From Tardiphaga robiniae (GTDB lineage: Bacteria > Pseudomonadota > Alphaproteobacteria > Rhizobiales > Xanthobacteraceae): a DNA stretch of 64,000 nucleotides. The notes beneath the pieces were generated by a model. It ran no database searches. It had not been told where the DNA came from and worked only from the letters and a program-made list of their open reading frames with translations. Below, piece after piece: positions 1-64,000 of the stretch (positions are counted from its first letter, which is position 1; every line of letters begins with the position of its first letter). The DNA is taken from assembly GCF_013359755.1 (NCBI RefSeq), contig NZ_JABMCJ010000085.1, forward strand, positions 62,001 through 126,000, in the 5' to 3' direction. The position numbers and the translations under genes were made by a program.

Positions 1-116
1 GCCGCTTCTAGCCACCTTCGGCTTGGCCAAGCGGCGTGATCGCGAGTGTGCTATTCTTAAATGGTTAAAGTCCACCGCCGGTCGAATCATAGCGGTGCCA
101 TGGGAGCTGCACCGTA

Positions 117-824
117 ATGTCAATGCAATCAGATACCCCCATCGACTTGCGCCCGACTTGGGATTCCAAGCTTACGAAGGAAAACCTGAGTGAACTAGCC
201 TATGTGGCGTTGCGCGAGGCTTTGATGCGGGGGAATCTGCTTCCGGGAGAGCGGTTGTTGCTGCGTCCCATGTCGAAGCGTTTCGGCATCAGCGCGACGC
301 CGATGCGTGAAGCGTTCTTGCGGTTAGTCTCGATAAACGCTCTTCGACTCGATGCCCGGGGCACGGTGTACGTGCCGACCCTTTCGCGTGCCGAGTTGAT
401 TGAAATTCGGAACATCCGGATGGATCTGGAGGGTAGGGGGGCTGCTGAAGCTGCGCGAATTGCAACCGCAACGGAGATTGACGCCTTAGAAGCGATCCAT
501 GCCAGAATTTCGGCTTGTCATAAGACAGAGTCTTTTGCTGAAGCTGTAGAATACAACACTCAGTTTCATGTTGAACTATGCCGAATGGCTCGGCTGCCGA
601 TCCTCCAGGATATCATTGAAAATCTTTGGGTCCGCTGTGGTCCGATTTTATCTCACCTCTACGACGGCGGCTTACCGGACTGGAACCCACATCCGCACGA
701 AAACGTGCTGCTTACGCTCCGTTCGCGAGATCCTGAAGGATGTAGAGCAGCGATTCAGAAAGACATCGAGAACAGTGGGCACGGACTTCTGCAATACGTA
801 TCCAATGCTGACTCCGCTTCCTGA
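117..824 (+). CDS. GntR-family transcriptional regulator, FCD (FadR-like) subfamily
   Basis: Predicted DNA-binding repressor or activator of 235 residues. Residues about 22-85 form a winged helix-turn-helix of GntR type (the ISATPMREAFLRL stretch is the recognition-helix region), and residues about 95-220 form an all-helical FCD ligand domain with the usual metal-site aspartate and histidines. The length is normal for the FadR/VanR group. It lies about 350 bp upstream of a co-directional ABC importer, so control of that importer is the simplest inference. The ligand is unknown; FCD regulators usually respond to organic acids or sugar acids. Confidence 0.85.
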   Translation: MSMQSDTPIDLRPTWDSKLTKENLSELAYVALREALMRGNLLPGERLLLRPMSKRFGISATPMREAFLRLVSINALRLDARGTVYVPTLSRAELIEIRNIRMDLEGRGAAEAARIATATEIDALEAIHARISACHKTESFAEAVEYNTQFHVELCRMARLPILQDIIENLWVRCGPILSHLYDGGLPDWNPHPHENVLLTLRSRDPEGCRAAIQKDIENSGHGLLQYVSNADSAS

Positions 825-1072
825 ACTTTTGCGTTCGGTTTGCTGAAGAGCCAAGCCTAACGCCGCCCCGCGATCTGTTGCGCAAAGGGAAAGCACCGGC
901 AAAGCCACCGTTTTTCTCTGCGCGGAACCATGATCAGGCGTGAGCGATCGACGTAAATCGTCCGTATCGCGTCCCGAACTGACAGAAGCGCACGCAGATA
1001 TGCAGCATTCCCCGGAATGTAGTGCCGCCGACTAGCCATCCCGCCAAAACCGCCGAACTCAGTAGGTAGCAA

Positions 1073-1114
1073 TTGACATGACGTAACTTATGTTTTATTT
1101 GTTATAACACATAA
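1073..1114 (+). promoter_or_regulatory. Candidate promoter and GntR operator of the ABC importer
   Basis: A TTGACA hexamer at 1073-1078 is followed 17 bp later by TATTTG (1096-1101). Overlapping it is a perfect 10-bp palindrome TGTTATAACA (1100-1109). The surrounding AT-rich block contrasts with the GC-rich flanks. A repressor bound here would cover the -10 region. It sits about 65 bp before the start codon of the binding-protein gene. This is inferred from sequence only. Confidence 0.4.
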
Positions 1115-1176
1115 CGTGGACTGAGGTCGTATTGGCTCGCAGGTCCCACAAAAACATTCAGAGGGAGGGTATATCA

Positions 1177-2481
1177 ATGGATCGTCGTCAATTTTTACAG
1201 TCCTCTGCCGCCGCTGCTGGACTATTGGCGTGGGGCACTGAGACGGTTTCAGCCCAGCAAGCTGCCTTGCGTTTTTCGACGCCCGAAGCAGATCCGCAGC
1301 AAATCAAGACCTGGGAAGCCATTTTCGCAGACTTCAAAACAGCGAAAGGCATCGAGACCAAGGGTGAGTATGGGCTCTGGGATGATCTCGTAAAAAAAAT
1401 CTCATCTGATCTCGTGGCCGGCACGCCCCCTGACATCATCGCTGGAGGAAGCAAGCCTGGATTCGTGCAGGATCTGGCAAAGCGTGGACTTACGGTTGAC
1501 CTGCGCGAGTTGGTTGACGAAATCGGGCGTTCAGATTTCGATCCTGCCGCGCTCGCGCAGTGGCAGTACAAAGGTCAACAAGTCGCTATTCCCTATGGAC
1601 GTCAAACGTGCGTGCTCTGGTGTCGCACCGACTTGTTTGCCGAGGCCGGAATTAGCAAGCTCCCGGTTACGTGGGACGACTACATGGCCGCAGCAGAAAA
1701 ACTGCATAAGCCTGAGAAGGGCATTTACGGTGCTGTGTTTCCTGCCGGCCGTACTTGGAATACCCACATCCAATTTATAGGCCACATGTGGAGCGCTGGC
1801 GGTTTCTTCTTCAACGAGAAGCTTGAGGTGGTGCTTGACAGTCCTGAAACGGTACGCGCGGCCAAATACTATACGGAGATGGTCAAGCGCTTCTCGCCAC
1901 CCGACGCCACAACCTATGGATTTCGGGAGGCGGCCGCTGCCTACACAACCGGTAAAGCTGCAACGACGTTCTACTTCGGGCGTGTTCTGACTCATCTTTA
2001 TCAGCAAAATCCGGCCCTGTTAAAGGTTAGTGAGACGGTCCACATTCCTCGGGACAAGCAAAACCGAGTCTGGGATGGTCAAGACGAATTTGTTGTTATG
2101 AAAACTCCAAAATCGTCTCGGTCGATCGATCTGGTCCGGTTTATCATGTCAGATCCGAACCAGCTTTACCGCGTATTCGGCCCGGTGATCAGCCATGTGG
2201 TTCCCACGCGCAAGTCGGTGGTACCGAAACTCCAAGAACACGAATGGGTTCGTGACAATCCAAAGATCGTTAATACACTTATTCAGCCGCATGATTATGC
2301 GGTTTCCGATGTTCTCGAGAGCAGCAAGCACCCATTCAACTACAAAATGGATGCGATGATATCCAAGAACGTGTTGCCTGACATGATCCAGCGGATCGTC
2401 GTCGGTGGGGATTCAGTCGAGAAGGCCGTGTCTGCTGCGCACAAGACCGCAGTCGAGATCGCAAAAGACATCAAATCCTAA
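1177..2481 (+). CDS. ABC sugar-type extracellular solute-binding protein (family 1)
   Basis: Periplasmic binding component of 434 residues for a carbohydrate-uptake-1 type importer. The start at 1177 is chosen because a good GAGGGAGGG ribosome site precedes it by 7 bp; an in-frame TTG at 1132 is less likely. The N-terminus DRRQFLQ followed by a hydrophobic Ala-rich stretch and an AQQ cleavage region is a twin-arginine (Tat) signal. The mature part has the MalE/UgpB-like two-lobed pattern. It is the first gene of a four-gene importer with its two permeases and ATPase immediately downstream. The substrate cannot be read from sequence. Confidence 0.88.
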   Translation: MDRRQFLQSSAAAAGLLAWGTETVSAQQAALRFSTPEADPQQIKTWEAIFADFKTAKGIETKGEYGLWDDLVKKISSDLVAGTPPDIIAGGSKPGFVQDLAKRGLTVDLRELVDEIGRSDFDPAALAQWQYKGQQVAIPYGRQTCVLWCRTDLFAEAGISKLPVTWDDYMAAAEKLHKPEKGIYGAVFPAGRTWNTHIQFIGHMWSAGGFFFNEKLEVVLDSPETVRAAKYYTEMVKRFSPPDATTYGFREAAAAYTTGKAATTFYFGRVLTHLYQQNPALLKVSETVHIPRDKQNRVWDGQDEFVVMKTPKSSRSIDLVRFIMSDPNQLYRVFGPVISHVVPTRKSVVPKLQEHEWVRDNPKIVNTLIQPHDYAVSDVLESSKHPFNYKMDAMISKNVLPDMIQRIVVGGDSVEKAVSAAHKTAVEIAKDIKS

Positions 2482-2508
2482 TTCGCGTCGCAAAGAGGCA
2501 GAGTAAGC

Positions 2509-3483
2509 ATGACGCGAATTTATGATCGAAACGTAGCCGAACCGGCAGAGGAGCACCGTGCGTCACCGAGAGCTGTTGGCGGAGTTGGCCCAACGATAAT
2601 CCCGGACCGCTGGCTCGGTGCGGCAATGTTAGCGCCGAGCGTGTTGGTCTTTCTCGCACTGTTGATCTTCCCGTTGGGGTACGGAATTTACACAAGTTTC
2701 TTCCGGATCGACACGCTTGATCTTTCTACCGGCGGGACATTTGTCGGCTTTGAAAATTACCTATGGCTGCTCGGAAACGAGCAGTTCTGGCACGCGCTCA
2801 AAACGTCGACAATGTTTTCAGTTGTCGTCGTCTCGCTACAAATCGTTCTCGGGACGGCTGTCGCGCTGCTTCTCAATTCGTCATTCAAAGGGCGCACACT
2901 AGTTCGTGGTCTGATTTTGTTTCCATACATGATGCCCGTTGTTGCCGTGGTGTTGGTGTGGCTGCTTTTGTACAATGCAATCTTTGGCGTCATTAATTAC
3001 CTGATCTTTTCGGTCGGATTTATTCCGCGCGTTGACAGTATTGCCTGGCTCGCCAATCCGACGAGTGCCTTCATCGGCGTGGTGCTGGTCGCCGTCTGGA
3101 AATATTTTCCGTTTGTAGTCGTGATCGTTCTGGCGCGACTGCAGGTCATTCCGCAAGATCTATACGAGGCTGCCAAGATCGACGGGGCCGGTCCCATAAG
3201 CCGGTTCTTCGACATCACGCTGCGCGAACTGCGCGATGTTCTTCTCGTCGTTGCGCTGTTGCGGACGATCTTCATTTTCAACAATTTTGAGATTGTCTAC
3301 CTGATGACGCATGGCGGACCGATGCAGGCCACGTTAACGCTCCCGATCCTGGTGTATGAAACTGCATTGGATGGTGACCGCTCCTTCGGCAGAGGTTCTG
3401 CGATCGCCGTAGTAATGTTCGCCATACTTATGTGTGTCATGACGGTCTACTTCCGCTTTCTCCGCAAGGAGGACCAAAAATGA
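2509..3483 (+). CDS. ABC transporter permease, MalF/UgpA type
   Basis: Inner-membrane permease of 324 residues with six or so predicted helices after a roughly 40-residue cytoplasmic N-terminus. The EAA loop, which contacts the ATPase, is visible as YEAAKIDGAGPISRFFDITL around residues 222-241. It begins 27 bp after the binding protein. Its stop overlaps the start of the next permease (ATGA), indicating translational coupling. It would form the heterodimeric channel with that partner. Confidence 0.9.
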   Translation: MTRIYDRNVAEPAEEHRASPRAVGGVGPTIIPDRWLGAAMLAPSVLVFLALLIFPLGYGIYTSFFRIDTLDLSTGGTFVGFENYLWLLGNEQFWHALKTSTMFSVVVVSLQIVLGTAVALLLNSSFKGRTLVRGLILFPYMMPVVAVVLVWLLLYNAIFGVINYLIFSVGFIPRVDSIAWLANPTSAFIGVVLVAVWKYFPFVVVIVLARLQVIPQDLYEAAKIDGAGPISRFFDITLRELRDVLLVVALLRTIFIFNNFEIVYLMTHGGPMQATLTLPILVYETALDGDRSFGRGSAIAVVMFAILMCVMTVYFRFLRKEDQK

Positions 3484-4319
3484 TATCTCTGTCGATGCGA
3501 AAGAGGTTCACGTCAGTACGGACCTACTTGCTTGTTGCGCTTCTTCTTATGTTTGTTGGCTTTCCGCTTTACTGGATGCTGATGAGCTCCTTGAAAAATT
3601 CGTCCGATATCGTTCGCCTGCCGCCGGTATGGTGGCCTCTCCCCACTTGGGAACATTATGATGAGCTTTTCTCGGTAACAAAGTTTGGCCGTTGGTTCCT
3701 CAACAGCCTGATAGTCTGTTCAATGTCCACCGTGATTGCTGTGTTTTTGGGAGTCATTGGGGCGTACTCTCTGGTGCGGCTCAAGGTTCCTGGAAAAGAA
3801 GTGCTCGCTCGCTCCGTGCTGCTCGCCTACATGTTCCCTGGCGTTCTTCTGGTGATACCCCTCGTGCTGGTGTTTTCGCACTTGGGGCTGATCAACTCCC
3901 AATTCGGGTTGTCGTTGGCATACCTCACGTTTGCCTTGCCCTTTGTTATGTGGGTGATGCGAGATTTCTTCGGATCGGTACCGGTTGATCTGGAGGAGGC
4001 GGCAATGATTGACGGTGCTTCGCGGCTGGAGGCTCTTCGCGACGTCGTCATACCTCAGGCGTATCCTGGCATTATCGCTACTTCAATTTTCGCTTTCCTC
4101 TTTGCGTGGAACGAATACCTGTTCTCCGCGATTCTGGTGCGAGACCATGATTTGATGACGCTCCCGCCCGCGATGGCCAATTTTGCATCGGCTATGGATA
4201 CTCGTTGGGGGTTGGTGATGGCAGCATCCACTGTTGCAACGCTACCGATGGCAATGGCATTCGCCTTTCTTCAGAAATATCTCGTTACCGGCATTGGTGC
4301 TGGTGGTGTCAAAGGGTAG
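3480..4319 (+). CDS. ABC transporter permease, MalG/UgpE type
   Basis: Second permease, 279 residues. The start at 3480 overlaps the preceding stop and has an AAGGAGG ribosome site at about 3466-3472. It has multiple transmembrane helices and the EAA-loop signature EEAAMIDGASRLEALRDVV near residue 173. It should pair with the upstream MalF-like protein. It is followed 4 bp later by the ATPase gene, completing an ordinary sugar importer operon. Confidence 0.9.
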   Translation: MISLSMRKRFTSVRTYLLVALLLMFVGFPLYWMLMSSLKNSSDIVRLPPVWWPLPTWEHYDELFSVTKFGRWFLNSLIVCSMSTVIAVFLGVIGAYSLVRLKVPGKEVLARSVLLAYMFPGVLLVIPLVLVFSHLGLINSQFGLSLAYLTFALPFVMWVMRDFFGSVPVDLEEAAMIDGASRLEALRDVVIPQAYPGIIATSIFAFLFAWNEYLFSAILVRDHDLMTLPPAMANFASAMDTRWGLVMAASTVATLPMAMAFAFLQKYLVTGIGAGGVKG

Positions 4320-4323
4320 TAAC

Positions 4324-5418
4324 ATGGCTAGCGTGAAGTTTGATAAGCTGCGCAAGGTTTATGGCAAGGACGTAGTCGCCGTCGCGGGGCTAGACTTCGA
4401 AATTCCTGATGGCCTTTTCGTGTCATTGGTAGGGCCGTCGGGCTGTGGGAAGTCTACCGCGTTGCGCATGATAGCCGGACTAGAAGAACCGACATCTGGC
4501 CGCCTGATCTTTGGGGATCAGGATGTAACAGACCGGGAGCCACGCAATCGCGATATCGCGATGGTGTTTCAGTCTTATGCGCTTTATCCCCACATGACCG
4601 TAAGCGAGAATCTTCAGTACGGTCTCAAGAAGCGCGGCGTTTCATCGGAAGAAAGGTCGATCAGTGTAAAGCGCATCGCGCATATGCTGCATATCGAGAC
4701 GTTTCTTGACCGTAAGCCCAGGCAACTTTCAGGTGGTCAGCGTCAGCGAGTGGCCCTTGGCCGTGCGCTCATTCGTGACCCGGAGGTTTTCTTGCTCGAC
4801 GAACCTTTGTCGAACCTGGACGCTAAGCTGCGAGTTCACATGCGCGCCGAACTGGCAACGCTTCACCAGCGGCTGCGCAAGACGATGATCTATGTGACAC
4901 ACGATCAGTTAGAGGCGATGACGCTTTCAGATCGAATCGTTGTAATGAACCACGGTGTGGTTCAACAGATTGGAAGTCCGGCCGAGATATACAATTCCCC
5001 GTCAAACCGCTTTGTGGCCGAGTTCATGGGCACACCGTCTATGAACATGATACCGTGTACGCTGAAGCAGGAGAACGGTGAACCTCGCTTGATCGCCAAA
5101 AACCTGTCGATCCCGTTGTCTAAGCAAGTCGCCTCTCTCGCCAGTCGTACTGAAGTCGCGCTTGGTGTTCGTTCTGAGGATTTTGAAATTGGTGCACCGG
5201 GTATCGTTGGAGGGGTGGATGCCCGCGTCCTGGTTGCGGAATTAACTGGAGCTGAGAAATACATATATCTCGAACTAGCTGACGCTAAAGTTATTGCGCG
5301 GGCACCGGCTGACTCGCCTATCTGTGCCGGAGATAACGTGTCTCTATCATTCAAACCGCACCAGATGCACGTGTTTGATGGTCGGGGAGACGAGGCGGCA
5401 GCGTTGCGAGCGGCGTAA
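4324..5418 (+). CDS. ABC transporter ATPase, MalK/UgpC type
   Basis: Cytoplasmic ATPase of 364 residues that energises the importer. Visible motifs are Walker A GPSGCGKST (about residue 37), signature LSGGQRQR (about 135), Walker B VFLLDEP and the switch histidine in YVTHDQ. The C-terminal 120 residues form the OB-fold (TOBE) regulatory domain with the RSEDFEIG stretch. The ATG at 4324 is taken as the start because it follows the permease stop directly and begins with the family's MASVKF-type N-terminus. It is the last gene of the operon. Confidence 0.92.
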   Translation: MASVKFDKLRKVYGKDVVAVAGLDFEIPDGLFVSLVGPSGCGKSTALRMIAGLEEPTSGRLIFGDQDVTDREPRNRDIAMVFQSYALYPHMTVSENLQYGLKKRGVSSEERSISVKRIAHMLHIETFLDRKPRQLSGGQRQRVALGRALIRDPEVFLLDEPLSNLDAKLRVHMRAELATLHQRLRKTMIYVTHDQLEAMTLSDRIVVMNHGVVQQIGSPAEIYNSPSNRFVAEFMGTPSMNMIPCTLKQENGEPRLIAKNLSIPLSKQVASLASRTEVALGVRSEDFEIGAPGIVGGVDARVLVAELTGAEKYIYLELADAKVIARAPADSPICAGDNVSLSFKPHQMHVFDGRGDEAAALRAA

Positions 5419-5450
5419 TGGCCACATGGAATTAGGGGCAAGGGAAAAAC

Positions 5451-5644
5451 GACGCGGTTGTTGGCGAGTCTAACCAGACGCTGGTCACCATGCTGAAATG
5501 GGACTCTCTGCCGGATCGCGACCGGAAATGGTCAGCTTTCCAGCGCGATCCCAATTGGGTCTTGAAGCGAACGGAAAGCGGGCAGCGGGGCAGATCGTGC
5601 AGAACATCCGCAGCAGCATCCTCGCGCGCGTTGAGATGCAGTAG
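5451..5644 (+). pseudogene. NIPSNAP-family protein, C-terminal remnant
   Basis: Translation from 5451 gives GESNQTLVTMLKWDSL and then DRDRKWSAFQRDPNW, the typical NIPSNAP C-terminal half (gEtNQ, W-x-S-L-xx-R-x-x-W-x-AF). The reading frame then breaks. Continuation IVQNIRSSIL, matching the family's last helix, is found in another frame and ends at a TAG at 5642. There is no N-terminal half and no start codon. The remnant begins about 30 bp after the ABC operon, so it is a dead fragment left by recombination. Confidence 0.6.
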
Positions 5645-5919
5645 TGATGGGCGGTGGCAGCTGAAACAACGCACCCTGATCACCCATCCGATTGTGTGAA
5701 GGGAAATAGATGAAGTCCATTTCGGGCCGAACGGCAGTCTGGGCGATACTGGCTGATCCGATCGTAAAACCCTTCAGATTTTGAAGGGTCCGCAAACCAA
5801 CTACGGCGTCGTTGAATCTGTCCAAGCTAGGTACAACGGCACCATAACGCCATCGACGTCACGTTTCCGCTGATCTCCTTGACTACCGCCATGGCGTCCT
5901 CCTTCAATATTGAAATGCG
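5645..5919. other. Scar region between remnants; no intact gene
   Basis: No credible complete gene is visible. On the minus strand 5660-5825 an open stretch reads with protein-like texture (GFTIGSASIAQ, then FPSHNRMGDQGALF) but has no proper start and I do not recognise the family. It is probably another remnant between the NIPSNAP fragment and the symporter tail. Confidence 0.35.
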
Positions 5920-6070
5920 CTAGTGGGATTTTGCGCTTTGTCCGGAACCGAAGCCGGTCAGGGCTCGGACCTGAAGTATGGTGAAACGTTCTTCGCTGGT
6001 CGATTCCCTCGCGGTCAGCGCGGTGCCGAGCCAACCGGCGAAGAATCCGGTCGGAATACTGATGATGCCG
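5920..6070 (-). pseudogene. Sodium/solute symporter (SSS, acetate-permease-like) C-terminal remnant
   Basis: Minus-strand translation from about 6070 to a TAG at 5920-5922 reads SGIISIPTGFFAGWLGT, then SEERFTILQVRALTGFG. This is the last helix and cytoplasmic tail of cation/acetate symporters (usual pattern GIxSIPxGFxxxWLGT...F..L.VRxxTG.G). Only about 50 of some 550 residues survive. The fragment runs into the 3' end of the TetR gene, which reads through it in another frame, so a recombination joint lies near 6070-6090. Confidence 0.6.
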
Positions 6071-6740
6071 GACCGCCGTCGGGCAGAGGTGCTGCGCTAA
6101 GGCGCCTCGCCTCGCTGCTGGCGACGCCGAGCGCGAGCAGCAGCATGCGGCACAGTGAGTCTGCGTAAGTCGCATCCCTCTCCTCCTCAAGCAGCGCCCG
6201 CAGCCCGCCTCTCATCGTCCCGACGACAAGATCCACGGCCGCCTTCTCGTCATCGTATTTGAAACGCCCGGTCCGCTTTGCTTCCCGGAGGTCTGGCACC
6301 GGGTAGGCGCGAAGGTCTTCCGTCAGCGTCGCTTCGCTCGCAGAAAGAGCGACGACCAGCCACCCCCATGTCGAATCTCCGAGAGCCCGCCTGAGGACCA
6401 TTCGGGACGTCGCCGCGAACCGCGCCGCAGGGCATTCAATCCGGCCTGCGATTGTCCCGATATCACGGAACGGATCCCTACCTGCGATGCGCCACAATTC
6501 ATCGAGCAGCGCCTGACGGCTTTCGAAATGATTGTAGAACGTGCCGCGCGAAGCGCCAGCGGCGATGATGAAATCGTCGATTGTGGTGCGATCTGTACCG
6601 TTCCGGCCGATCACTTGGGCGGCCGCCTGCAGAATGCGGGCGCGCATGCGAAGGCGACGGCTCGCGCCGATCTCGTCCCTCCGAAGCGCCCGGGACGGTG
6701 TTGACCTAAGCCCCTTCGCCGCAATCTTTGAATTGGGCAT
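6015..6740 (-). CDS. TetR-family transcriptional regulator (C-terminus probably altered)
   Basis: DNA-binding regulator of 241 residues from the ATG at 6740. Residues about 32-80 hold the TetR helix-turn-helix (TTIDDFIIAAGASRGTFYNHF), and the remainder is a helical ligand domain. The last 20 or so residues (from about PLPDGGPAS onward) are encoded by the out-of-frame symporter remnant, so the native C-terminus seems to have been replaced; the helical domain itself looks complete. It is divergent from the binding protein at 6821, with a palindrome between them, and probably controls that gene and the downstream enzyme genes. Confidence 0.78.
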   Translation of the reverse strand: MPNSKIAAKGLRSTPSRALRRDEIGASRRLRMRARILQAAAQVIGRNGTDRTTIDDFIIAAGASRGTFYNHFESRQALLDELWRIAGRDPFRDIGTIAGRIECPAARFAATSRMVLRRALGDSTWGWLVVALSASEATLTEDLRAYPVPDLREAKRTGRFKYDDEKAAVDLVVGTMRGGLRALLEEERDATYADSLCRMLLLALGVASSEARRLSAAPLPDGGPASSVFRPDSSPVGSAPR

Positions 6741-6776
6741 AATCAATCCATATTGACATTACATGACCATTTTGAG

Positions 6777-6786
6777 CAGATATCTG
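6777..6786. promoter_or_regulatory. Candidate TetR operator
   Basis: The perfect 10-bp palindrome CAGATATCTG lies in the 80-bp gap between the divergent TetR gene and the binding-protein gene. A TTGACA hexamer at 6753-6758 suggests a rightward promoter that the operator would overlap. Inferred from position and symmetry only. Confidence 0.4.
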
Positions 6787-6820
6787 TCTAAATCAAGAGC
6801 AATCTAAACGGGAAACGAAA

Positions 6821-7993
6821 ATGCCCATCAAGGTGCGATATGTGATCGCGGCAACCGGCTTGATCCTGGCGGTGAATACGCCGGTCTGCGCGCATGCGGA
6901 AGACGCCTTGAAGATCGGATTGATCGCGCCGATGACGGGTATTGCCGCATCAACCGGTCGGCAGATCGACAATGCCGTCAGGCTCTACATGCGTCAGCAC
7001 GGCGACACGGTTGCCGGACGGAAGATCGAGATCATCCTGCGCGACGATGCCGCGATCGCGGAAAACACCAGACGCGTCGCACAAGAACTCATCGTCAATG
7101 ACAAGGTCGATATTCTCGCCGGCTTCGGCCTTACGCCCGGCACCCTCGCTACCGCCCCGCTCGCGACTCAGGCGAAGATTCCCATGGTTGTGATGGCGGC
7201 CGGAACATCCATCATCACCGATAAATCTTCCTACATCGTCCGCACGAGCTTCACGTTGCCGCAGTCGGCATCTGTGATCGGCGCCTGGGCGTCAAGGAAC
7301 GGCATCAAGACTGCCACCGCTATGATCTCCGACTACGCGCCAGGAGTGGACGCGCTTACCTTTTTCAAGAAAGGTTTCGAAGCTGGCGGCGGGAGGATGA
7401 TCGAGGAAGTCAGGGTCCCGATGAGCAACCCTGACTTTGCACCGTTTCTGCAGCGCATGAAAGATGCCAAGCCCGACGCCATTTTCGTCTTTGTACCTGC
7501 CGGACAGGGCGGAGCATTCATGAAGCAATATGTCGAACGCGGGCTCAATAGCTCGGGGATCAAGGTGATCGGAACAGGCGACATCATGGACGACGATCTG
7601 CTTGCCGACATGGGGGATGCCACCCTGGGCATGGTGACCGCGCACATCTACTCCGCCGCGCACCCTTCCGCGAAGAACGAGGAATTCGTCGCTGCCTACC
7701 GACAGGCATTTAAGGCGCGTCCCGGCTTCATGGCGGTCGGCGCCTACGACGGAATGCACCTCATCTACGAGGCACTTAAAAAAACCGGCGGCGCGAGCGG
7801 CGCCGCTCTGGTGACGGCGATGAAAGGGATGGCCTGGGAAAGCCCGCGTGGGCCGGTCGCGATCGATCCGGACACGCGCGACATCGTGCAAAACGTTTAC
7901 GTCCGTAAGGTCGAGAAGGTGAACGGAGAGCCGTACAATGTGGAATTCGACGTTGTGCAGGCCGTCAAGGATCCCGGCAAAAACAAGGACTAA
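6821..7993 (+). CDS. ABC branched-chain/aromatic-type substrate-binding protein (LivK-like)
   Basis: Periplasmic type I binding protein of 390 residues with a Sec signal peptide (about 26 residues, cleavage after CAHAE). The mature start LKIGLIAPMTG and the later ISDYAPGVDA region are typical of the LivK/AmiC group. No permease or ATPase genes accompany it, so it must use a transporter encoded elsewhere or act as a sensor. The gene is followed 50 bp later by a linalool dehydratase/isomerase-family gene, so the ligand may be that enzyme's substrate or a related terpenoid or aromatic. The ligand assignment is inference. Confidence 0.85.
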   Translation: MPIKVRYVIAATGLILAVNTPVCAHAEDALKIGLIAPMTGIAASTGRQIDNAVRLYMRQHGDTVAGRKIEIILRDDAAIAENTRRVAQELIVNDKVDILAGFGLTPGTLATAPLATQAKIPMVVMAAGTSIITDKSSYIVRTSFTLPQSASVIGAWASRNGIKTATAMISDYAPGVDALTFFKKGFEAGGGRMIEEVRVPMSNPDFAPFLQRMKDAKPDAIFVFVPAGQGGAFMKQYVERGLNSSGIKVIGTGDIMDDDLLADMGDATLGMVTAHIYSAAHPSAKNEEFVAAYRQAFKARPGFMAVGAYDGMHLIYEALKKTGGASGAALVTAMKGMAWESPRGPVAIDPDTRDIVQNVYVRKVEKVNGEPYNVEFDVVQAVKDPGKNKD

Positions 7994-8043
7994 CAGGCCG
8001 TCACGGAGCGGCGCCGCCGGCGGCAGCAATTGAGGACGAATCG

Positions 8044-9618
8044 ATGACCAACCCTGCCGAACCCTGCCGAAACGGTGGCTCCTGCTATCCGTCGACAGGC
8101 CTGGACCGCCTCCAAGTCGGTCATCTCCGGCATTTCGCGAATCTGTCCCGTCAGCCGCCGAACCAATGGGATTTGATGAAGGGCAAGGGATACGGGCAGG
8201 AAGATTTCGGCGGATACCGTTTCCAGCTGGCCTATATGGCCTATGCGCTTGCCCTTACTCACCGGCACAGGCTGCCGGCCGCTCCAGGCGTGTTCAAGCC
8301 GATCTTCGAACGGTTGATCGGCAAGATGCTGCTGCCCGAAGTGTGGATGTACTGGCGCGATGTCAGCCGGGGCGGCAGCATCTTCAACGCGCATCTCAGT
8401 CCCGGATATGTCGAGCAATGGGACCCGGTGATCCGAGATAACATCATGTACAGCGCATACCTTCAGTCGACGGCGCTGATGTACCACTATCTGTTCGACG
8501 ACGCCCGCTACGCGCAGCCCGGCGCGCTTGCGCTTCGGTTCTGGTCGTATTTCTGGGGCGGCGAGGAGAAGCGCTTCGTCTATGACGAGAAATCGCTCAA
8601 CACGCATATTTACTGGCAGATGGTCGAAAGCGGATATCTGGGGGTCGCCTGCGAACCGAACTGCACGTTCCAGATTTGCAATCAGCCGGCGATCCTCGGC
8701 TTCCGACTCCATGATTTCGTCTACGGCGGATCGATCGCAACCGATGTCGTCAGTGGATACGAACAAGCCTGGAGGGATTTCGGGCGGATCGGCGACAACG
8801 GCCATTACAACATCATGCTTGCTCAAGATACTAAATCCGTGCGGCCGAACGTCGGCAAGGCGGCTTGGGCCGACGCATGGTGCGGAACGCTGATGAATAT
8901 GTGGAACCGGGATTTCGTCCACGCGCACTACGCCGGGCAGGCAAAGGATTTCCTGAAGCCGGGGCCTGATGGCACGCTCTCGGTGATTGCAGGTGAACGC
9001 CCCCTCGTCATGGGACAGACCATCGTCAGCGACAGCTGCGATTTTGGATGGATGGCCGCATGGGCTTCCGAGATGGGCGACAACGCAACGCTTTGCGGTC
9101 TGTTCAAGCACGCCGAACGGCACATGTCGCCACGTTGGAGTGACGGGGGTCTGTATTACCCGCGCAACGACAACGCGACGGACGCGGACGGAAACGCCAC
9201 GATGATCGAGCCGATGTCTGGCAACGTGCTGATGGGATACGCAAGGCTCAACGTTCCCGACGGCCTGTGGCGATTCTACAACGAACCTTGGAACGCGTCG
9301 CGCTTCGCCGAGCCCGCCTTGACGCGCGTATCGGACGACCTCGACGTATCGAAGGCCTGGTTCGACGCGACCGCCAACCGGCTGGAGTTTGCACTGGACG
9401 GACGGGGCATCGCTTCCGACGGTGCGGTGGTGCTCGGCAATTTGCGATCGCGGGGACGCTGGATCATGCATCGGGACGGCGCAGAGATCGCGCGCGGAAA
9501 CGCGAACATTTCGGAATACACGGTCGGCGACGTGGAGCTGCGGCAATCCGAAGACGGACTCTTGCTCAGACATGTCGATCCGCGACCTGCGGCTTATGCC
9601 ATGACTTTCGAGGCGTGA
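8044..9618 (+). CDS. Linalool dehydratase/isomerase (LDI) family protein
   Basis: Protein of 524 residues of the LDI (alpha,alpha)6-barrel family, whose founder from Castellaniella defragrans interconverts geraniol, linalool and myrcene. Recognisable blocks are FGGYRFQLAYMAYALAL (about 55-71), WMYWRDVS (101-108) and GYLGVACEPNC...FQICNQPAILGF (198-220). Cys203 and Cys212 have the nine-residue spacing of the two active-site cysteines of the founder (C171 and C180, from memory). Unlike that periplasmic enzyme there is no signal peptide, so it is predicted to be cytosolic. The true substrate may differ from linalool. It is followed 4 bp later by an SCO-like gene. Confidence 0.8.
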   Translation: MTNPAEPCRNGGSCYPSTGLDRLQVGHLRHFANLSRQPPNQWDLMKGKGYGQEDFGGYRFQLAYMAYALALTHRHRLPAAPGVFKPIFERLIGKMLLPEVWMYWRDVSRGGSIFNAHLSPGYVEQWDPVIRDNIMYSAYLQSTALMYHYLFDDARYAQPGALALRFWSYFWGGEEKRFVYDEKSLNTHIYWQMVESGYLGVACEPNCTFQICNQPAILGFRLHDFVYGGSIATDVVSGYEQAWRDFGRIGDNGHYNIMLAQDTKSVRPNVGKAAWADAWCGTLMNMWNRDFVHAHYAGQAKDFLKPGPDGTLSVIAGERPLVMGQTIVSDSCDFGWMAAWASEMGDNATLCGLFKHAERHMSPRWSDGGLYYPRNDNATDADGNATMIEPMSGNVLMGYARLNVPDGLWRFYNEPWNASRFAEPALTRVSDDLDVSKAWFDATANRLEFALDGRGIASDGAVVLGNLRSRGRWIMHRDGAEIARGNANISEYTVGDVELRQSEDGLLLRHVDPRPAAYAMTFEA

Positions 9619-9622
9619 TCGC

Positions 9623-10189
9623 ATGACCGTACCCATGTTCTCCGAAATGCCGATGGTCAACGGCACCTTCCATTTGACGGATCACAACGATCGCAAGGTT
9701 AACACCGAAACCTTCCGTGGCAGCTTTGTGCTCGTCTTCTTTGGCTTTACGCATTGCCAGGTCGTATGCCCGCGGGCCCTTACAAAGCTCTCAGCTGCAC
9801 TAGATGCGATTGGCGACGCCCCGATACCGGTAACGGGGTTGTACATCACGGTCGATCCGGCTCGAGACAGTCCGCAGGTCATGCGCGACTTCCTGCGGTC
9901 CTATCCTCGCTTTCTCGGATTGACGGGGTCGCAGACAGAAATAGAGAACGCTAAAAGGAGTTTTCGCGTTTTCGCCACGCGCAGCGCTTCGTCACTCGAC
10001 GACGGAGGCTACGACGTGCCCCATACCGCGTTCACATATCTATTGGACCCCGCAGGACAGTTCATCGCGCACTTCGGCGACGCAATCAGCTTGAGCGAAC
10101 TGGTCGAGCGGCTTAGGCGATGTTTCATCAGCAGCAGTGCGACTGGAAAAACGATCAATGACCGATTGCCCGCGCATGGCGGATGCTGA
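9623..10189 (+). CDS. SCO1/SenC-family thioredoxin-fold protein lacking a signal peptide
   Basis: Protein of 188 residues with a thioredoxin fold. The copper/thiol motif CxxxCP is intact (C45, C49 in FTHCQVVCP), the conserved His134 (VPHTAF) is present, and the TVDPARDSP strand is typical of SCO. Ordinary SCO proteins are membrane-anchored in the periplasm and serve cytochrome oxidase assembly; this one starts directly at the domain with no leader and no oxidase genes nearby. Co-translation with the LDI-family gene suggests a role as its redox or metal partner. The C-terminal 20 residues after the domain look random. Confidence 0.78.
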   Translation: MTVPMFSEMPMVNGTFHLTDHNDRKVNTETFRGSFVLVFFGFTHCQVVCPRALTKLSAALDAIGDAPIPVTGLYITVDPARDSPQVMRDFLRSYPRFLGLTGSQTEIENAKRSFRVFATRSASSLDDGGYDVPHTAFTYLLDPAGQFIAHFGDAISLSELVERLRRCFISSSATGKTINDRLPAHGGC

Positions 10190-10195
10190 ATTCCG

Positions 10196-10470
10196 GACGA
10201 AGCGCTTTGCCTTGTTGGAATCCAGATAGCCGCGTTTGGCGTAGGTAGCGCCGCCGGCTCCGCCCAGTGCGATCAGTTGCACCTTCAGTCGACCGAGCTT
10301 CTTGACGAGGCCGTTGTCAGCGTCCTCCTGGAAGGCCCATCCGGAGATGAACACCCGGTCAATCCAGCCTTTGAGCTGCGCTGGCCACCAATACACCGGA
10401 TAGACCAGGATCAGATGATTGGCTCGGTCAAGGGCGATGTAATCAGCGATGCTGCTTACGGCGGCGGCGA
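10196..10470 (-). pseudogene. NAD(P)H:quinone oxidoreductase (MdaB/NQO-type flavodoxin fold) remnant
   Basis: Minus-strand translation contains ANHLILVYPVYWWPAQLKGW, then IDRVF and LGGAGGATYAKRGY, the central part of NAD(P)H quinone reductases. Homology fades before about 10470 and after about 10196, right beside the stop of the SCO-like gene, so both ends are missing. It is a non-functional fragment marking another recombination joint. Confidence 0.6.
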
Positions 10471-10626
10471 CGCGAGCGAGCGGCAGTTTACACGCGAGTA
10501 TGGCGGCATGTTTGGGAAACCCCCAGCACGCGATATCCGGCAGGCGCGCGCCCTGACGGACGCTGCCGCATAGTTGCTAACCAAAGAAATGCGCCACGCC
10601 TGATCAATGCGTGGCGCGTTGCTTAC

Positions 10627-11562
10627 CTATCTGGCGGAAGCCGTCTTGACGGCCTGATCCAGGAAGGCCGTCGCATTTGCGATCGCTTCACGACCTTCGG
10701 CCAGCTCGGCATGAAACATATGCCAGACGTGGAACATGCCCGGCCACACCTCCAGCGAGACACGGACCCGATTCTCACCCAAATGCGACGCGAGACGAAT
10801 GGCGTCGCTCAACATCAGTTCACCTTCGCCGATCTGTACCAGGATCGGCGGCAGGCCACGGACATCGGCAAAGACCGGTGACGCCTCGGGGCTGCTCGGC
10901 AGCGCACCACCCAGAAACGTCCTAGCCATTAGGTCGAGGCCGGCTTTGGTGTTCAATCTGTCCAGTCCCTCGCGATTGAACATCGAGGCGCCGGTATGCT
11001 CGAGGTTCGCCCAAGGCGAGAGCGCAGCCCCGCCAACTGGTAGTGGTACGCCGGCATTGCGCGCCATGACCATCACCGAGACGACCATTGCCCCGCCCGC
11101 GGAGTCCCCGGCGAACGTCACCGATTTCGGATTCTGCCCCTGGTCGATCAGCCAACGGTAGGCTGCAAACGTATCTTCGATCGGAACGGGGAATGCATGC
11201 TCCGGCGCCAGTCGGTAGTCCGGCAGGTAGACACGCGCCTTCAGCGCCTTTGCGAACGCCGCAGCCAGCCCGTGATAGCCGCCCGGCCCACCGACGATGT
11301 ACGCACCGCCGTGGATGTAGAAGAGTACGCGGTCGCCCTCGACGTCTTCTGGGGTGACGACCGTCGCAGGTACGCCGCCCATATCGACCTGCTCGACACG
11401 CACGTCGGCTGGCGTCGGATGCTCGGCCATCTTGCGGACGTAGGATTGGCGGATTTCGTCGATCGTCACATCCGTGTTTTCGCCGAGGATGACGGGACCG
11501 AGGTCTTGCAGGCTTTCAGCCCATTGGTTGAGACGATGCGTCACCATGTCGTTGAAGGCCAT
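10627..11562 (-). CDS. Alpha/beta hydrolase, HSL-type (acetyl) esterase
   Basis: Esterase of 311 residues. It shows the oxyanion motif HGGAY (about residue 82), the nucleophile elbow GDSAGG (about 152), a late Asp in the GEGEL region and the catalytic His in MFHVWHMF near the end, so the triad is complete. The start at 11562 (MAFNDM) has a GGAG ribosome site; the open frame continues much further upstream but only across the divergent regulator. It hydrolyses short acyl esters by family; the natural substrate is unknown. It is divergent from a LysR regulator that probably controls it. Confidence 0.9.
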   Translation of the reverse strand: MAFNDMVTHRLNQWAESLQDLGPVILGENTDVTIDEIRQSYVRKMAEHPTPADVRVEQVDMGGVPATVVTPEDVEGDRVLFYIHGGAYIVGGPGGYHGLAAAFAKALKARVYLPDYRLAPEHAFPVPIEDTFAAYRWLIDQGQNPKSVTFAGDSAGGAMVVSVMVMARNAGVPLPVGGAALSPWANLEHTGASMFNREGLDRLNTKAGLDLMARTFLGGALPSSPEASPVFADVRGLPPILVQIGEGELMLSDAIRLASHLGENRVRVSLEVWPGMFHVWHMFHAELAEGREAIANATAFLDQAVKTASAR

Positions 11563-11593
11563 TTCATTTGCTCCTGATGCCGGTAACCTGTTC

Positions 11594-11606
11594 ATATCCT
11601 CGATAT
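11594..11606. promoter_or_regulatory. Candidate LysR-type operator
   Basis: An ATATC-CTC-GATAT inverted repeat sits in the 97-bp gap between the divergent esterase and LysR genes, the usual place for a LysR recognition site controlling both directions. Confidence 0.4.
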
Positions 11607-11659
11607 AGTTCATCGATTGGCGAACGGGCGTCGACACTGCGAAGGAGCTGGAGCGCCTC

Positions 11660-12547
11660 ATGGCACCGGGAAATATCAACGACATCGTCGCCTTCGTTGC
11701 GGTAGCCGAAGCGGGAAGCTTCGTAGGGGCAGCACGCGCGCGCTCGATGACGCGATCGGGCATCGCCAAGAGCGTCGCCCGCCTGGAGGATCGGTTGGGC
11801 GTCCGGCTGTTCCACCGGACGACGCGCAGCCTCGGGCTGACCGATGACGGCCTTGTCTTCCTCGATCGCTGCACGCAGATTCTCGCCGACCTTGAAGAGG
11901 CCGAATTATCGATGTCCGATGGGGGCGGAGAGCCGCGGGGTCTGTTTCGGATGACCGCGCCGATGACGTTCGGACGCGTCATGGTCCTGCCGCTGCTAAA
12001 CGATTTTCTCGCATCGTGGCCCAAGCTCAAGGCGGATGTGAGCTTCACGGACCGGGTCAGCGACATCATCGAAGACGGTATCGATCTCGCAATACGAATT
12101 GGTGAGACCCGCGAAAACAGCAGCCTCATCATCAGGACGTTGACCCATCAGCACGACCTGATCGTCGCGAACCCCGCCTATCTGTCGGTCAATCCGGCAC
12201 CGCAGCATCCCGACGATCTACTGGGCCACACTTGCCTGAATTACGTGAGCGCCGGCCAGAAGCGCGCTTGGCGTTTCGCGATCGAAGGCAAGACCGTCCT
12301 GGTCAAACCGCGAGCGCGCCTCTCGCTCGACAGCGGAGAAGCGCTCCGCGATGCGGCGATCTCGGGAGCAGGATTGGCGTTCCTGCCCAGCTACGTCGTC
12401 GACCGCGACTTGGCCGACGGCCGCCTCGTCGCGCTGTTGACGGATTATGCCGCCCCCCCGGTACCGATCAGCGTGATCTATCCAAGTCGTCGCCACCTCT
12501 CTCCGAAGGTCCGTCGCTTCATCGATCTACTGATCCAGAATATCTAA
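11660..12547 (+). CDS. LysR-family transcriptional regulator
   Basis: Regulator of 295 residues. The N-terminal winged helix spans about residues 4-62 (AEAGSFVGAARA, then VARLEDRLGVRLFHRTTRSLGLT). A periplasmic-binding-like effector domain fills about 90-290, with the usual hinge and the DLAIRIG and LDSGEALRDAAISGAGLAFLP stretches. It most resembles the DhcR/AaeR-like group that regulates neighbouring oxidoreductases or esterases. The divergent arrangement indicates control of the esterase gene. Confidence 0.9.
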   Translation: MAPGNINDIVAFVAVAEAGSFVGAARARSMTRSGIAKSVARLEDRLGVRLFHRTTRSLGLTDDGLVFLDRCTQILADLEEAELSMSDGGGEPRGLFRMTAPMTFGRVMVLPLLNDFLASWPKLKADVSFTDRVSDIIEDGIDLAIRIGETRENSSLIIRTLTHQHDLIVANPAYLSVNPAPQHPDDLLGHTCLNYVSAGQKRAWRFAIEGKTVLVKPRARLSLDSGEALRDAAISGAGLAFLPSYVVDRDLADGRLVALLTDYAAPPVPISVIYPSRRHLSPKVRRFIDLLIQNI

Positions 12548-13245
12548 TTGGTTTCAGAGCATCGCGGCGGCCTTCACGACCGTCTTTTGCGTCAGAAGCA
12601 GCCGTTCCGCTGTTCATCAGACCCGGCCATTCTCGAAAAGGCATCCTTTTTCGAGAAAGCCGGCGACGCTCGACAACGGCAACCATGGCCACCTGCGTTC
12701 CTAAAAAACCGCCTGGGCCTCCACCCCAACTCCGCCATTCAGCAAATGGCCAACCGTAGATGAACTGCGCTAACTTGCGCCGTCAATAGGTCCGCACACC
12801 TGATCGCGAACACCGCAATGCTCTATTAACCGATGCTAGAGGCGGCATTAGAGGGCTATAGCATAGACGTAGTGCTCATCAACTTCGGGCACGGCCCGCC
12901 AAACTCAATTGAAATCATTGGATTTTTTAAGATTTCGAGGCTGTATCCCTGCCTAGAACCCTACCGCGGAAAAAGCAACTTAAACCCGCGCCCTGCAAAA
13001 GGCCTGTAGGAAGCCCGTACAGCGCGCCGCCAGCGGGTTGGGGCGATGCAGCGCGACGGTCGGAATAACGCGCCCTTGGCGGCCGGGTGGCGGCCCGCTT
13101 GCACACGTTACGCGGTCGTCCGAAGGTCGCCGCAGTAGCATCAGCGCCGCCGGGCCATGCGGTCTAAATATCGAGCTGATGGGCCGGGTATGGGCCACTA
13201 CTGAACACAGTGTTGCCCACGCCGAGAAGGCGAGGGGAGAAACCA
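12548..13245. other. About 700 bp with no recognised gene; contains an inverted repeat
   Basis: Only short, unrelated open stretches occur and none resembles a known family. A perfect 10-bp inverted repeat (TTCTCGAAAA at 12630-12639 and TTTTCGAGAA at 12648-12657) about 85 bp after the LysR stop may act as a transcription terminator, although it has no U-tract. The segment may be degraded DNA between the esterase pair and the amide operon. Confidence 0.4.
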
Positions 13246-15564
13246 TTATCGCCACTGCTTTTCTTCCGCAGACCACGCCCAGCCTGGCAATTTACCCGGC
13301 TTGCTGAATGCCGTCACGATGTTGGCGAGCAAGCGCGAGACGTTGTTGTCGAAATTCTCGTAGGGCAACGACTGGCTGAACGCGATCGATCCGGTCGAGA
13401 AGACGGCGCCGTCTTGCGGCGACGTGAAATAGACCATGTCCGCGCGAACACGATAATCGTGAGAGCCGGACAGGCCAGGATAAGGATACAGCACCTCTTC
13501 GACGACAGTCTGATAATTGTCACTATGCCCCCCCGACGACGCAACGATGAGTGCATGCGGCGGCGTGCCGAGCGTCAGGTCGTAACGATCGATTTCAATG
13601 CCGCCAGCGGCACCTTGCGCGAGTCCGAAATCGCCGATGATCTCGCCTTCGATGCCGTCCAGTATCCATGATGCGCGACGATGCCAGCTGTCGGGCATGC
13701 GCCGGAACGGCCGCGCCGAATCGAAGCCTTCGGAAATGAAGCCGACACCGAACACCTTCTGTGGTGGGCGACCGAGATCCTTCCAAAGTCCGCTCTTCTG
13801 GCCCGTGGTAGCAAGATAATACTCGCCGGGCCGCGCCTGCCACGCCCGCATGCCGGAGTTCAGCTTGCGGACCTCCATACACCACGGATCATCGCTGTGG
13901 TAGCCGACGTTCCAATAGAAGCCGTTGCCGCCGAGATATATGAACCGTCCGCCCTGTGCGATATAATCTTCGGTTGCATCGAGCATCGTCTCGGAGACGT
14001 ATTCCGGATGCGTGCCGCTGAGCACGACGTTATAAGGTTCAAGGGCTGCGAGGCCTTCGCGGTGAAGGTCTTCATCGGTCGTGACATCGTAGTCGTACCC
14101 CATATGCTCAAGCCAGGCGATGATCGACAGGTCCGCTGGAAACTGCCAGGTCACGCCCATCGACGACATGCGAGCCTTTGGCCGCATGTTCAAGATCGGG
14201 CGACGATAGGTGCTGTAACAGACGCCGGCACCGTCCGCGTGATGATCGTACAGCGACAATCCGAATTCGGCCGTCTGGTACAACTCGATATCGACCTCCG
14301 ACAGGATCGGCGACTGCCCGGCGAGCGGCTGCATGATTTCGGCATCGAAACTCAGATGCTCGTTGGCGTAAGCAAGATAGCTTCCTGTCGGAACCAGAAA
14401 CAATATCGATGCGGTCGGTTTCGATGCCCGGACGAAGAACACGATATATTCTTCGCGCAGGCCTTTGGCATCGCCGGTTCGCAGCCGATAGGCATAGGCC
14501 CCGCTTTTCAGGTCGGGCACCTTGATCGTTCGGGTCAGTTCCCACTTGCAATCGATGATTGCGTCGTCGTGGAATTCGATGCCGCCAAATTGCTCAGGCG
14601 CGAGACGGAAGCAATCGTCGCGACCCTGCCAGTTATATCCGGTCTGCGCGCGCACCGGACGATTGTAGCCTTCGGCATCAAGGCCGTTGGGACCGCGGTC
14701 GATGACCCGATCGCCGATTCCGCGTTCGGTATAGCCGCAAGCGGTGTCCCAATACGCTATCAAACCTTCGGCCGGTGCCGTGGCTGTGTCGCGATAGCGA
14801 TCGAGTTCGTCGCGCGTCAGCACGCGTCCGAATACGGCCGGGCGATCAAGCTTGCCGTTGAGGCATTGCGTTACGAAAGTGCCGCGCAGTGTGTGACGAT
14901 CCTGCGCACCCGCCATCAGGAACGGCAGATCGGGCGGATTCAGCGGACGAAAGCGCATCGTTTCGCGCACATGCGACCGGAAGTCGACATTCGCGACCTT
15001 GCTGAGCAGGCTGTTGTACCGCGTCGAGACGCCCTCCTGATACAGCGTGGCCACACCGCTGCGTGCATCGAAGGTCGCAGCAACAAAATACCAGTTGTTC
15101 CTCAGTACAGGCACTTCCGCGTCGACGTAATCAACCTCGTTGCCATCGCCAAATCCGAATTCGAGAGAGCCATCGGGGTTGAGCCAAAGGCCATAGCCGC
15201 GATTGCCGAATGCATCCCAGCGGCCGAGCAGACACTGCCGACGCCCGCCGCCCGGGTTCGTCGGGAAGATGAAGGTGCACAGGCTGAAGCTGCCATCTAG
15301 AGCGAGATGGCCGCTCGGGTCCGCAACGGTCAGAAAGGCGCCGACCTGCGTGAACTGCTTGCGGACATCCCACATACCGTCGGCGACGCAGGCTATCTCT
15401 TCCTCACGATAGCCGGGACCTGCCGGATGCGCGTCGCCGTGGATCAACCGTACCAGCTGCGCGTCTACCGATCTCGTGCCATCGGCATGGACGTAGAAAC
15501 CGATATCGTCGCCCGGCTTGACCGAAATCTTGTCTGCGTATCCGAAAACTTTTTTCTCGGCCAT
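13246..15564 (-). CDS. dmfA2: N,N-dimethylformamidase large (beta) subunit-like protein
   Basis: Protein of 772 residues matching the DMFase large subunit in length (about 760) and layout: an N-terminal beta-rich region (1-70), a LamG/concanavalin-like domain (about 75-260, GRWDAFGNRGYGLWL) and the catalytic C-terminal domain (about 345-740). DMFase hydrolyses dimethylformamide to dimethylamine and formate at a mononuclear iron held by two tyrosines and a glutamate. Tyr399 (SYLAYAN), Tyr439 (SLYDHH) and Glu521 (GTHPEY) fall at or within one position of the numbers I recall for the Paracoccus enzyme (Y399, Y440, E521). It is the last gene of the amide ABC operon, 36 bp after the small-subunit domain. 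The actual amide substrate is unproven. Confidence 0.85.
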   Translation of the reverse strand: MAEKKVFGYADKISVKPGDDIGFYVHADGTRSVDAQLVRLIHGDAHPAGPGYREEEIACVADGMWDVRKQFTQVGAFLTVADPSGHLALDGSFSLCTFIFPTNPGGGRRQCLLGRWDAFGNRGYGLWLNPDGSLEFGFGDGNEVDYVDAEVPVLRNNWYFVAATFDARSGVATLYQEGVSTRYNSLLSKVANVDFRSHVRETMRFRPLNPPDLPFLMAGAQDRHTLRGTFVTQCLNGKLDRPAVFGRVLTRDELDRYRDTATAPAEGLIAYWDTACGYTERGIGDRVIDRGPNGLDAEGYNRPVRAQTGYNWQGRDDCFRLAPEQFGGIEFHDDAIIDCKWELTRTIKVPDLKSGAYAYRLRTGDAKGLREEYIVFFVRASKPTASILFLVPTGSYLAYANEHLSFDAEIMQPLAGQSPILSEVDIELYQTAEFGLSLYDHHADGAGVCYSTYRRPILNMRPKARMSSMGVTWQFPADLSIIAWLEHMGYDYDVTTDEDLHREGLAALEPYNVVLSGTHPEYVSETMLDATEDYIAQGGRFIYLGGNGFYWNVGYHSDDPWCMEVRKLNSGMRAWQARPGEYYLATTGQKSGLWKDLGRPPQKVFGVGFISEGFDSARPFRRMPDSWHRRASWILDGIEGEIIGDFGLAQGAAGGIEIDRYDLTLGTPPHALIVASSGGHSDNYQTVVEEVLYPYPGLSGSHDYRVRADMVYFTSPQDGAVFSTGSIAFSQSLPYENFDNNVSRLLANIVTAFSKPGKLPGWAWSAEEKQWR

Positions 15565-15600
15565 GAGGGTAACTACTCCAAAGACATAGATGTTGTGGGG

Positions 15601-17250
15601 TCAGGTCTCGAGCAGATCCTGAACGCGGCGCAGGAACAGGGCGTGATAGGCCTGGTCAGGCGTCTCGTAATTGCGGTCTTCCACGACGCGTGGCGCGGTC
15701 CCGCGATGTCCCGATAAAGCGACGATGCGGTAGGCCTTGAATTCCTCGAGCACCAGGATCGCATATTTGTCGATCTGGCCCTGCCTGCGGAAATAGATCA
15801 GCAGACGTTCGAGCGCCTCGCTGTGCTGGCCGAGTGGCCGAGATTGGTGCTCGGCGATGACGGCGTCGGATACAAGGCGCTTCAGGAAGTCACGCTGCAT
15901 CTTGTCGAAGCGGCGGAAGTAAACCTGGTCCTTGTCTTCCATTTCGGTCGCCTCTTCCGGTAGCATCTCTCCACCTTTCTCGGCGCGCGTTGCACGCCTC
16001 TCGCTCTTCTTCTTGTCACGCCAGGTTCGGAACTGATCCTTGATGCCGAACAGCCCACCGCGCAGAAACAGCGCCACGCTCAGCATGATCGTGCCGATCA
16101 GCACGTAGCGCAGCGGGCCGAGATCGATCAGCACGCGGTCGATGAAGACGACGATCAAGGTGCCGAGAACGGCGCCCTCGGCGCGGCCGATGCCGCCGAT
16201 CACCAGCATCGCCAACGACAACAGCAAGGTGTCGAACGAGAACAGATTGGGCGATGCGCCGCCGAAATGAATGGCGTAGAACCCGCCGATAAAACCGAGT
16301 GCCGCCGACGAGGCCAGAAACACCATGATCCGCGCGCGAATGAAATCGACGCCACAGGCCTGTGCGAAGCCTTCCTTCTTCTCCTGCGCCATGCGCAGCA
16401 GACGGCCGAGACGTTTGCCGTCAATGAAACGATAGATGAAGAGCGCGAAGATCATCAGCAACACGGAGGCATAATAGCTGAACAGTAGCCGGTTGGATTG
16501 CGACAGGCCGTCGGGCAGATAGCTCGGCGCGCCATAGAGGCCGCCGGTCGCCGATCCGAGCTGACGCGACTGGACGACAAAAACGCGGCACAATTCGACG
16601 ACGCCCAACGTCAGCAGCGCGTAATAGAAGCCGTCGAGCCGCATCGCCGGCAGGGCGATCATGACACCGAAGACTAGGCCGATCAGCGTTCCGGCGAATG
16701 GCAGAACCCACCATGGCAGACCCAGCATGATCGCCAGATAGGTTGCACCATAGGCCGCCGCGCCGACGACGGCATAGGTTGCCAGCGAGAAGATGCCCGC
16801 CGTGCCGACGATCAGCATCCAGCACAGATTGATCGCAGCATAGATGGCGAACACGGAAGCCGCGCTCATCACCGTATTTCGGAAACCTTCCGGAACGAAA
16901 AGCGGCATAGTAAAAAGGGCAGCCAATGCCAATGCCCACCAGATCGGCCGCTTGTCGACGATCGTCTTTTCGCGACGCATTGTTTTCAGATTATAATCGC
17001 CGTGGATGTTGAGCACGCGGCGACGCGTCGGCCAGTATCGCAGGCGCGACCACAGACGCCCGCCATGGCCGGGCCATTTATAGTAATAGCGCAGCCGTCC
17101 GACCGGATACATCTTCGGCGTGAAGCGCGTGGTCTCGTCCCACGTCACCTGATGCGAGAGGAAGGAGTTGGTGACGGCCTCGCGGCCCGGCTTCTCGGGA
17201 AATTGCGAATCGATCGGATCGATCCAGATCGGCGCGGATGAATCCGTCAT
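15601..17250 (-). CDS. LivM-type ABC permease fused to N,N-dimethylformamidase small (alpha) subunit
   Basis: A continuous 549-residue frame. Residues 1-100 are a polar cytoplasmic extension of unknown function. Residues about 101-410 are a LivM permease with the usual helices and GGxGRAEGAVLGT (the ATPase-contact loop region). Residues about 429-549 match the DMFase small subunit, with AYRIVALSGHRG and then the C-terminal YHALFLRRVQDL corresponding to the known AYRI and MHAVFLRRIEDV stretches. Just before the enzyme domain, an in-frame ATG at 15966 is preceded by AGGTGGAG, a plausible ribosome site, so a free 121-residue subunit could also be made. It starts 3 bp after livH. Fusion of a transporter to the enzyme that consumes its cargo is unusual. 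Confidence 0.82.
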   Translation of the reverse strand: MTDSSAPIWIDPIDSQFPEKPGREAVTNSFLSHQVTWDETTRFTPKMYPVGRLRYYYKWPGHGGRLWSRLRYWPTRRRVLNIHGDYNLKTMRREKTIVDKRPIWWALALAALFTMPLFVPEGFRNTVMSAASVFAIYAAINLCWMLIVGTAGIFSLATYAVVGAAAYGATYLAIMLGLPWWVLPFAGTLIGLVFGVMIALPAMRLDGFYYALLTLGVVELCRVFVVQSRQLGSATGGLYGAPSYLPDGLSQSNRLLFSYYASVLLMIFALFIYRFIDGKRLGRLLRMAQEKKEGFAQACGVDFIRARIMVFLASSAALGFIGGFYAIHFGGASPNLFSFDTLLLSLAMLVIGGIGRAEGAVLGTLIVVFIDRVLIDLGPLRYVLIGTIMLSVALFLRGGLFGIKDQFRTWRDKKKSERRATRAEKGGEMLPEEATEMEDKDQVYFRRFDKMQRDFLKRLVSDAVIAEHQSRPLGQHSEALERLLIYFRRQGQIDKYAILVLEEFKAYRIVALSGHRGTAPRVVEDRNYETPDQAYHALFLRRVQDLLET

Positions 17251-17253
17251 AGT

Positions 17254-18135
17254 CTATGCCTCGCGCGCTTTGTCTAGAATGCCGGAGATGCCACGCGGGC
17301 GGATCAGCAGAACGATGATGATGAGCAGGAATTGCGTGATCAGAACATATTGACCACCCAGCAGCGAGGACGTCAGCGCTTCGTTCACACCGAGCATGAT
17401 CGCGCCGATGATCGCACCGGGAATGCTGCCGAGACCTCCGACCAGCGCGATGCTCAGGCCTTTGATCATGGGCGTGATGCCGCTGAACGGCGCGACGTAA
17501 TAGGTCTGCGCCAGAAGCACCGAGGCCAATCCGGCCAGAGATCCCGTCAGGGCCATCACATAGATGCCGGTCCTGCGAACACCGATGCCGACGATAGATG
17601 CGGCGTGCGGATTCATCATCATCGCGCGAATCTCCAGCCCGCGACGGCTCGACCGCATCCACAAGAGAATCATCGTTAACAGAACGATGGCGGAGAGCGA
17701 TGCACCGAGCTTGTCCGACGTGACGACGATGCCGAAGATATCGGCATTCCAGTTTCCGAACAGGCGAGGCAACGACTTGGCGCGCGGGCCGAACCACCAC
17801 AGCAGAATCTGATTGCCGACCAGGCTGATCGCCAGCGTCGCGATCAGTGCGCGCAATTGAAAATTCGGCTTGTCGTGAATCGGAATGAAAGCGAGCAGAC
17901 AGACGATCAACCCGCCGGCCGCACCTGTGAGAATTCCCGCAACCATGACAACGGCCGGGTTTGGCGCGATGTAAACGCTGGCGAGCCAGGCGCCATATCC
18001 CGACAGCGCGAAAATGAACCCATAGGCCATGTTGATCAGGCCGAGGCTTGACCATGTGACCGATATGCCGATCGCAAGCGTGCCGTAGATGCAGGCCAGC
18101 GTAATCGCATTGGTGATGATGAAGCCCCAGTTCAT
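17254..18135 (-). CDS. Branched-chain/amide-type ABC permease, LivH-like
   Basis: Inner-membrane permease of 293 residues, about eight hydrophobic helices, typical LivH length. The LINMAYGFIFALSGYGAW start region and the GGLGSIPGAIIGA loop are hallmark LivH features. It overlaps the ATPase gene upstream (ATGA) and precedes the LivM fusion by 3 bp, so the two permeases are translationally linked. It should dimerise with the LivM part to form the channel for the amide cargo. Confidence 0.92.
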   Translation of the reverse strand: MNWGFIITNAITLACIYGTLAIGISVTWSSLGLINMAYGFIFALSGYGAWLASVYIAPNPAVVMVAGILTGAAGGLIVCLLAFIPIHDKPNFQLRALIATLAISLVGNQILLWWFGPRAKSLPRLFGNWNADIFGIVVTSDKLGASLSAIVLLTMILLWMRSSRRGLEIRAMMMNPHAASIVGIGVRRTGIYVMALTGSLAGLASVLLAQTYYVAPFSGITPMIKGLSIALVGGLGSIPGAIIGAIMLGVNEALTSSLLGGQYVLITQFLLIIIVLLIRPRGISGILDKAREA

Positions 18136-18872
18136 CGCTCGCGCTCCGCGGACATGGCTCTCGACGCGGAGGCCTCGCCTTTGAGTTTTCCGGCATGCAT
18201 GCCGATGATGCGGTCGACACTGCCTTCGAGCAGCGCGACGTTCTGCTCGGCGATCACCATCGCGGAGCCGCCAAGTTCGACCGCCATAAGGGCTTCGACC
18301 ACGGCTTTTCCGATCTTTGGCGCCAAGCCCAATGAAGGTTCATCAACAAGAAACAGTTCGGCGTCCGACATCAGGCCCCGCCCGATCGACACCATGCGGC
18401 GCTCACCGCCGGACAACCGTCCGACCGCCGTCTTCATCAGTTTTTCCAAAGGCGGAAAAATCAGCAGAATCTTCGTCTTGCGGATCCCGCGTTCGGACCA
18501 CGCGCGCTTGGTGAATGCACCGCTGTCGAGGTGTTCCTCGACGGTCAAGCCGTGAAAGATTTCGTCGCCTTGCGGGATGAAGGCGAGGCCCCGGCGCACG
18601 ATCAGATGGGTGTAGCGGCCCGGCCCCTGGCTGCGCGTACGCCCCACCTCTTCGCCGTTCAGCTTGATCGAACCGCGCTGCCAGCCGGTCAATCCGGCGA
18701 TTGCCTGAAACAACGTGGACTTGCCGTGGCCGTTCAGGCCGACCAGGCCAATGCGCTCGCCTGCGAAGACGGTAAGATCGAGATCGTGAATGACACGCAT
18801 CGGCCCCCAGCCGGCGGACAGGCCCTTGACGTCGAGAACGGCCGGACGAACGCCATGGTCGGAGACGTTCAT
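18132..18872 (-). CDS. Branched-chain/amide-type ABC ATPase, LivF-like
   Basis: ATPase of 246 residues. Walker A GLNGHGKST (about 41), signature LSGGERRM (about 150) and Walker B LFLVDEPSLGL are all present, and the length is typical of LivF. It overlaps both neighbours by 4 bp or less. It pairs with the LivG-like ATPase on the cytoplasmic face of the LivH/LivM channel. Confidence 0.93.
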   Translation of the reverse strand: MNVSDHGVRPAVLDVKGLSAGWGPMRVIHDLDLTVFAGERIGLVGLNGHGKSTLFQAIAGLTGWQRGSIKLNGEEVGRTRSQGPGRYTHLIVRRGLAFIPQGDEIFHGLTVEEHLDSGAFTKRAWSERGIRKTKILLIFPPLEKLMKTAVGRLSGGERRMVSIGRGLMSDAELFLVDEPSLGLAPKIGKAVVEALMAVELGGSAMVIAEQNVALLEGSVDRIIGMHAGKLKGEASASRAMSAERER

Positions 18873-19609
18873 CAGTGTAGCCCTTCACCGGACTCGGTTT
18901 CGAAATAGGCCGCTTTGACGCGCGGATTTTTCAGAGTCTCCGCGAATGAGCCCTCGGCGATCGTCTCGCCGGCATCCATCACGAGCACACGATCCGCGAT
19001 CGTATCGAGCAGTTCCATGCGGTGTTCGATCAGGACGATCGCGATATTCAGCTCTTTCGCCAGGACGCGCATGATGTCGTCGAGTTCGTCGATCTCGGAA
19101 TTGATCAGCCCGGCGGCGGGCTCATCCATCAGCAACACGGAGGGGCGGCGCATCAACAGGCACGCGATCAGAAGCTTGCGACGGTTCAGCGTATCAAGCC
19201 GGTCCGCCATCATTGCCCCGGGAATACGGAAGTCGACGAGGCCCGCCCCCCATTCGGAATCGTCGGGCGTCAGATAGGGCTTATACGCCTGACGCGCCGC
19301 CTTCAGAACCTGCGCAACGGTCATGTCTTCCGGAACGATCGGGGTCTGATAGGTCCGGCCGATCCCGAGGCGTGCCCGCTTGTGCAGCGGAAGCGCCGTG
19401 ATATCGCGGCCCGCGAACGACACCTTGCCGGCCTTTGGCGAGATCCGGCCGGACAGCACTTCAAACAGGCTGGTCTTGCCGGCGCCGTTCGGCCCGATGA
19501 TGCCCATCACCTCCCCGGATTTCACACCGAATGAAATGCCGCGCAGGATCGAGCGACCGCCGAGGTCGAGCGTGATGTCGACGCAAGAGAAAAGTGGAGA
19601 CGCGGTCAT
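18872..19609 (-). CDS. Branched-chain/amide-type ABC ATPase, LivG-like
   Basis: ATPase of 245 residues, start at the ATG 19609 (MTASPLF); a longer frame to 19762 exists but overlaps the binding-protein gene. Walker A GPNGAGKTS, a Walker B region VLLMDEPAAGL and the switch His (LIEHRM) are visible. The signature segment reads LNRRKLLIACLLMRRP rather than the usual LSxGQ(Q/R)R, so the canonical LSGGQ is missing; FmdE/LivG relatives sometimes vary here, but this deserves a check. It lies 22 bp after the binding protein. Confidence 0.9.
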   Translation of the reverse strand: MTASPLFSCVDITLDLGGRSILRGISFGVKSGEVMGIIGPNGAGKTSLFEVLSGRISPKAGKVSFAGRDITALPLHKRARLGIGRTYQTPIVPEDMTVAQVLKAARQAYKPYLTPDDSEWGAGLVDFRIPGAMMADRLDTLNRRKLLIACLLMRRPSVLLMDEPAAGLINSEIDELDDIMRVLAKELNIAIVLIEHRMELLDTIADRVLVMDAGETIAEGSFAETLKNPRVKAAYFETESGEGLH

Positions 19610-19631
19610 CGCCGTCGATCCGTCGCCAGCA

Positions 19632-20927
19632 TCACCACCATGGCGCTTTCTGCAGTTTCGACTCGGTGAGCACGTCCGGATATATGATCTTGTGCTCGTT
19701 GTTCTGAACCTGAAAGAACAGTTGAGCCATTCCCTTGTCGAGGTCGGCGGCGCCGATCGCATCGCCTGTATCGGGAAAATGCGCGCATTCCTGATAGGGA
19801 TTATCCATGCTCATGAAGCCGCAGACACCACGATAGGAGTTCTTGCGAATCCAGTCGCTGACGCCCTTGAAGTTATTGGGATCGCCGACGGCTTCCCATG
19901 CGGCCTTCAGATAGTGCGTCGTGTCGTAGCCGTTGCCCGTGTAACAAAGCCCCATGATGCCGGGAAACCGCTTTTTGTATTTCGCACGGAATGCCTTTCC
20001 TTTTTCATCGGCATAAACGCCGAGCACCGTGCTCCAAACGAAACCTTCGGCGGCGGGGCCGGACAGTTCGAGAAATTCCGGTTGCGACGGGCCGTACTGC
20101 AGATAGACGAGCGCCCCCTTCAGCGGATCTGCGCTGTACTGCTTGACGAAGGCGGCATATTCGGCGGCGACCCAGTGATCGATCATCACGGCGCCCGCGC
20201 CGATTTTCTTGATCTCCTGAAGCACCGATCCCCAGTCTTGCACCGGGTATTGAATGTCGGTGATCCCCGCGAGTTTGAACTCGCTCTTGGGCAGAGAGGC
20301 CTGCAAAGCCTTGGAAATGGTCTGGTTGTAGGCAATCTGCTCCTGAACGATATGCACGCCGTTATTCAACGGCTTCCAAGTGCCTTGGTCTTTCATGGCT
20401 TTCAGGAAGACCGGGAAGGTATGCCCGTAATGGACTTCAGACGGGTCGGTCTGAAAGACGTGCGAGTATTTGTCCGGTTGTTTGACAACGAGGTCGGTCA
20501 TGTTGCGCTGCGTCAGCCCCCACAACAGCGGGGCCTTGTAGCGCGCCGAAACTTCGGCCACCGGAATTGGCGTGAAGACGAACGCGCATGACATCGCATG
20601 CACCTTGGCGTCGATCAGCTTGTTGATTGCAACCTGTCCGCTCTCCGGAGACAGCGGATCGATATCCACGACAACGGCCTTGACCTGCCGGCCAAGAACG
20701 CCGCCAGCCGCATTGATTTCCTCTAACGCGAGCGTGGTGCCGTTCAGATAGTCCTGGTGATCGGCGACGCCTGCCTGGGCCGTCTGCGCCGTCGGCACGC
20801 CGAGCAGGATCGGCTCGTTGGAGGCGGCGCGCGTCGATCCCGACACGAAAGGCGAAGACAATGCTGCGGCGGCTGTGCCTGCCGAGGCGACTTGCAGAAG
20901 CTTACGACGCGTGACCTTGCCGCTCAT
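19632..20927 (-). CDS. Amide/branched-chain-type ABC substrate-binding protein with Tat signal
   Basis: Periplasmic binding protein of 431 residues. The start at 20927 is supported by a GGGGAG ribosome site. The N-terminus has TRRKLLQ followed by a hydrophobic Ala-rich region, a twin-arginine signal. The mature region (LGVPTAQTAQAGVADHQDYL, GGVLGRQVK) belongs to the type I fold of LivK, FmdD (formamide/short amides) and AmiC. It is the first gene of the operon that ends with the DMFase subunits, so amide capture is a reasonable inference. Confidence 0.88.
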   Translation of the reverse strand: MSGKVTRRKLLQVASAGTAAAALSSPFVSGSTRAASNEPILLGVPTAQTAQAGVADHQDYLNGTTLALEEINAAGGVLGRQVKAVVVDIDPLSPESGQVAINKLIDAKVHAMSCAFVFTPIPVAEVSARYKAPLLWGLTQRNMTDLVVKQPDKYSHVFQTDPSEVHYGHTFPVFLKAMKDQGTWKPLNNGVHIVQEQIAYNQTISKALQASLPKSEFKLAGITDIQYPVQDWGSVLQEIKKIGAGAVMIDHWVAAEYAAFVKQYSADPLKGALVYLQYGPSQPEFLELSGPAAEGFVWSTVLGVYADEKGKAFRAKYKKRFPGIMGLCYTGNGYDTTHYLKAAWEAVGDPNNFKGVSDWIRKNSYRGVCGFMSMDNPYQECAHFPDTGDAIGAADLDKGMAQLFFQVQNNEHKIIYPDVLTESKLQKAPWW

Positions 20928-21156
20928 GAGATATCTCCCCTGCCGATCGTTTCGGATGACTTTCACCTGAAAGCACGCAAGCCTAGGAGCGCGGCGGCCC
21001 GGGCGTCTTTCACTGGGGGGAACAGTCTTTTGTGCTAGGGCGCACTGATTGAGCCTTGCGGACCTTCGTAAAGTCGCGCAGCATCTGGCACGGATTTTGC
21101 TAGACTCTTGACGCCTGTTTTCAGAGCATTATCGCCGAATTTTCGGGTTACCAGTC

Positions 21157-22098
21157 ATGTTGCACCATTATTCGACAGCCGACGTGCCGGATGCCAAGAG
21201 CGTCGATGCGTGGCGCCAGGCCATGGCTGAGGTGTACTATCGGCTCGATATCAAATGTTCGAACAACGGCCGCTTGAACGGCGAAATCACCGACGCTCAT
21301 TTCGAGACGATGGGCATTTCAACTTTCAAGGCCGATGCACAGCGCGTCATCCGTCATCGGGATGCGGCGAAGATCGATCGATCGGAAGACCTGGTTTTTC
21401 TTTTTCCGACCCGAAAGGTCATGTGCTTCGAGCAGCGCGGACGATCGGGCGTTATCACGCCTGGCGATGTCTTTCTGTTGAACTCGGCTGAGGACTATAT
21501 CGTTGACGTCCCCGACGGGTCGGCGAACATCACGATCAAGATCGATCGCGACTTGCTGGTCGATCGGGTGGGCGGCATCGACGAGATGTGCGCGAAGACG
21601 CACATCGCCAATCCCTATCTTATTCCCGCCGTCACAACTCTGGCTGAACAATTGTCGAAATTTCAAACCAGTCAGAATGTCGACAGGATTCAGAAATCTG
21701 TTATCGATCTGATCTGCCTCATGCTCGAAACGCGACAGCGGAACGATCTGGATAGTCCTGTTCGGCAGACCCTCGCGATGCTTCTGTTCGATCGCTGTCT
21801 CGTCTTTTTGCGCGACAATCTGCATAGGCGGGATCTTTCACCTGACATCGCCGCGCAACATCTCCGGATTTCCGTTCGATATCTGCACAAGATATTCCAG
21901 CACAACCAGCTGTCGTTCGGTCAAAAGCTCCTCGAAATGCGCCTGCAAAAAGCGCAGAATTTAGTTGTTATGAAATGCGATCGCGGCCGCATCAATCTTG
22001 GGGAGGTTGCATTCAACTGCGGCTTCTCGAGCCAGTCGTATTTCTCCGCGTGTTATCGGCGACATTTCGGAATGTCGCCGAGCGACGCCGGGCGCTGA
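21157..22098 (+). CDS. AraC-family regulator, FeaR-like
   Basis: Regulator of 313 residues. The N-terminal two-thirds is an AraC-binding-like sensor domain (MCFEQRGRSGVITPGDVFLLN region), and residues about 215-310 hold two helix-turn-helices (LSPDIAAQHLRISVRYLHKIF; LGEVAFNCGFSSQSYFSACYRRHFG). It is divergent from the amide importer/DMFase operon across a 230-bp gap, which makes it the likely activator of that operon. Confidence 0.88.
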   Translation: MLHHYSTADVPDAKSVDAWRQAMAEVYYRLDIKCSNNGRLNGEITDAHFETMGISTFKADAQRVIRHRDAAKIDRSEDLVFLFPTRKVMCFEQRGRSGVITPGDVFLLNSAEDYIVDVPDGSANITIKIDRDLLVDRVGGIDEMCAKTHIANPYLIPAVTTLAEQLSKFQTSQNVDRIQKSVIDLICLMLETRQRNDLDSPVRQTLAMLLFDRCLVFLRDNLHRRDLSPDIAAQHLRISVRYLHKIFQHNQLSFGQKLLEMRLQKAQNLVVMKCDRGRINLGEVAFNCGFSSQSYFSACYRRHFGMSPSDAGR

Positions 22099-22275
22099 TA
22101 GATGCGCGTTTCGCCAAGATCATTTGAAATCCGACCCTGCCAATGCCGCCGCGATGTGGCATCACGCCTTAAGACTTGCCCGGCTCTGTTGCGGGACGTC
22201 CAAAATCTGCGAGGTTGGAGTACGTCATCATCGCCCGAGACCAAAACGAGGTCCGAAAACGCTGTTTTGGTGGAG

Positions 22276-22329
22276 TGGCGCACCCGACACGATTCGAACG
22301 TGTGGCCTTCGCCTTCGGAGGGCAACGCT
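22276..22329 (-). tRNA. tRNA-Arg(CCG) 3' fragment, probable attachment-site scar
   Basis: The minus strand reads an anticodon stem-loop TTGCC-CTCCGAA-GGCGA (anticodon CCG), a T-arm ACACG-TTCGAAT-CGTGT, the 3' acceptor strand CGGGTGC and a terminal GCCA. The D-arm and the 5' acceptor strand (expected GCACCCG) are absent, so it cannot be functional. Such 3' halves are left where integrative elements use a tRNA gene as attB. It lies within 45 bp of a second tRNA-end fragment on the other strand. Confidence 0.65.
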
Positions 22330-22368
22330 AAGCGACCGCCTGAAACAGCAATTTGAGATGGTTGCATG

Positions 22369-22385
22369 TCCCCGCAACCAAACAT
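22369..22385 (+). repeat. Left copy of tRNA-end direct repeat (candidate att site)
   Basis: TCCCCGCAACCAAACAT is identical to 56430-56446, and both copies continue with a near-identical block (xTxATTGATxT). TCCCCGCAACCA is the 3' end of an initiator tRNA. Here only the last 12 tRNA bases remain. The two copies are 34.06 kb apart in the same orientation. Confidence 0.6.
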
Positions 22386-22409
22386 ATTATTGATGTAGTT
22401 GGACAAAAT

Positions 22410-22439
22410 GAGAAAGCCGCCCTCCGGGGCGGCTTTCTC
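22410..22439 (+). terminator. Rho-independent-type terminator beside the left repeat
   Basis: A perfect 13-bp stem GAGAAAGCCGCCC / GGGCGGCTTTCTC with a TCCG loop. It resembles the hairpin that follows the right-hand tRNA fragment (56463-56502), so tRNA end and terminator were duplicated together. Confidence 0.75.
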
Positions 22440-22843
22440 ATTTGAGAGAATCGCCACCGAGTCGCCACCGCAACCGAAATAGCTGACCGGGATCAGCGCG
22501 ACTTCGGTTCCCCACATTTGGAAGGCGTCCTAGCATTCGGCACAAGTCTCTGGGTGGCGGACTGAGCTACGAAAAGCCGCCCATTCCCCGAAAGTCTCCG
22601 GCCGACGGTCTCGAAATTCCCCGTTTTGGGGGATTGTGCGGGCAGAGACTAATAGGCTGCACAAGCAACCACTAGCCAAGCGGCAATGAGCGAGGGTGAG
22701 CCGTCCAAAAGTGAAGGAGCGCGGGCTGGAGCGGAGCGACGACAGGGGCTTTTGCCTTTCGCCCGAAGGGTTGCCTTCGCCCGGAGTTTTTGCGCGAGTG
22801 ATCGTCACCGAATGGTCGAGACAAACGTTCCGCATTTTGCTTG
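22440..22843. other. Intergenic/junk at the island's left end
   Basis: About 400 bp without a recognisable gene. Open stretches on both strands are compositionally odd and contain no family motif. No integrase gene or further tRNA sequence is visible here. Confidence 0.4.
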
Positions 22844-23036
22844 TCACCAAGTGAAGCGGGCTCCGATTTTGCCGTCGTAGGCGTAGCTTTTTCCTTCGAA
22901 GCGAGATTGATAGGAAACGTTGGCGAATAGGGTGGCATTGGAATTCACTTGGCCGCTAACGCCCGCGCTCAATTCGCCCCACGTACCATTGAGTGTGGCG
23001 TGGAACGGGGTGAAGCCGGTATCGGACGAGAACTCG
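22844..23036 (-). pseudogene. Autotransporter beta-barrel C-terminal remnant
   Basis: The last 55-60 residues of a minus-strand frame read FHATLNGTWGELSAGVSGQV, then NATLFANVSYQSRF and end GKIGARFTW. The alternating pattern and terminal aromatic residue are the closing strands of an autotransporter barrel. Upstream the frame passes directly into an RND pump remnant, so the passenger and most of the barrel are gone. Confidence 0.6.
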
Positions 23037-25093
23037 GTAAGATGATGTCGGCCACACCGGGCGTTGCTCTCATTACGCCAACAACGTCCTGAAGGACGGC
23101 CTCCGTCCGTTGCAGGGATGCGGCGTTCGGGAGCTGCACGTTCACGAACATATAACCTAGGTCTTCCGATGGAATGAAGCCTGACGGCAGGATACGAAAT
23201 AAGCCGTAGACGCCGCCGAGCAACGTCAGAAACGCGAACGAGGTGACAACGACGCGGCGCGATGCACCGATCATGCCGGCGAGATACCAACGGCGGGAGA
23301 TATCGAGGGCGGCGTTGAAACCGCGAAACCCGGCGAATGAGGGTGGCTCCCGCCGTCGCAAAATGAGTGCGCACAGCGCGGGGCTCAATGTCAGGGCGTT
23401 GATCGTCGAGAACGTGATGGTGACGAGAATGGTCAGGGCAAATTGTCGATAGAGCTGTCCGGTAATCCCGCTCAGGAAGGCAATTGGCACGAACAATGCG
23501 CCCAACACCAGGGTGGTGGTGACGATCGGCCCGGTGACCTGCTCCATTGTGCGGCGTGCGGCCTTAGCGGTCGTGATGTCGTCGTGCTCTGCCATCACGC
23601 GCTGGACGTTCTCGACGACGACAATGGCGTCGTCCACAACGAGGCTGATGGCCAGAATAATCCCGAACAATGTGATCGTGTTGGCGGAGTAACCGAACAG
23701 GTAGAGAACCGCGAAGCTGCCAATCAGAGAAACAGGGATCGTCAGTGTGGGGATGAGTGTGGCGCGCCAGTCCTGAAGGAAGAGATAGGTAACGAGGACC
23801 ACGAGAAGGAATGTGATCAACAGCGCGATCATGATTTCGCGGATCGTTTCGATGACGAAGGACGTGTTGTCGAACACGACACGATAGGCAAGATCTTCGG
23901 GAAAACTCGCGGAAATACGCGTCAGTTCGGTTCGGATGGTTTGCGCCACAGCGAGGGCATTGGCGTCGGGGGCCTGATAGACAACCAGTGTTGCGCTGGG
24001 TAGTCCATTGAAGCGCGACTGCGCGGGCGACGTCGCGGATGCGAACGATCGCGCCGTCGCTGTTCGTTCGCATCACGACGTTCTCAAATTCGCGAGGTGT
24101 GCCCAAGCGTCGACGTGCCGTGATCGTCAGTTGAAGCTATTGTCCCTTTTGTGCGGGGGCGGAGCCGATCTGGCCGACGGATGCCTGCGCATTCTGCACC
24201 TGGACGGCGCTCGTCAGATCTGCGGCCGTGATCCCAAGCGCAGTCATGCGGTCCGGGTTCATCCAGATACGCATACTGTAGGCCGGTCCGAAGACACCCG
24301 CATCGCCCACGCCACGGACGCGCGCGATCGCATCGCGCACATTGATGGAGACAAAGTTGCTGATGAAGATATCGTCCCTTGTTCCCTTGGGAGAGTAGAC
24401 CGCGACGCCCATCAGCATGCTAGTCGATCGGCTGCGCACCGACACGCCGGTCTGCGTGACGGTCGGCGGTAGGCGGGCCGTCGCCATGGCCACGCGGTTC
24501 TGGACATTCACCTGGGCAATCGACGGATCGGTGCCGACGGCGAAGGTGACCGTCAGCGAATAGGTGCCGCTGTTGGTGCTGGTCGACGACATATAGAGCA
24601 TGTGCTCGACGCCATTGACCTGCTCCTCAATCGCGGCTCCGACGCTGTCCATCACAACGCTGGCATTAGCGCCGGGATAGCTGGCCGTGACCTGGACTTC
24701 CGGCGGCGTAATTGGAGGAAACTGGGCGAGCTGCAGCCGTCCGCATCCTGCAGCGTCGCCAAGCCGAGCCTGGGCGGCCGTGAGAACGATTTCCAGCACG
24801 GCCCTTTCGATTGCAAAGAGGTCTTGCCCCTCAGCGACGATCTGTCCTTCGTTGAACAGCCGCTTTTCGAGGAAGCCATCGACGCGGGCGCGAATATCAA
24901 CGGCATTCTTGGCTTCAACGCCGATGAATTCGCTATTGAGCGAGGTGTCCGACACCACAATGGTCGTCACGCTAACGACCGGGAGCGGCATTTCGGCCAA
25001 AGCCTCCGACCCGGCTGACAGAGTTGCCATGACTATCGCCACGGAGACGCCGAATGAGCGCGATCTTTGGCGTCTTGGACCCGCAAGGCACAT
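23037..25093 (-). pseudogene. Decayed AcrA-AcrB type RND efflux operon, fused and interrupted
   Basis: Reading from 25093, an AcrA-like membrane-fusion N-terminus (VDIRARVDGFLEKRLFNEGQ) runs, after an internal deletion near 24740, in frame into AcrB porter-domain sequence (ASYPGANASVVMDSVGAAIE, MRIWMNPDRMTAL). An amber codon follows KGQ at 24137-24139. Homology resumes in the same frame (TPREFENVVMRTNSDGAIVR) and then jumps frame near 24030. The last segment, 22969-23949, encodes AcrB helices 2 onward (LVVDDAIVVVENV) and stops abruptly near 23040 at an autotransporter fragment. Deletion, nonsense, frameshift and truncation together exclude function. Confidence 0.85.
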
Positions 25094-25255
25094 TGCGTGA
25101 CTCCACTAACGATCTTGACCAAACGCGCACACAAGAATGATCCGCTTGATCTGTTTGAGATCAAGCGGACTTGTTGTCGGCAAAGAGGCGGACAGATGCA
25201 CTCGGGGCAATTTTCTACGTTGCGTTCCTGTTGCACTTATACGTCGGTGCCGCGC

Positions 25256-25792
25256 TCAGGCAGCGGGCTTGGATGCCGCTGGTGTTGCCTGAGCCTGGGG
25301 CTCGGTTGTGGCCTTGGCGAGCGCGTTCCTGAGCGCCTGCTCCTTGGCATCGTCCAGGGACGTCTTCAGCACAGTGCCGCCGGCGTCCTGGATTTCCTTG
25401 AGCACCTTGTCTGCAGTGATGCTCTTGATGAGAACGAACAGCGCCGCATTTCCCGGCTGAAGGTTTGCCGATAGCTCCTTCATGAAGTCGTCATTGATGC
25501 CGTAATCCGTCAGTGCGCCGCCCAATGCACCGGATGCGGCGCCCAGTGCCACGCCCAGAAGGGGATTCAGGAACAGTACGCCGATCAATAATCCCCAGAA
25601 GCTGCCGGAGGCCGCACCGGCCATGGTGGTGTTCATCAACTGGTTCAGCTTCACGGGGCCGGCTTCGGTTTTCACCGCGATAACGGCATCGCTGATCGTG
25701 ATCAGATATTCCTTCTGCAGCTTGAACAGACGCTGCCGCACCTCTTCGGCTTTTGCCTCGGATGGATAGATGATCGCAACGAGATCTGACAT
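25256..25792 (-). CDS. DUF1269 family membrane-associated protein
   Basis: Protein of 178 residues with a strong AGGAGG ribosome site before the ATG. The N-terminal 50 residues form a ferredoxin-like alpha/beta part (AEEVRQRLFKLQKEYLITISDAV). A Gly/Ala-rich helical hairpin follows (about 70-105, LIGVLFLNPLLGVALGAASGALGGALTDYG), and then the conserved GINDDFMKEL...NAALFVLI segment. The family has no proven function but is often stress-induced. Its Ala/Gly-rich hairpin suggests membrane insertion. It is followed in the same direction by no gene and preceded by hdeD-like, so the two may be co-expressed. Confidence 0.88.
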   Translation of the reverse strand: MSDLVAIIYPSEAKAEEVRQRLFKLQKEYLITISDAVIAVKTEAGPVKLNQLMNTTMAGAASGSFWGLLIGVLFLNPLLGVALGAASGALGGALTDYGINDDFMKELSANLQPGNAALFVLIKSITADKVLKEIQDAGGTVLKTSLDDAKEQALRNALAKATTEPQAQATPAASKPAA

Positions 25793-25862
25793 TTCTATTC
25801 CTCCTGACTGAGAGATTTTTATGGTGCCACGTGGCCTTCGTCGTTGATGGTTCCTTCTGCCG

Positions 25863-26426
25863 CTATGCTGCCTTGGTTCTCAGCTGCCACGCGTAAGCGA
25901 GCCACGCCAGACCGTGGGAGATCATGTCGACGGCCAGCAGAGAGCCGAGGACCCACAGGCCCGTCCTGGGAAAACCTGTCAGAATAACCAGACCTGCCAG
26001 AACGCCGAACAGTCCTGAAGCCAGCATGATCCAGCCCCCGTTGCTCCAGCGGCTAAATCCAAGCAGCACGCGAATGACGCCGGAAACCAGCAGCAATATA
26101 CCGAGGACATAGGTGAGGATGATCGCGCTGGCGACGGGTTGCTGCACCAGTACGATGCCGAATGCGATGTAGAGAATGGCGAGGAGGATTTGCCACAGAA
26201 ATCCTCCCCATCCCTTGGTCCAGAACGCATGGATCATTTCGAACACGCCAGCGGCAATGGCCGTCCAGCCGATGAATAGCGTGCTGATGACAGTAGCGAG
26301 AACGACATCGCCGAGGATCAGGAGCCCGGCCAAAATCAGAACGATGCCAAGCAGTACGCATATCCAGAACGGCGGTGAAGACAAGCCGGTGACGCTTACC
26401 GAGGAACTATTGCCATACGTCGTCAT
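25863..26426 (-). CDS. HdeD family acid-resistance-type membrane protein
   Basis: Integral membrane protein of 187 residues with six predicted helices arranged as two repeated triplets, the HdeD pattern (IALGIVLILAGLL-like first helix; LGILLLVSGVIRVLLGF; GLFGVLAGLVIL). In Escherichia coli HdeD contributes to acid resistance at high cell density by an unknown mechanism. The start at 26426 has a GGGAGGAC ribosome site. It lies between a small exported protein and the DUF1269 gene, all on the minus strand. Confidence 0.85.
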   Translation of the reverse strand: MTTYGNSSSVSVTGLSSPPFWICVLLGIVLILAGLLILGDVVLATVISTLFIGWTAIAAGVFEMIHAFWTKGWGGFLWQILLAILYIAFGIVLVQQPVASAIILTYVLGILLLVSGVIRVLLGFSRWSNGGWIMLASGLFGVLAGLVILTGFPRTGLWVLGSLLAVDMISHGLAWLAYAWQLRTKAA

Positions 26427-26503
26427 CTTGTCCTCCCGCTCCTGCGCTGCTTTTGCGCTATGATTTGAGGTCGCCCGTGTCACAGCGCATGCGCTTCACA
26501 CCA

Positions 26504-26782
26504 TCAGCGCCAAGCGCAGACGCGGCGACCATGGCGCCACCAACACACACGGCGACGACGTCGCCACGATCGATGCGGATGGTGAAGGACCCTGCGTGGC
26601 GGCCGGCCTGCCACAACCACCTGGGCGTTTTCGGTGAGGGGCTCCAGCTTGTTGGCAAGGTCTTTCTGCAGCGGGATTGGCGCGGCCTTGGCAGTCGTCA
26701 GAAAGACGCTCGTGCCAAGGCCCGTGGCGACCGCGCTGAACAGAAGGCCCTGCAAGAGGTTTCGCCGATCCATCGCTTCCAT
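26504..26782 (-). CDS. Small exported protein with Arg/Trp/Cys-rich tail
   Basis: Protein of 92 residues with an AGGAGAA ribosome site. The N-terminus MDRRNLLQ followed by a hydrophobic stretch ending AKAAP looks like a Tat-type signal. About 25 ordinary residues follow, and then a strongly basic tail rich in Arg, Trp and Cys. Similar short proteins with RRRRVCWW-type tails occur in Bradyrhizobium genomes, but I know of no function. The basic tail suggests nucleic-acid, envelope or metal contact, which is inference. Confidence 0.6.
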   Translation of the reverse strand: MEAMDRRNLLQGLLFSAVATGLGTSVFLTTAKAAPIPLQKDLANKLEPLTENAQVVVAGRPPRRVLHHPHRSWRRRRRVCWWRHGRRVCAWR

Positions 26783-27456
26783 AGAACTTCTCCTTTCAAG
26801 AATAGAAAAGGAACGTCAGGGATATAAGGAGGAACCGGAACTGCACGGCAGAGCCGATAATCGTAGCGACTCCGAATGGCGACGGCATCGCAAGATCAAC
26901 GGTGAGGCGCGGACGTGCATGGGCCCGCAAATGGCGGCCGCGAATGATAGTTCACCCATGAAAGCTGTTGTGAAGCGGCGATGGGTTTCAGGCGCCAGCC
27001 CTTGAACAGTCTCCGACCAGGTCGATTGCCCAGTCGGGACATCAGGCCGTTCAGCCTGTGTTGCGATCGATTGCGAGTCCATGGGACTCCGTTCCGGCTT
27101 TTTATCAGCCTGATTTTTGATATCGCACGGGGCGAATGGATATTACCAAAGGCGTAGTCCGTCAATCAGAACGGGAAGATGCGCTCCATATGGGTATGCC
27201 TCGCTGTCTCAATTTTCAGGAGTCTTGAACCGCCTAATCAGATCTGCATGCCTGCCGCAACATGTTCGAGAAATTGAGTGATATTTTCAGTGACCTGTCT
27301 CTATTTGCCGCGCTCATCTCTCGCCATGCTTCGGTAATTACATCATACGAGCGGTGATGTTGCATCGGGTCAAACCCTGACGCGCGCGGATGTCGTCGAA
27401 GATGTGATAGCGTCACTCTGGTGACAGGAACATGCCTGCTCACAAGAGGCGGTGCC
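26783..27456. other. Intergenic region upstream of the phosphoesterase
   Basis: About 670 bp without a convincing gene. Only the operator-like motif at 27364-27378 stands out. Short open stretches in all frames lack ribosome sites and family motifs. Confidence 0.5.
27364..27378 (-). promoter_or_regulatory. Island operator motif, reverse orientation, upstream of the phosphoesterase
   Basis: ATCGGG-TCAAA-CCCT is the exact reverse complement of the form AGGG-N5-CCCGAT that recurs in this island. It ends 79 bp before the start codon of the gene at 27457. Confidence 0.5.
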
Positions 27457-29283
27457 ATGAAGAGAGGGGATGCGGGAGACGACGAGCCAACGAAGGAGTG
27501 GAACAGGGAAACGATCGACCCGCGTAGGGGCGATATCGAGGACGATGCCGCCAGCCCTGAACAGCGAACTCTGCTCTCGATGGCCGGGAGCCTGCTTGTT
27601 GAAGTCAGTCTGCCGAAGCTCCTGTTTGCCTGGACAGTATCGTTGTTACTGCCGGCGGTGTCGTTGGGTCTCGCGGCATTGGTTGCTTCTGCCTGGCTCT
27701 CAACTCTGTCGGACAAGGTTCTCGTCCTGACCGAGATCGGCGCGCTGCTGGTGGCAATCGGGATTGTCGCGCTGGGGTGGATCGGCTGGAAGCCTCTGTT
27801 TCGGTTCGCCGAGGTCAACTTCTGGTCTCTTAACGCGCTTGCTATCCAGCCGGGATATGTCTTCGGCCGTGAAGGGCTACAGCATCTGACGGAGAAGGTG
27901 CTGGGAAGACATCTGACCGTGCATGGAAGGGCGCGGCTCCGCGCGGTGAATTCGGCCGCGGCAGGAATCGCCATCTCCATCTGCGCTGTGGCGGTCGCGA
28001 TGTGGGCCTGGCCAGCCTCGCGCTGGACAGGAAGTCTGGAATATCTTGGTGTTCCTCATCGTTTGATCATTCCGACGCTGGCAAATGCCGCAGTCTTGAT
28101 ATGCGGCTATCTTGCCGGCGCATCGCTTGTCTGGGGCCTGGCCGATGCCCGTATGGCGCAGCCGGTTGATCTTGTCGCGTTCGATGCAGCACCGACACAC
28201 ACCAGGATCTGGCGCGTAGCTCACTTGTCGGACCTCCATGTGGTTGGCGAACGTTATGGTTTTCGCATTGAAAGCGGGCGCGCCGGGGCGCAGGGAAACG
28301 AGCGTCTGCAGCAGGTGATGGCGCGGCTGGCCGCCATTCACGCTGTTGATCCGCTCGACCATGTGCTGATCAGCGGCGATATGACCGATGCCGGACGGTC
28401 GACCGAATGGGCGGAGTTTCTGGACGTCCTGTCACACTATCCGGACCTCGTCGCGCGCACCTTCGTGCTGCCCGGAAATCACGACATCAATATCGTGGAC
28501 CGGGCGAATCCGGCACGGCTGGATCTCCCGTTCAGTCCGGGCAAACGGTTGCGACAGGTCCGCACGCTTTCGACCATCGCTGCCATTCAGGGCGATCGTG
28601 CGTTTGTTGTGAAAGACGGGAAAGGCCATACAACAACACTGAACGACGCGTTGGTGCCGTATCGCCGTCAGATGGCCGATTTCGCAGATCTCGGTGGCCT
28701 ACAGCGTGCAGCGCGACTGCGTGGGGTCTTCGATGACTTGTATCCGATGGTGGTTCCGCCTCTGGAGGAGAATGGACTCGGCATAGCGCTTCTCAATTCC
28801 AATGCTGAAACACATTTCTCCTTCACCAATGCACTTGGCCTCGTCTCGATCGAGCAGACCCGCCGGCTGGAGGCATTTATCGCTCAGTTCCCGAAGGCAC
28901 GCTGGATAATCGCATTGCACCATCACTTGATGGAGTATCCGATGCCAGTAACCGCGTTTGCTGAACGCATCGGCACGGCTGTGATCAACGGCAGCTGGTT
29001 TGTACGTCGGCTGGAGGCGTTTGCCGATCGGGCCGTCGTCATGCACGGACATCGCCATATCGACTGGATCGGTACCTTTGGTTCGTTGAAGGTCATTTCG
29101 GCTCCGTCACCGGTCATGGCCGCTGCTGATGTGGCCTGCACGCACTTCTATATTCACAGGCTTGCGGCCGGGTCGGATGAGCAGCTTTGCTTGCTTGAGC
29201 CGGAGCGGATCGACGTGCTGGCGGGCGCGCGTGACCGAGCGGATGCGGCGGAGGATACGACCGCCAGATCATCGATCGCGTAA
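27457..29283 (+). CDS. Membrane-anchored metallophosphoesterase
   Basis: Protein of 608 residues. About four transmembrane helices occupy residues 45-230. The C-terminal half is a calcineurin-type phosphoesterase with all metal-binding motifs: DLH (D259), GDMTD (about 307), GNHD (340), HHH (about 488) and GHRH (531). It would hydrolyse phosphodiester or phosphomonoester substrates at the membrane surface; whether the domain faces the cytoplasm is not clear. The ATG at 27457 is preferred over the GTG at 27421 because it has a GAGG ribosome site. An island-type operator motif lies 79 bp upstream. Confidence 0.85.
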   Translation: MKRGDAGDDEPTKEWNRETIDPRRGDIEDDAASPEQRTLLSMAGSLLVEVSLPKLLFAWTVSLLLPAVSLGLAALVASAWLSTLSDKVLVLTEIGALLVAIGIVALGWIGWKPLFRFAEVNFWSLNALAIQPGYVFGREGLQHLTEKVLGRHLTVHGRARLRAVNSAAAGIAISICAVAVAMWAWPASRWTGSLEYLGVPHRLIIPTLANAAVLICGYLAGASLVWGLADARMAQPVDLVAFDAAPTHTRIWRVAHLSDLHVVGERYGFRIESGRAGAQGNERLQQVMARLAAIHAVDPLDHVLISGDMTDAGRSTEWAEFLDVLSHYPDLVARTFVLPGNHDINIVDRANPARLDLPFSPGKRLRQVRTLSTIAAIQGDRAFVVKDGKGHTTTLNDALVPYRRQMADFADLGGLQRAARLRGVFDDLYPMVVPPLEENGLGIALLNSNAETHFSFTNALGLVSIEQTRRLEAFIAQFPKARWIIALHHHLMEYPMPVTAFAERIGTAVINGSWFVRRLEAFADRAVVMHGHRHIDWIGTFGSLKVISAPSPVMAAADVACTHFYIHRLAAGSDEQLCLLEPERIDVLAGARDRADAAEDTTARSSIA

Positions 29284-29459
29284 TGCTATCACTCGCAATC
29301 GTCGGTAGAAATGGCTCGACCAGAAGAACCGCGTCGAGCGGCATCGCATCGTAACTATTCGAATCGAAATCGAGTCAGCTTGTGCGTTGTGCCCGACGTG
29401 GCGATCTTGCGGCGCTGAATAGCCACTGCCATATTCTCGCGCAGAAAGTGGAGGCTCCC

Positions 29460-29930
29460 ATGATCAAGAAGGTCCTGCTTGGACTTTTCGGCGCATCTCT
29501 TTTGCTTTGCGTCTCATCGCTGCCGGCTTCCTCTGCCGCATTCAGAGCGGGAACGCTGACATGTATGAGCAATCCCCGGATTGGCCTGATTATCGGCTCG
29601 CGTCAGACGCTGCGATGCGTGTTCAGGGTGCGAAATGCGTCACGGCAGTACATCTATGAGGGAACGGTACGCCGTATCGGTCTGGATCTCGGGGTGACTC
29701 CGTCGAGCGCGCTGGTCTGGCGGGTCTTCGCCCGAAACTCACAGGTCGGTCGGGGTACGCTCCGTGGAAATTACGTCGGCGCGAGCGGCAGCATCGCGTT
29801 TGGCCCGGGTCTGGGCGCGAATGTTCTGATCGGGGGATCTCGCAGGACCGTGATGCTCCAGCCACTGTCGCTTGAGCGCCAGATCGGCGTGAGCCTTGCC
29901 GCGGGAATAGCGACGCTGACGTTACGCTAG
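29460..29930 (+). CDS. DUF992 family secreted protein (copy 1)
   Basis: Exported protein of 156 residues with a Sec signal (about 26 residues, cleavage near SSAAF). The mature region has the family pattern: AGTLTC...GLIIGSRQTLRCVF, RRIGLDLGV, GTLRGNYVGASG. Two conserved cysteines (in LTC and LRC) could form a disulfide. DUF992 proteins are common in Rhizobiales periplasms, function unknown. A closely similar paralog is at 52513-52986. Confidence 0.88.
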   Translation: MIKKVLLGLFGASLLLCVSSLPASSAAFRAGTLTCMSNPRIGLIIGSRQTLRCVFRVRNASRQYIYEGTVRRIGLDLGVTPSSALVWRVFARNSQVGRGTLRGNYVGASGSIAFGPGLGANVLIGGSRRTVMLQPLSLERQIGVSLAAGIATLTLR

Positions 29931-30033
29931 TGGTGGCGTCAGCTATCTTCATAGTTCCGTGGAGCCAAGCCAACGACATCACGCGATGCAGGATCGTGGT
30001 CCGCCAGCCGTGGAAACCGCTAGTTTAATCCTG

Positions 30034-30333
30034 TCACTCAACTGATTTCTGTTGCCGGCGCAGCCGCATTTGTCGCTCGCTCGGAGGTCGCGGCATGGCG
30101 TGCAAACGTGGTCGCCCTCTGCGGTGCAGTGTCTGTCCTTGAGGTTGCCGCGGTTGTTCTACGTTGAGCGGTGACGCTGGTGTCTTCAGGCGGTTGGTGC
30201 GGACATCGTCCCGAATTGCTTCAGAATCCAGCCTTTGACCACGCTCGACGGCGTCGCGAGGGTCTGCAGTCGCGGAGAACGCAGCGCACAAGAAAATCAA
30301 CCCTGAACCTGCCGCAGCAATAAAGCGCTTCAT
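30034..30333 (-). CDS. Small secreted protein, EPRDxVERG family (copy 1)
   Basis: Protein of 99 residues with a signal peptide (cleavage near SATAD) and an AACAGGAGA ribosome site. The mature start DPRDAVERGQRLD...IRDDVR is nearly the same as in the gene at 45806 (EPRDSVERGDRMD...LRDDVR). After about residue 65 it diverges into a basic low-complexity tail, possibly a frameshifted end. I do not know the family; the strict conservation of the acidic/basic segment between copies suggests a real function. Confidence 0.65.
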   Translation of the reverse strand: MKRFIAAAGSGLIFLCAAFSATADPRDAVERGQRLDSEAIRDDVRTNRLKTPASPLNVEQPRQPQGQTLHRRGRPRLHAMPRPPSERQMRLRRQQKSVE

Positions 30334-30432
30334 GATATCTCCTGTTGAGGATCGCTCCGAACGAAAACTCTTAAACGAGAAAGCTGCACATCTCCATGCG
30401 GCCTAACGCAGCTTCCTGGTTTGTCAGACCCG

Positions 30433-31158
30433 CTAATCGTCGCTTAGCCCAAGGCGCCGGCGAGCTGCTTCGATGTCCGATGTATCTTCGTCCGATGTGT
30501 CTTTGTGATTGGCAACCGGATCGCCCGGCGAGGCGGGCCGTGAAGACGCCGTTCGCGCAGATCGACGCGCATCCGTCCGGAGCGACCAGAAAGCCATGGC
30601 AAGGCCGATCACGAAGACCACAACCAAAATCAGAAAGAGCGCCGATTGCTTGATCCAGGAGATCGCGGGAACTGCCAGAGCCATCGACAGGCCGAGAAAT
30701 CCCATTTGCAGGGACATAAGGTTCAGCCCGGCGAGAAAGGTGCCGAGTGCCAGCAACATCAGAAGCACGAGACTCGTCGCAGGCGCGGGCAGAAGCTGTT
30801 GAACGCCCGCCAGCAGCATGATGTTCATCGTAACAAGAACCGCGATCCAGTGAAGCGCTTGCGTCCATACCAGTCGAACCCGAGCCTGCCTGTCGTCGAG
30901 CTCGGTCCATTCAGTTACAACGCATACAACGCCAATTGCGAGGGCAAGGAACTCCCAATAGCCAATGAGCGGTTTGCCTGAAAAATTCGTATAGGCCACG
31001 CCCGCGATTGCGAGCGCGAGAATGGCAAGAAAGGGGAGCTGCCTGAGGACAATGCTTCTCGTTCTGAAGTGACGGTCTTCAGCATGTCGACCCTGTGGCA
31101 GATCCAGTTCACTCATCGACGATCCAGTCGTAATCGCGCCTGTTGTCGCGAATTCCAA
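30433..31158 (-). CDS. Polytopic membrane protein of unknown function
   Basis: Protein of 241 residues (TTG start at 31158, about 9 bp after AAGGAGG) or 227 residues (ATG 31116, weak ribosome site). About seven hydrophobic helices fill residues 40-200, followed by a charged cytoplasmic tail ending DIEAARRRLGLSDD. I recognise no named family. Two copies of the island operator motif lie 55-95 bp upstream, so it is probably controlled with the other island genes. Confidence 0.7.
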   Translation of the reverse strand: MEFATTGAITTGSSMSELDLPQGRHAEDRHFRTRSIVLRQLPFLAILALAIAGVAYTNFSGKPLIGYWEFLALAIGVVCVVTEWTELDDRQARVRLVWTQALHWIAVLVTMNIMLLAGVQQLLPAPATSLVLLMLLALGTFLAGLNLMSLQMGFLGLSMALAVPAISWIKQSALFLILVVVFVIGLAMAFWSLRTDARRSARTASSRPASPGDPVANHKDTSDEDTSDIEAARRRLGLSDD

Positions 31159-31212
31159 ACGTCACGTCCTCCTTCAAAAGGCTAGCCTAGGCTTCCGTGA
31201 GGCCGATGCGAT

Positions 31213-31227
31213 ATCGGATGATCACCT
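31213..31227 (-). promoter_or_regulatory. Island operator motif, degenerate, facing the membrane-protein gene
   Basis: On the minus strand AGGT-GATCA-TCCGAT, followed by ATC, differs from the AGGG-N5-CCCGAT form at two positions and most resembles the copy at 55423. It ends 55 bp before the TTG start at 31158, the same distance as the 55423 copy from its gene. Confidence 0.4.
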
Positions 31228-31237
31228 TAGTGGACTT

Positions 31238-31252
31238 AGGGGATTTCCCGAT
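31238..31252 (+). promoter_or_regulatory. Island operator motif
   Basis: TT-AGGG-GATTT-CCCGAT matches the island form exactly. It lies between the minus-strand membrane-protein gene and the plus-strand gene at 31482, so it may serve either direction. Confidence 0.5.
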
Positions 31253-31355
31253 GAGCTCGCAGGTGCCATTCGTTTCCAGCCTGGGTGAGGCGTCGCCGGA
31301 CGCAACGAATGTGGTGCGATCGGCGTTCCCTAATCTGGATCCTGCATCTCGCCCT

Positions 31356-31371
31356 AGGGGAAACACCTGAT
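31356..31371 (+). promoter_or_regulatory. Island operator motif, 6-bp spacer variant
   Basis: CCT-AGGG-GAAACA-CCTGAT is a weaker copy with one extra spacer base and one mismatch. It is about 110 bp upstream of the frameshifted gene at 31482. Confidence 0.35.
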
Positions 31372-31481
31372 TGTATTGGTGGTAGCGTCAATGATCTGCT
31401 GGGATTTCTCGGCTCGTCGGACATTCCCTGCGACCGCCGCGCCGGCACGCTTCGTTGCTCGAAGACGATCGAGAAAGGCTT

Positions 31482-32071
31482 ATGAGAAACCGTTCGACCG
31501 AAGTGGCACAAGTCGGGCGAATAGAAATGAAGCTTCGCAAGGTATCGCAGCTCTTCGATACGCTCGATCCGTCTCCGTTCCGCGAGACTGATCTCGCGCT
31601 ACAGGCTGAAGATTATACGTTGATCGCGCGCTGGAGTTTTCCGACCGTGTCCCAATTGAAATCGTCATCTATCTGCCGCCTGACGAACTGCGGAAAACGC
31701 ATCTATCCGATATCGCAGCCGCGGTCAGATACTACTTTGGCCTTCGAAGTCAGGCCGTCTCACGTGAACTGAGCGAGTTATTCAAGACCGGCCGACTGTC
31801 GCTCGTCGTCGGAATGGTAATTCTTTTTATCTGCCTCTTGCTCGGCTGGGTCTTCGCTCAGCGAATGACGGAGGGACCGTTTTCAAGGGTTCTGTCTGAG
31901 AGCTTTCTTATTCTCGGCTGGGTTGCGATCTGGAAGCCTTCGGAAATCTTTCTTTACGCCTGGCCACCCGTTGCAGCTCGCAGAAAACTCTTTGACCGGC
32001 TTTCCAGGGCGGCTGTTCTGCTCGATGAGGACGACACCGTGTCGCCGATTGCAGAAGGTGCGAACGGATAG
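31482..32071 (+). pseudogene. Membrane protein gene with a single frameshift
   Basis: Frame 1 from 31482 encodes RKVSQLFDTLDPSPF and continues to about ARW at 31632. The rest reads in another frame: EFSDRVPIEIVIYLPPDEL, then AVSRELSELFKTGRLSLVVG and a membrane part (FLILGWVAIWKPSEIFLYAW) to a stop at 32069-32071. Together they form one protein of about 195 residues of a type seen in Bradyrhizobium relatives (N-terminal soluble part, two C-terminal helices). The break is at a GTTTTCC run, so it is a one-base indel, a sequencing error or, less likely, programmed slippage. Confidence 0.65.
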
Positions 32072-32179
32072 CCGGAACGATCTCGGAGGGACCCGGAAAC
32101 GGTGCCCTCCTATTGCTGCGCCAATACCGGTCCTTCTTCATTCGACCGATCGTCTTCGAGCGTCAGGTTCAATAGAAAA

Positions 32180-33619
32180 ATGGGAACATCATCCAATTCA
32201 TCCGATCAGAAGCTCTCGCGCGGTGCGTTGATTGCGCTCGTGGTCGGCTCGATGGTCGGCTCCGGGATCTTTGCATTGCCATCGGCATTCGGTCGCGCCA
32301 CGGGCGGTCTCGGCGCCCTGATTGCCTGGTGCATCGCCGGCACCGGAATGCTGATGCTCGCTTTTGTCTTTCAGACGCTGTCCCGGCGTCGGCCCGATCT
32401 CGATACGGGCATTTTCGCCTATGCTGAAGCTGGCTTCGGCGACTATGCCGGCTTTGCATCTGCGGCCGGTTACTGGATCGGATGCTGCCTTGCCGATGTT
32501 GCGTGTCTTGTGCTGATCAAAGCGACACTGGGACAGTTCTTTCCGGTGTTTGGCGACGGCACCACACGCGTTGCGATCGTGGCCGCTTCGTTGCTGCTCT
32601 GGAGCGTTCACATCCTTATCCTCCGGGGCATCAAGGAAGCTGCTGCGCTCAATACGATTGCGACATTCGCGAAGATGATTCCGATACTCCTTTTCATCGT
32701 CGTTGCCGCTTTTGCGTTCAAGGCCGATGTCTTCGCGGATAATTTCTGGGGCGGTGAGGAGCCGAGCTTTGCCAGTGTGTCGAGCCAGGTTCGCAACACG
32801 ATGCTCGTCACCGTATTCGTGTTCGTGGGGATCGAAGGAGCAAGCGTCTACTCGCGTTACGCAAAGGACCGCAACGATGTCGGGATCGCGACGGTTCTGG
32901 GTTTTCTCGGTGTGCTCGCTTTGCTTGTCCTGGTCACCATGCTGTCCTATGGAATTCTGCTCCGCCCAAAGCTGAGCGCGCTCGCGACGCCCTCGATGGC
33001 GGGCGTATTGGAAGCGATCGTTGGGCCTTGGGGCAAGGTATTCATCAGCATCGGCCTGCTGATCTCCGTGCTTGGAAACTATCTGTCCTGGTCATTGCTC
33101 GCCGCCGAGGTTCTGCATTCCGCGGCTGTCAATGGCACGATGCCGCGCTTCCTCACGCGCGAGAACGTCAACAAGGTACCCGCAGGGGCGCTGTGGCTTA
33201 CCAACTGCCTGATCCAGCTTTTCCTGCTCGTCACCTATTTTGCTGAATATGCCTTCACGCTGGCATTGAAGATGACGAGTTCAATGACGCTCATTCCCTA
33301 TCTGTTTGTCGCTGCATATGCACTTAAACTCGCATGGACCGGTGAAACATATCAGGCGGAGCCGCGCAGCCGCGCCATCGACTGGGTGCGCGGTGCGCTC
33401 GCCACGATTTACGCGGCTGTGATGATTTACGCAGGCGGTCCCACCTTCCTGCTGCTTTCGGCACTTCTCTATGCGCCGGTCACGATCCTGTTTGTGATCG
33501 CGCGGCGGGAACAGAAAGCGACGGTCTTTGCATCTGCCGAAGGAATCCTGTTCGGAGCGATCCTCGTGGCAGCGGCCGCTGGCCTCTACAATCTTGCGAT
33601 GGGCAATATTTCCATCTAG
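32180..33619 (+). CDS. APC-family basic amino acid antiporter (ArcD/AdiC-like), copy 1
   Basis: Inner-membrane transporter of 479 residues with 12 or 13 helices. The first-helix motif VGSMVGSGIFALP and the sixth-helix stretch VFVGIEGASVYSRYA are the substrate-binding regions of arginine/ornithine or arginine/agmatine exchangers. It is about 55% alike by eye to the protein at 42163. The start at 32180 has only a weak ribosome site. No decarboxylase or deiminase gene is adjacent; it follows the frameshifted gene and converges on the AI-2E-type gene. Confidence 0.87.
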   Translation: MGTSSNSSDQKLSRGALIALVVGSMVGSGIFALPSAFGRATGGLGALIAWCIAGTGMLMLAFVFQTLSRRRPDLDTGIFAYAEAGFGDYAGFASAAGYWIGCCLADVACLVLIKATLGQFFPVFGDGTTRVAIVAASLLLWSVHILILRGIKEAAALNTIATFAKMIPILLFIVVAAFAFKADVFADNFWGGEEPSFASVSSQVRNTMLVTVFVFVGIEGASVYSRYAKDRNDVGIATVLGFLGVLALLVLVTMLSYGILLRPKLSALATPSMAGVLEAIVGPWGKVFISIGLLISVLGNYLSWSLLAAEVLHSAAVNGTMPRFLTRENVNKVPAGALWLTNCLIQLFLLVTYFAEYAFTLALKMTSSMTLIPYLFVAAYALKLAWTGETYQAEPRSRAIDWVRGALATIYAAVMIYAGGPTFLLLSALLYAPVTILFVIARREQKATVFASAEGILFGAILVAAAAGLYNLAMGNISI

Positions 33620-33635
33620 TCGGAGTTTCCCGCCT

Positions 33636-34751
33636 TTACCTAAGGTCAGGACCGTCGTTCAGGTTATCTCCCAGGCAGTCCTCCACATAGAGTCGAAGAA
33701 CGGCGACGCGCCCGATCGCGAATAGCGGCATCGCAAGCGCAATTCCCAGGACGCCGAACAGAGAGCCGAGCAGGACGATGGCGACCAGCGTCCATGCGGG
33801 CGGCAACTCCACCGCGCGCCGCTGAATAAGCGGGCCGATCACATAGCCCTCGATGGATTGAATAACGGTGTAGATCCCGATGGCCCAGATCACCATCGAG
33901 GGACCAAGCGGCATTGCCACCAATCCCACGGGGATACTGGCCAATATCGGCCCGAGATAAGGCACGAAGTTCGACAGACCGGCCTGCAGGCCAAGCAGAA
34001 AGGCGCTTGGAAGCCCGAGCAAATAGAGCGCCAGCCACACGCAGGCGGTCATCAGGACGATCCGGATCAATTGCCCCATGAGCCATGAGCGCAGCACGGC
34101 GCCCATTTCATCCAGAACAGAGCGCATGCGCTCACGCGAGGAGGGCTTGACCAGCAATACGACACCGTCGCGATAGGCCTGCGGATCGAGCGAAAAGAGA
34201 AGGCCGAGAAATATGATGACGAGCGTATTGGCAAGAAAGCTTGAGGCGGTCCCGACGGCCGATTGAGCGTGGCCAAAGAGCTTGTCGTGATCGGGAAACC
34301 AGCGGGAGAAGTCGCGCCCTCCGTCCGGGCCGAACAGATCCACGCCAAAAGCCAGAAGACGTTGTTGCAGGACATCCAGTTGTGCGTCCATGACGCGCAT
34401 CAGGATCCGGGCCTGCTCGGGGATTTTTCCAATCCCCCATATTGTCCCGAGCACGATCACTGCAGTCAGGATGACGATTACGATGGTTAGCCGCCACGCG
34501 CGCCCGATCGGAATGTATCGACCAAGCGATCGAGCGCAGGCATCGAGAAGCGATGCAAGCAGGATCGCCGCAAATATGATGAGAAGGCTGGACGACGCGC
34601 GCCATGCGAGGAAGATGCCGCTGGCAACACCCAGAATAACGAGTGCTCCCCCGAGGGTCAGCCGCCGGCCGGCATTCGCTCCTGCCGTCGGAAGATCCTG
34701 ACTTCGAACGTCCTTGGCTAGGATGGCTTGATCCACTCTCGGCTCAGGCAT
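33636..34751 (-). CDS. AI-2E family (PerM-type) permease
   Basis: Membrane protein of 371 residues with about eight helices and the family's large periplasmic loop. The C-terminal motif GLSNFVPYLGPILASIP, then PLIQRR and LLGSLFGVLGI, is diagnostic. Members export AI-2, ions or small molecules; some act as Na+/H+ exchangers, which would fit the pH theme of the island, but the substrate cannot be read from sequence. The start at 34751 follows a GGGGGA ribosome site. It lies 24 bp after the response regulator gene and may be co-transcribed with it. Confidence 0.88.
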   Translation of the reverse strand: MPEPRVDQAILAKDVRSQDLPTAGANAGRRLTLGGALVILGVASGIFLAWRASSSLLIIFAAILLASLLDACARSLGRYIPIGRAWRLTIVIVILTAVIVLGTIWGIGKIPEQARILMRVMDAQLDVLQQRLLAFGVDLFGPDGGRDFSRWFPDHDKLFGHAQSAVGTASSFLANTLVIIFLGLLFSLDPQAYRDGVVLLVKPSSRERMRSVLDEMGAVLRSWLMGQLIRIVLMTACVWLALYLLGLPSAFLLGLQAGLSNFVPYLGPILASIPVGLVAMPLGPSMVIWAIGIYTVIQSIEGYVIGPLIQRRAVELPPAWTLVAIVLLGSLFGVLGIALAMPLFAIGRVAVLRLYVEDCLGDNLNDGPDLR

Positions 34752-34775
34752 GGTCCCCCACATTTCCTATGGCAG

Positions 34776-35411
34776 CTAGGGTCCAATCAGTTTCATGCGA
34801 ATTGCATACCGGACCAGTTCGGCAGTGGAGGAAACTCCAAGCTTGCGCATGGCGGATGCGCGGTGGGCTTCGACAGTTTTCACGCTGAGATTCAGTACCG
34901 TGCCGACGGACTTGTTGGTGTGTCCTTCGGCGATCAGCTGAACAACGTTTTGCTCGCGTAACGACAGCAGGACTTTCGATTTGTCCTTCTTGCTGGCCAG
35001 GTAGTCGTGAAGCAATTTTTCCACGACCACACCGGTGAAGTAAGGCCGGTGATTGAGTAATGCGTCGATCGCTGCAATGAGATGATGTCGCGCATCTGAC
35101 TTTAACAAGAAGCCTCGTACCCCTGCCAGGAGGGATTCGGTGAGGACTTCATTGCTTTCATGCATTGTCAGGATGAGCACCTCCGTCCGGGGGTAATGCA
35201 ACTTGATCTGACGGCTCACCTCCAGACCATTCAGGACGGGCATGGAATAGTCGACAATTGCTATATCGGGCTTCAACTCCCTGATCATGGCGACCGCAGC
35301 CCTGCCATCGCTCGCTTCTCCGCTCACCGCCCAGTCCGCACGACTTTCGACGATCGCGCGCAATCCGGATCGCACGACTTCATGATCGTCTGCAATCAAG
35401 ATCTGCTTCAC
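34776..35411 (-). CDS. NarL/FixJ-type response regulator (copy 1)
   Basis: Two-domain regulator, 211 residues from the GTG at 35411 (a GTG at 35438 would add nine). The receiver has the acidic pocket DDH, phospho-accepting Asp54 in IVDYSMP, a Thr and Lys107-region LLKSD. The C-terminal LuxR-type helix-turn-helix reads LSLREQNVVQLIAEGHTNKSVG. It is a close paralog of the next gene upstream and the last of a kinase-regulator-regulator set on the minus strand. Confidence 0.9.
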   Translation of the reverse strand: MKQILIADDHEVVRSGLRAIVESRADWAVSGEASDGRAAVAMIRELKPDIAIVDYSMPVLNGLEVSRQIKLHYPRTEVLILTMHESNEVLTESLLAGVRGFLLKSDARHHLIAAIDALLNHRPYFTGVVVEKLLHDYLASKKDKSKVLLSLREQNVVQLIAEGHTNKSVGTVLNLSVKTVEAHRASAMRKLGVSSTAELVRYAIRMKLIGP

Positions 35412-35542
35412 AGTGCCGTTCCCATTCGTTGGAACCACTGGCCATATCCAATTGACGAAAGCAGCTCGCTAGAACAACCGCCTCGAAATGATATGCGTCA
35501 CGGCTGCCAAATCCGTGAAGGCCGTCGACCATGTTTGCGCAA

Positions 35543-36172
35543 TCACGCTTCTACTAGATTGTTTCGTACGGCGTACCGAACCAGACCCGCAGTCGATTTT
35601 ACGTTGAGCTTGCGCATCGCCGCAGCTCGGTGGGTCTCGGTCGTCTTGATACTCAAATTCAAAGTCTCGCTTACACGCTTGTTGCTGTAACCCTCGGCAA
35701 CCAGTTTAACGATTGTCTTCTCGCGCGGCGAAAGCGATCGGCTTGTGCCAATATTTCCGTCGGATGATCCGACCATTGTGCCGCAAGTCTCGCCGGCATG
35801 AAACGATCTGTGATGCATCAGTGATTCAACGGCCGCCAGGAGCATTTTGTTGGCATCGGATTTTCGCAGGAATGCGCGAACGCCAACTTGAGATGCCTGT
35901 AGCTCGAGCGCGATCGAGTCGTGCATCGTGAAGATAAGCACCTCTGTTGGAAGTTTGTATTCCTTCATCCGCCTCGCAACTTCGAGGCCGGTCATGAATG
36001 GCATCGAGTAATCAACGATAGCGACATCCGGCTGCTTCTCGATGGCGCAAGCAACGGCTTCTTTACCATCGCGAGCCTCGCCAACGACCTCCCATCCGGG
36101 ACGTCGTTCCAGAATTGCACGAATTCCAGCCCGCACCGCGTCATGATCATCGGCTATCATAATCTGCTTCAT
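35543..36172 (-). CDS. NarL/FixJ-type response regulator (copy 2)
   Basis: Regulator of 209 residues. Receiver residues DDH (8-10), Asp54 in IVDYSMP, and Lys in FLRKSD are intact. The LuxR helix-turn-helix LSPREKTIVKLVAEGYSNKRVS occupies about residues 147-168. It sits between the kinase gene (121 bp upstream) and its paralog (131 bp downstream). The pair could bind the same operator with different partners or affinities. Confidence 0.9.
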   Translation of the reverse strand: MKQIMIADDHDAVRAGIRAILERRPGWEVVGEARDGKEAVACAIEKQPDVAIVDYSMPFMTGLEVARRMKEYKLPTEVLIFTMHDSIALELQASQVGVRAFLRKSDANKMLLAAVESLMHHRSFHAGETCGTMVGSSDGNIGTSRSLSPREKTIVKLVAEGYSNKRVSETLNLSIKTTETHRAAAMRKLNVKSTAGLVRYAVRNNLVEA

Positions 36173-36293
36173 GGTCCTCAGTACTCCGATGTCATTTCCT
36201 TACAGGCGGCAAAATACTTTCATCGAGAAGATCTAGCCCCTGGAGTTCGTTGCCCTCGCTGAGCGTCAGATTGTTGAATCCGTTAGCTGACCT

Positions 36294-37190
36294 TTAGCCA
36301 TGCGACGGTCGGATCTTCGTCGATCCTCGGCCGCCCTGGTGGATACCCGCTGGTTTGTTTCCTTTGCGCGAGATGGCTTGTGGAATAGTCGCGTACACCG
36401 TTGTCCCGCTACATGCCGCTGTGGATGACGAGTGGATCTCAAATGTGCCTCCCATCTGATCCAGTCTCGTTCTCATGGCCGGAATTCCAACACCAAGCGG
36501 CACTGCCTTATGGCGATCTCTCGCCTGAGAAATCGGCATTCCGCAGCCGTTATCGCTGATCCGAAGCGTGACGTTGATGTCTGTGGCCTTGATCGAGATA
36601 GTCACCTGCGTCGCTTTCGCGTGCCTGAAGACGTTCGCGAGGGCTTCCTGGATAACTCTCAGCAATGAGCGCTGCGTTTCGTTAGGCAATGCATCGACCG
36701 CAGCATCGATCTTGAGACGCGTTTCCAGCGATGTCCGCGATGAAAGCCCCACCACAAACTCCTCGATCGCCGACTTCAATCCGCCGTCGAGCAAGTTCTG
36801 GGGATGCAGGAGGTAGGTGAAAGCCCTGATTTCCCTAAGGGCCTCACAGATCGACACGTCGATCTCATCACAAATTTTTATGGCGCTGCCGATGCCAGCA
36901 ACGGCGCACCTCATTCGCATCATATTCAAACTCGCGGCCAGCAGATGCTGGCAAGTCGAATCGTGAAGGTCTGATGCAATCCGCTGCTGCATATCCTCCT
37001 GAAGCGCTAAGAGCTGCTTACCAGGGCCTGATTTGCCAAGTTTCAATTTTGTTCGTGCACTAGCAGTGCCGCTGAAAGTGTCGTGAACCACGATCTTTTC
37101 CCGAACGTGAATTCGACACGAGTCGTCTACGTGAGCCTTGTGGGCCATCATGTAGTCCGATGCTTCTTGGATCGAGTGGCGAGTAACCAC
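36294..37190 (-). CDS. Soluble NarX/DegS-type sensor histidine kinase
   Basis: Protein of 298 residues (GTG 37190; ATG 37151 is possible). There are no transmembrane helices. The dimerisation/phospho-acceptor region (HisKA_3) has His76 in IASDLHDST. The ATPase domain has the N box RVIQEALANVFRHA and G boxes DNGCGMP and GVGIPAMRTRL. The N-terminal 60 residues have no PAS or GAF domain, so the signal must be sensed by that short region or by a partner protein. It probably phosphorylates both adjacent NarL-type regulators. Confidence 0.88.
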   Translation of the reverse strand: MVTRHSIQEASDYMMAHKAHVDDSCRIHVREKIVVHDTFSGTASARTKLKLGKSGPGKQLLALQEDMQQRIASDLHDSTCQHLLAASLNMMRMRCAVAGIGSAIKICDEIDVSICEALREIRAFTYLLHPQNLLDGGLKSAIEEFVVGLSSRTSLETRLKIDAAVDALPNETQRSLLRVIQEALANVFRHAKATQVTISIKATDINVTLRISDNGCGMPISQARDRHKAVPLGVGIPAMRTRLDQMGGTFEIHSSSTAACSGTTVYATIPQAISRKGNKPAGIHQGGRGSTKIRPSHG

Positions 37191-37616
37191 TAAGGTTAAA
37201 TGCCATCGTTCTCTTGCGCGAAGTTATCCTTACTAAATACCCTTGATTGAATCGGCGTCAAGTAAGATGTCGCCAGATCGTCCGATGTGCGACTGACTGT
37301 ACTCAGTCTCAAAATATACGAAGTAACAATAGAAGTAATTTCAGTTAATTGCCGCGTTTGCTTTGCACAAGGAACCTTGTCGTCTTCAACAGGGCGCATG
37401 AATCCCGCTACGGTTTGAGAGCGTCCAGCAGCGCGTCAGAGAATCGTTGGTACGATCAGTAGTTTCCCCGATACCGGGTAGATATCCGCCCCCCCAGAAT
37501 AGTTTGAGTCATAGAAGAATTGGCGGGCAAGCGATCACGCAGGCAGAAGCCAGTTACCTGCTTTTGCAAGATGGTCGCGAATCTGGTGTGCAATTTTGCT
37601 CAGCGAGGGTTTCTTT
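37191..37616. other. Divergent intergenic region between kinase and RND operon
   Basis: About 425 bp, AT-richer than its flanks, with no gene. It should hold promoters for the kinase (leftward) and the RND operon (rightward). The island operator motif at 37458-37472 is the only notable element. Confidence 0.5.
37458..37472 (+). promoter_or_regulatory. Island operator motif upstream of the RND operon
   Basis: AGTA-GTTTC-CCCGAT keeps the right half and the spacing but has a weaker left half. CAGTAGTTTCCC resembles the FixJ binding sites I recall from Sinorhizobium promoters (TAAGTAGTTTCCC). It ends 145 bp before the lipoprotein start. Confidence 0.45.
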
Positions 37617-38738
37617 ATGCCTGCGTATGCGCGTCATGCCTACCTATGTCGAGTTACACGATATCGGACGATTATAATTATTCTAACAATTGTGCCGGCG
37701 TTTCTGCTGACGGCGTGCGGCAGAGAGTCTGATGAAGCCGCTCCTGTCGTGCGGCCCGTGCGTACAGTCACTGTTGCGAAGAGCATTGCGGGCGCGCCGC
37801 TTTCATTCACCGGCCGTATCGAAGCGGAAGACGAGGTGGCGCTGGCATTTCGTATCTCGGGTCGGCTGATCGAAAACAACGGGAAGACCGGAGATCGGGT
37901 GCAGCCCGGTCAGGTCATCGCGCGGCTTGAATCCCAGAATGAGTTGAACACGTTGCGCCAGGCCCAGGCGGCAGTCGCGGCCGCGCAGGGGCAGCTGACC
38001 CAGGCACGCAACCATTTCGATCGTCAGCAGACGTTGCTTGCACAGGGCTGGACCACCCGCGTCAATTACGACCAGGCAACGCAGGCGCAACAAACCGCTC
38101 AATCGCAGGTCGATGCCGCCGAGGCCCAGCTCAAGACGGCACATGATCTGGTGAGCTTTACCGAGCTGAAGGTAGATGCACCGGGCGTCATAACCGCTGT
38201 CGGACCTGGCGCCGGAGAAGTTGTTCAGGCTGGGCAAATGATTCTCAGGCTGGCGCGGCAAGATGGCCGCGACGCAGTCTTTGACGTACCGGCTCAATTT
38301 TTTCGATCGGCACCGAGCGATCCGCAAATAGCCGTCAGCCTGACCGACGATCCCGCGGTGACGGCTCACGGTCGTGTCCGTGAGGTCGGCGCCCAGGCCG
38401 ATCCCGTCACGCGCACCTTTGAAATCAAGGTTGGCCTGACGGATCCGCCGGCGGCCATGCGGCTTGGCGCGACCGTCGTGGGGCGCATGGAAATGGATGC
38501 CGTCCCCATGATCGAGATCCCGGCATCGGCATTGACGAGGGCCAATCAACAGCCCGCAGTCTGGATTGTCGATCCCGCGAGTCGCACGGTTTCGATCCGA
38601 AACGTGGACGTCTTGCGCTTCGAGCAAGCGCAGGTCGTGGTGTCTCAGGGACTCGACACGGGGGAGGTCATCGTGACCGCGGGTGTGCAGGCGCTGCACC
38701 CCGGCCAGAAAATACGTCTTCTTGGGTCAGAGCAATGA
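37617..38738 (+). CDS. RND efflux membrane-fusion lipoprotein
   Basis: Periplasmic adaptor of 373 residues. A lipoprotein signal with lipobox LLTAC lies at about residues 31-35. The barrel-sandwich (FTGRIEAEDEVALAFRISGR), coiled hairpin (about 100-150, AQAAVAAAQGQLTQARNHF) and beta-barrel (VTRTFEIKVGL) domains are in the usual order for AcrA/TriA-type proteins. ATG 37617 is preferred over an upstream TTG because of a GAGGG ribosome site. Its stop overlaps the pump gene (ATGA). No outer-membrane TolC gene is nearby. Confidence 0.9.
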   Translation: MPAYARHAYLCRVTRYRTIIIILTIVPAFLLTACGRESDEAAPVVRPVRTVTVAKSIAGAPLSFTGRIEAEDEVALAFRISGRLIENNGKTGDRVQPGQVIARLESQNELNTLRQAQAAVAAAQGQLTQARNHFDRQQTLLAQGWTTRVNYDQATQAQQTAQSQVDAAEAQLKTAHDLVSFTELKVDAPGVITAVGPGAGEVVQAGQMILRLARQDGRDAVFDVPAQFFRSAPSDPQIAVSLTDDPAVTAHGRVREVGAQADPVTRTFEIKVGLTDPPAAMRLGATVVGRMEMDAVPMIEIPASALTRANQQPAVWIVDPASRTVSIRNVDVLRFEQAQVVVSQGLDTGEVIVTAGVQALHPGQKIRLLGSEQ

Positions 38739-41700
38739 CCGGCTTCAACCTCTCGGAATGGGCACTTAAGCACCGTTCCCTGGTGGTTTATGTCATGATT
38801 GTTGCCGTTATCTTCGGTGTCCTATCCTACTTCCGCCTCGGTCGCAGCGAGGACCCGTCATTCATCATCAAGACGATGATCGTTCAGGCGGCATGGCCCG
38901 GAGCAACGGTTGAGGAGACCGTCAAACAGGTCACCGAGCGGCTCGAGCGCAAGCTGCAGGAAACACCGCATCTGGACTTCCTGCGCAGTTTCACGCGGGC
39001 AGGCGTCACCACAATCTTCGTCAACCTGCAGGGAAACGCGAACGCCAAACAAGTCTCCGACACCTGGTATCAGGTCCGCAAGAACATTGGTGACATCCGC
39101 CATACGCTGCCGGCAGGGGTGGTCGGACCCGGGTTTAACGATGATTTCGGCGATACGTTCGGAATCATCTATGGCTTCACGAGCGACGGTTTCACGCACC
39201 GCGCGCTTCGCGACTATGTGGAAGACGTCCGCTCGAAGCTTCTTCTTGTCCCCGACGTATCGAAGATCGAGTTGCTGGGAGCTCAGGACGAGCGGATCTT
39301 TGTTGAATTTTCGATGAAGGAACTGGCAAGCCTTGGCATCGACCGCACCGCACTGCTGTCCGCTCTCCAGACGCAAAATATCATAAGGCCAGCCGGCACG
39401 ATTCAAACGGGCGACGAGACGCTATCGCTTCGGGTGTCGGGTGCATTTCAGTCCGAGCAGGATGTTGCTGACATCAACTTCGTTGCTGGCGGGCGCATGA
39501 TCCGCCTGAGTGACATCGCCCGGATTACGCGCGGCTATTCCGATCCGCCGCAGCCCTTGTTTCGCGTCAATGGCGAACCAGCCATTGGCCTGGCCATCTC
39601 GATGCGTGACGGCGGAGACATTCTCGCGCTCGGCAAGAGTCTCAAGCGGGCGATGGCTGCGATCACGGCGAATCTTCCGATTGGCATCGAACCGAAGCTC
39701 ATTGCCGATCAGGCTGTCACGGTCGAGAGCGCCATCTCCGAATTCATGATGTCGCTGCTGCAGGCAATTGCCATCATTCTCGTGGTGAGTTTTATCAGCC
39801 TCGGCGTGCGCCCGGGCCTGATCATTGCGCTGTCCATACCGCTGACACTCGCCATCGTGTTCCCGATCATGAAGCTTGCCGGAATCGATATGCAGCGCAT
39901 ATCGCTCGGCGCGCTCATCATCGCCCTCGCGCTCCTCGTCGATGATGCGATGACCACCACGGATGCCACCCTGAACCGGCTGGCTGAAGGCGACGACAAG
40001 GTTCAGGCTGCCAGCTTTGCCTTTCGCACCTACGCGTTCGCCATGCTGGCGGGAACACTGGTGACCATCGCGGGCTTCGTGCCTGTCGGCTTTGCCGCGA
40101 GTTCTGCGGGAGAATACACGTTCTCCCTCTTTGCCGTTGTCAGTATTGCGCTGATCGTCTCCTGGTTCGTTGCCGTGATCTTCGCTCCGCTGATGGGCGT
40201 TGTCATCCTCAAGCCGCCGAAGGAGCGCAAGACGGATGCCCCCGGCAGAGTTTTCAGGTGGTATCGCGGCTTTCTGATATTCGCCATGCGGGCGAAATGG
40301 CTGACCATCGCGCTCTCGCTGGTGCTTTTCGTCGGCTCGTTTCTTCTTCTCCCGTTCATCCCCCGGCAATTCTTCCCGTCGTCCGATCGTCCGGAATTGC
40401 TCGTCGATATCAGCCTGCCGCAAAACGCATCCATTTATGCCAGCCAGACAGCGGCACAGAAATTCGATGCTGCCCTGCAGGGTGATCCGGATGTTGCGCG
40501 CTGGAGCACCTATGTGGGCCGCGGTGCTATCCGGTTCTATCTTCCGCTCAATGTTCAGCTGCCAAATGATTTCTTTACCCAGTCAGTGGTCGTCGCAAAG
40601 GATGTCGCGGCGCGTGAACGCATCCGCGCAAAGCTGGAGACGCTTCTGGCGAATGATTTCCCCAATGCGATTACACGGGTCTCGCCTCTTGAGCTTGGGC
40701 CGCCGGTCGGCTGGCCCGTCCAATATCGCGTCAGTGGTCCTGACGCAGGCATGGTGCGCGAAATTGCGTTCAAGCTTGCTCAGGTCATCGCCGCCAATCC
40801 CCAGGCGAATGGTGTCAATTTTGACTGGATCGAGCCTGCAAGGCAGGTGCGTATTCGGGTCAATCAGGACAAGGCGCGGTTGCTGGGGCTGAGTTCTCAA
40901 GCCCTGGCAGGCGTGCTGAATACGGTCATCTCAGGCACCACGGTCACCCAGGTTCGCGATGATATCTATTTGATCGATATCGTTGCGCGCGCGGTCGATG
41001 AGCAGCGCGTCTCGTTGCCCAACTTGCGCAATTTGCAAGTTCCGCTGCCAGGCGGGCAGACGGTTTCGCTCAGCCAGTTTGCAACTTTCGAATACGAGCA
41101 GGAATATCCCCTGATCTGGCGGCGCGACCGTGTCCCGACCCTGACGGTGCAGACGGATATCACTGCCGGTGCAATTCCGGAATCCGTCGTCAACTCGCTG
41201 ACGCCGGCCGTTGCCGCGTTGTCGAAGACCATTCCAGCATCCTACAGGATCGTGGTTGGGGGCACGGTCGAAGAAAGTCAGAAATCGCAAGCGTCGGTCA
41301 TCGCCGTTGTGCCGGTGATGCTACTGATCATGTTTACGGTCCTCATGATCCAGCTCCAGAGCTTTCAGCGGCTGTTTCTCGTCCTGAGCGTCGCGCCCCT
41401 TGGGCTCATCGGCGTGGTCGCCGCCCTTCTGCTGTCAGGCCGGCCGCTCGGTTTCGTTGCGATCCTGGGCATTCTCGCACTGCTCGGCATGATCACGAAA
41501 AATGCGGTGATCCTGATCGGTCAGATCGATGCTGAACGTGATGAGGGGAAGAGCGTGTGGGACGCCGCGCTGGATGCCTCGAGCTCTCGTTTTCGCCCGA
41601 TCATGCTGACGGCCGTGTCGACCGTGCTCGGCATGATACCGATCGCTCCGACGGTGTTCTGGGGCCCGATGGCCTTTGCGATCATGGGTGGGCTGTTGGT

Positions 41701-41800
41701 TGCGACGGTTCTCACTCTGATCTTTCTGCCCACATTGTATGTGGCATGGTTCGGGGGAAAAGAGAGGGCGCCGGGGCCGCTCCGATCGGCGCAAGCATAG
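38735..41800 (+). CDS. RND efflux pump (HAE1-like)
   Basis: Inner-membrane pump of 1021 residues with the full two-fold repeat: helix 1, porter domain, helices 2-6, second porter domain and helices 8-12. The helix-4 proton-relay motif reads ALLVDDAM (two adjacent Asp). The helix-2 region and the GGLLVATVLTLIFLPTLY C-terminal end are typical. It works with the upstream adaptor to expel drugs, organic acids or lipids; the substrate is unknown. Unlike the decayed RND locus at 23-25 kb, this one is intact. Confidence 0.92.
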   Translation: MTGFNLSEWALKHRSLVVYVMIVAVIFGVLSYFRLGRSEDPSFIIKTMIVQAAWPGATVEETVKQVTERLERKLQETPHLDFLRSFTRAGVTTIFVNLQGNANAKQVSDTWYQVRKNIGDIRHTLPAGVVGPGFNDDFGDTFGIIYGFTSDGFTHRALRDYVEDVRSKLLLVPDVSKIELLGAQDERIFVEFSMKELASLGIDRTALLSALQTQNIIRPAGTIQTGDETLSLRVSGAFQSEQDVADINFVAGGRMIRLSDIARITRGYSDPPQPLFRVNGEPAIGLAISMRDGGDILALGKSLKRAMAAITANLPIGIEPKLIADQAVTVESAISEFMMSLLQAIAIILVVSFISLGVRPGLIIALSIPLTLAIVFPIMKLAGIDMQRISLGALIIALALLVDDAMTTTDATLNRLAEGDDKVQAASFAFRTYAFAMLAGTLVTIAGFVPVGFAASSAGEYTFSLFAVVSIALIVSWFVAVIFAPLMGVVILKPPKERKTDAPGRVFRWYRGFLIFAMRAKWLTIALSLVLFVGSFLLLPFIPRQFFPSSDRPELLVDISLPQNASIYASQTAAQKFDAALQGDPDVARWSTYVGRGAIRFYLPLNVQLPNDFFTQSVVVAKDVAARERIRAKLETLLANDFPNAITRVSPLELGPPVGWPVQYRVSGPDAGMVREIAFKLAQVIAANPQANGVNFDWIEPARQVRIRVNQDKARLLGLSSQALAGVLNTVISGTTVTQVRDDIYLIDIVARAVDEQRVSLPNLRNLQVPLPGGQTVSLSQFATFEYEQEYPLIWRRDRVPTLTVQTDITAGAIPESVVNSLTPAVAALSKTIPASYRIVVGGTVEESQKSQASVIAVVPVMLLIMFTVLMIQLQSFQRLFLVLSVAPLGLIGVVAALLLSGRPLGFVAILGILALLGMITKNAVILIGQIDAERDEGKSVWDAALDASSSRFRPIMLTAVSTVLGMIPIAPTVFWGPMAFAIMGGLLVATVLTLIFLPTLYVAWFGGKERAPGPLRSAQA

Positions 41801-41839
41801 TCAGATCGTATCTGTTTCACGCCGGACGCTTCGGCACTT

Positions 41840-41854
41840 AGGGTAACTCCCGGT
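41840..41854 (+). promoter_or_regulatory. Island operator motif, distal copy at the deiminase/Mrp operon
   Basis: AGGG-TAACT-CCCGGT differs from the island form by one base in the right half. It is the first of two copies 24 bp apart on the same strand, upstream of the operon that begins at 42163. Confidence 0.5.
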
Positions 41855-41863
41855 CTTCAACCT

Positions 41864-41878
41864 AGGGCATCACCCGAT
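41864..41878 (+). promoter_or_regulatory. Island operator motif, proximal copy at the deiminase/Mrp operon
   Basis: CCT-AGGG-CATCA-CCCGAT matches exactly. It continues into ATCGTGGTG, and the 17-bp block CACCCGATATCGTGxTG also occurs at 55430-55446. It lies 285 bp before the antiporter start; the transcript probably has a long leader. No gene is recognisable between 41801 and 42162. Confidence 0.55.
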
Positions 41879-42162
41879 ATCGTGGTGCGTCCCGAATGTG
41901 CTCTTCTTTCCAGTAGTTGATGTTGGAAGGGGACGCCGGTGCAGGACCTGATGTTGTTTACATCTGCCCGCGCCTTGCGCGCACCGGCGTGGCTCCTGCG
42001 CCCGCCTTGTGAGGCTGCGCAACACAATCGGTGCGCACGCTCTTCGTGGCCAAACTTTCCTCAATCCCGTCGCCGCATCTTGCAGACCCCGGTCGCAGGT
42101 GGTCGCCTGCATGTCCCATTTGCTGCAGGCCGACCGCTTCTGCACATGGGAGTGCTTTGGCC

Positions 42163-43593
42163 ATGAGCAATGCAGGCGACCAGAAATTGCCGCTTTGGAC
42201 GCTCACGGCCATGGTGGTTGGCGGGATGGTCGGCGCCGGTGTGTTTTCGATACCGCGTAACTTTGCTCAGGCCACCGGCATCTATGGTGCGCTGATAGCG
42301 TGGGCCGTCGCTGGTGCCGGCATGCTGATGCTGGGATTTGTGTTTCAGACATTGGCCAACCGCAAGCCGGATCTCGATGCGGGCGTCTATGCCTATGCGC
42401 GGGAGGGGTTCGGGCCCTATGTCGGCTTCTTCTCCGCCTTTGGCTACTGGGCCAGTGCCTGCGTCGGCAACGTATCCTATTGGATTCTGATCAAGTCGAC
42501 GCTCGGCGCGTTGTTCCCCGCGCTCGGTCAGGGCAATACGGTCACTGCCATCGCACTATCGTCGGTAGGTGTCTGGGCGTTCCATTTCCTTGTGCTACGC
42601 GGCGTCAAGGAAGCGGCAGCGATCAACAAGATCGTGACGATTGCCAAACTCATTCCGCTGCTGTTGTTCGTCGTCCTGTCGATCTTCTTCTTCAAACCGG
42701 ATGTGTTCGTCGGAAACCTCTGGGGCGGCGCAAGCGGGGACTACGGAAATCTCTTCGCGCAGATCAAGGCGACGATGCTGGTAACGGTCTTCGTGTTTCT
42801 CGGCATCGAAGGCGCCAGCAACTACTCCCGCTTCGCGCAACGGCGCGAGGACGTCGGTATTGCGACTGTGACGGGATTTCTGGCCGTGTTGGCCTTGTTC
42901 GCGTCGGTGTCCATTCTTGCATACGGCATCCTCCCCCGCGAAGAACTGGCGCAATTGCGTCAGCCCTCGGTTGGCGGCGTGCTCGAAGCGGCCGTTGGTC
43001 ATTGGGGTGCCATCTTCATCGGCATCGGCGTGATTATCTCGGTGCTCGGGGCCTATCTTGCCTGGACCCTGATGGCTGCCGAAGTACTGTCGGTTGCCGC
43101 GAAGAGGCAGGACATGCCGGCCTTCCTGGCACGTGAAAACGCAAATCAGGTCCCGTCAATGGCGCTCCTGATGAGCACGTTGCTGGTCCAGGCTGTGCTC
43201 ATCGCGACGTTGTTCTCCGACGATGCCTTCACCTTCGCTCTTTCGCTGTGCAGCCACCTGTCGCTGATTCCCTATTTCCTCTCGGCGGCGTTCGCGCTGA
43301 TGCTGGTCTACCGCAAGGAGACTTACGAGACCGATCCGAGCGATCTTCGCAAGGACACGATCATTGCAGTCCTGGCGACAGCCTACACGATCTTCCTGTT
43401 GTTCGCCGGCGGTATGAAATTTCTGCTGCTTGGTTTCATCATCTACGCGCCAGGCACAATCCTGTATTTCATCACACGGAGGGAGCTCAACAAGCAGCTT
43501 TTCACTCCGGCAGAATGGGTCCTGTTCGGCGTCGCTGTCGTCGGATGCGTAGTCGGCATCCACGGTCTCGCCACCGGCTATATCAGCATCTAG
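42163..43593 (+). CDS. APC-family arginine/ornithine-type antiporter (ArcD-like), copy 2
   Basis: Inner-membrane exchanger of 476 residues, 12 or 13 helices, with the binding motifs [13 protein letters not shown] (helix 1) and [15 protein letters not shown] (helix 6). It is directly followed, 17 bp later, by arginine deiminase, so it most likely takes up arginine in exchange for citrulline or ornithine. The start at 42163 has a GGGAG ribosome site. It is the first gene of a long co-directional operon ending at 51591. Confidence 0.9.
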
Positions 43594-43610
43594 GAAATCG
43601 ATGGGAGTTC

Positions 43611-44867
43611 ATGATGGCCAGCGCAAAAAAAGTCCCGTTTGGTGTGCACTCCGAAGTTGGCCAGCTGCGCAAGGTCCTCGTCTGTGCCCCCGGCCTTGCC
43701 CATACACGCTTGACCCCGTCCAATTGCGATCAGTTGCTGTTTGACGATGTGCTCTGGGTCGATAATGCGAAGCGCGACCACTTCGATTTCGTCACCAAAA
43801 TGCGGGACCGCGGCGTCGATGTCGTTGAGATGCATAACCTGCTCGCCGAGACGCTGGCAGTCCCGGAGGGCAAGGCCTGGATCCTCGACAATCAGGTCGT
43901 GCCGAACCAGGTTGGCCTTGGCTTCATCGACGAGCTCAAAAGCTACCTGTCCGGGCTGGAAAACCGAAAGCTCGCGGAAACGCTGATCGGTGGCCTGTCG
44001 ACCCATGACTTTCCCGAAGCACATGGGGGCGCGGCACTCAGGATGGTGAAGGAGGCCGCGGGGGCGACTGAATACCTTCTCCCGCCGCTGCCGAACACGC
44101 TCTATACGCGCGACACGACCTGCTGGATCTATGGCGGTGTCACTCTCAACGCGCTGTACTGGCCGGCGCGACATGAGGAAACGATCCTCACCACAGCGAT
44201 CTACAAATTTCATCCCGATTTTGCCGGCAACGTCAATGTCTGGTGGGGCGACCCGACAGAGGATCATGGACTAGCGACGCTGGAGGGGGGCGATGTGATG
44301 CCCATCGGCAAGGGCGTCGTGCTGATTGGCATGAGCGAACGCACCTCCCGTCAGGCCATCAGCCAGCTTGCGGCGACCCTCTTTAAAAAGAAGGCCGCGG
44401 AGCGTGTCATCGTCGCGGCTATGCCCAAGATCCGCGCGGCCATGCATCTCGATACTGTTTTCACATTCGCCGACCGCGACTGCGTGCTGCTCGCGCCTGA
44501 CTTCATGAACCAGACACGTACCTATTCCTATCGTCCGAGCGATCATCCGAGCGGTGTCGAGTTGCATGCCGAGAAGAAGTCGTTTGTCGGCGTTGTCGAG
44601 GAAGCATTGGGCCTCAAGAAGCTCCGCGTGGTCGAAGCCGGTGGCAGTGACTACCAGCGGGAACGGACCCAATGGGATAGCGGCGCCAATCTCGTTTGCG
44701 CATCGCCAGGTGTCGTCTACGCCTATGACCGCAACACCTACACCAATACGCTGCTGCGCAAGGAAGGCATCGAGGTGATTACGATCGTGGGCGCCGAACT
44801 CGGTCGCGGCCGCGGTGGCGGTCACTGTATGACCTGTCCGATCATCCGCGATGCCGTGGACTACTAG
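43611..44867 (+). CDS. arcA: Arginine deiminase
   Basis: Cytoplasmic enzyme of 418 residues that converts arginine to citrulline and ammonia. All catalytic residues are visible: Asp168 (YTRDTT), Glu225 (LEGGD), His279 and Asp281 (AMHLDTVF) and nucleophile Cys406 ([10 protein letters not shown]), matching the numbering of the Pseudomonas aeruginosa enzyme to within two residues. A GGGAG ribosome site precedes the ATG. No ornithine carbamoyltransferase or carbamate kinase gene is adjacent, so in this operon the reaction would serve ammonia release (acid neutralisation) rather than ATP formation, unless arcB and arcC lie elsewhere. Confidence 0.95.
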
Positions 44868-44969
44868 CGCTATCGGTCATTCTTCGCTCGGGGGAGTGAG
44901 ATCATGGGACTGTTACCATCGAAGCCAGCACCATCGACCGACGGAGAGTAATTGTCTGGGGAGTGTGCA

Positions 44970-45782
44970 ATGCGTGGATCCAGAATTGTCCTGGCAGCAA
45001 CAAGCTTCCTTTATGCCAGCGAGGCATCGGCTGCCGACATAGATCTGACCGAGCTCAGAAAGGTCGAATACACGTCGATGAGCCCGACATGGAGCGTTGT
45101 TGGATCCCTATCGCCCACCTACACGGCCAATGCCCTGTTTTCGCGCGACGACCGGCGGGGGGATTTTTACTATGAGCCCGATGTGAGCTTGCGGCTGGAC
45201 GGCAAACTTGCGCCGGACCTGTCCTACCGTATTTTTGCACGTGCTCAGTTTGAGGCATTTTCCAGAGAACACGACGGCAATGCCGCCATTGCGCGTCTGG
45301 GCGCGCGGCTGACGAAGAATCTGTATGGCTGGAGAATAAGCGCCACCTACGAAAACAGATATGACTACGACGGCGTGTTTCGCGATCTCGCCTTCACCTC
45401 CCACGACGTCACCGGCGCTATCGCGCGTGATTTCAGCTTCGACAATGTCACGCTCTCGCCGCTCCTCCAGCTCACTTATCGTTTCTCCGATCTCGCTGAG
45501 GCCAGGCGCTGGCGTGCCGATGCGCTGCTTGGCATCGAGGTCGAGCTGAATTCGAAATGGTCGATCGTCAGCACGCCTTTCATCGAAGCGTTCTGGTTTA
45601 CAGACGGCTTGAACCGCGACCGGCAGGACCAGATCTATTCGGCGTCTCTCGGCCTGAAATACAACATCGCCAGCAACGTATCGCTCACCACGAACGTCAT
45701 CTACGAGGCGCGAAACTCAAACGTGGCGCTGCGTCACTATAGAGACTGGCTGATCGGCCCACGGCTCGACTTCGCGTTTTAG
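44970..45782 (+). CDS. Outer-membrane beta-barrel protein of unknown function
   Basis: Protein of 270 residues with a signal peptide (cleavage near SEASAAD) and a GGGGAG ribosome site. The mature chain shows alternating aromatic/polar strands throughout (LSYRIFARAQFEAF, WRISATYENRYDY, LGLKYNIASNVSLTTNVIYE) and ends with LDFAF, a C-terminal Phe needed for barrel assembly. It probably forms a 10- or 12-strand pore or structural barrel. Its place inside the deiminase/Mrp operon suggests a role in passage of arginine, citrulline or cations through the outer membrane. Confidence 0.75.
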   Translation: MRGSRIVLAATSFLYASEASAADIDLTELRKVEYTSMSPTWSVVGSLSPTYTANALFSRDDRRGDFYYEPDVSLRLDGKLAPDLSYRIFARAQFEAFSREHDGNAAIARLGARLTKNLYGWRISATYENRYDYDGVFRDLAFTSHDVTGAIARDFSFDNVTLSPLLQLTYRFSDLAEARRWRADALLGIEVELNSKWSIVSTPFIEAFWFTDGLNRDRQDQIYSASLGLKYNIASNVSLTTNVIYEARNSNVALRHYRDWLIGPRLDFAF

Positions 45783-45805
45783 CGATCAGGACACAAGAGG
45801 GGATC

Positions 45806-46054
45806 ATGCGGAATTCGATTGTGGCGGCAGGTACCGCTATTCTCTTCATCTGTACGGCATTCGCCGCCAGCGCGGAGCCACGCGATTCCGTCGAGCGAGG
45901 CGACCGGATGGACCGGGATGCCTTGCGGGACGACGTGCGCATCGATCGTCTGAAGATTCCGCAGCATCCGATCGTCGTCGAGGAGCCCCAGCAGCCCGTT
46001 TACAATACGAAGAGCAAGCAGAAATCAAAACGGAGCACGGACAGCAGTCGTTAG
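45806..46054 (+). CDS. Small secreted protein, EPRDxVERG family (copy 2)
   Basis: Protein of 82 residues with a signal peptide (cleavage near AASAE) and GAGGGG ribosome site. The mature part EPRDSVERGDRMD, LRDDVRIDRLKIP parallels the gene at 30034. It ends in a Lys/Ser-rich tail. Function is unknown. It lies 23 bp after the barrel gene and 10 bp before mrpE, so it belongs to the operon. Confidence 0.7.
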   Translation: MRNSIVAAGTAILFICTAFAASAEPRDSVERGDRMDRDALRDDVRIDRLKIPQHPIVVEEPQQPVYNTKSKQKSKRSTDSSR

Positions 46055-46064
46055 GGTGGCTTCA

Positions 46065-46604
46065 ATGAATTTGATCAAGGCCGGCAATATTGGCGAGGCG
46101 AGTCCGGCGAGGTGGTCGGATGCCATCGGCAGTGCTGTGATCCGCGCTATCGGCTTTTTCTGCTTCTGGCTAATACTGACGCGCGGCGATCCCGGCGATG
46201 TGGGGCCCGGTCTGATTGCGGTTGCCGCAGCGACCTGGGCAAGCCTCAAGCTGCTGCCTGCCGAACAGTGGGGCTTCCGCCCGATCAGGTTTGCCGGGTT
46301 CGTCTTGCACTTCCTCCGTCAGTCGATTGTCGCGGGAGCGGACGTTGCGCTGCGGGCGCTTCACCCACGACTGCCGCTGCAGCCGGGCTTCGTCACCTAC
46401 CGGGCGCAGCAGCCGCCGGGCAGGAAGCGAAATACGTTTTGCGCGATCATGAGCCTGATGCCGGGTACGCTTCCGTGCGGAACGTCGAATGACGGCAGTC
46501 TGGCCATTCATTGTCTCGATGTGACGCAGCCCGTCGTCGAACAATTGTCGATGGAGGAAACCCTGTGCATGGGGGCGCTCGGAGGCGCAAGATCCGATGC
46601 CTAG
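46065..46604 (+). CDS. mrpE: Mrp cation/proton antiporter subunit E
   Basis: Membrane subunit of 179 residues. Two or three N-terminal helices are followed by the family's soluble domain with FVTYRAQQPPGRKRNTFCAIMSLMPGT, a diagnostic MrpE stretch, and the conserved IHCLD. The ATG 46065 has an AGGGTGG ribosome site; the in-frame GTG at 46056 is less likely. It overlaps mrpF by 8 bp. It is needed for assembly of the Mrp complex in known systems. Confidence 0.9.
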   Translation: MNLIKAGNIGEASPARWSDAIGSAVIRAIGFFCFWLILTRGDPGDVGPGLIAVAAATWASLKLLPAEQWGFRPIRFAGFVLHFLRQSIVAGADVALRALHPRLPLQPGFVTYRAQQPPGRKRNTFCAIMSLMPGTLPCGTSNDGSLAIHCLDVTQPVVEQLSMEETLCMGALGGARSDA

Positions 46605-46872
46605 CCTGCTGTTGGGTGCTTCGGTCTTTGTGCTGCTGACGGTGGCGCTGGGCCTGTTCGCCATTCTTCGGCGATCGGCCGATGTGGACCGCCTGATGGC
46701 CGTCCAATTGCTGGGCACGGGAGGAGTCGCCATCCTCCTTCTGCTCGCGGTCGCAACCGAGACGCCGTCTGTCATGGATGTTGCTGTGATGCTCGCGCTG
46801 TTCGCGGCGTTTGCGGCCGTCGCATTCGTCAGAGACGCGTCCGGCGCGTCATCCGAAGTCAGAGGGGAGTGA
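46597..46872 (+). CDS. mrpF: Mrp cation/proton antiporter subunit F
   Basis: Subunit of 91 residues with three helices; the segment DVDRLMAVQLLGTGGVAILLLLA is the MrpF core, with its conserved Asp and Arg. The start overlaps the mrpE stop. It is followed 7 bp later by mrpG. Confidence 0.9.
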   Translation: MPSLLLGASVFVLLTVALGLFAILRRSADVDRLMAVQLLGTGGVAILLLLAVATETPSVMDVAVMLALFAAFAAVAFVRDASGASSEVRGE

Positions 46873-46879
46873 GGGGCGC

Positions 46880-47173
46880 ATGAGCCTCGTCATGGATATC
46901 CTGACCATTTGCGCGGTCTCCGCAGGAGCGCTGTTCTTCCTTGCGGGCACGGTGGGTCTGTTGCGTTTCCCGGATACGCTGACGCGTCTGCACGCCCTGA
47001 CCAAGGTTGACAATCTCGGTCTTGGCCTGATCGTTCTGGGCTTGCTGCCGCAGACGAGCAGTGTGCTGTTCGCGGTCAAATTGGTGTTCGTCTGGCTGCT
47101 CGTCCAGCTGTCCGGGGCGGTCGTCACCCAACTGATCGCCGGTGCGGTACGCCACCACGGAGCAGACGGATGA
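46880..47173 (+). CDS. mrpG: Mrp cation/proton antiporter subunit G
   Basis: Subunit of 97 residues with three helices. The motif GLLRFPDTLTRLHALTKVDNLG is the MrpG signature. The start at 46880 has a GAGGGG ribosome site. Its stop overlaps the next gene (ATGA). Confidence 0.92.
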   Translation: MSLVMDILTICAVSAGALFFLAGTVGLLRFPDTLTRLHALTKVDNLGLGLIVLGLLPQTSSVLFAVKLVFVWLLVQLSGAVVTQLIAGAVRHHGADG

Positions 47174-48111
47174 GCATTGCCTCCGTCTTCGATGTCGCTC
47201 TCGTTGCGCTGATCCTGACGATCGGTGCTTCAGCTATCCTTGTGCGCACGGCGTTTGCTGCAGTTGTCATGTTCGTTGTCTATGGGCTGCTCTTGTCCAT
47301 GGCATGGGTCCGGCTCCACGCCGTTGATGTGGCGCTGACAGAGGCCGCGATCGGCGGCGGCATGACCGGCCTGTTGCTGCTCGGCGCCGTCGCGCGTTCC
47401 CGGTCCGTGAATGTCGACAGTGTAAGGGTTGGTTATCCGCTGCGCCTTGCCGCAGGTGCATTGTGTGCGCTGGTCGCGGCGGGTCTTGCCGTTGCCATCT
47501 TCTATCCGCCGGCGCCCGTTCCGACGCTCGCGCCGATGGTGATGGAAAACCTGCCGCCGAGTGGTCTCGGCAACCCCGTTGCCGGCGTGCTGTTCGTGTT
47601 CCGGGCACTCGACACGCTGCTCGAAAAGGTGGTCCTGCTACTCGCTTTGCTCGGGGTCTGGTCGCTGGCGCCAGATCATGCCTGGGGTGGAACGCCAGGT
47701 TTGCAGGTTTACGCACGGCCCGATCCCACGCTGATCTTTCTGGCTCAGCTTTTGCCGCCGGTGGGAATCGTGTTCGGAATCTATATGTGCTGGGTCGGCG
47801 CGAAGGATCCTGGTGGCGCCTTTCAGGGTGGCACGGTGCTGGCTGCGATGTGGCTCCTTGTCATTGTCGCGGGATTGCAAAAAGCTCCTGCGATCGGTCG
47901 GCTCTGGCTACGTGTTCTGCTCGTCACCGGACCGGTGCTGTTCCTTGCCATTGGCCTTGCTGGATGGGTATTTGCCGACGCTTTTCTGGCTTACCCGGCA
48001 GGCTACGCCAAACCGCTGATTGTCGCCGTGGAAGCCGCTCTCACGCTGTCGATCGCTGTGGCGCTTGGCATGCTGGCCGCAGGACCGCCGGTACGGGCGC
48101 AGCAGCAATGA
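47170..48111 (+). CDS. mrpB: Mrp subunit B with fused MrpA C-terminal (DUF4040) region
   Basis: Membrane protein of 313 residues made of two parts. Residues 1-85 (MAWVRLHAVDVALTEAAIGGG) correspond to the DUF4040 segment from the C-terminus of MrpA. Residues about 175-310 (GIVFGIYMCWVGAKDPGGAFQGG) are MnhB/MrpB. This fused A'-B arrangement replaces a full-length MrpA. It overlaps both neighbours by 4 bp. Confidence 0.85.
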   Translation: MSIASVFDVALVALILTIGASAILVRTAFAAVVMFVVYGLLLSMAWVRLHAVDVALTEAAIGGGMTGLLLLGAVARSRSVNVDSVRVGYPLRLAAGALCALVAAGLAVAIFYPPAPVPTLAPMVMENLPPSGLGNPVAGVLFVFRALDTLLEKVVLLLALLGVWSLAPDHAWGGTPGLQVYARPDPTLIFLAQLLPPVGIVFGIYMCWVGAKDPGGAFQGGTVLAAMWLLVIVAGLQKAPAIGRLWLRVLLVTGPVLFLAIGLAGWVFADAFLAYPAGYAKPLIVAVEAALTLSIAVALGMLAAGPPVRAQQQ

Positions 48112-48440
48112 ACGCGGCAACGCTGTTCGGCTTGTGTGGCGCAGCGCTGGTGGGCATCGGACTGTACGGGCTCATCACGAATCCCGAGCCGCTACGCAAG
48201 ATCCTTGCATTCAATTTGCTTGGGAGTGGTGTGTTTCTCCTGTTCGGCATTATCGCCAGGCGGGCGGCAGCGGCTGGGCTCGGCGGTGACCCGGTCCCCC
48301 AGGCGATGGTGATCACCGCGATTGTCGTCGCGTTCGCGGCGACGGCCATGGCCATCGCGCTGGTGCAGCGTCTTGGCGATGAGACCGGCCAGGCCTCGAT
48401 CAGTTCTGACAGTTCTGAAACCGGCGAGGAGAAATCCTGA
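48108..48440 (+). CDS. mrpC: Mrp cation/proton antiporter subunit C
   Basis: Subunit of 110 residues, a NuoK homolog with three helices; GIGLYGLITNPEPLRKILAF and DPVPQAMVITAIVVAFA are typical, including the proton-path acidic residues. A Ser/Glu-rich tail follows. It is coupled to both neighbours by overlapping start and stop codons. Confidence 0.92.
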   Translation: MNAATLFGLCGAALVGIGLYGLITNPEPLRKILAFNLLGSGVFLLFGIIARRAAAAGLGGDPVPQAMVITAIVVAFAATAMAIALVQRLGDETGQASISSDSSETGEEKS

Positions 48441-49963
48441 TGCCGGCTGCAACGGCGCTTGAGGCGACAACTGCCGACGGGGCGCTTCTTGTTCGGGCCA
48501 TCATATTGCCGGTTGTCGGCATCCTGCTGTCGTTTGTCCTTGGCGGGCGGTACGCCGAAAGGATTGCTGCGTTCCTGTTGCCCGCAGGCCTCTGCGTGGC
48601 ATGCATCGTCTTCCTGAAAATATGGCAAAGCGAAACGTCGCTGAGCTACATTGTGGGTAATTGGAAGCCCCCGCTGGGCATCACGCTGCGCGCCGACGGA
48701 CTTTCAGTCGCGATGATGGTGGCCATGGCCATCGTGATCTGTCTCATCGGCGTGTTTGCGCATGCGAATTTCGACAGTCGCGTAGCGTCCGTTGAAACCC
48801 GCGCGCCGATGGTATTCTGGGTCATGCTCATGGCGATCTCGGGCGCGATGAACATGATCTTTTTCGGCGGCGATCTGTTCACCCTCTACGTTGCGCTCGA
48901 GCTGCTGACCTTCGCTGCGGTGCCGCTGGTCTGTCTCGATGGCCGCGCGGAGACCTTGCAGGCGGCATTGCGGTATCTGCTCTTCGCGCTGCTGGGCTCG
49001 ATCCTCTACCTGGTCGGAACGGCCTTGCTGTATGGCAGCTATGGGACCCTCGACATCGTCCTGATGTCGCAGCGCGTGCAGATCGAGCCGGCGACGCTCG
49101 CTGCCGCGACGCTGATGACGGTGGGGCTGTTCGCCAAGACTGCGCTCTTTCCGCTGCATCTCTGGCTTCCGCCGGCGCATGCCGGCGCACCGGCGGCGGC
49201 AAGCGCGGTTCTGTCAGCCGTCGTGGTGAAGGGATCGTTCTTTCTCGTTGTGCGGCTCTGGTTCGACGCCATGCCGGGACTCTTGAGTGTGGCCGCCAGT
49301 CAATTCATCGGGGTGCTGGGGGCGTCAGCAATTATCTGCGGCAACATTGTCGCGCTCCGACAGAAGCGGCTCAAGCTGCTGATCGCCTATTCGACGGTCG
49401 CGCAGATCGGCTATCTGTTTCTGATGTTTCCGCTCGCTGCCGACCCGTTGCATCTCCAGTATGGCGATGTCCTGACGGGAGGCATGCTCCAGGCCATCTC
49501 GCACGCGACGGCCAAGGCAGCCATGTTCATGGCTGCCGGACTTGTCTATGCCGCCCTTGGACATGACCAGATCTCGGAGCTTGGCGGGATCGCACGTGCG
49601 CTTCCCATGACGATGTTCGCCTTCGGTCTTGGTGGCCTATGCCTGATCGGGTTGCCGCCAACGGGTGGCTTTCTGGCAAAGTGGCTGTTGCTGGAAGCGA
49701 CGATCGCCACGGAACAATGGTGGTGGGCAATCGTGATCGTCGCAGGAGGGCTGCTCACGAGCGCCTATGTCTTCATCGTGCTGTCGCGGGCGATGGGCCC
49801 ACCAAGCGCGCCGCTGATACTGCGCGCCGCGGTGCCGAAGTATCAGGAAGTGGCGGCGCTGGGGCTGGCGTTGCTCTCAGTATTGCTGGGGCTCGTGGCG
49901 CTCGGTCCGATCGATGTATTGCAAGTTGGTCGTCCGGAGGCACCGATGGCTTGGCTGCGATGA
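48440..49963 (+). CDS. mrpD: Mrp subunit D (proton-translocating, NuoM/N-like)
   Basis: Membrane protein of 507 residues with about 14 helices. It carries the antiporter-like channel signatures: the helix-5 Glu in YVALELLTF, the Lys in FAKTALFPLHLWLPPAHAGAP and broken helix regions with VVKGSFFLVVR. It forms one of the proton channels of the Mrp complex. It overlaps the next gene (ATGA). Confidence 0.92.
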   Translation: MPAATALEATTADGALLVRAIILPVVGILLSFVLGGRYAERIAAFLLPAGLCVACIVFLKIWQSETSLSYIVGNWKPPLGITLRADGLSVAMMVAMAIVICLIGVFAHANFDSRVASVETRAPMVFWVMLMAISGAMNMIFFGGDLFTLYVALELLTFAAVPLVCLDGRAETLQAALRYLLFALLGSILYLVGTALLYGSYGTLDIVLMSQRVQIEPATLAAATLMTVGLFAKTALFPLHLWLPPAHAGAPAAASAVLSAVVVKGSFFLVVRLWFDAMPGLLSVAASQFIGVLGASAIICGNIVALRQKRLKLLIAYSTVAQIGYLFLMFPLAADPLHLQYGDVLTGGMLQAISHATAKAAMFMAAGLVYAALGHDQISELGGIARALPMTMFAFGLGGLCLIGLPPTGGFLAKWLLLEATIATEQWWWAIVIVAGGLLTSAYVFIVLSRAMGPPSAPLILRAAVPKYQEVAALGLALLSVLLGLVALGPIDVLQVGRPEAPMAWLR

Positions 49964-51591
49964 TAGAGGCTTATCCCTTGCTGGCTTTCGCGTTGCTCTT
50001 TCCGCTCGGGATGCTGCTGGCTTGCCTCTGGCCAATGGCATTACTGCGAATGCCTTCATATCTGGCGTTTGCTCCGATTCCTGCATTTGTGGCCGTGCTC
50101 CTTGTCTCCGACGATTCCCCGCTTGTCGTCGGCCCGGCCCGCCTGCATTTGACTTTCGCCCTTGATCTCCCCGGGGCACTGCTACTCGGCGTTGCCGCGC
50201 TGCTATGGATCATGGCCGGGGCCTACGCATCACCATATCTGCAGGGCAGGCCGAATCGCGGGCGTTTTGCCGTGTGCTGGCTCACCGCACTGACGGGCTG
50301 CATCGGCGTCTTTATCGCTGCCGACATGGTGGGCTTCTATTTGTTTCTGGCCATGCTGACGCTTGGCGCCTGCGGCCTCATCATCCAGCACGAAACGGCC
50401 GATGCGTGGCGGGCCGGGGCACTCTATATCGGCCTTGGATTGCTGGCGGAGACACTGCTGCTCATCGCCTTCGTGCTGCTCGCGATGGACATTCCCGGCG
50501 ATGGGCTGTTGATCGGCGATGCCGCTGCCGCACTGCCGACGTCGCCGCACCGCGACCTGATCATCGGCCTGTTGATCGCAGGCTTTGGCATGAAGGCAGG
50601 CCTTGTTCCATTTCACGTCTGGGTGCCACGGGCCTATGCGGCAGCGCCAGCGCCGGCGGCCGCAGTGCTGAGTGGTGCAGCCGTCAAGGCAAGCATCCTC
50701 GGAATGATCCGCTTTCTCCCCCTCGATACAGCACTGCCATATGCAGGAACGTTACTCGCAGCCGCCGGCTTGTTCGCGGCGCTCTACGGGGTGGTCATTG
50801 GAATGACGCAACGCAGGCCCAAGGTTGTGCTGGCCTATTCCAGCGTCAGCCAGATGGGATTCATCGTGGCCGTCATCGGTATGGGCATGATCGCCGGAGA
50901 TGGTCGCGCTGCACTGGCGGCGATCTTCTATTCTGCGAACCACGTTCTGGTCAAAGGTGCGCTGTTTCTCTCCGTCGGTGTGATCGCCGCGACCGGTCGC
51001 CGATATCTATTGCCAATCCTTCTTCCTGTGGCGATCATCGCAGTCGGTCTCGGCGGTCTCCCGCTGACCGGCGGTGCCCTGGCAAAAATCGTGGTCGACG
51101 GACCGCTCGGGGATGGGGCCGCCAATACGGTTGCAACGCTGTCTGCCGTCGGCACGACGCTGCTGATGCTGCAGTTCGTGCGAGGCCTGGTGACGACGGC
51201 ATCAACGGATTACGAGGCGACCGCTGCGCCGAGCCTGTTCTGGCCATGGCTGTCGACCGCTGCAGCGTCGCTCATCGTACCATGGGCGCTATTTCTCGCG
51301 GTCCCCGAAGGAATGTTGCCCAATCCTCTGGCGCCCGAACTGCTGTGGAAGGCCCTGTTTCCAGTTTTGCTGGGCGCCATATTGGCGGTAGTGCTGTGGC
51401 GCTGGGTGCGACGGCTGCCCCATATTCCCGAGGGAGACATAGTCGTCGTTCTGGACAGCTGCGTGAAGATCGCTCCGGCCTGGGGCAGGACCATCGAGCA
51501 AGCGGAGGGCACGCTTCGCCAATGGCATGTGGCGGGAATTTCACTGCTCGCACTAACGCTGGCTCTCGGAGTGGCGCTGTTGGCCCAGTGA
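49960..51591 (+). CDS. Second proton-translocating Mrp subunit (MrpD2/NuoL-like)
   Basis: Membrane protein of 543 residues with about 14 helices and the proton_antipo_M core: GFGMKAGLVPFHVWVPRAYAAAP with the channel Lys, and SSVSQMGFIVAVIG. The expected helix-5 Glu region (VGFYLFLAMLTLG) has no acidic residue, so the first half-channel may be altered. It ends the operon. It takes the place of the NuoL-like part of MrpA, as in Mrp types with two D subunits. Confidence 0.85.
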   Translation: MIEAYPLLAFALLFPLGMLLACLWPMALLRMPSYLAFAPIPAFVAVLLVSDDSPLVVGPARLHLTFALDLPGALLLGVAALLWIMAGAYASPYLQGRPNRGRFAVCWLTALTGCIGVFIAADMVGFYLFLAMLTLGACGLIIQHETADAWRAGALYIGLGLLAETLLLIAFVLLAMDIPGDGLLIGDAAAALPTSPHRDLIIGLLIAGFGMKAGLVPFHVWVPRAYAAAPAPAAAVLSGAAVKASILGMIRFLPLDTALPYAGTLLAAAGLFAALYGVVIGMTQRRPKVVLAYSSVSQMGFIVAVIGMGMIAGDGRAALAAIFYSANHVLVKGALFLSVGVIAATGRRYLLPILLPVAIIAVGLGGLPLTGGALAKIVVDGPLGDGAANTVATLSAVGTTLLMLQFVRGLVTTASTDYEATAAPSLFWPWLSTAAASLIVPWALFLAVPEGMLPNPLAPELLWKALFPVLLGAILAVVLWRWVRRLPHIPEGDIVVVLDSCVKIAPAWGRTIEQAEGTLRQWHVAGISLLALTLALGVALLAQ

Positions 51592-51632
51592 GTATGCCGA
51601 AGATCGGCATCTCTAGGATGCACCTGATCGCG

Positions 51633-52112
51633 TCAGGCTGACATCGCGGCCAAATTCTTTATGCCAGCGACGACGTGCTGTCGAAGTTCGACACGCTGCC
51701 GGGACGATACACCCAGAAGGTCTGCCGCACGCCAGATCAGATTCTCTTCAAATTCGTTGACCCGCTGATCCGCGTAGACGGTCTCCCACATCAGTTGAAC
51801 GATCCGTCGACGTCCATCGTCGTCGAGGAACTCATTGAGTTGCCGGGTAAAGCGATAAAGATCGACCGCGCTACGAGCGACTGCATCTGCATCAACGAGA
51901 AGCTGAACCGTAGCCGCGTCATCCAGCCCATAATGCGATCTGAAAATGGCATGCAATCTGACGCGCCTGATATCCGATAGCTCGCTATCGACGGTGGCGA
52001 CGCGGATGAGCAATGCCGCGGTCACGATGAGAAGCTCTCTCTGCTCGACGTTTTTCCGTTGATTGGCGTCTTCCATCGCACGCGAGATGAACGCCTTGAT
52101 TGATCCAAACAT
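51633..52112 (-). CDS. TerB-like (tellurite-resistance family) protein
   Basis: Cytoplasmic helical protein of 159 residues. The repeats ALLIRVATVDSELSDIRRVRLHAIF and WETVYADQRVNEFEENLIWRAADLLGV are the paired TerB metal-binding helices with conserved acidic residues. TerB-like proteins are found with stress or envelope functions; tellurite resistance itself is not implied. ATG 52112 is preferred over a longer frame to 52166. It converges on the end of the Mrp operon. Confidence 0.8.
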   Translation of the reverse strand: MFGSIKAFISRAMEDANQRKNVEQRELLIVTAALLIRVATVDSELSDIRRVRLHAIFRSHYGLDDAATVQLLVDADAVARSAVDLYRFTRQLNEFLDDDGRRRIVQLMWETVYADQRVNEFEENLIWRAADLLGVSSRQRVELRQHVVAGIKNLAAMSA

Positions 52113-52512
52113 CACCCGACCATTCTCTTCAGAGACAACGACGACTGCGCTCTTGCGGCCGGCCATCCGGGCCCGCGATATCTGGGAAGTTTCAGGAGCG
52201 GTCGCCTGAGCTGAAGATGGCGTTTGTCCATCGGCGCCGCCACTTTCTTACCGAATTTTAAAGTTTCCGGATTCGGCCAAAAGCGAGGCAAAGCAGCCGT
52301 AGTTGTGGCGCTCCGGCCTCTGCGCATGGCCTGGAATTTTCCGCGGGGACAGGCGTTGCTGCGCGTACCTGAGTCCAGATCAATGTTCCCCGGCAATCTG
52401 GGTACTCATCATGACCTCTTCAGGGTTTTTCCCGATTAACTATTGCGTGCTGACGGCTAGCCTCGTCCGGCAGAAGCCTGGTTATTTTGTCGCGGTTTCG
52501 AGAGGGAAGCAG
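52113..52512. other. Intergenic region before DUF992 copy 2
   Basis: Four hundred bases with no recognisable gene. It holds the operator motif at 52422-52436 and presumably promoters for the flanking divergent genes. Confidence 0.5.
52422..52436 (+). promoter_or_regulatory. Island operator motif upstream of DUF992 copy 2
   Basis: AGGG-TTTTT-CCCGAT matches the island form exactly and ends 77 bp before the ATG at 52513. It is nearly identical to the copy at 54956. Confidence 0.6.
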
Positions 52513-52986
52513 ATGTTCAGCATTCGCATATTGACCGTGGCATGCGCCTTCCTGATCCCGCAGATGCTATCCACACCGGCTCACGCGCAACAGCTTTTCC
52601 GCGTCGGCGGACTGACATGCAGCACCGGCCCGAGAGTCGGGCTGGTTCTTGGCTCACGCCAGGAGATGCAATGTGTCTTCCTGTCGACCGTGGCTGCGCG
52701 GCAATATAGTTACAGGGGCACGATCAGGCGGGTTGGCCTCGATGTTGGCGTAACCCGAGGAGGGACACTGTTCTGGGGTGTCTTTGCGCGCAACAGTAAT
52801 ATCGGCCGCGGCACATTGAGAGGCAGCTATGTCGGGGCAAGCGGAAATGTTGCCATCGGCCTGGGTCTTGGCGCCAATGTCCTGGTCGGCGGATCACGCC
52901 GTACGATCACGCTGCAGCCGCTCTCTGTCGAGGGTCAGATTGGACTGAATTTGGCACTGGGCATATCCAATCTCGTTCTTCGATAG
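52513..52986 (+). CDS. DUF992 family secreted protein (copy 2)
   Basis: Exported protein of 157 residues with a Sec signal (cleavage near AHAQQ) and a GAGAGGGAAG ribosome site. The mature region parallels copy 1 at 29460 over its whole length (VGGLTC, GLVLGSRQEMQCVF, RRVGLDVGV, GTLRGSYVGASG, NVLVGGSRRT). It has an island operator motif upstream, unlike copy 1. Function is unknown. Confidence 0.88.
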   Translation: MFSIRILTVACAFLIPQMLSTPAHAQQLFRVGGLTCSTGPRVGLVLGSRQEMQCVFLSTVAARQYSYRGTIRRVGLDVGVTRGGTLFWGVFARNSNIGRGTLRGSYVGASGNVAIGLGLGANVLVGGSRRTITLQPLSVEGQIGLNLALGISNLVLR

Positions 52987-53011
52987 TCGGCATTTATCAT
53001 CGGTCATCGCT

Positions 53012-54490
53012 TTACCGGGCGGGTTGAGCGGTCTTTGCGGGGGTGAGAATGCTCTCACCGATCCGGCCGACCATATAGGGGAAGAACGGGTTTGATGATG
53101 CCCGCATCAGCGAGTCGAGGCTGGCGATCAGTACATTGCGTTCGCCGCGCGGCGCCAGGGTACCGAGGTTCTCGCCAAAATCCTCGGACTTGTCCGGCTC
53201 CGCCCCATAGAGAGAATCGCTGACCGGAAATGGCAGCGCCACGTGTGACAGCGAATAGAAGCCCCGTGGATAGTTCAGGCCGAGCGGGCGGGAATGCTCG
53301 GCGACAGTGCCGGCCTCGGTCACACGCTCGATCACGTCGTCATTATTGTCGCCGGAATTGGTAATGACGGCGAGGCGGTAGCGTCGCGGCCCGGCGGGTA
53401 CGATGCGTGCCAGCGCGGTATCGGTGCTGGTGCGGAGCAAGGGGCCGAATCTGGCGGTGCGGTTGACGTCGAACAGAACGAGTTCGCTCCCATTGGCCGG
53501 CAGATGGGCATAGAGGTCGGAGACGATGGCCCGCGTGCTGACAGTGAAATCCATCAGCGACTGGAATGTCAGGATAGGTGGAAACCGGTCCAGTCTGCCT
53601 TCACCCGCATAGCGCGCGAGTCTCCTTTGCAGAGCCCTGGTCAGAAGATGCGATTGACACGCGCCGTTCACCGGGAATGAATTGTATTTGAAGGGATTGA
53701 ACTCGGGAACGATGTCGAGCCACGCGGCCTTGGCGAAGGCGGGCAGAATTGCCGGAAATCCCGCGAGGCCGGCAAAGCGTGCAAAACTGGTGATGCCGAC
53801 CATCGGCGAGATCAGTATCAGGCGGTCGGGTCGCGACAGCTTTTCGTCGTCGATGGCATCCAGCGCATACATGATGGCCAGTGCACCGCCATTGGAAAAT
53901 CCCACCAGATGCAGCGGCACAGACGAATCCACACGCTTCTTCACTTCCCGCACTGCGAGCCGCGTGGCGGCCATCCAGTCTTCCCACGCGATATCGGTCA
54001 GCGCGGCCGGAACCGTGCCATGCGCCGGCAGCCTTGGTACGATCGCCAGGAAGCCTTGATCGCGGTAGAAGCGCGCAATATGGCGCTGGCTGTAGGGGGA
54101 ATCCGTCAGGCCATGAAGGAGCACGACCGCTCCGATCGGCTTCCCCTTCGGTTCCAGCACAAAGGAGCGGTTGAAATCCTGCACGAAATGCGGGGGATAG
54201 ACCGGGCTGCCTTCGAAGTACCGATTGGGTGGCACACGTTCTGTCGCATCGAGCTTCTGCGATACCTCGCGCTGGACTTCGTCGAAAAGCTCCGCCTCAG
54301 CCGCCATGTATTGCGCCCAGTCGGCAGTATCCAGCTTGCTCGCATGGAGCTCATGCGGAACGTAGGTATGCCATGTCTCGAGTGGCAGGCCTCGCTGCGA
54401 ATCGTAGATGCGGACAGCGAAGATCGTCATCAGCGCGATGCCGAAAAACGCCATCAGGATCCTTGCAAATCTGAAGATTCTGGCCCGCAC
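53012..54490 (-). CDS. Membrane-anchored alpha/beta hydrolase
   Basis: Hydrolase of about 490 residues. A single N-terminal helix (ILMAFFGIALMTIFAV) precedes a periplasmic or membrane-facing catalytic domain. The oxyanion HGLTDSPYSQ, the nucleophile elbow GFSNGGA and a C-terminal SHVALPF His are visible, as in lysophospholipase-like enzymes. The start is uncertain: GTG 54490 and ATG 54454 are near the helix, and the frame is open to a TTG at 54607. The substrate may be a lipid or peptidoglycan ester. It is convergent with the DUF992 gene. Confidence 0.8.
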   Translation of the reverse strand: MRARIFRFARILMAFFGIALMTIFAVRIYDSQRGLPLETWHTYVPHELHASKLDTADWAQYMAAEAELFDEVQREVSQKLDATERVPPNRYFEGSPVYPPHFVQDFNRSFVLEPKGKPIGAVVLLHGLTDSPYSQRHIARFYRDQGFLAIVPRLPAHGTVPAALTDIAWEDWMAATRLAVREVKKRVDSSVPLHLVGFSNGGALAIMYALDAIDDEKLSRPDRLILISPMVGITSFARFAGLAGFPAILPAFAKAAWLDIVPEFNPFKYNSFPVNGACQSHLLTRALQRRLARYAGEGRLDRFPPILTFQSLMDFTVSTRAIVSDLYAHLPANGSELVLFDVNRTARFGPLLRTSTDTALARIVPAGPRRYRLAVITNSGDNNDDVIERVTEAGTVAEHSRPLGLNYPRGFYSLSHVALPFPVSDSLYGAEPDKSEDFGENLGTLAPRGERNVLIASLDSLMRASSNPFFPYMVGRIGESILTPAKTAQPAR

Positions 54491-54661
54491 GACCGAACCC
54501 CGTAAATGACGACGTGGTGCAGGATAGCCCGGAAAATTTGAAGCGCGACGGGAGATATAGGGGAAAGCACCTGAGCGGGTATCGGGCTTTACCCTGATAA
54601 TCGGCAACTTCTTCGGCGATGTCCCGATCCGCCTATGCGACGGCAGCCATATGCGAAGCCG

Positions 54662-54865
54662 TCAGTTGGCCCGGCATCTGAATATCCGGTTGCCGTTCTC
54701 GTCGAGAACGAACACCAGATGGGCCCTGCAAAGCGCGCCGGCCTTGCTCAATTCCGTAGCAAGGGCGCGCGCCTGCGTGATCGCAAGCTTCGGATTTGAA
54801 AGGCGGCTTCCGACCTCATCGGGAAAAACTTTCGGCCCGTCCAGGATATGGAAAAAGTATCGCAT
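54662..54865 (-). CDS. DUF6894 family small protein
   Basis: Protein of 67 residues starting MRYFFHILDG with DEVGSRL and the later ARALATEL, the family pattern. Many Rhizobiales carry several such genes, function unknown. A GGAG ribosome site precedes the ATG. It is divergent from the glycine-zipper gene across a gap that contains an island operator motif 91 bp from this start. Confidence 0.82.
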   Translation of the reverse strand: MRYFFHILDGPKVFPDEVGSRLSNPKLAITQARALATELSKAGALCRAHLVFVLDENGNRIFRCRAN

Positions 54866-54955
54866 CGCGCTCCAATAATTCGGAAGAGCCGCGTGTCCCA
54901 GTGAATAATTAGTAAGGCGCTGACACATGCGATGGCGCGTCATGTGCACCGACCA

Positions 54956-54970
54956 AGGGTTTTCCCCGAT
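54956..54970 (+). promoter_or_regulatory. Island operator motif between DUF6894 and glycine-zipper genes
   Basis: AGGG-TTTTC-CCCGAT matches the form exactly and ends 76 bp before the ATG at 55046. It may also affect the divergent gene at 54865. Confidence 0.6.
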
Positions 54971-55045
54971 AGCCATGGTTCTGGATGTGCATTTCAAATC
55001 GGAACGCGTGCGGGGGCCACAGCATCAATTGTCAGGGAGTTACGC

Positions 55046-55330
55046 ATGCGAAGGATCTCAGCCTTGCTCGTTCTACTCGCGCTGTCTGCAGTGGTTCCGC
55101 TGGCGGATGCGCTTGCCCAAAGCGCAGCAGGACGCGGCGCAGTGTCCGGTGCCATCATTGGCGGCGCCGTCGGCGGCCGACGCGGTGCGGCTATTGGTGC
55201 TGCCACCGGAGCGGCCGTGGGGAGTCACAGGCGGCATTGGCATAACCGGTATTACTGGCGCCATGGTCGTTGCTGGGTCCGCACATCGAGCGGAAGATCC
55301 CACCCGGTATCGCATCGCTATTGCAGGTGA
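55046..55330 (+). CDS. Small secreted glycine-zipper protein
   Basis: Protein of 94 residues with a signal peptide (cleavage near ALAQS), a glycine-zipper stretch GAVSGAIIGGAVGGRRGAAI (about 31-50) and a His/Arg/Trp/Tyr-rich tail with two cysteines. Glycine zippers pack helices in membranes. A CAGGGAG ribosome site supports the start. No specific function is known. Confidence 0.75.
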   Translation: MRRISALLVLLALSAVVPLADALAQSAAGRGAVSGAIIGGAVGGRRGAAIGAATGAAVGSHRRHWHNRYYWRHGRCWVRTSSGRSHPVSHRYCR

Positions 55331-55422
55331 GCGATACGATTGCACCGTTGCGGCTGCGATAGCCATTCCAGCGCATCACGATCTTTCGCTGTGATCGCAG
55401 GGGTGATTCCGCGGCTCGGATC

Positions 55423-55437
55423 AGGTCAACACCCGAT
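55423..55437 (+). promoter_or_regulatory. Island operator motif upstream of the DUF3551 gene
   Basis: AGGT-CAACA-CCCGAT has one mismatch in the left half. It ends 54 bp before the ATG at 55491. The extended block CACCCGATATCGTGATG matches 41871-41887 in 16 of 17 bases. Confidence 0.5.
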
Positions 55438-55490
55438 ATCGTGATGCAATCGCGTCATCCATTATTCCGACGATTGAAAAGGAGGATGCG

Positions 55491-55709
55491 ATGCAGAACC
55501 TGAAGAAGCGTTTCTTATTGTCCCTGCTTGTTTCCACGATCGTGGCGAGCGCGAGCATGGTATTCGTCACCACGCAGAGCGAAGCCAAGGGGAGGGCGTG
55601 GTGCGCCAAATCACAGTCGCGGGGCACCGATTGTAGTTATGACACGATCGACCAATGCCGTGCAGCGGTCAGCGGAACAGGTGCCTCCTGTCGCAAGCGC
55701 GTCCGTTAA
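55491..55709 (+). CDS. DUF3551 family small secreted protein
   Basis: Protein of 72 residues with a signal peptide (about 32 residues, cleavage near SEAKG). The mature part has the family's cysteine pattern WCA...DCSYDTIDQCRAAVSGTGASC, four cysteines that probably form two disulfides. An AAAAGGAGG ribosome site precedes the ATG. Such genes are abundant in Bradyrhizobium, function unknown. Confidence 0.85.
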   Translation: MQNLKKRFLLSLLVSTIVASASMVFVTTQSEAKGRAWCAKSQSRGTDCSYDTIDQCRAAVSGTGASCRKRVR

Positions 55710-56396
55710 GGCGCCTTGTTTCGTTTTGAATCGGCAGCCGATTGATGTGCTGACTGGCATAGCCGGATTACAAATGGACGAATGGGCGGGCCGCTGATGG
55801 GGGCCGCCCAAACCTCCTACAGCGGCCTGCCGTTTTTCGCCTACTTGAATGCTTGTAGTACAATAAGCCAAGTCGAACTCGCCGCAGCGAAGACCGTGAT
55901 CATGCCAGCGCGTGGAGTCGTGGTTCTCCGTTCTCCGGCGCAGGCGATGTGCCCCTCGCTCTGACCACACAGAACTAAGAAAATCGGCTGAGCTGCTGTT
56001 TCCGATGCCTCCACCGCTTTCCACCACATAAAATGCCATAACGGCCTCACTCGGCGGTTCGCTGGTCAACGTCAGTCTAAAGTCCGACTCCTTCAGCACT
56101 TCGGCCCAGGGGAGACTGACAGCGTCAACCACGCCGGGATTGCGTCAACTTGGTCAACCGTGACTTTCGACCTGGCAAACTGGGATAAGTCCGGGCTGCG
56201 GCGGCTGCGCGGGTACCCCCGGCTGTCGTTCGCTTCGTCAGCTTTAAGACCGGCACCTACAGCTCCCAGAATCGCCACCAGCGGAGGAATGTCGGGAAAT
56301 CCCGGGAAGCACTGAGGCTAGACTTTGCTATTATTTCTAGTGGCTTAGGTAAAGCTGGAAGTCTCGGGATAAGCCTAGAAAACTGTGAAATTCATA
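55710..56396. other. Island right-end region, no intact gene
   Basis: Nearly 690 bp with several open stretches but no complete gene I can support. On the minus strand pieces with protein-like texture (EVLKESDFRLTLTSEPPSE; ITVFAAASSTWLIVLQAF) occur in different frames and look like a decayed reading frame. No integrase motif is visible. Confidence 0.4.
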
Positions 56397-56441
56397 CTCA
56401 TAACCTGAAGGTCATAGGTTCAAATCCTATCCCCGCAACCA
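56397..56441 (+). tRNA. Initiator tRNA-fMet(CAT) 3' fragment, candidate att site
   Basis: The sequence begins with the anticodon loop CTCATAA and continues with CCTGA, a variable loop, T-arm ATAGG-TTCAAAT-CCTAT and the acceptor strand CCCCGCA-ACCA. TTCAAAT and the CCCCGCAACCA end are typical of initiator tRNA. The 5' half is missing: the bases before the loop (TCATA) do not pair with CCTGA. Its last 12 bases plus AACAT repeat at 22369. It marks an integration boundary rather than a working gene. Confidence 0.7.
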
Positions 56442-56462
56442 AACATCTAATTGATATTTCAG

Positions 56463-56502
56463 AAAAAACGAAAAGCCGCCCTCTGGGCGGCTTTTCGTTT
56501 TT
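56463..56502 (+). terminator. Rho-independent terminator after the tRNA fragment
   Basis: A long stem AAAAACGAAAAGCCGCCC / GGGCGGCTTTTCGTTTTT with a three-base loop and a T-run. It would terminate the former tRNA transcript and rightward island transcripts. It corresponds to the hairpin at 22410-22439. Confidence 0.85.
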
Positions 56503-56579
56503 ACGTCGTGGCGACGGATGCCTTTCAGGGAAAGAATGTGAGATTTCCGCAGTGATGCAGGCGCCAACTGGCGATGCCG

Positions 56580-58298
56580 TTAGCGCCTCGACAGCAATAC
56601 GATGACAGTTATAGCGAGCAGCAGCGAGAGGCCCTTCCAGACCATGTTCGGATTGCGCTCCAGCAGCGGCACGGTCGGCGGATTGAGAAACTCCGCCTTC
56701 GGATTGCGCAGGTCGTAAACATATTCGGAGAGTTCGTCGTAGCGCTTCGCCGGGTCGGCGTGCACGGCCTTACGCAACACGCCGTCGATCCATTCCGGAA
56801 TATCGCTGGCATTGTTGAGCAGCGATCGATAACGCAGCTTGCGGTGCTGCGCGGCGTTCGTAGCCTTCGCGACCTCCGCTCCGTAAGGCAGCGTCCCGGA
56901 CAGCATCTGATAGGTGAGGGTCCCAAGCGCATAGAGGTCGGATTGCGATGTGGCGCGCTTGCCGAAAAACAACTCGGGTGCGGTGTATTGCGGCGTGCCG
57001 AGAATGTCGCTGTGCTTGCCGGGTGAATCAGCTTCGGCGACGCCGTTGACGCGGGTCGAACCAAAATCGATGATCTTCACCGTGCCCGTCTTGTCGATCA
57101 TGATATTGTCTGGCCGAATGTCCTGATGGATCATCTCGATCCGATGGAACGCCTGCAAGCCGCGTGCGATCTGCTCGGTGATGCCGCGCACGGTTTCCAA
57201 ATCCGGCTTCGGATTGTCGAGCATCCACTGCTTCAGCGTCTGGCCTTCGATGAATTCGGCGACGATGTAGAGGTAGTTGCGCTTGCGCGACTGTCGGCAC
57301 GGCTTTAGCACATGCGGACTGTCGATGCGCCGCGCCACCCATTCCTCGATCATGAACCGCTTGAGATAGACCGGGTCGTCGCGCAGATCGATCGACGGAA
57401 TTTTGATGACAACCTGTTCGCCGCTCTCCAGATCGATCGCGAGATAGATGTGGCTACGGCTGCTGCCATGAAGTTCGCGCACGATCCTGTAGCCGTCGAA
57501 CACCGCGCGAGCTTCGAGCAGTGGCGGCAGCGGCAATTGCGGCATCAGAATGTCGCTGGCCTCACCATCCGGCACCGCATCTATCCGCACGATCTGTACG
57601 GTGAGGTTGTCCGGGCTGTTCTGTGCATAGGCCTCGTCGACGATCAGCTTCGCGGCAGCGTCGAGATCGCCTGCGTGATCGGCGATCGCCGAAGTGATGA
57701 AGCGCGCCCCGACGAAATCATAGACTCCGTCGGTGGCGAGGACGTAGACGTCGCCGGCATCGATCTGCAGCGCCTGATAGTCGATCTCGATTTGCGGGTT
57801 CACGCCAAGCGCGCGGGCGAGGTAGCTCTGCTCGGATGAGATCACCACGCGATGGTCGGTGGTGAGTTGCTCGAGCGCGCGGTCTGATACGCGATAGATG
57901 CGAGAATCGCCGACATGAAAGATGTGCGCTGCGCGTGCGCGTATCACCATTGCACTCAGCGTACAGACATAGCCGCGATCCTTGTCGTAATGGTAGCGGC
58001 CGCGCTGGGTCTGGGATTGCAGCCATGAATTGGTCGCAGCGATGACGCGTTGCGCCGATGTCTTCACCGACCAGGATTCGGATGTGCAGTAATAGTCGGT
58101 GAGAAACGATTTGACCGCAGATTCGCTGGCTTCGCCGCTGACCGCGCTGCTGCTGATGCCGTCGGCGATGACGACGGCAATGCCTTTGAGGCTCAACAGC
58201 GGCTCGGTCGGAATCAGGGCGCCGTGGAAATCCTGATTGGTGTCTTTGCGGCCCCTGTCCGAATGCTGGCCGATCGAAATCGTCAATTCACGCGGCAT
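56580..58298 (-). CDS. Bifunctional PP2C phosphatase / Ser-Thr protein kinase fusion
   Basis: Protein of 572 residues. Residues 1-245 are a PP2C phosphatase with the metal-binding sites DTNQD, VIADGIS, HVGDSRIY and ATDGVYD. Residues about 268-530 are a Hanks-type kinase with VVIKIP (Lys), catalytic loop MIHQDIRPDNIM (HQD in place of HRD), IDFGS and GTPQYTAPE. A single C-terminal helix (LSLLLAITVIVLLS) anchors it. Such fusions recur beside assimilatory nitrate/nitrite genes in Alphaproteobacteria, so control of nitrogen assimilation is likely but unproven. It lies 70 bp beyond the nitrite locus terminator, same strand. Confidence 0.9.
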   Translation of the reverse strand: MPRELTISIGQHSDRGRKDTNQDFHGALIPTEPLLSLKGIAVVIADGISSSAVSGEASESAVKSFLTDYYCTSESWSVKTSAQRVIAATNSWLQSQTQRGRYHYDKDRGYVCTLSAMVIRARAAHIFHVGDSRIYRVSDRALEQLTTDHRVVISSEQSYLARALGVNPQIEIDYQALQIDAGDVYVLATDGVYDFVGARFITSAIADHAGDLDAAAKLIVDEAYAQNSPDNLTVQIVRIDAVPDGEASDILMPQLPLPPLLEARAVFDGYRIVRELHGSSRSHIYLAIDLESGEQVVIKIPSIDLRDDPVYLKRFMIEEWVARRIDSPHVLKPCRQSRKRNYLYIVAEFIEGQTLKQWMLDNPKPDLETVRGITEQIARGLQAFHRIEMIHQDIRPDNIMIDKTGTVKIIDFGSTRVNGVAEADSPGKHSDILGTPQYTAPELFFGKRATSQSDLYALGTLTYQMLSGTLPYGAEVAKATNAAQHRKLRYRSLLNNASDIPEWIDGVLRKAVHADPAKRYDELSEYVYDLRNPKAEFLNPPTVPLLERNPNMVWKGLSLLLAITVIVLLSRR

Positions 58299-58316
58299 GG
58301 GTCACACTAATAAAAT

Positions 58317-58345
58317 GACGCCCCAGCTGGAGAAGCCGGGGCGTC
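58317..58345 (-). terminator. Terminator of the nitrite assimilation operon
   Basis: On the minus strand GACGCCCC...GGGGCGTC forms an 8-bp GC-rich stem followed by ATTTTATT. It lies directly after the FNT transporter gene, 25 bp past its stop. Confidence 0.7.
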
Positions 58346-58369
58346 GGGTTGCGAGGATTGCGGGTCAGC

Positions 58370-59191
58370 CTAGCGGGCGAGACTAGCAACGCGCTTCGGA
58401 GCTGTCTTGATGTGTGTTGCATACAGCGTTAGGCCGGTGAAGGTAAGGCCGCCAATGAGGTTGCCGAGCACGGTCGGAATCTCGTTCCAGATGATGTAAT
58501 CCATGATCGTGAACTTGCCGCCGAGCATCAGGCCGGCAGGGAACAGGAACATGTTGACGATCGAATGCTCGAACGTCATCGCGAAGAAGACCATGACCGG
58601 CATCCACATCGCGATGACTTTGCCGCTGACGGTTGTTGAGATCATCGCACCGACCACGCCGGTTGAGACCATCCAGTTGCAGAGCATGCCGCGGATGAAC
58701 AGCGTCAGCATGCCGGCTGCGCCATACTGCGCATAGCCAAGCGTGCGGCCTTCGCCGATATGGCCGATCACCTGACCCACCTTGTCCGGCGGCGTCGAGA
58801 AGCCGAAGGTAAACACGATTGACATCATGATGGCCACGATGATCGCGCCCATGAAATTGCCGATGAAGACGAGCCCCCAATTGCGGAGCACGCCGCCGAC
58901 AGTGACGCCGGGGCGCTTGTCAAGCAATGCCAGAGGCGTCAGCACGAAGACGCCGGTGAGCAGGTCGAAACCCAGCAGATAGAGCATGCAGAAACCGACC
59001 GGGAAGAGGATTGCGCCGATAATCGGATAGCCTGTTTGCACCGTGACGGTGACGGCGAACACCGCGGCGAGTGCCAGGATCGCGCCTGCCATGAAGGCGC
59101 GGATGATGGTGTCGCGCGTGGACATGAAGATCTTGGATTCGCCGGCATCCACCATCTTGGTCACGAATTCTGAAGGGACGAGATAGGCCAT
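58370..59191 (-). CDS. Formate/nitrite transporter (FNT) family channel
   Basis: Inner-membrane protein of 273 residues with six helices. The family motifs are visible: FPVGFCMLYLLGFDLLTG, NWGLVFIGNFMG, GMLCNWMVSTGV and FEHSIVNMFLFPAGL with the central histidine. NirC-type members pass nitrite into or out of the cytoplasm. It is the last gene after nirB and nirD, so nitrite uptake or export for assimilation is the likely role. Confidence 0.92.
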   Translation of the reverse strand: MAYLVPSEFVTKMVDAGESKIFMSTRDTIIRAFMAGAILALAAVFAVTVTVQTGYPIIGAILFPVGFCMLYLLGFDLLTGVFVLTPLALLDKRPGVTVGGVLRNWGLVFIGNFMGAIIVAIMMSIVFTFGFSTPPDKVGQVIGHIGEGRTLGYAQYGAAGMLTLFIRGMLCNWMVSTGVVGAMISTTVSGKVIAMWMPVMVFFAMTFEHSIVNMFLFPAGLMLGGKFTIMDYIIWNEIPTVLGNLIGGLTFTGLTLYATHIKTAPKRVASLAR

Positions 59192-59239
59192 TACTTGAAA
59201 ACTTTCTTTTGAGCTGGGTTCGGTTGACGTGGCGCGCGC

Positions 59240-59590
59240 CTATGGGGCGGCGGCGACGCTCATGTTGAGATAGATGCGGCCGTTCTCGAGCTTGACCGGG
59301 AAGCTGCGCGCGCAGCCTTTGTCAGCGCCCGAGGCTTCGCCATCATCGAGATTGATGATCCAGTTGTGCAGCGGGCAGGCGACCTTGCGACCGTGCACGA
59401 TGCCTTCGCTAAGCGGACCCCCCTTGTGCGGGCAGCGATTTTCCAGCGCAAACACCTCGTCGCTGGCGGTGCGGAATACCGCGATCTCGCGCCGCGGAGT
59501 CTTCACCGTGCGCGCGCCGCGTTGCGGGATCGCGCGCAGTGGGCCGACGTCGAACCAGAAGTCGTTGGATGGGACCATTGTCATGTTCAT
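59240..59590 (-). CDS. nirD: Nitrite reductase small subunit (Rieske-type)
   Basis: Protein of 116 residues, the NirD partner of NirB. It keeps a full Rieske ligand set, CPHKGG (C-x-H) and CPLHNW (C-x2-H), so it should bind a [2Fe-2S] cluster; some NirD proteins have lost these ligands. The start overlaps the nirB stop (ATGA). It assists NADH-dependent reduction of nitrite to ammonium in the cytoplasm. Confidence 0.93.
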   Translation of the reverse strand: MNMTMVPSNDFWFDVGPLRAIPQRGARTVKTPRREIAVFRTASDEVFALENRCPHKGGPLSEGIVHGRKVACPLHNWIINLDDGEASGADKGCARSFPVKLENGRIYLNMSVAAAP

Positions 59591-62064
59591 TCTGCCGGGA
59601 CGGCTATAATCGAGTTGAGTGTTGCGAGCGGCGTAAATTCATGCTGTTCGCGGCCGGCGGCGCGTTCGGCCCAGGGATCCCTGCGGACCGCGCGCTGTGA
59701 TTTTTCGAAGCGCGCCAGCAGCGCGCGGCGGTTGTCGGCATCATCCATGATCGCCGCGCGTACCTTGTCGAGGCCGGCATTTTCGACCCACTTCCAGACG
59801 CGCTCGAGATAGCCCGCTTCCTCGCGGTACATCTGCATGAAGGCGGCGATGTACTCGATCGCCTCGTCCTCCGTATCGACATGGCCGAGCAGATCGGTCT
59901 GGCGGACATGCAGGCCCGCCGCACCGGCGATGTGGATGTCGTAACCGGACTCGACGCAGATCACGCCGATGTCCTTCACCGTGGATTCCGCGCAGTTGCG
60001 CGGGCAGCCCGAAACGCCGAGCTTTACCTTCGCAGGCGCCCATGAGCCGCACATGAAACGTTCGAGCTTGACGCCGAGACCGGTCGAGTCCTGTGTGCCG
60101 AAGCGGCACCATTCGGAGCCGACGCAGGTCTTCACCGTGCGCAGGCCCTTGGCATAGGCTGCGCCGGAGACGAGGCCCGCACTGTTGAGCTGCGCCCACA
60201 CCGCGGGCAGGTCTTCCTTCCGCACGCCCAGCAGATCGATGCGTTGGCCGCCGGTGACTTTCACCGTCGGAATCTTGAAGCGGTCGGCGACGTCGGCGAT
60301 GGCGCGCAATTCGTCAGGCGTGGTCAGGCCGCCCCACATGCGCGGTACGACGGAGAAGGTGCCGTCTTTCTGGATGTTGGCGTGGACGCGCTCGTTGATG
60401 TAGCGCGACTGCGCATCGTCGGCATATTCGCCCGGCCACGCGCAGAGTAGATAATAGTTCAGCGCGGGGCGGCAGGACGGACAGCCGCAGGAGGTTTTCC
60501 ACGCCAGTTCCTGCATCACGGCCGGAACGGACTTCAACTCCTTCGAGAGGATGAAGCCGCGGACTTCGCTATGGGTGAGGTCAGTGCATTTGCACATCGG
60601 CTTGCGGCCGGCGGCGGAGTAGTTGTCGCCAAGCGTGGCCGCGAGCAGCGATTCCACCTTCGCCGTGCACTGGCCGCAGGAAGCCGATGCCTTGGTGCGG
60701 GCGCGCACATCGTCGAGGGTGGTGAGGCCGTGTGCGGTGATCGCCTGCGTGATCGCGCCCTTGCAGACGCCGTTGCAGCCGCAGATTTCGGCATCGTCGG
60801 ACAGCGCTGCGACAGCAGCGACCGGATCGAGGGCAACGCCGCCCTGATAGGCCTGGCCGAGGATCAGCGCGTTGCGCATGGCGCCGATATCGGCGTTCTT
60901 TTTGAGGAGGTCGAAATACCACGAGCCGTCGGCCGTATCGCCATAGAGCACCGCGCCGATGATGCGGTCGTCGCGCAAGACGACACGCTTGTAGATGCCG
61001 CGGGCAGGATCGCGTAGCACGATCTCATCCTTGACGTCGCCTTCGGCGAAATCGCCGGCCGAGAACAGATCTACGCCGGTGACTTTCAGCTTGGTCGAAG
61101 TGGTCGAGCCGATATAGCCGTCCACGGTTTCGCCGGCGAGGGTCGCCGCGAGGGTCTTCGCCATGTCATACAGGGGCGCGACAAGGCCGTAGCACTGGCC
61201 GCGATGCTCGACGCACTCGCCGACCGCATAGATGTTGTCGTCGCTGGTCCGCAGATGATCGTCCACGACGATGCCGCGCTTGACGTTGAGGTCGGCTAGC
61301 TTGGCGAGTGCGGTGTTCGGGCGGATGCCGACCGCCATCACGACGAGATCGGCCGTCAGGGTCCGACCATCGTCGAGCCGGACTGACTCAACGCATGTGT
61401 CACCGAGGATGGCTGCCGTGTTGGCTCCGGTCAGCACCTCGATGCCGCGCGCCTCGATCGCCTTTTGCAACAGATAGGCGGCGTTGGGATCGAGTTGGCG
61501 CTCCATCAGTGTTGGCATCAGATGGACGACGGTCGTTGTCATGCCGCGCATGGCGAGGCCGGCTGCAGCCTCGAGGCCGAGCAAACCACCGCCGATGACG
61601 ACAGCGTGGCCGCCCTTGCCGGCTGCATCGAGCATCAAGTTGACGTCGTCGAGATCGCGATAGGTGACGACGCCGGGCAGTTCCGCGCCGGGTACCGGAA
61701 TGAGGATCGGCTTCGAGCCGGTTGCGATAATCAGCGTGTCATAAGCTTCGACCGCGCCGGACTGTGTGGTGACGGTTTTCGCAACGCGATCGATCGCGAC
61801 GACGAGTTCGCCGCGCCTGAGATCAACCTTGTTGGTCGCGTACCACTCATCGGTGTGGATCAGAATGTCGTCATATGCCTTCTCGCCGGAGAGCACCGGC
61901 GACAGCATGATGCGGTCGTAATTAACACGCGGCTCCGCGCCGAACACCACCACATCGTAGCGGTCTGGTGCGCGTGCGAACAGCTCGTCCATGACGCGGC
62001 CGGCGGCCATGCCGTTGCCGAGGATGACGAGCTTCTGCTTCTTTGCGTTCGGTTGATCGAGCAT
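59587..62064 (-). CDS. nirB: Assimilatory NAD(P)H nitrite reductase large subunit
   Basis: Cytoplasmic enzyme of 825 residues reducing nitrite to ammonium. Order of domains: FAD/NAD oxidoreductase (1-about 400; GNGMAAGR, GGGLLGLEAA, VGECVEHRG), BFD-type [2Fe-2S] regions (CGCNGVCKGAI; CGQCTAKVESLL), ferredoxin-like halves and the sirohaem/[4Fe-4S] domain with TCVGSEWCRFG and GCPRNCAES. ATG 62064 is taken; a TTG two codons earlier is possible. It heads the nirB-nirD-FNT operon. Confidence 0.95.
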   Translation of the reverse strand: MLDQPNAKKQKLVILGNGMAAGRVMDELFARAPDRYDVVVFGAEPRVNYDRIMLSPVLSGEKAYDDILIHTDEWYATNKVDLRRGELVVAIDRVAKTVTTQSGAVEAYDTLIIATGSKPILIPVPGAELPGVVTYRDLDDVNLMLDAAGKGGHAVVIGGGLLGLEAAAGLAMRGMTTTVVHLMPTLMERQLDPNAAYLLQKAIEARGIEVLTGANTAAILGDTCVESVRLDDGRTLTADLVVMAVGIRPNTALAKLADLNVKRGIVVDDHLRTSDDNIYAVGECVEHRGQCYGLVAPLYDMAKTLAATLAGETVDGYIGSTTSTKLKVTGVDLFSAGDFAEGDVKDEIVLRDPARGIYKRVVLRDDRIIGAVLYGDTADGSWYFDLLKKNADIGAMRNALILGQAYQGGVALDPVAAVAALSDDAEICGCNGVCKGAITQAITAHGLTTLDDVRARTKASASCGQCTAKVESLLAATLGDNYSAAGRKPMCKCTDLTHSEVRGFILSKELKSVPAVMQELAWKTSCGCPSCRPALNYYLLCAWPGEYADDAQSRYINERVHANIQKDGTFSVVPRMWGGLTTPDELRAIADVADRFKIPTVKVTGGQRIDLLGVRKEDLPAVWAQLNSAGLVSGAAYAKGLRTVKTCVGSEWCRFGTQDSTGLGVKLERFMCGSWAPAKVKLGVSGCPRNCAESTVKDIGVICVESGYDIHIAGAAGLHVRQTDLLGHVDTEDEAIEYIAAFMQMYREEAGYLERVWKWVENAGLDKVRAAIMDDADNRRALLARFEKSQRAVRRDPWAERAAGREQHEFTPLATLNSIIAVPAE

Positions 62065-62476
62065 GTGCAAACCTGTTTGGACCGCTGCCGATCGGAAACA
62101 GGAACTCGCTCACCAAGCCCGGTAGGGATGGAGTCACGATGACCGCTTCGCACCTGACAATCAGGAAGCGAGCTGTGTCCCTGCGCTTGAAACCAGCAGC
62201 GGTTTCAGCATCCGGCGGACGGCGGTCATCATTGACGTAGATATTATTAGCAAATGGCGTGCCAACGTACCCGTCGTCTAACATTCTGATTTTTCGACTA
62301 TTTCTAAATGAGCTCGGCTGTCGCAGATCAGTCGTGCCATTAAAACGAGCGGCATTACTGATTTCCTAGGCAGATGATTAAATCTTGTGCGGTGCGCTGC
62401 AGGTTCGAGATGGCTCCCGATCTGTGCAGACAACAGGTTCGAAGGCGGACGCGCGCTTGGCGAAGATCTCGTCAAT
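62065..62476 (-). promoter_or_regulatory. nirB leader region with two hairpins
   Basis: About 410 bp without a gene. In the nirB direction two consecutive hairpins occur within 140 bp of the start: GAAACC-GCTGCT-GGTTTC (62189-62206, six-base loop) and CGCTTC...GAAGCG with an inner CTGA-TTG-TCAG (62144-62170). Leaders of assimilatory nitrite genes are often controlled by NasT-type antitermination on paired hairpins, but the loops here do not fit that consensus clearly. No promoter motif is certain. Confidence 0.4.
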
Positions 62477-63964
62477 TTATTGGTGGTTTGTTGCGGTAGT
62501 GAGCTGGCCTTTCTCGGTGCTCGGCCCGGCACGGCGACGCAGCACGTAAAGCGTACCGAGGGCAGGGCGCCCGGCTTCGAGGCGCAGTTCGGAATTCTCC
62601 TTGCACACGATTTCGAAGTTCGTCGTGGCGCAGGCTTCGAAATATCTCTCGCTATGGGCGAACCGGCCTGACGAGAGCAACGTGAAGTCGCCGTGACCCG
62701 CGCGCTCGATGCTCGCTGCGAAGAGGCCGCCTGCAGGTAATACGCGCGCAATCAGGCCGATGAGTTCTTCCAGCCGGCCGAGATAGATCAGAAGATCGGC
62801 AGCGAAGACGAGATCGAAGCTGCGCGGGCTGTCCGCGAGATAGCTCACGACATCGGCCTTGATAAGGTCGTGATAGGCGTTCCGCCGTGTTGCGATGGCG
62901 AGCATCTTCTCCGACAGGTCGATGCCGGTCAGCCGCGCGCCGAACCGCCCGAGTGGCTCTGCAGCCAACCCCGTTCCGCAGCCGAGATCCAGAATGGTCG
63001 CAAGTGTCGGTCGGCAGGACGCAACCATATCGGCGAGTTGCTGCGGCACCTTGTAGCCAAGAATGTCCACAAGCTTGCTGTCGAAGCCTGCGGCGAATTC
63101 GTCGAAGTGCGCTTCGACATAGGCTGCCGGTGCGCGATCATGTGTCTGTCCACCGACGGCATCCATCAAGTAGCGTTGGACAGGATCGTCCGGCTGGCCT
63201 TCCAGTCGCAGGCGTCCGACCGTGGCAGCGGCTTCATTCATGCCATAGGCGCTGAACAACGCGAATGCGGTGCGCAAGACCTCGTCCATTGGTTCCGTCT
63301 CTTGTCCGGCAAGCGTCGGGTAGCGGGTGATGGCGCCCTGAATGTCGCCGTCCAGCATCGAGGCAAAGGTACGCGCACGGGCGTAGAGACGTAGTGTGAC
63401 GCCTTCCAGCGGCACAAAGCCGTTTGCGGTTGCCAGGGCATCGGCGCTCTCGCCAAACCGGCCGGCCATGTAGAAGGCCTGTCCGAGGCAAAGATGCGTG
63501 ACCGCGTCGATGCCGCCCCAGGATAGTGCACGTTGCAGGTGCACGATCGCCTGCTCGGGACGGTGGGAGCCGAGATACAGCACGCCCAGGCCGAGATGAG
63601 CGTCGCCAAGCGAGGCATCGCCGGACAGAGCGCGCAGATAGGCCGCTTCAGCATCATCGATACGCTGCAGCCGGTAGGCGAGGCTCGCATATTGCAGCCA
63701 TGTCGTCGCGTGGTCCGGATCGATGGCGAGCGCGCGCAACGCACTTGCTTCCGCCAGTTCGTCGCGACCGCTCAATTGATAGTCCGTCGCGAGCTCACGC
63801 CAGGCGGTGACGTCCGTCGGCATCAGTGCAAGTGCAGCAAGAAGCGCGTCGATAGCGACGTCATGCTGGCCATGGTTGCGGTTGATCGTTGCAAACTGCC
63901 GCAGCACAGAACATGCGTTGTCGGATTGCTCCATCAGCAGCGCGAAGACGGCGTGCTCCTTCAT
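62477..63964 (-). CDS. TPR-repeat SAM-dependent methyltransferase, 5' end uncertain
   Basis: Protein of at least 495 residues. The N-terminal 250 residues are tetratricopeptide repeats (AIDPDHATTWLQYASLAYRL, LGVLYLGSHRPEQAIVHLQRAL). Residues about 315-430 are a class I methyltransferase with ILDLGCGTGLAAEPL and TGIDLSEKML. The frame stays open through the window edge at 64000 with no stop, so the ATG at 63964 may be internal and the gene may extend further. The target of methylation is unknown. Confidence 0.8.
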   Translation of the reverse strand: MKEHAVFALLMEQSDNACSVLRQFATINRNHGQHDVAIDALLAALALMPTDVTAWRELATDYQLSGRDELAEASALRALAIDPDHATTWLQYASLAYRLQRIDDAEAAYLRALSGDASLGDAHLGLGVLYLGSHRPEQAIVHLQRALSWGGIDAVTHLCLGQAFYMAGRFGESADALATANGFVPLEGVTLRLYARARTFASMLDGDIQGAITRYPTLAGQETEPMDEVLRTAFALFSAYGMNEAAATVGRLRLEGQPDDPVQRYLMDAVGGQTHDRAPAAYVEAHFDEFAAGFDSKLVDILGYKVPQQLADMVASCRPTLATILDLGCGTGLAAEPLGRFGARLTGIDLSEKMLAIATRRNAYHDLIKADVVSYLADSPRSFDLVFAADLLIYLGRLEELIGLIARVLPAGGLFAASIERAGHGDFTLLSSGRFAHSERYFEACATTNFEIVCKENSELRLEAGRPALGTLYVLRRRAGPSTEKGQLTTATNHQ

Positions 63965-64000
63965 CCAGCGATCGATCTGATCGGCGGCGTGCTGGGCGTC

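Follow-up and report, generated by a model that had tools for sequence, protein, structure and literature searches.

A LivM-type permease fused to a dimethylformamidase small subunit, with a conserved candidate start codon at the junction

The window analysed here is a stretch of 64,000 nucleotides from Tardiphaga robiniae (contig NZ_JABMCJ010000085.1, positions 62,001 to 126,000), and all coordinates refer to this stretch. It contains an operon on the minus strand in which the gene for a LivM-type permease continues, in the same frame, into a domain resembling the small (alpha) subunit of dimethylformamidase (DMFase). The features considered below are as follows.

13246..15564 (-): DMFase large (beta) subunit, 772 aa (6lvb_A, E 5.6e-183)
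15601..17250 (-): fused gene livM::dmfA1-like, ATG to TGA, 549 codons, 62.1 kDa product, no internal stop
16951..17250 (-): N-terminal extension, residues 1-100, preceding the first membrane helix; basic, net +8
16075..16866 (-): permease domain BPD_transp_2 (LivM/UrtC-like), residues 129-392 (Pfam E 1.2e-21)
15967..16065 (-): basic linker LRGGLFGIKDQFRTWRDKKKSERRATRAEKGGE, residues 396-428, net +6
15967..15981 (-): Shine-Dalgarno-like stretch GAGAAAGGTGGAGAG, codons 424-428
15964..15966 (-): in-frame ATG, Met429, proposed internal start
15604..15966 (-): DMFase small-subunit (alpha) domain; the proposed free product would have 121 aa and 14.4 kDa
17254..18135 (-): LivH-like permease (profile match)
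18132..18872 (-): LivF-like ATPase (profile match)
18872..19609 (-): LivG-like ATPase; the listed ORF starts at 19762, and 19609 was picked by eye, relatives aligning from there
19632..20966 (-): substrate-binding protein, Peripla_BP_6, with a possible Tat signal
21157..22098 (+): AraC-family regulator, divergent from the operon

A preliminary description of this DNA had read the fused gene as a single 549-codon frame joining a LivM-type channel to a DMFase alpha subunit, and each element of that reading was recovered. The frame at 15601-17250 contains no stop, the BPD_transp_2 match covers the channel part, and residues 433-546 are homologous to the small subunit of the Paracoccus enzyme (6lvb_B, E 1.4e-9). 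The same chain was the best PDB match of an AlphaFold2 model (Foldseek E 1.5e-4; target-normalised TM 0.80), which was built from 27 aligned sequences and had a mean pLDDT of 75.2, with 56-66 in the linker. Alignment with DmfA1, which the description had proposed as a check, gave about 28% identity and placed Met429 close to where the free DmfA1 proteins begin. The permease part did not reach the NCBIfam cut-offs for LivM (71.9 of 366 bits) or UrtC (48.6 of 296.2), and a Pfam scan of residues 1-100 returned no match for the N-terminal extension, in which the blocks RLRYYYKWPGHG and RYWPTRRR are kept among relatives. This extension may form a second contact with the enzyme or with the ATPases. 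The linker, with the pattern FGIKxQFRxWRDKKKSERRxxRAEKGGE, is among the best-conserved stretches of the fusion. In the model, ten helices that we took as membrane-spanning lie between the basic N-terminus and the basic linker, and a basic coupling-type loop follows the sixth helix, for which reasons both ends of the permease, and hence the enzyme domain, are likely to be cytoplasmic, as had been supposed.

The genes for LivH, the two ATPases and the Peripla_BP_6 protein lie upstream of the fusion on the same strand, and the beta gene begins 36 bp past the fusion's stop. The domain scans and the 6lvb_A match thus agree with the operon content first described. When positions were counted by hand on the printed 6lvb_A alignment, beta residues Y399, Y439, H519, E521 and N547 aligned with Y399, Y440, H519, E521 and N547. 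The Fe ligands of the Paracoccus enzyme are Y399, Y440 and E521, according to excerpts of PMC7686228. The order sbp-livG-livF-livH-livM::alpha-beta is kept in every fusion locus compared whose sequence extends far enough; some have an additional alpha gene or alpha-beta pair, and one (L117, G800:C15) has a porin-like frame, about 400 residues between fusion and beta that look by eye like an outer-membrane porin. The Methylocella operon is adjoined by a binding-protein/histidine-kinase/LuxR trio (Pfam and NCBIfam scans); this trio and the porin-like frame fit uptake and sensing of a small amide. A helix-turn-helix regulator divergent from the operon is also present on four rhizobial plasmid records (L067, L160, L161, L162). 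Scans of the other flanks found pyruvate dehydrogenase, argC, CobW, chemotaxis and AraC genes and several frames without a match, and among the 16 frames scanned (Pfam, NCBIfam) of 80 listed flanking frames there was no amine pathway. On one rhizobial plasmid an S-formylglutathione hydrolase and gfa lie near the fusion operon. In the plasmid of Aminobacter sp. MDW-2 (L066), the fusion is followed by two large-subunit genes with no separate small subunit, and the internal start is retained. Elsewhere in the window we observed a linalool dehydratase/isomerase-like protein at 8044-9618 (+) (Pfam Ldi, E 2.2e-108), a frame directly after it at 9623-10189 (+) with a SCO1-type thioredoxin-fold look by eye, and at 22969-25093 (-) parts of an RND efflux pump and adaptor, recognised by eye and apparently rearranged.

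A genome scan with the whole protein, using peptide patterns from both halves, gave 37 distinct loci, assigned by record name to alpha- and betaproteobacteria and to Acidiferrobacteraceae, which we take to be gammaproteobacteria. The alpha domain was matched in every one. A stop codon between permease and enzyme domain, which the preliminary description had named as evidence against the fusion, is absent: the junction is open in 37/37 loci, and the frame is uninterrupted throughout in 36, the exception being L056, on a contig with ambiguous bases, where the frame breaks at about residue 65, well away from the junction. The full collection comprises the 65 fusions that remained after 63 duplicate loci were dropped, fusions being counted as distinct if their DNA differs anywhere between the fiftieth codon before the junction and the stop. 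The idea that the fusion arose from an assembly or sequencing error that lost a stop codon has next to no probability, the junction being open in all 65 of these loci from many sequencing projects, and with the 37/37 open junctions they rule out an artefact or a chance open frame.

The C-terminal domain was also sought among LivM homologs, as first suggested. A LivM-only query gave 14 matches among 397 genomes of the order (E <= 1e-40), 14/14 of them in alpha-carrying frames of at least 479 codons, one of which (G310) has just the first half of alpha before the contig end; no unfused member of the fused-permease clade was found among these 397 genomes. A fifteenth genome of the order (G200) carries the 3′ part of the fusion alone, on a short contig. 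The alpha profile matched 52 of the 397 genomes (E <= 1e-8), mostly as short free frames. In a phylum sample of 398 genomes, which overlaps the order sample and includes the window's genome, there were alpha matches in five, and two of the five are the fusion. The fusion was also found on 26 plasmid records covering at least 80% of the query, many from near-identical Agrobacterium strains, and the operon is present on plasmids typed as conjugative. The annotation of the 26 records is a branched-chain amino acid permease in 24 and nothing at the locus in two. In each of two genomes belonging to one genus there are two different fusions (L148/L149 in G855, L164/L165 in G1129), one with ATG and one with GTG as the junction start. 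On a plasmid of Halalkalicoccus jeotgali (L062:7800-8342), a free archaeal small-subunit gene beside beta is labelled 'inner-membrane translocator', a label probably carried over from the fusion.

Inspection of the junction pointed to a candidate internal start. The window reads GAG AAA GGT GGA GAG ATG and many relatives read GAG AAA GGA GGC GAG ATG, with the peptide KGGE kept in 65/65 fusions. The genome of the window contains one exact copy of GGATCACCTCCTTTCT, presumably the 16S 3′ end, which is complementary to AGAAAGGAGG. Tests based on the energy of this pairing gave weak results. In an ungapped sum with G-U pairs allowed, the window's Shine-Dalgarno duplex was no better than that of synonymous shuffles (p 0.356), and p was below 0.1 in 20/53 loci. 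Gapped duplex energies overlap between the two classes of loci defined below, from -9.5 to -11.4 in window-type A loci and mostly -11.0 in B loci; neither the gapped nor the ungapped measure separates the classes, because the EKGGE peptide is purine-rich by itself. Nor is the window's own junction weakly folded (-13.6 vs -11.8), 70% of the gene's windows being as open or more so. If all small subunits were attached to the importer and the junction start were unused, a Shine-Dalgarno energy that is ordinary for the peptide sequence, as in the window, would be expected, and the uninterrupted frame agrees with this too. The comparison of loci with and without a separate alpha gene bears on this explanation.

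The 65 fusions were divided into 48 A loci, which are followed by a large-subunit gene and lack a separate alpha gene within 3.5 kb downstream, and 13 B loci, with a separate alpha gene downstream, four further loci being undecided at contig ends. These classes disregard alpha genes elsewhere, which some A genomes have (in L032, one about 8 kb downstream). A start codon at 429 or 430 is present in 48/48 A loci vs 8/13 B loci. In eight A loci (L055, L058, L114, L116, L121, L149, L165, L166), codon 429 stands for Val, Pro or Ile and is followed directly by GTG, TTG or ATG; because a start codon stands at 430 where 429 lacks one, it is the start codon and not the amino acid that is conserved. Among B loci ATG is found at 429 in 7/13, and of the six others L112 alone has a start at 430 (TTG). 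Of the undecided loci 3/4 have a start; the one that lacks it, L053, is closely related to the B locus L048.

Codon choice around the junction follows the same division. Lys425 is encoded by AAA in 45/48 A loci vs 1/13 B loci. In the column-wise tests, which omit the partial loci L112 and L166 and so compare 47 A with 12 B loci, AAA is used at 425 in 45/47 A loci, against a median AAA share of 12% among the 10 conserved Lys columns. GGA at Gly426 (24/47) and Gly427 (18/47) ranks first and second of 34 Gly columns, and GAA just after the start, at Glu433 (42/47) and Glu432 (30/47), ranks first and second of 14 Glu columns. The corresponding counts in B loci are 0/12 for AAA425, GGA426 and GGA427, 5/12 for GAA433 and 1/12 for GAA432. 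When the A loci were thinned to 19 with less than 80% identity, AAA425 (18/19) was still first, GGA426 (10/19) and GGA427 (7/19) still first and second, and GAA433 first, with GAA432 sharing second place. At a 70% cut, leaving eight A loci, AAA425 (7/8) and GGA426 still rank first, and the lead of GGA427 and of the Glu columns is no longer clear. The third-position GC content is alike in the two classes (A 0.842, B 0.833), and after GC3 matching AAA425 is found in 39/41 A vs 0/12 B loci. The contrast of AAA with AAG at 425 between A and B tops 664 column-codon tests with p 8e-11, uncorrected for relatedness; other columns differ as well, as relatedness would give, with p larger by at least four orders of magnitude. 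The mRNA in a 45-nt stretch around the junction folds weakly in the 19 thinned A loci, with a mean energy of -8.2 vs -12.2 over the gene as a whole, and strongly in the 12 B loci (-17.4 vs -12.3).

A start codon present in every A locus, shifted by one codon in eight of them, is left unexplained by an importer-attached subunit alone, and so are the choice of AAA, GGA and GAA and the weaker signal where a separate alpha exists. One alpha per channel would also be expected to cap the active enzyme at the copy number of the transporter. For these reasons we consider it unlikely that the fused protein is the only product. The purine-rich stretch might instead make the ribosome pause, giving LivM time for insertion and folding ahead of synthesis of the soluble domain, and its position, about 30 codons past the last membrane helix, is suitable. 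Such a pause needs neither the start codon nor the A-rich codons after it, and its signal should not weaken when a separate alpha gene is present, so that this explanation appears highly improbable. A conserved start codon together with a codon signal independent of the peptide is the signature expected of a gene with two products, and the comparative data at the junction show it.

This contrast is to be read with the relationship of the loci in mind. The LivM tree has two changes of state for the separate gene and four for the start, every one of them within the clades concerned. With just two changes in the separate gene, the contrast represents few independent events, and a phylogenetic pair test of the separate gene against start loss has 1-2 independent pairs, with which it cannot reach 0.05. 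Of the loci first analysed after the idea of an internal start arose, the 19 A loci, several of them close relatives, have the start in 19/19, AAA in 17/19 and GGA in 17/19, and the three B loci have AAA in 1/3 and GGA in 0/3.

The fused copy is maintained also where a separate gene exists. Across seven related loci that have both, the fused domain has a median omega of 0.033 (21 pairs), indicating strong purifying selection, compared with 0.038 for LivM residues 230-400 in the same loci. Since the fused domain is constrained despite the separate alpha, the fused copy appears to do something that the free copy does not. This constraint would also be expected if the importer-attached form were the sole product. 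It bears as well on the converse possibility, that what counts is the free subunit, the fused form either arising as a by-product or being cleaved proteolytically in the linker, with a soluble enzyme as in Paracoccus. The comparative data do favour a free product, alpha is a free gene in Methylobacterium DM1 and on P. aminophilus plasmids, and the alpha of the Paracoccus enzyme is free (excerpts of PMC7686228). However, the 14/14 permease-clade members that carry alpha, the constraint on the fused alpha where the locus has its own separate one, and the conservation of the linker all speak against it, and we judge this possibility improbable. The preliminary description had treated a tethered and a free subunit as alternatives. 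The fusion that it described stands, and the constraint suggests that the domain is of use when fused; its opposition of the two forms appears incomplete, as the start at residue 429 and the comparative data point to both products from one gene.

A 40-row alpha tree with DmfA1 as its root includes 9/13 of the separate alpha genes of the B loci. They nest inside the fused clade (36-row node, 97/96) at two places: those of L065, L111 and L112 adjoin their own fused copies (100/98), and the six others group together (92/95). The AU test weakly rejects a single common origin of the separate alphas (p 0.0325) and does not reject monophyly of the fused rows (p 0.059). A free betaproteobacterial alpha (L068) also falls inside the fused clade, on a long branch and with unsure placement. 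The separate alpha genes thus appear to be duplicates of the fused domain, apparently made twice. In 7/13 B loci, forming one clade (L034, L042, L044, L045, L052, L059, L060), the separate gene opens with GGAGAG followed at a short distance by ATGCTGCC or ATGTTGCC, so that these seven starts read GGAGAG...ATG(C/T)TGCC, like the junction. In this clade the start signal looks to have been copied along with the junction; such a junction-like start was not seen in the other 6/13 B loci.

Taken together, the reading that we favour, with a probability of roughly 0.68, is that one gene would give two products, an importer-anchored and a free small subunit, and that the hydrolase would be placed at the mouth of the channel. 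Translation of the full length would yield LivM-alpha, half of the ABC channel with the small subunit held in the cytosol on the conserved basic linker. Initiation at the internal Shine-Dalgarno stretch and start codon would yield the same small subunit in free form, with an N-terminus about that of an ordinary free DmfA1. The large subunits from the next gene would bind both forms; the anchored alpha would recruit the iron hydrolase to the importer, and the free alpha would complete the tetramer or serve enzyme away from the membrane. ABC importers of this kind contain a single LivM, which would provide one anchored alpha, and the second alpha of an alpha2beta2 enzyme would be supplied by the internal start. 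According to excerpts of PMC7686228, the beta subunit of the Paracoccus DMFase is inactive alone and the active enzyme is alpha2beta2, the N-terminal helix of the small subunit is wedged between two large subunits, and the active-site cavity is lined by small and large subunits together. Because of these contacts and the inactivity of beta alone, a small subunit on the channel would be expected to bring large subunits there. The substrate, probably a small N-substituted amide, would be captured in the periplasm, transported into the cell and there hydrolysed at the mouth of the channel. Dimethylformamide (DMF) itself is a guess, and because of the low identity of alpha to DmfA1 the substrate may differ from it. 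A more complete proposal is held tentatively, at somewhat below even odds: a metabolon in which the anchored alpha of the two-product gene would seat the iron amide hydrolase at the cytoplasmic mouth of the importer, the internal start would give the second, free alpha, and at least two later splits by duplication would have produced fusion-only and free-subunit genes while the internal start decayed.

With an enzyme subunit covalently joined to the importer of its likely substrate, handover from transporter to enzyme becomes testable by moving one domain. An internal start that is weaker where the free subunit has its own gene would also show, as a natural experiment, how duplication resolves a two-product gene. 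The fusion further explains a gap in annotation, in that the listed plasmid records name the gene, if it is annotated, just as a branched-chain amino acid permease. Finally, the operon bears on the breakdown of amide solvents, because it is carried on plasmids typed as conjugative and in genera known for methylotrophy.

The preliminary description knew of no described example of such a fusion. It is not a singleton, as the 65 loci differing in DNA attest; the literature part of the statement held, since in the PubMed Central open subset we found no paper in which dimethylformamidase occurs alongside both an ABC transporter and a small subunit, or alongside a branched-chain amino acid. ABC importers, DMFase and internal starts are each known, and their combination was not found in that literature. 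The importer resembles the LivKHMGF and Urt systems in having two BPD_transp_2 permeases, two ATPases and a Peripla_BP_6 binding protein, and differs from them in that its fused permease scores far below the LivM and UrtC cut-offs and has a 100-residue N-terminal extension and a C-terminal enzyme domain. FmdDEF is an ABC importer for short-chain amides. The enzyme shares with DmfA1/DmfA2 (Paracoccus, PDB 6lvb, excerpts of PMC7686228; P. aminophilus pAMI2, excerpts of PMC4543880) the small-subunit fold, a large subunit with the Tyr2-Glu iron site, and adjacent alpha and beta genes in the same order. There, however, the roughly 15-kDa alpha is a free polypeptide whose gene lies beside a LuxR-type regulator, and no transporter is annotated in the plasmid stretches examined, the gene tables of which are incomplete; here alpha is fused to LivM, and a free alpha chain from the window's gene is predicted from the internal start alone.

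A known case of a long protein made together with its own C-terminal domain is found in type III secretion. In flagella, FliN is encoded by a separate gene. According to excerpts of PMC4295842, SctQ/YscQ is accompanied by its C-terminal domain YscQC through internal initiation, the long and short forms are both needed in one complex, and FliN, the homologue of YscQC, exists apart in flagella (FliM/FliN). The proteins are unrelated to those described here, where the long product is a membrane channel and the predicted short product an enzyme subunit.
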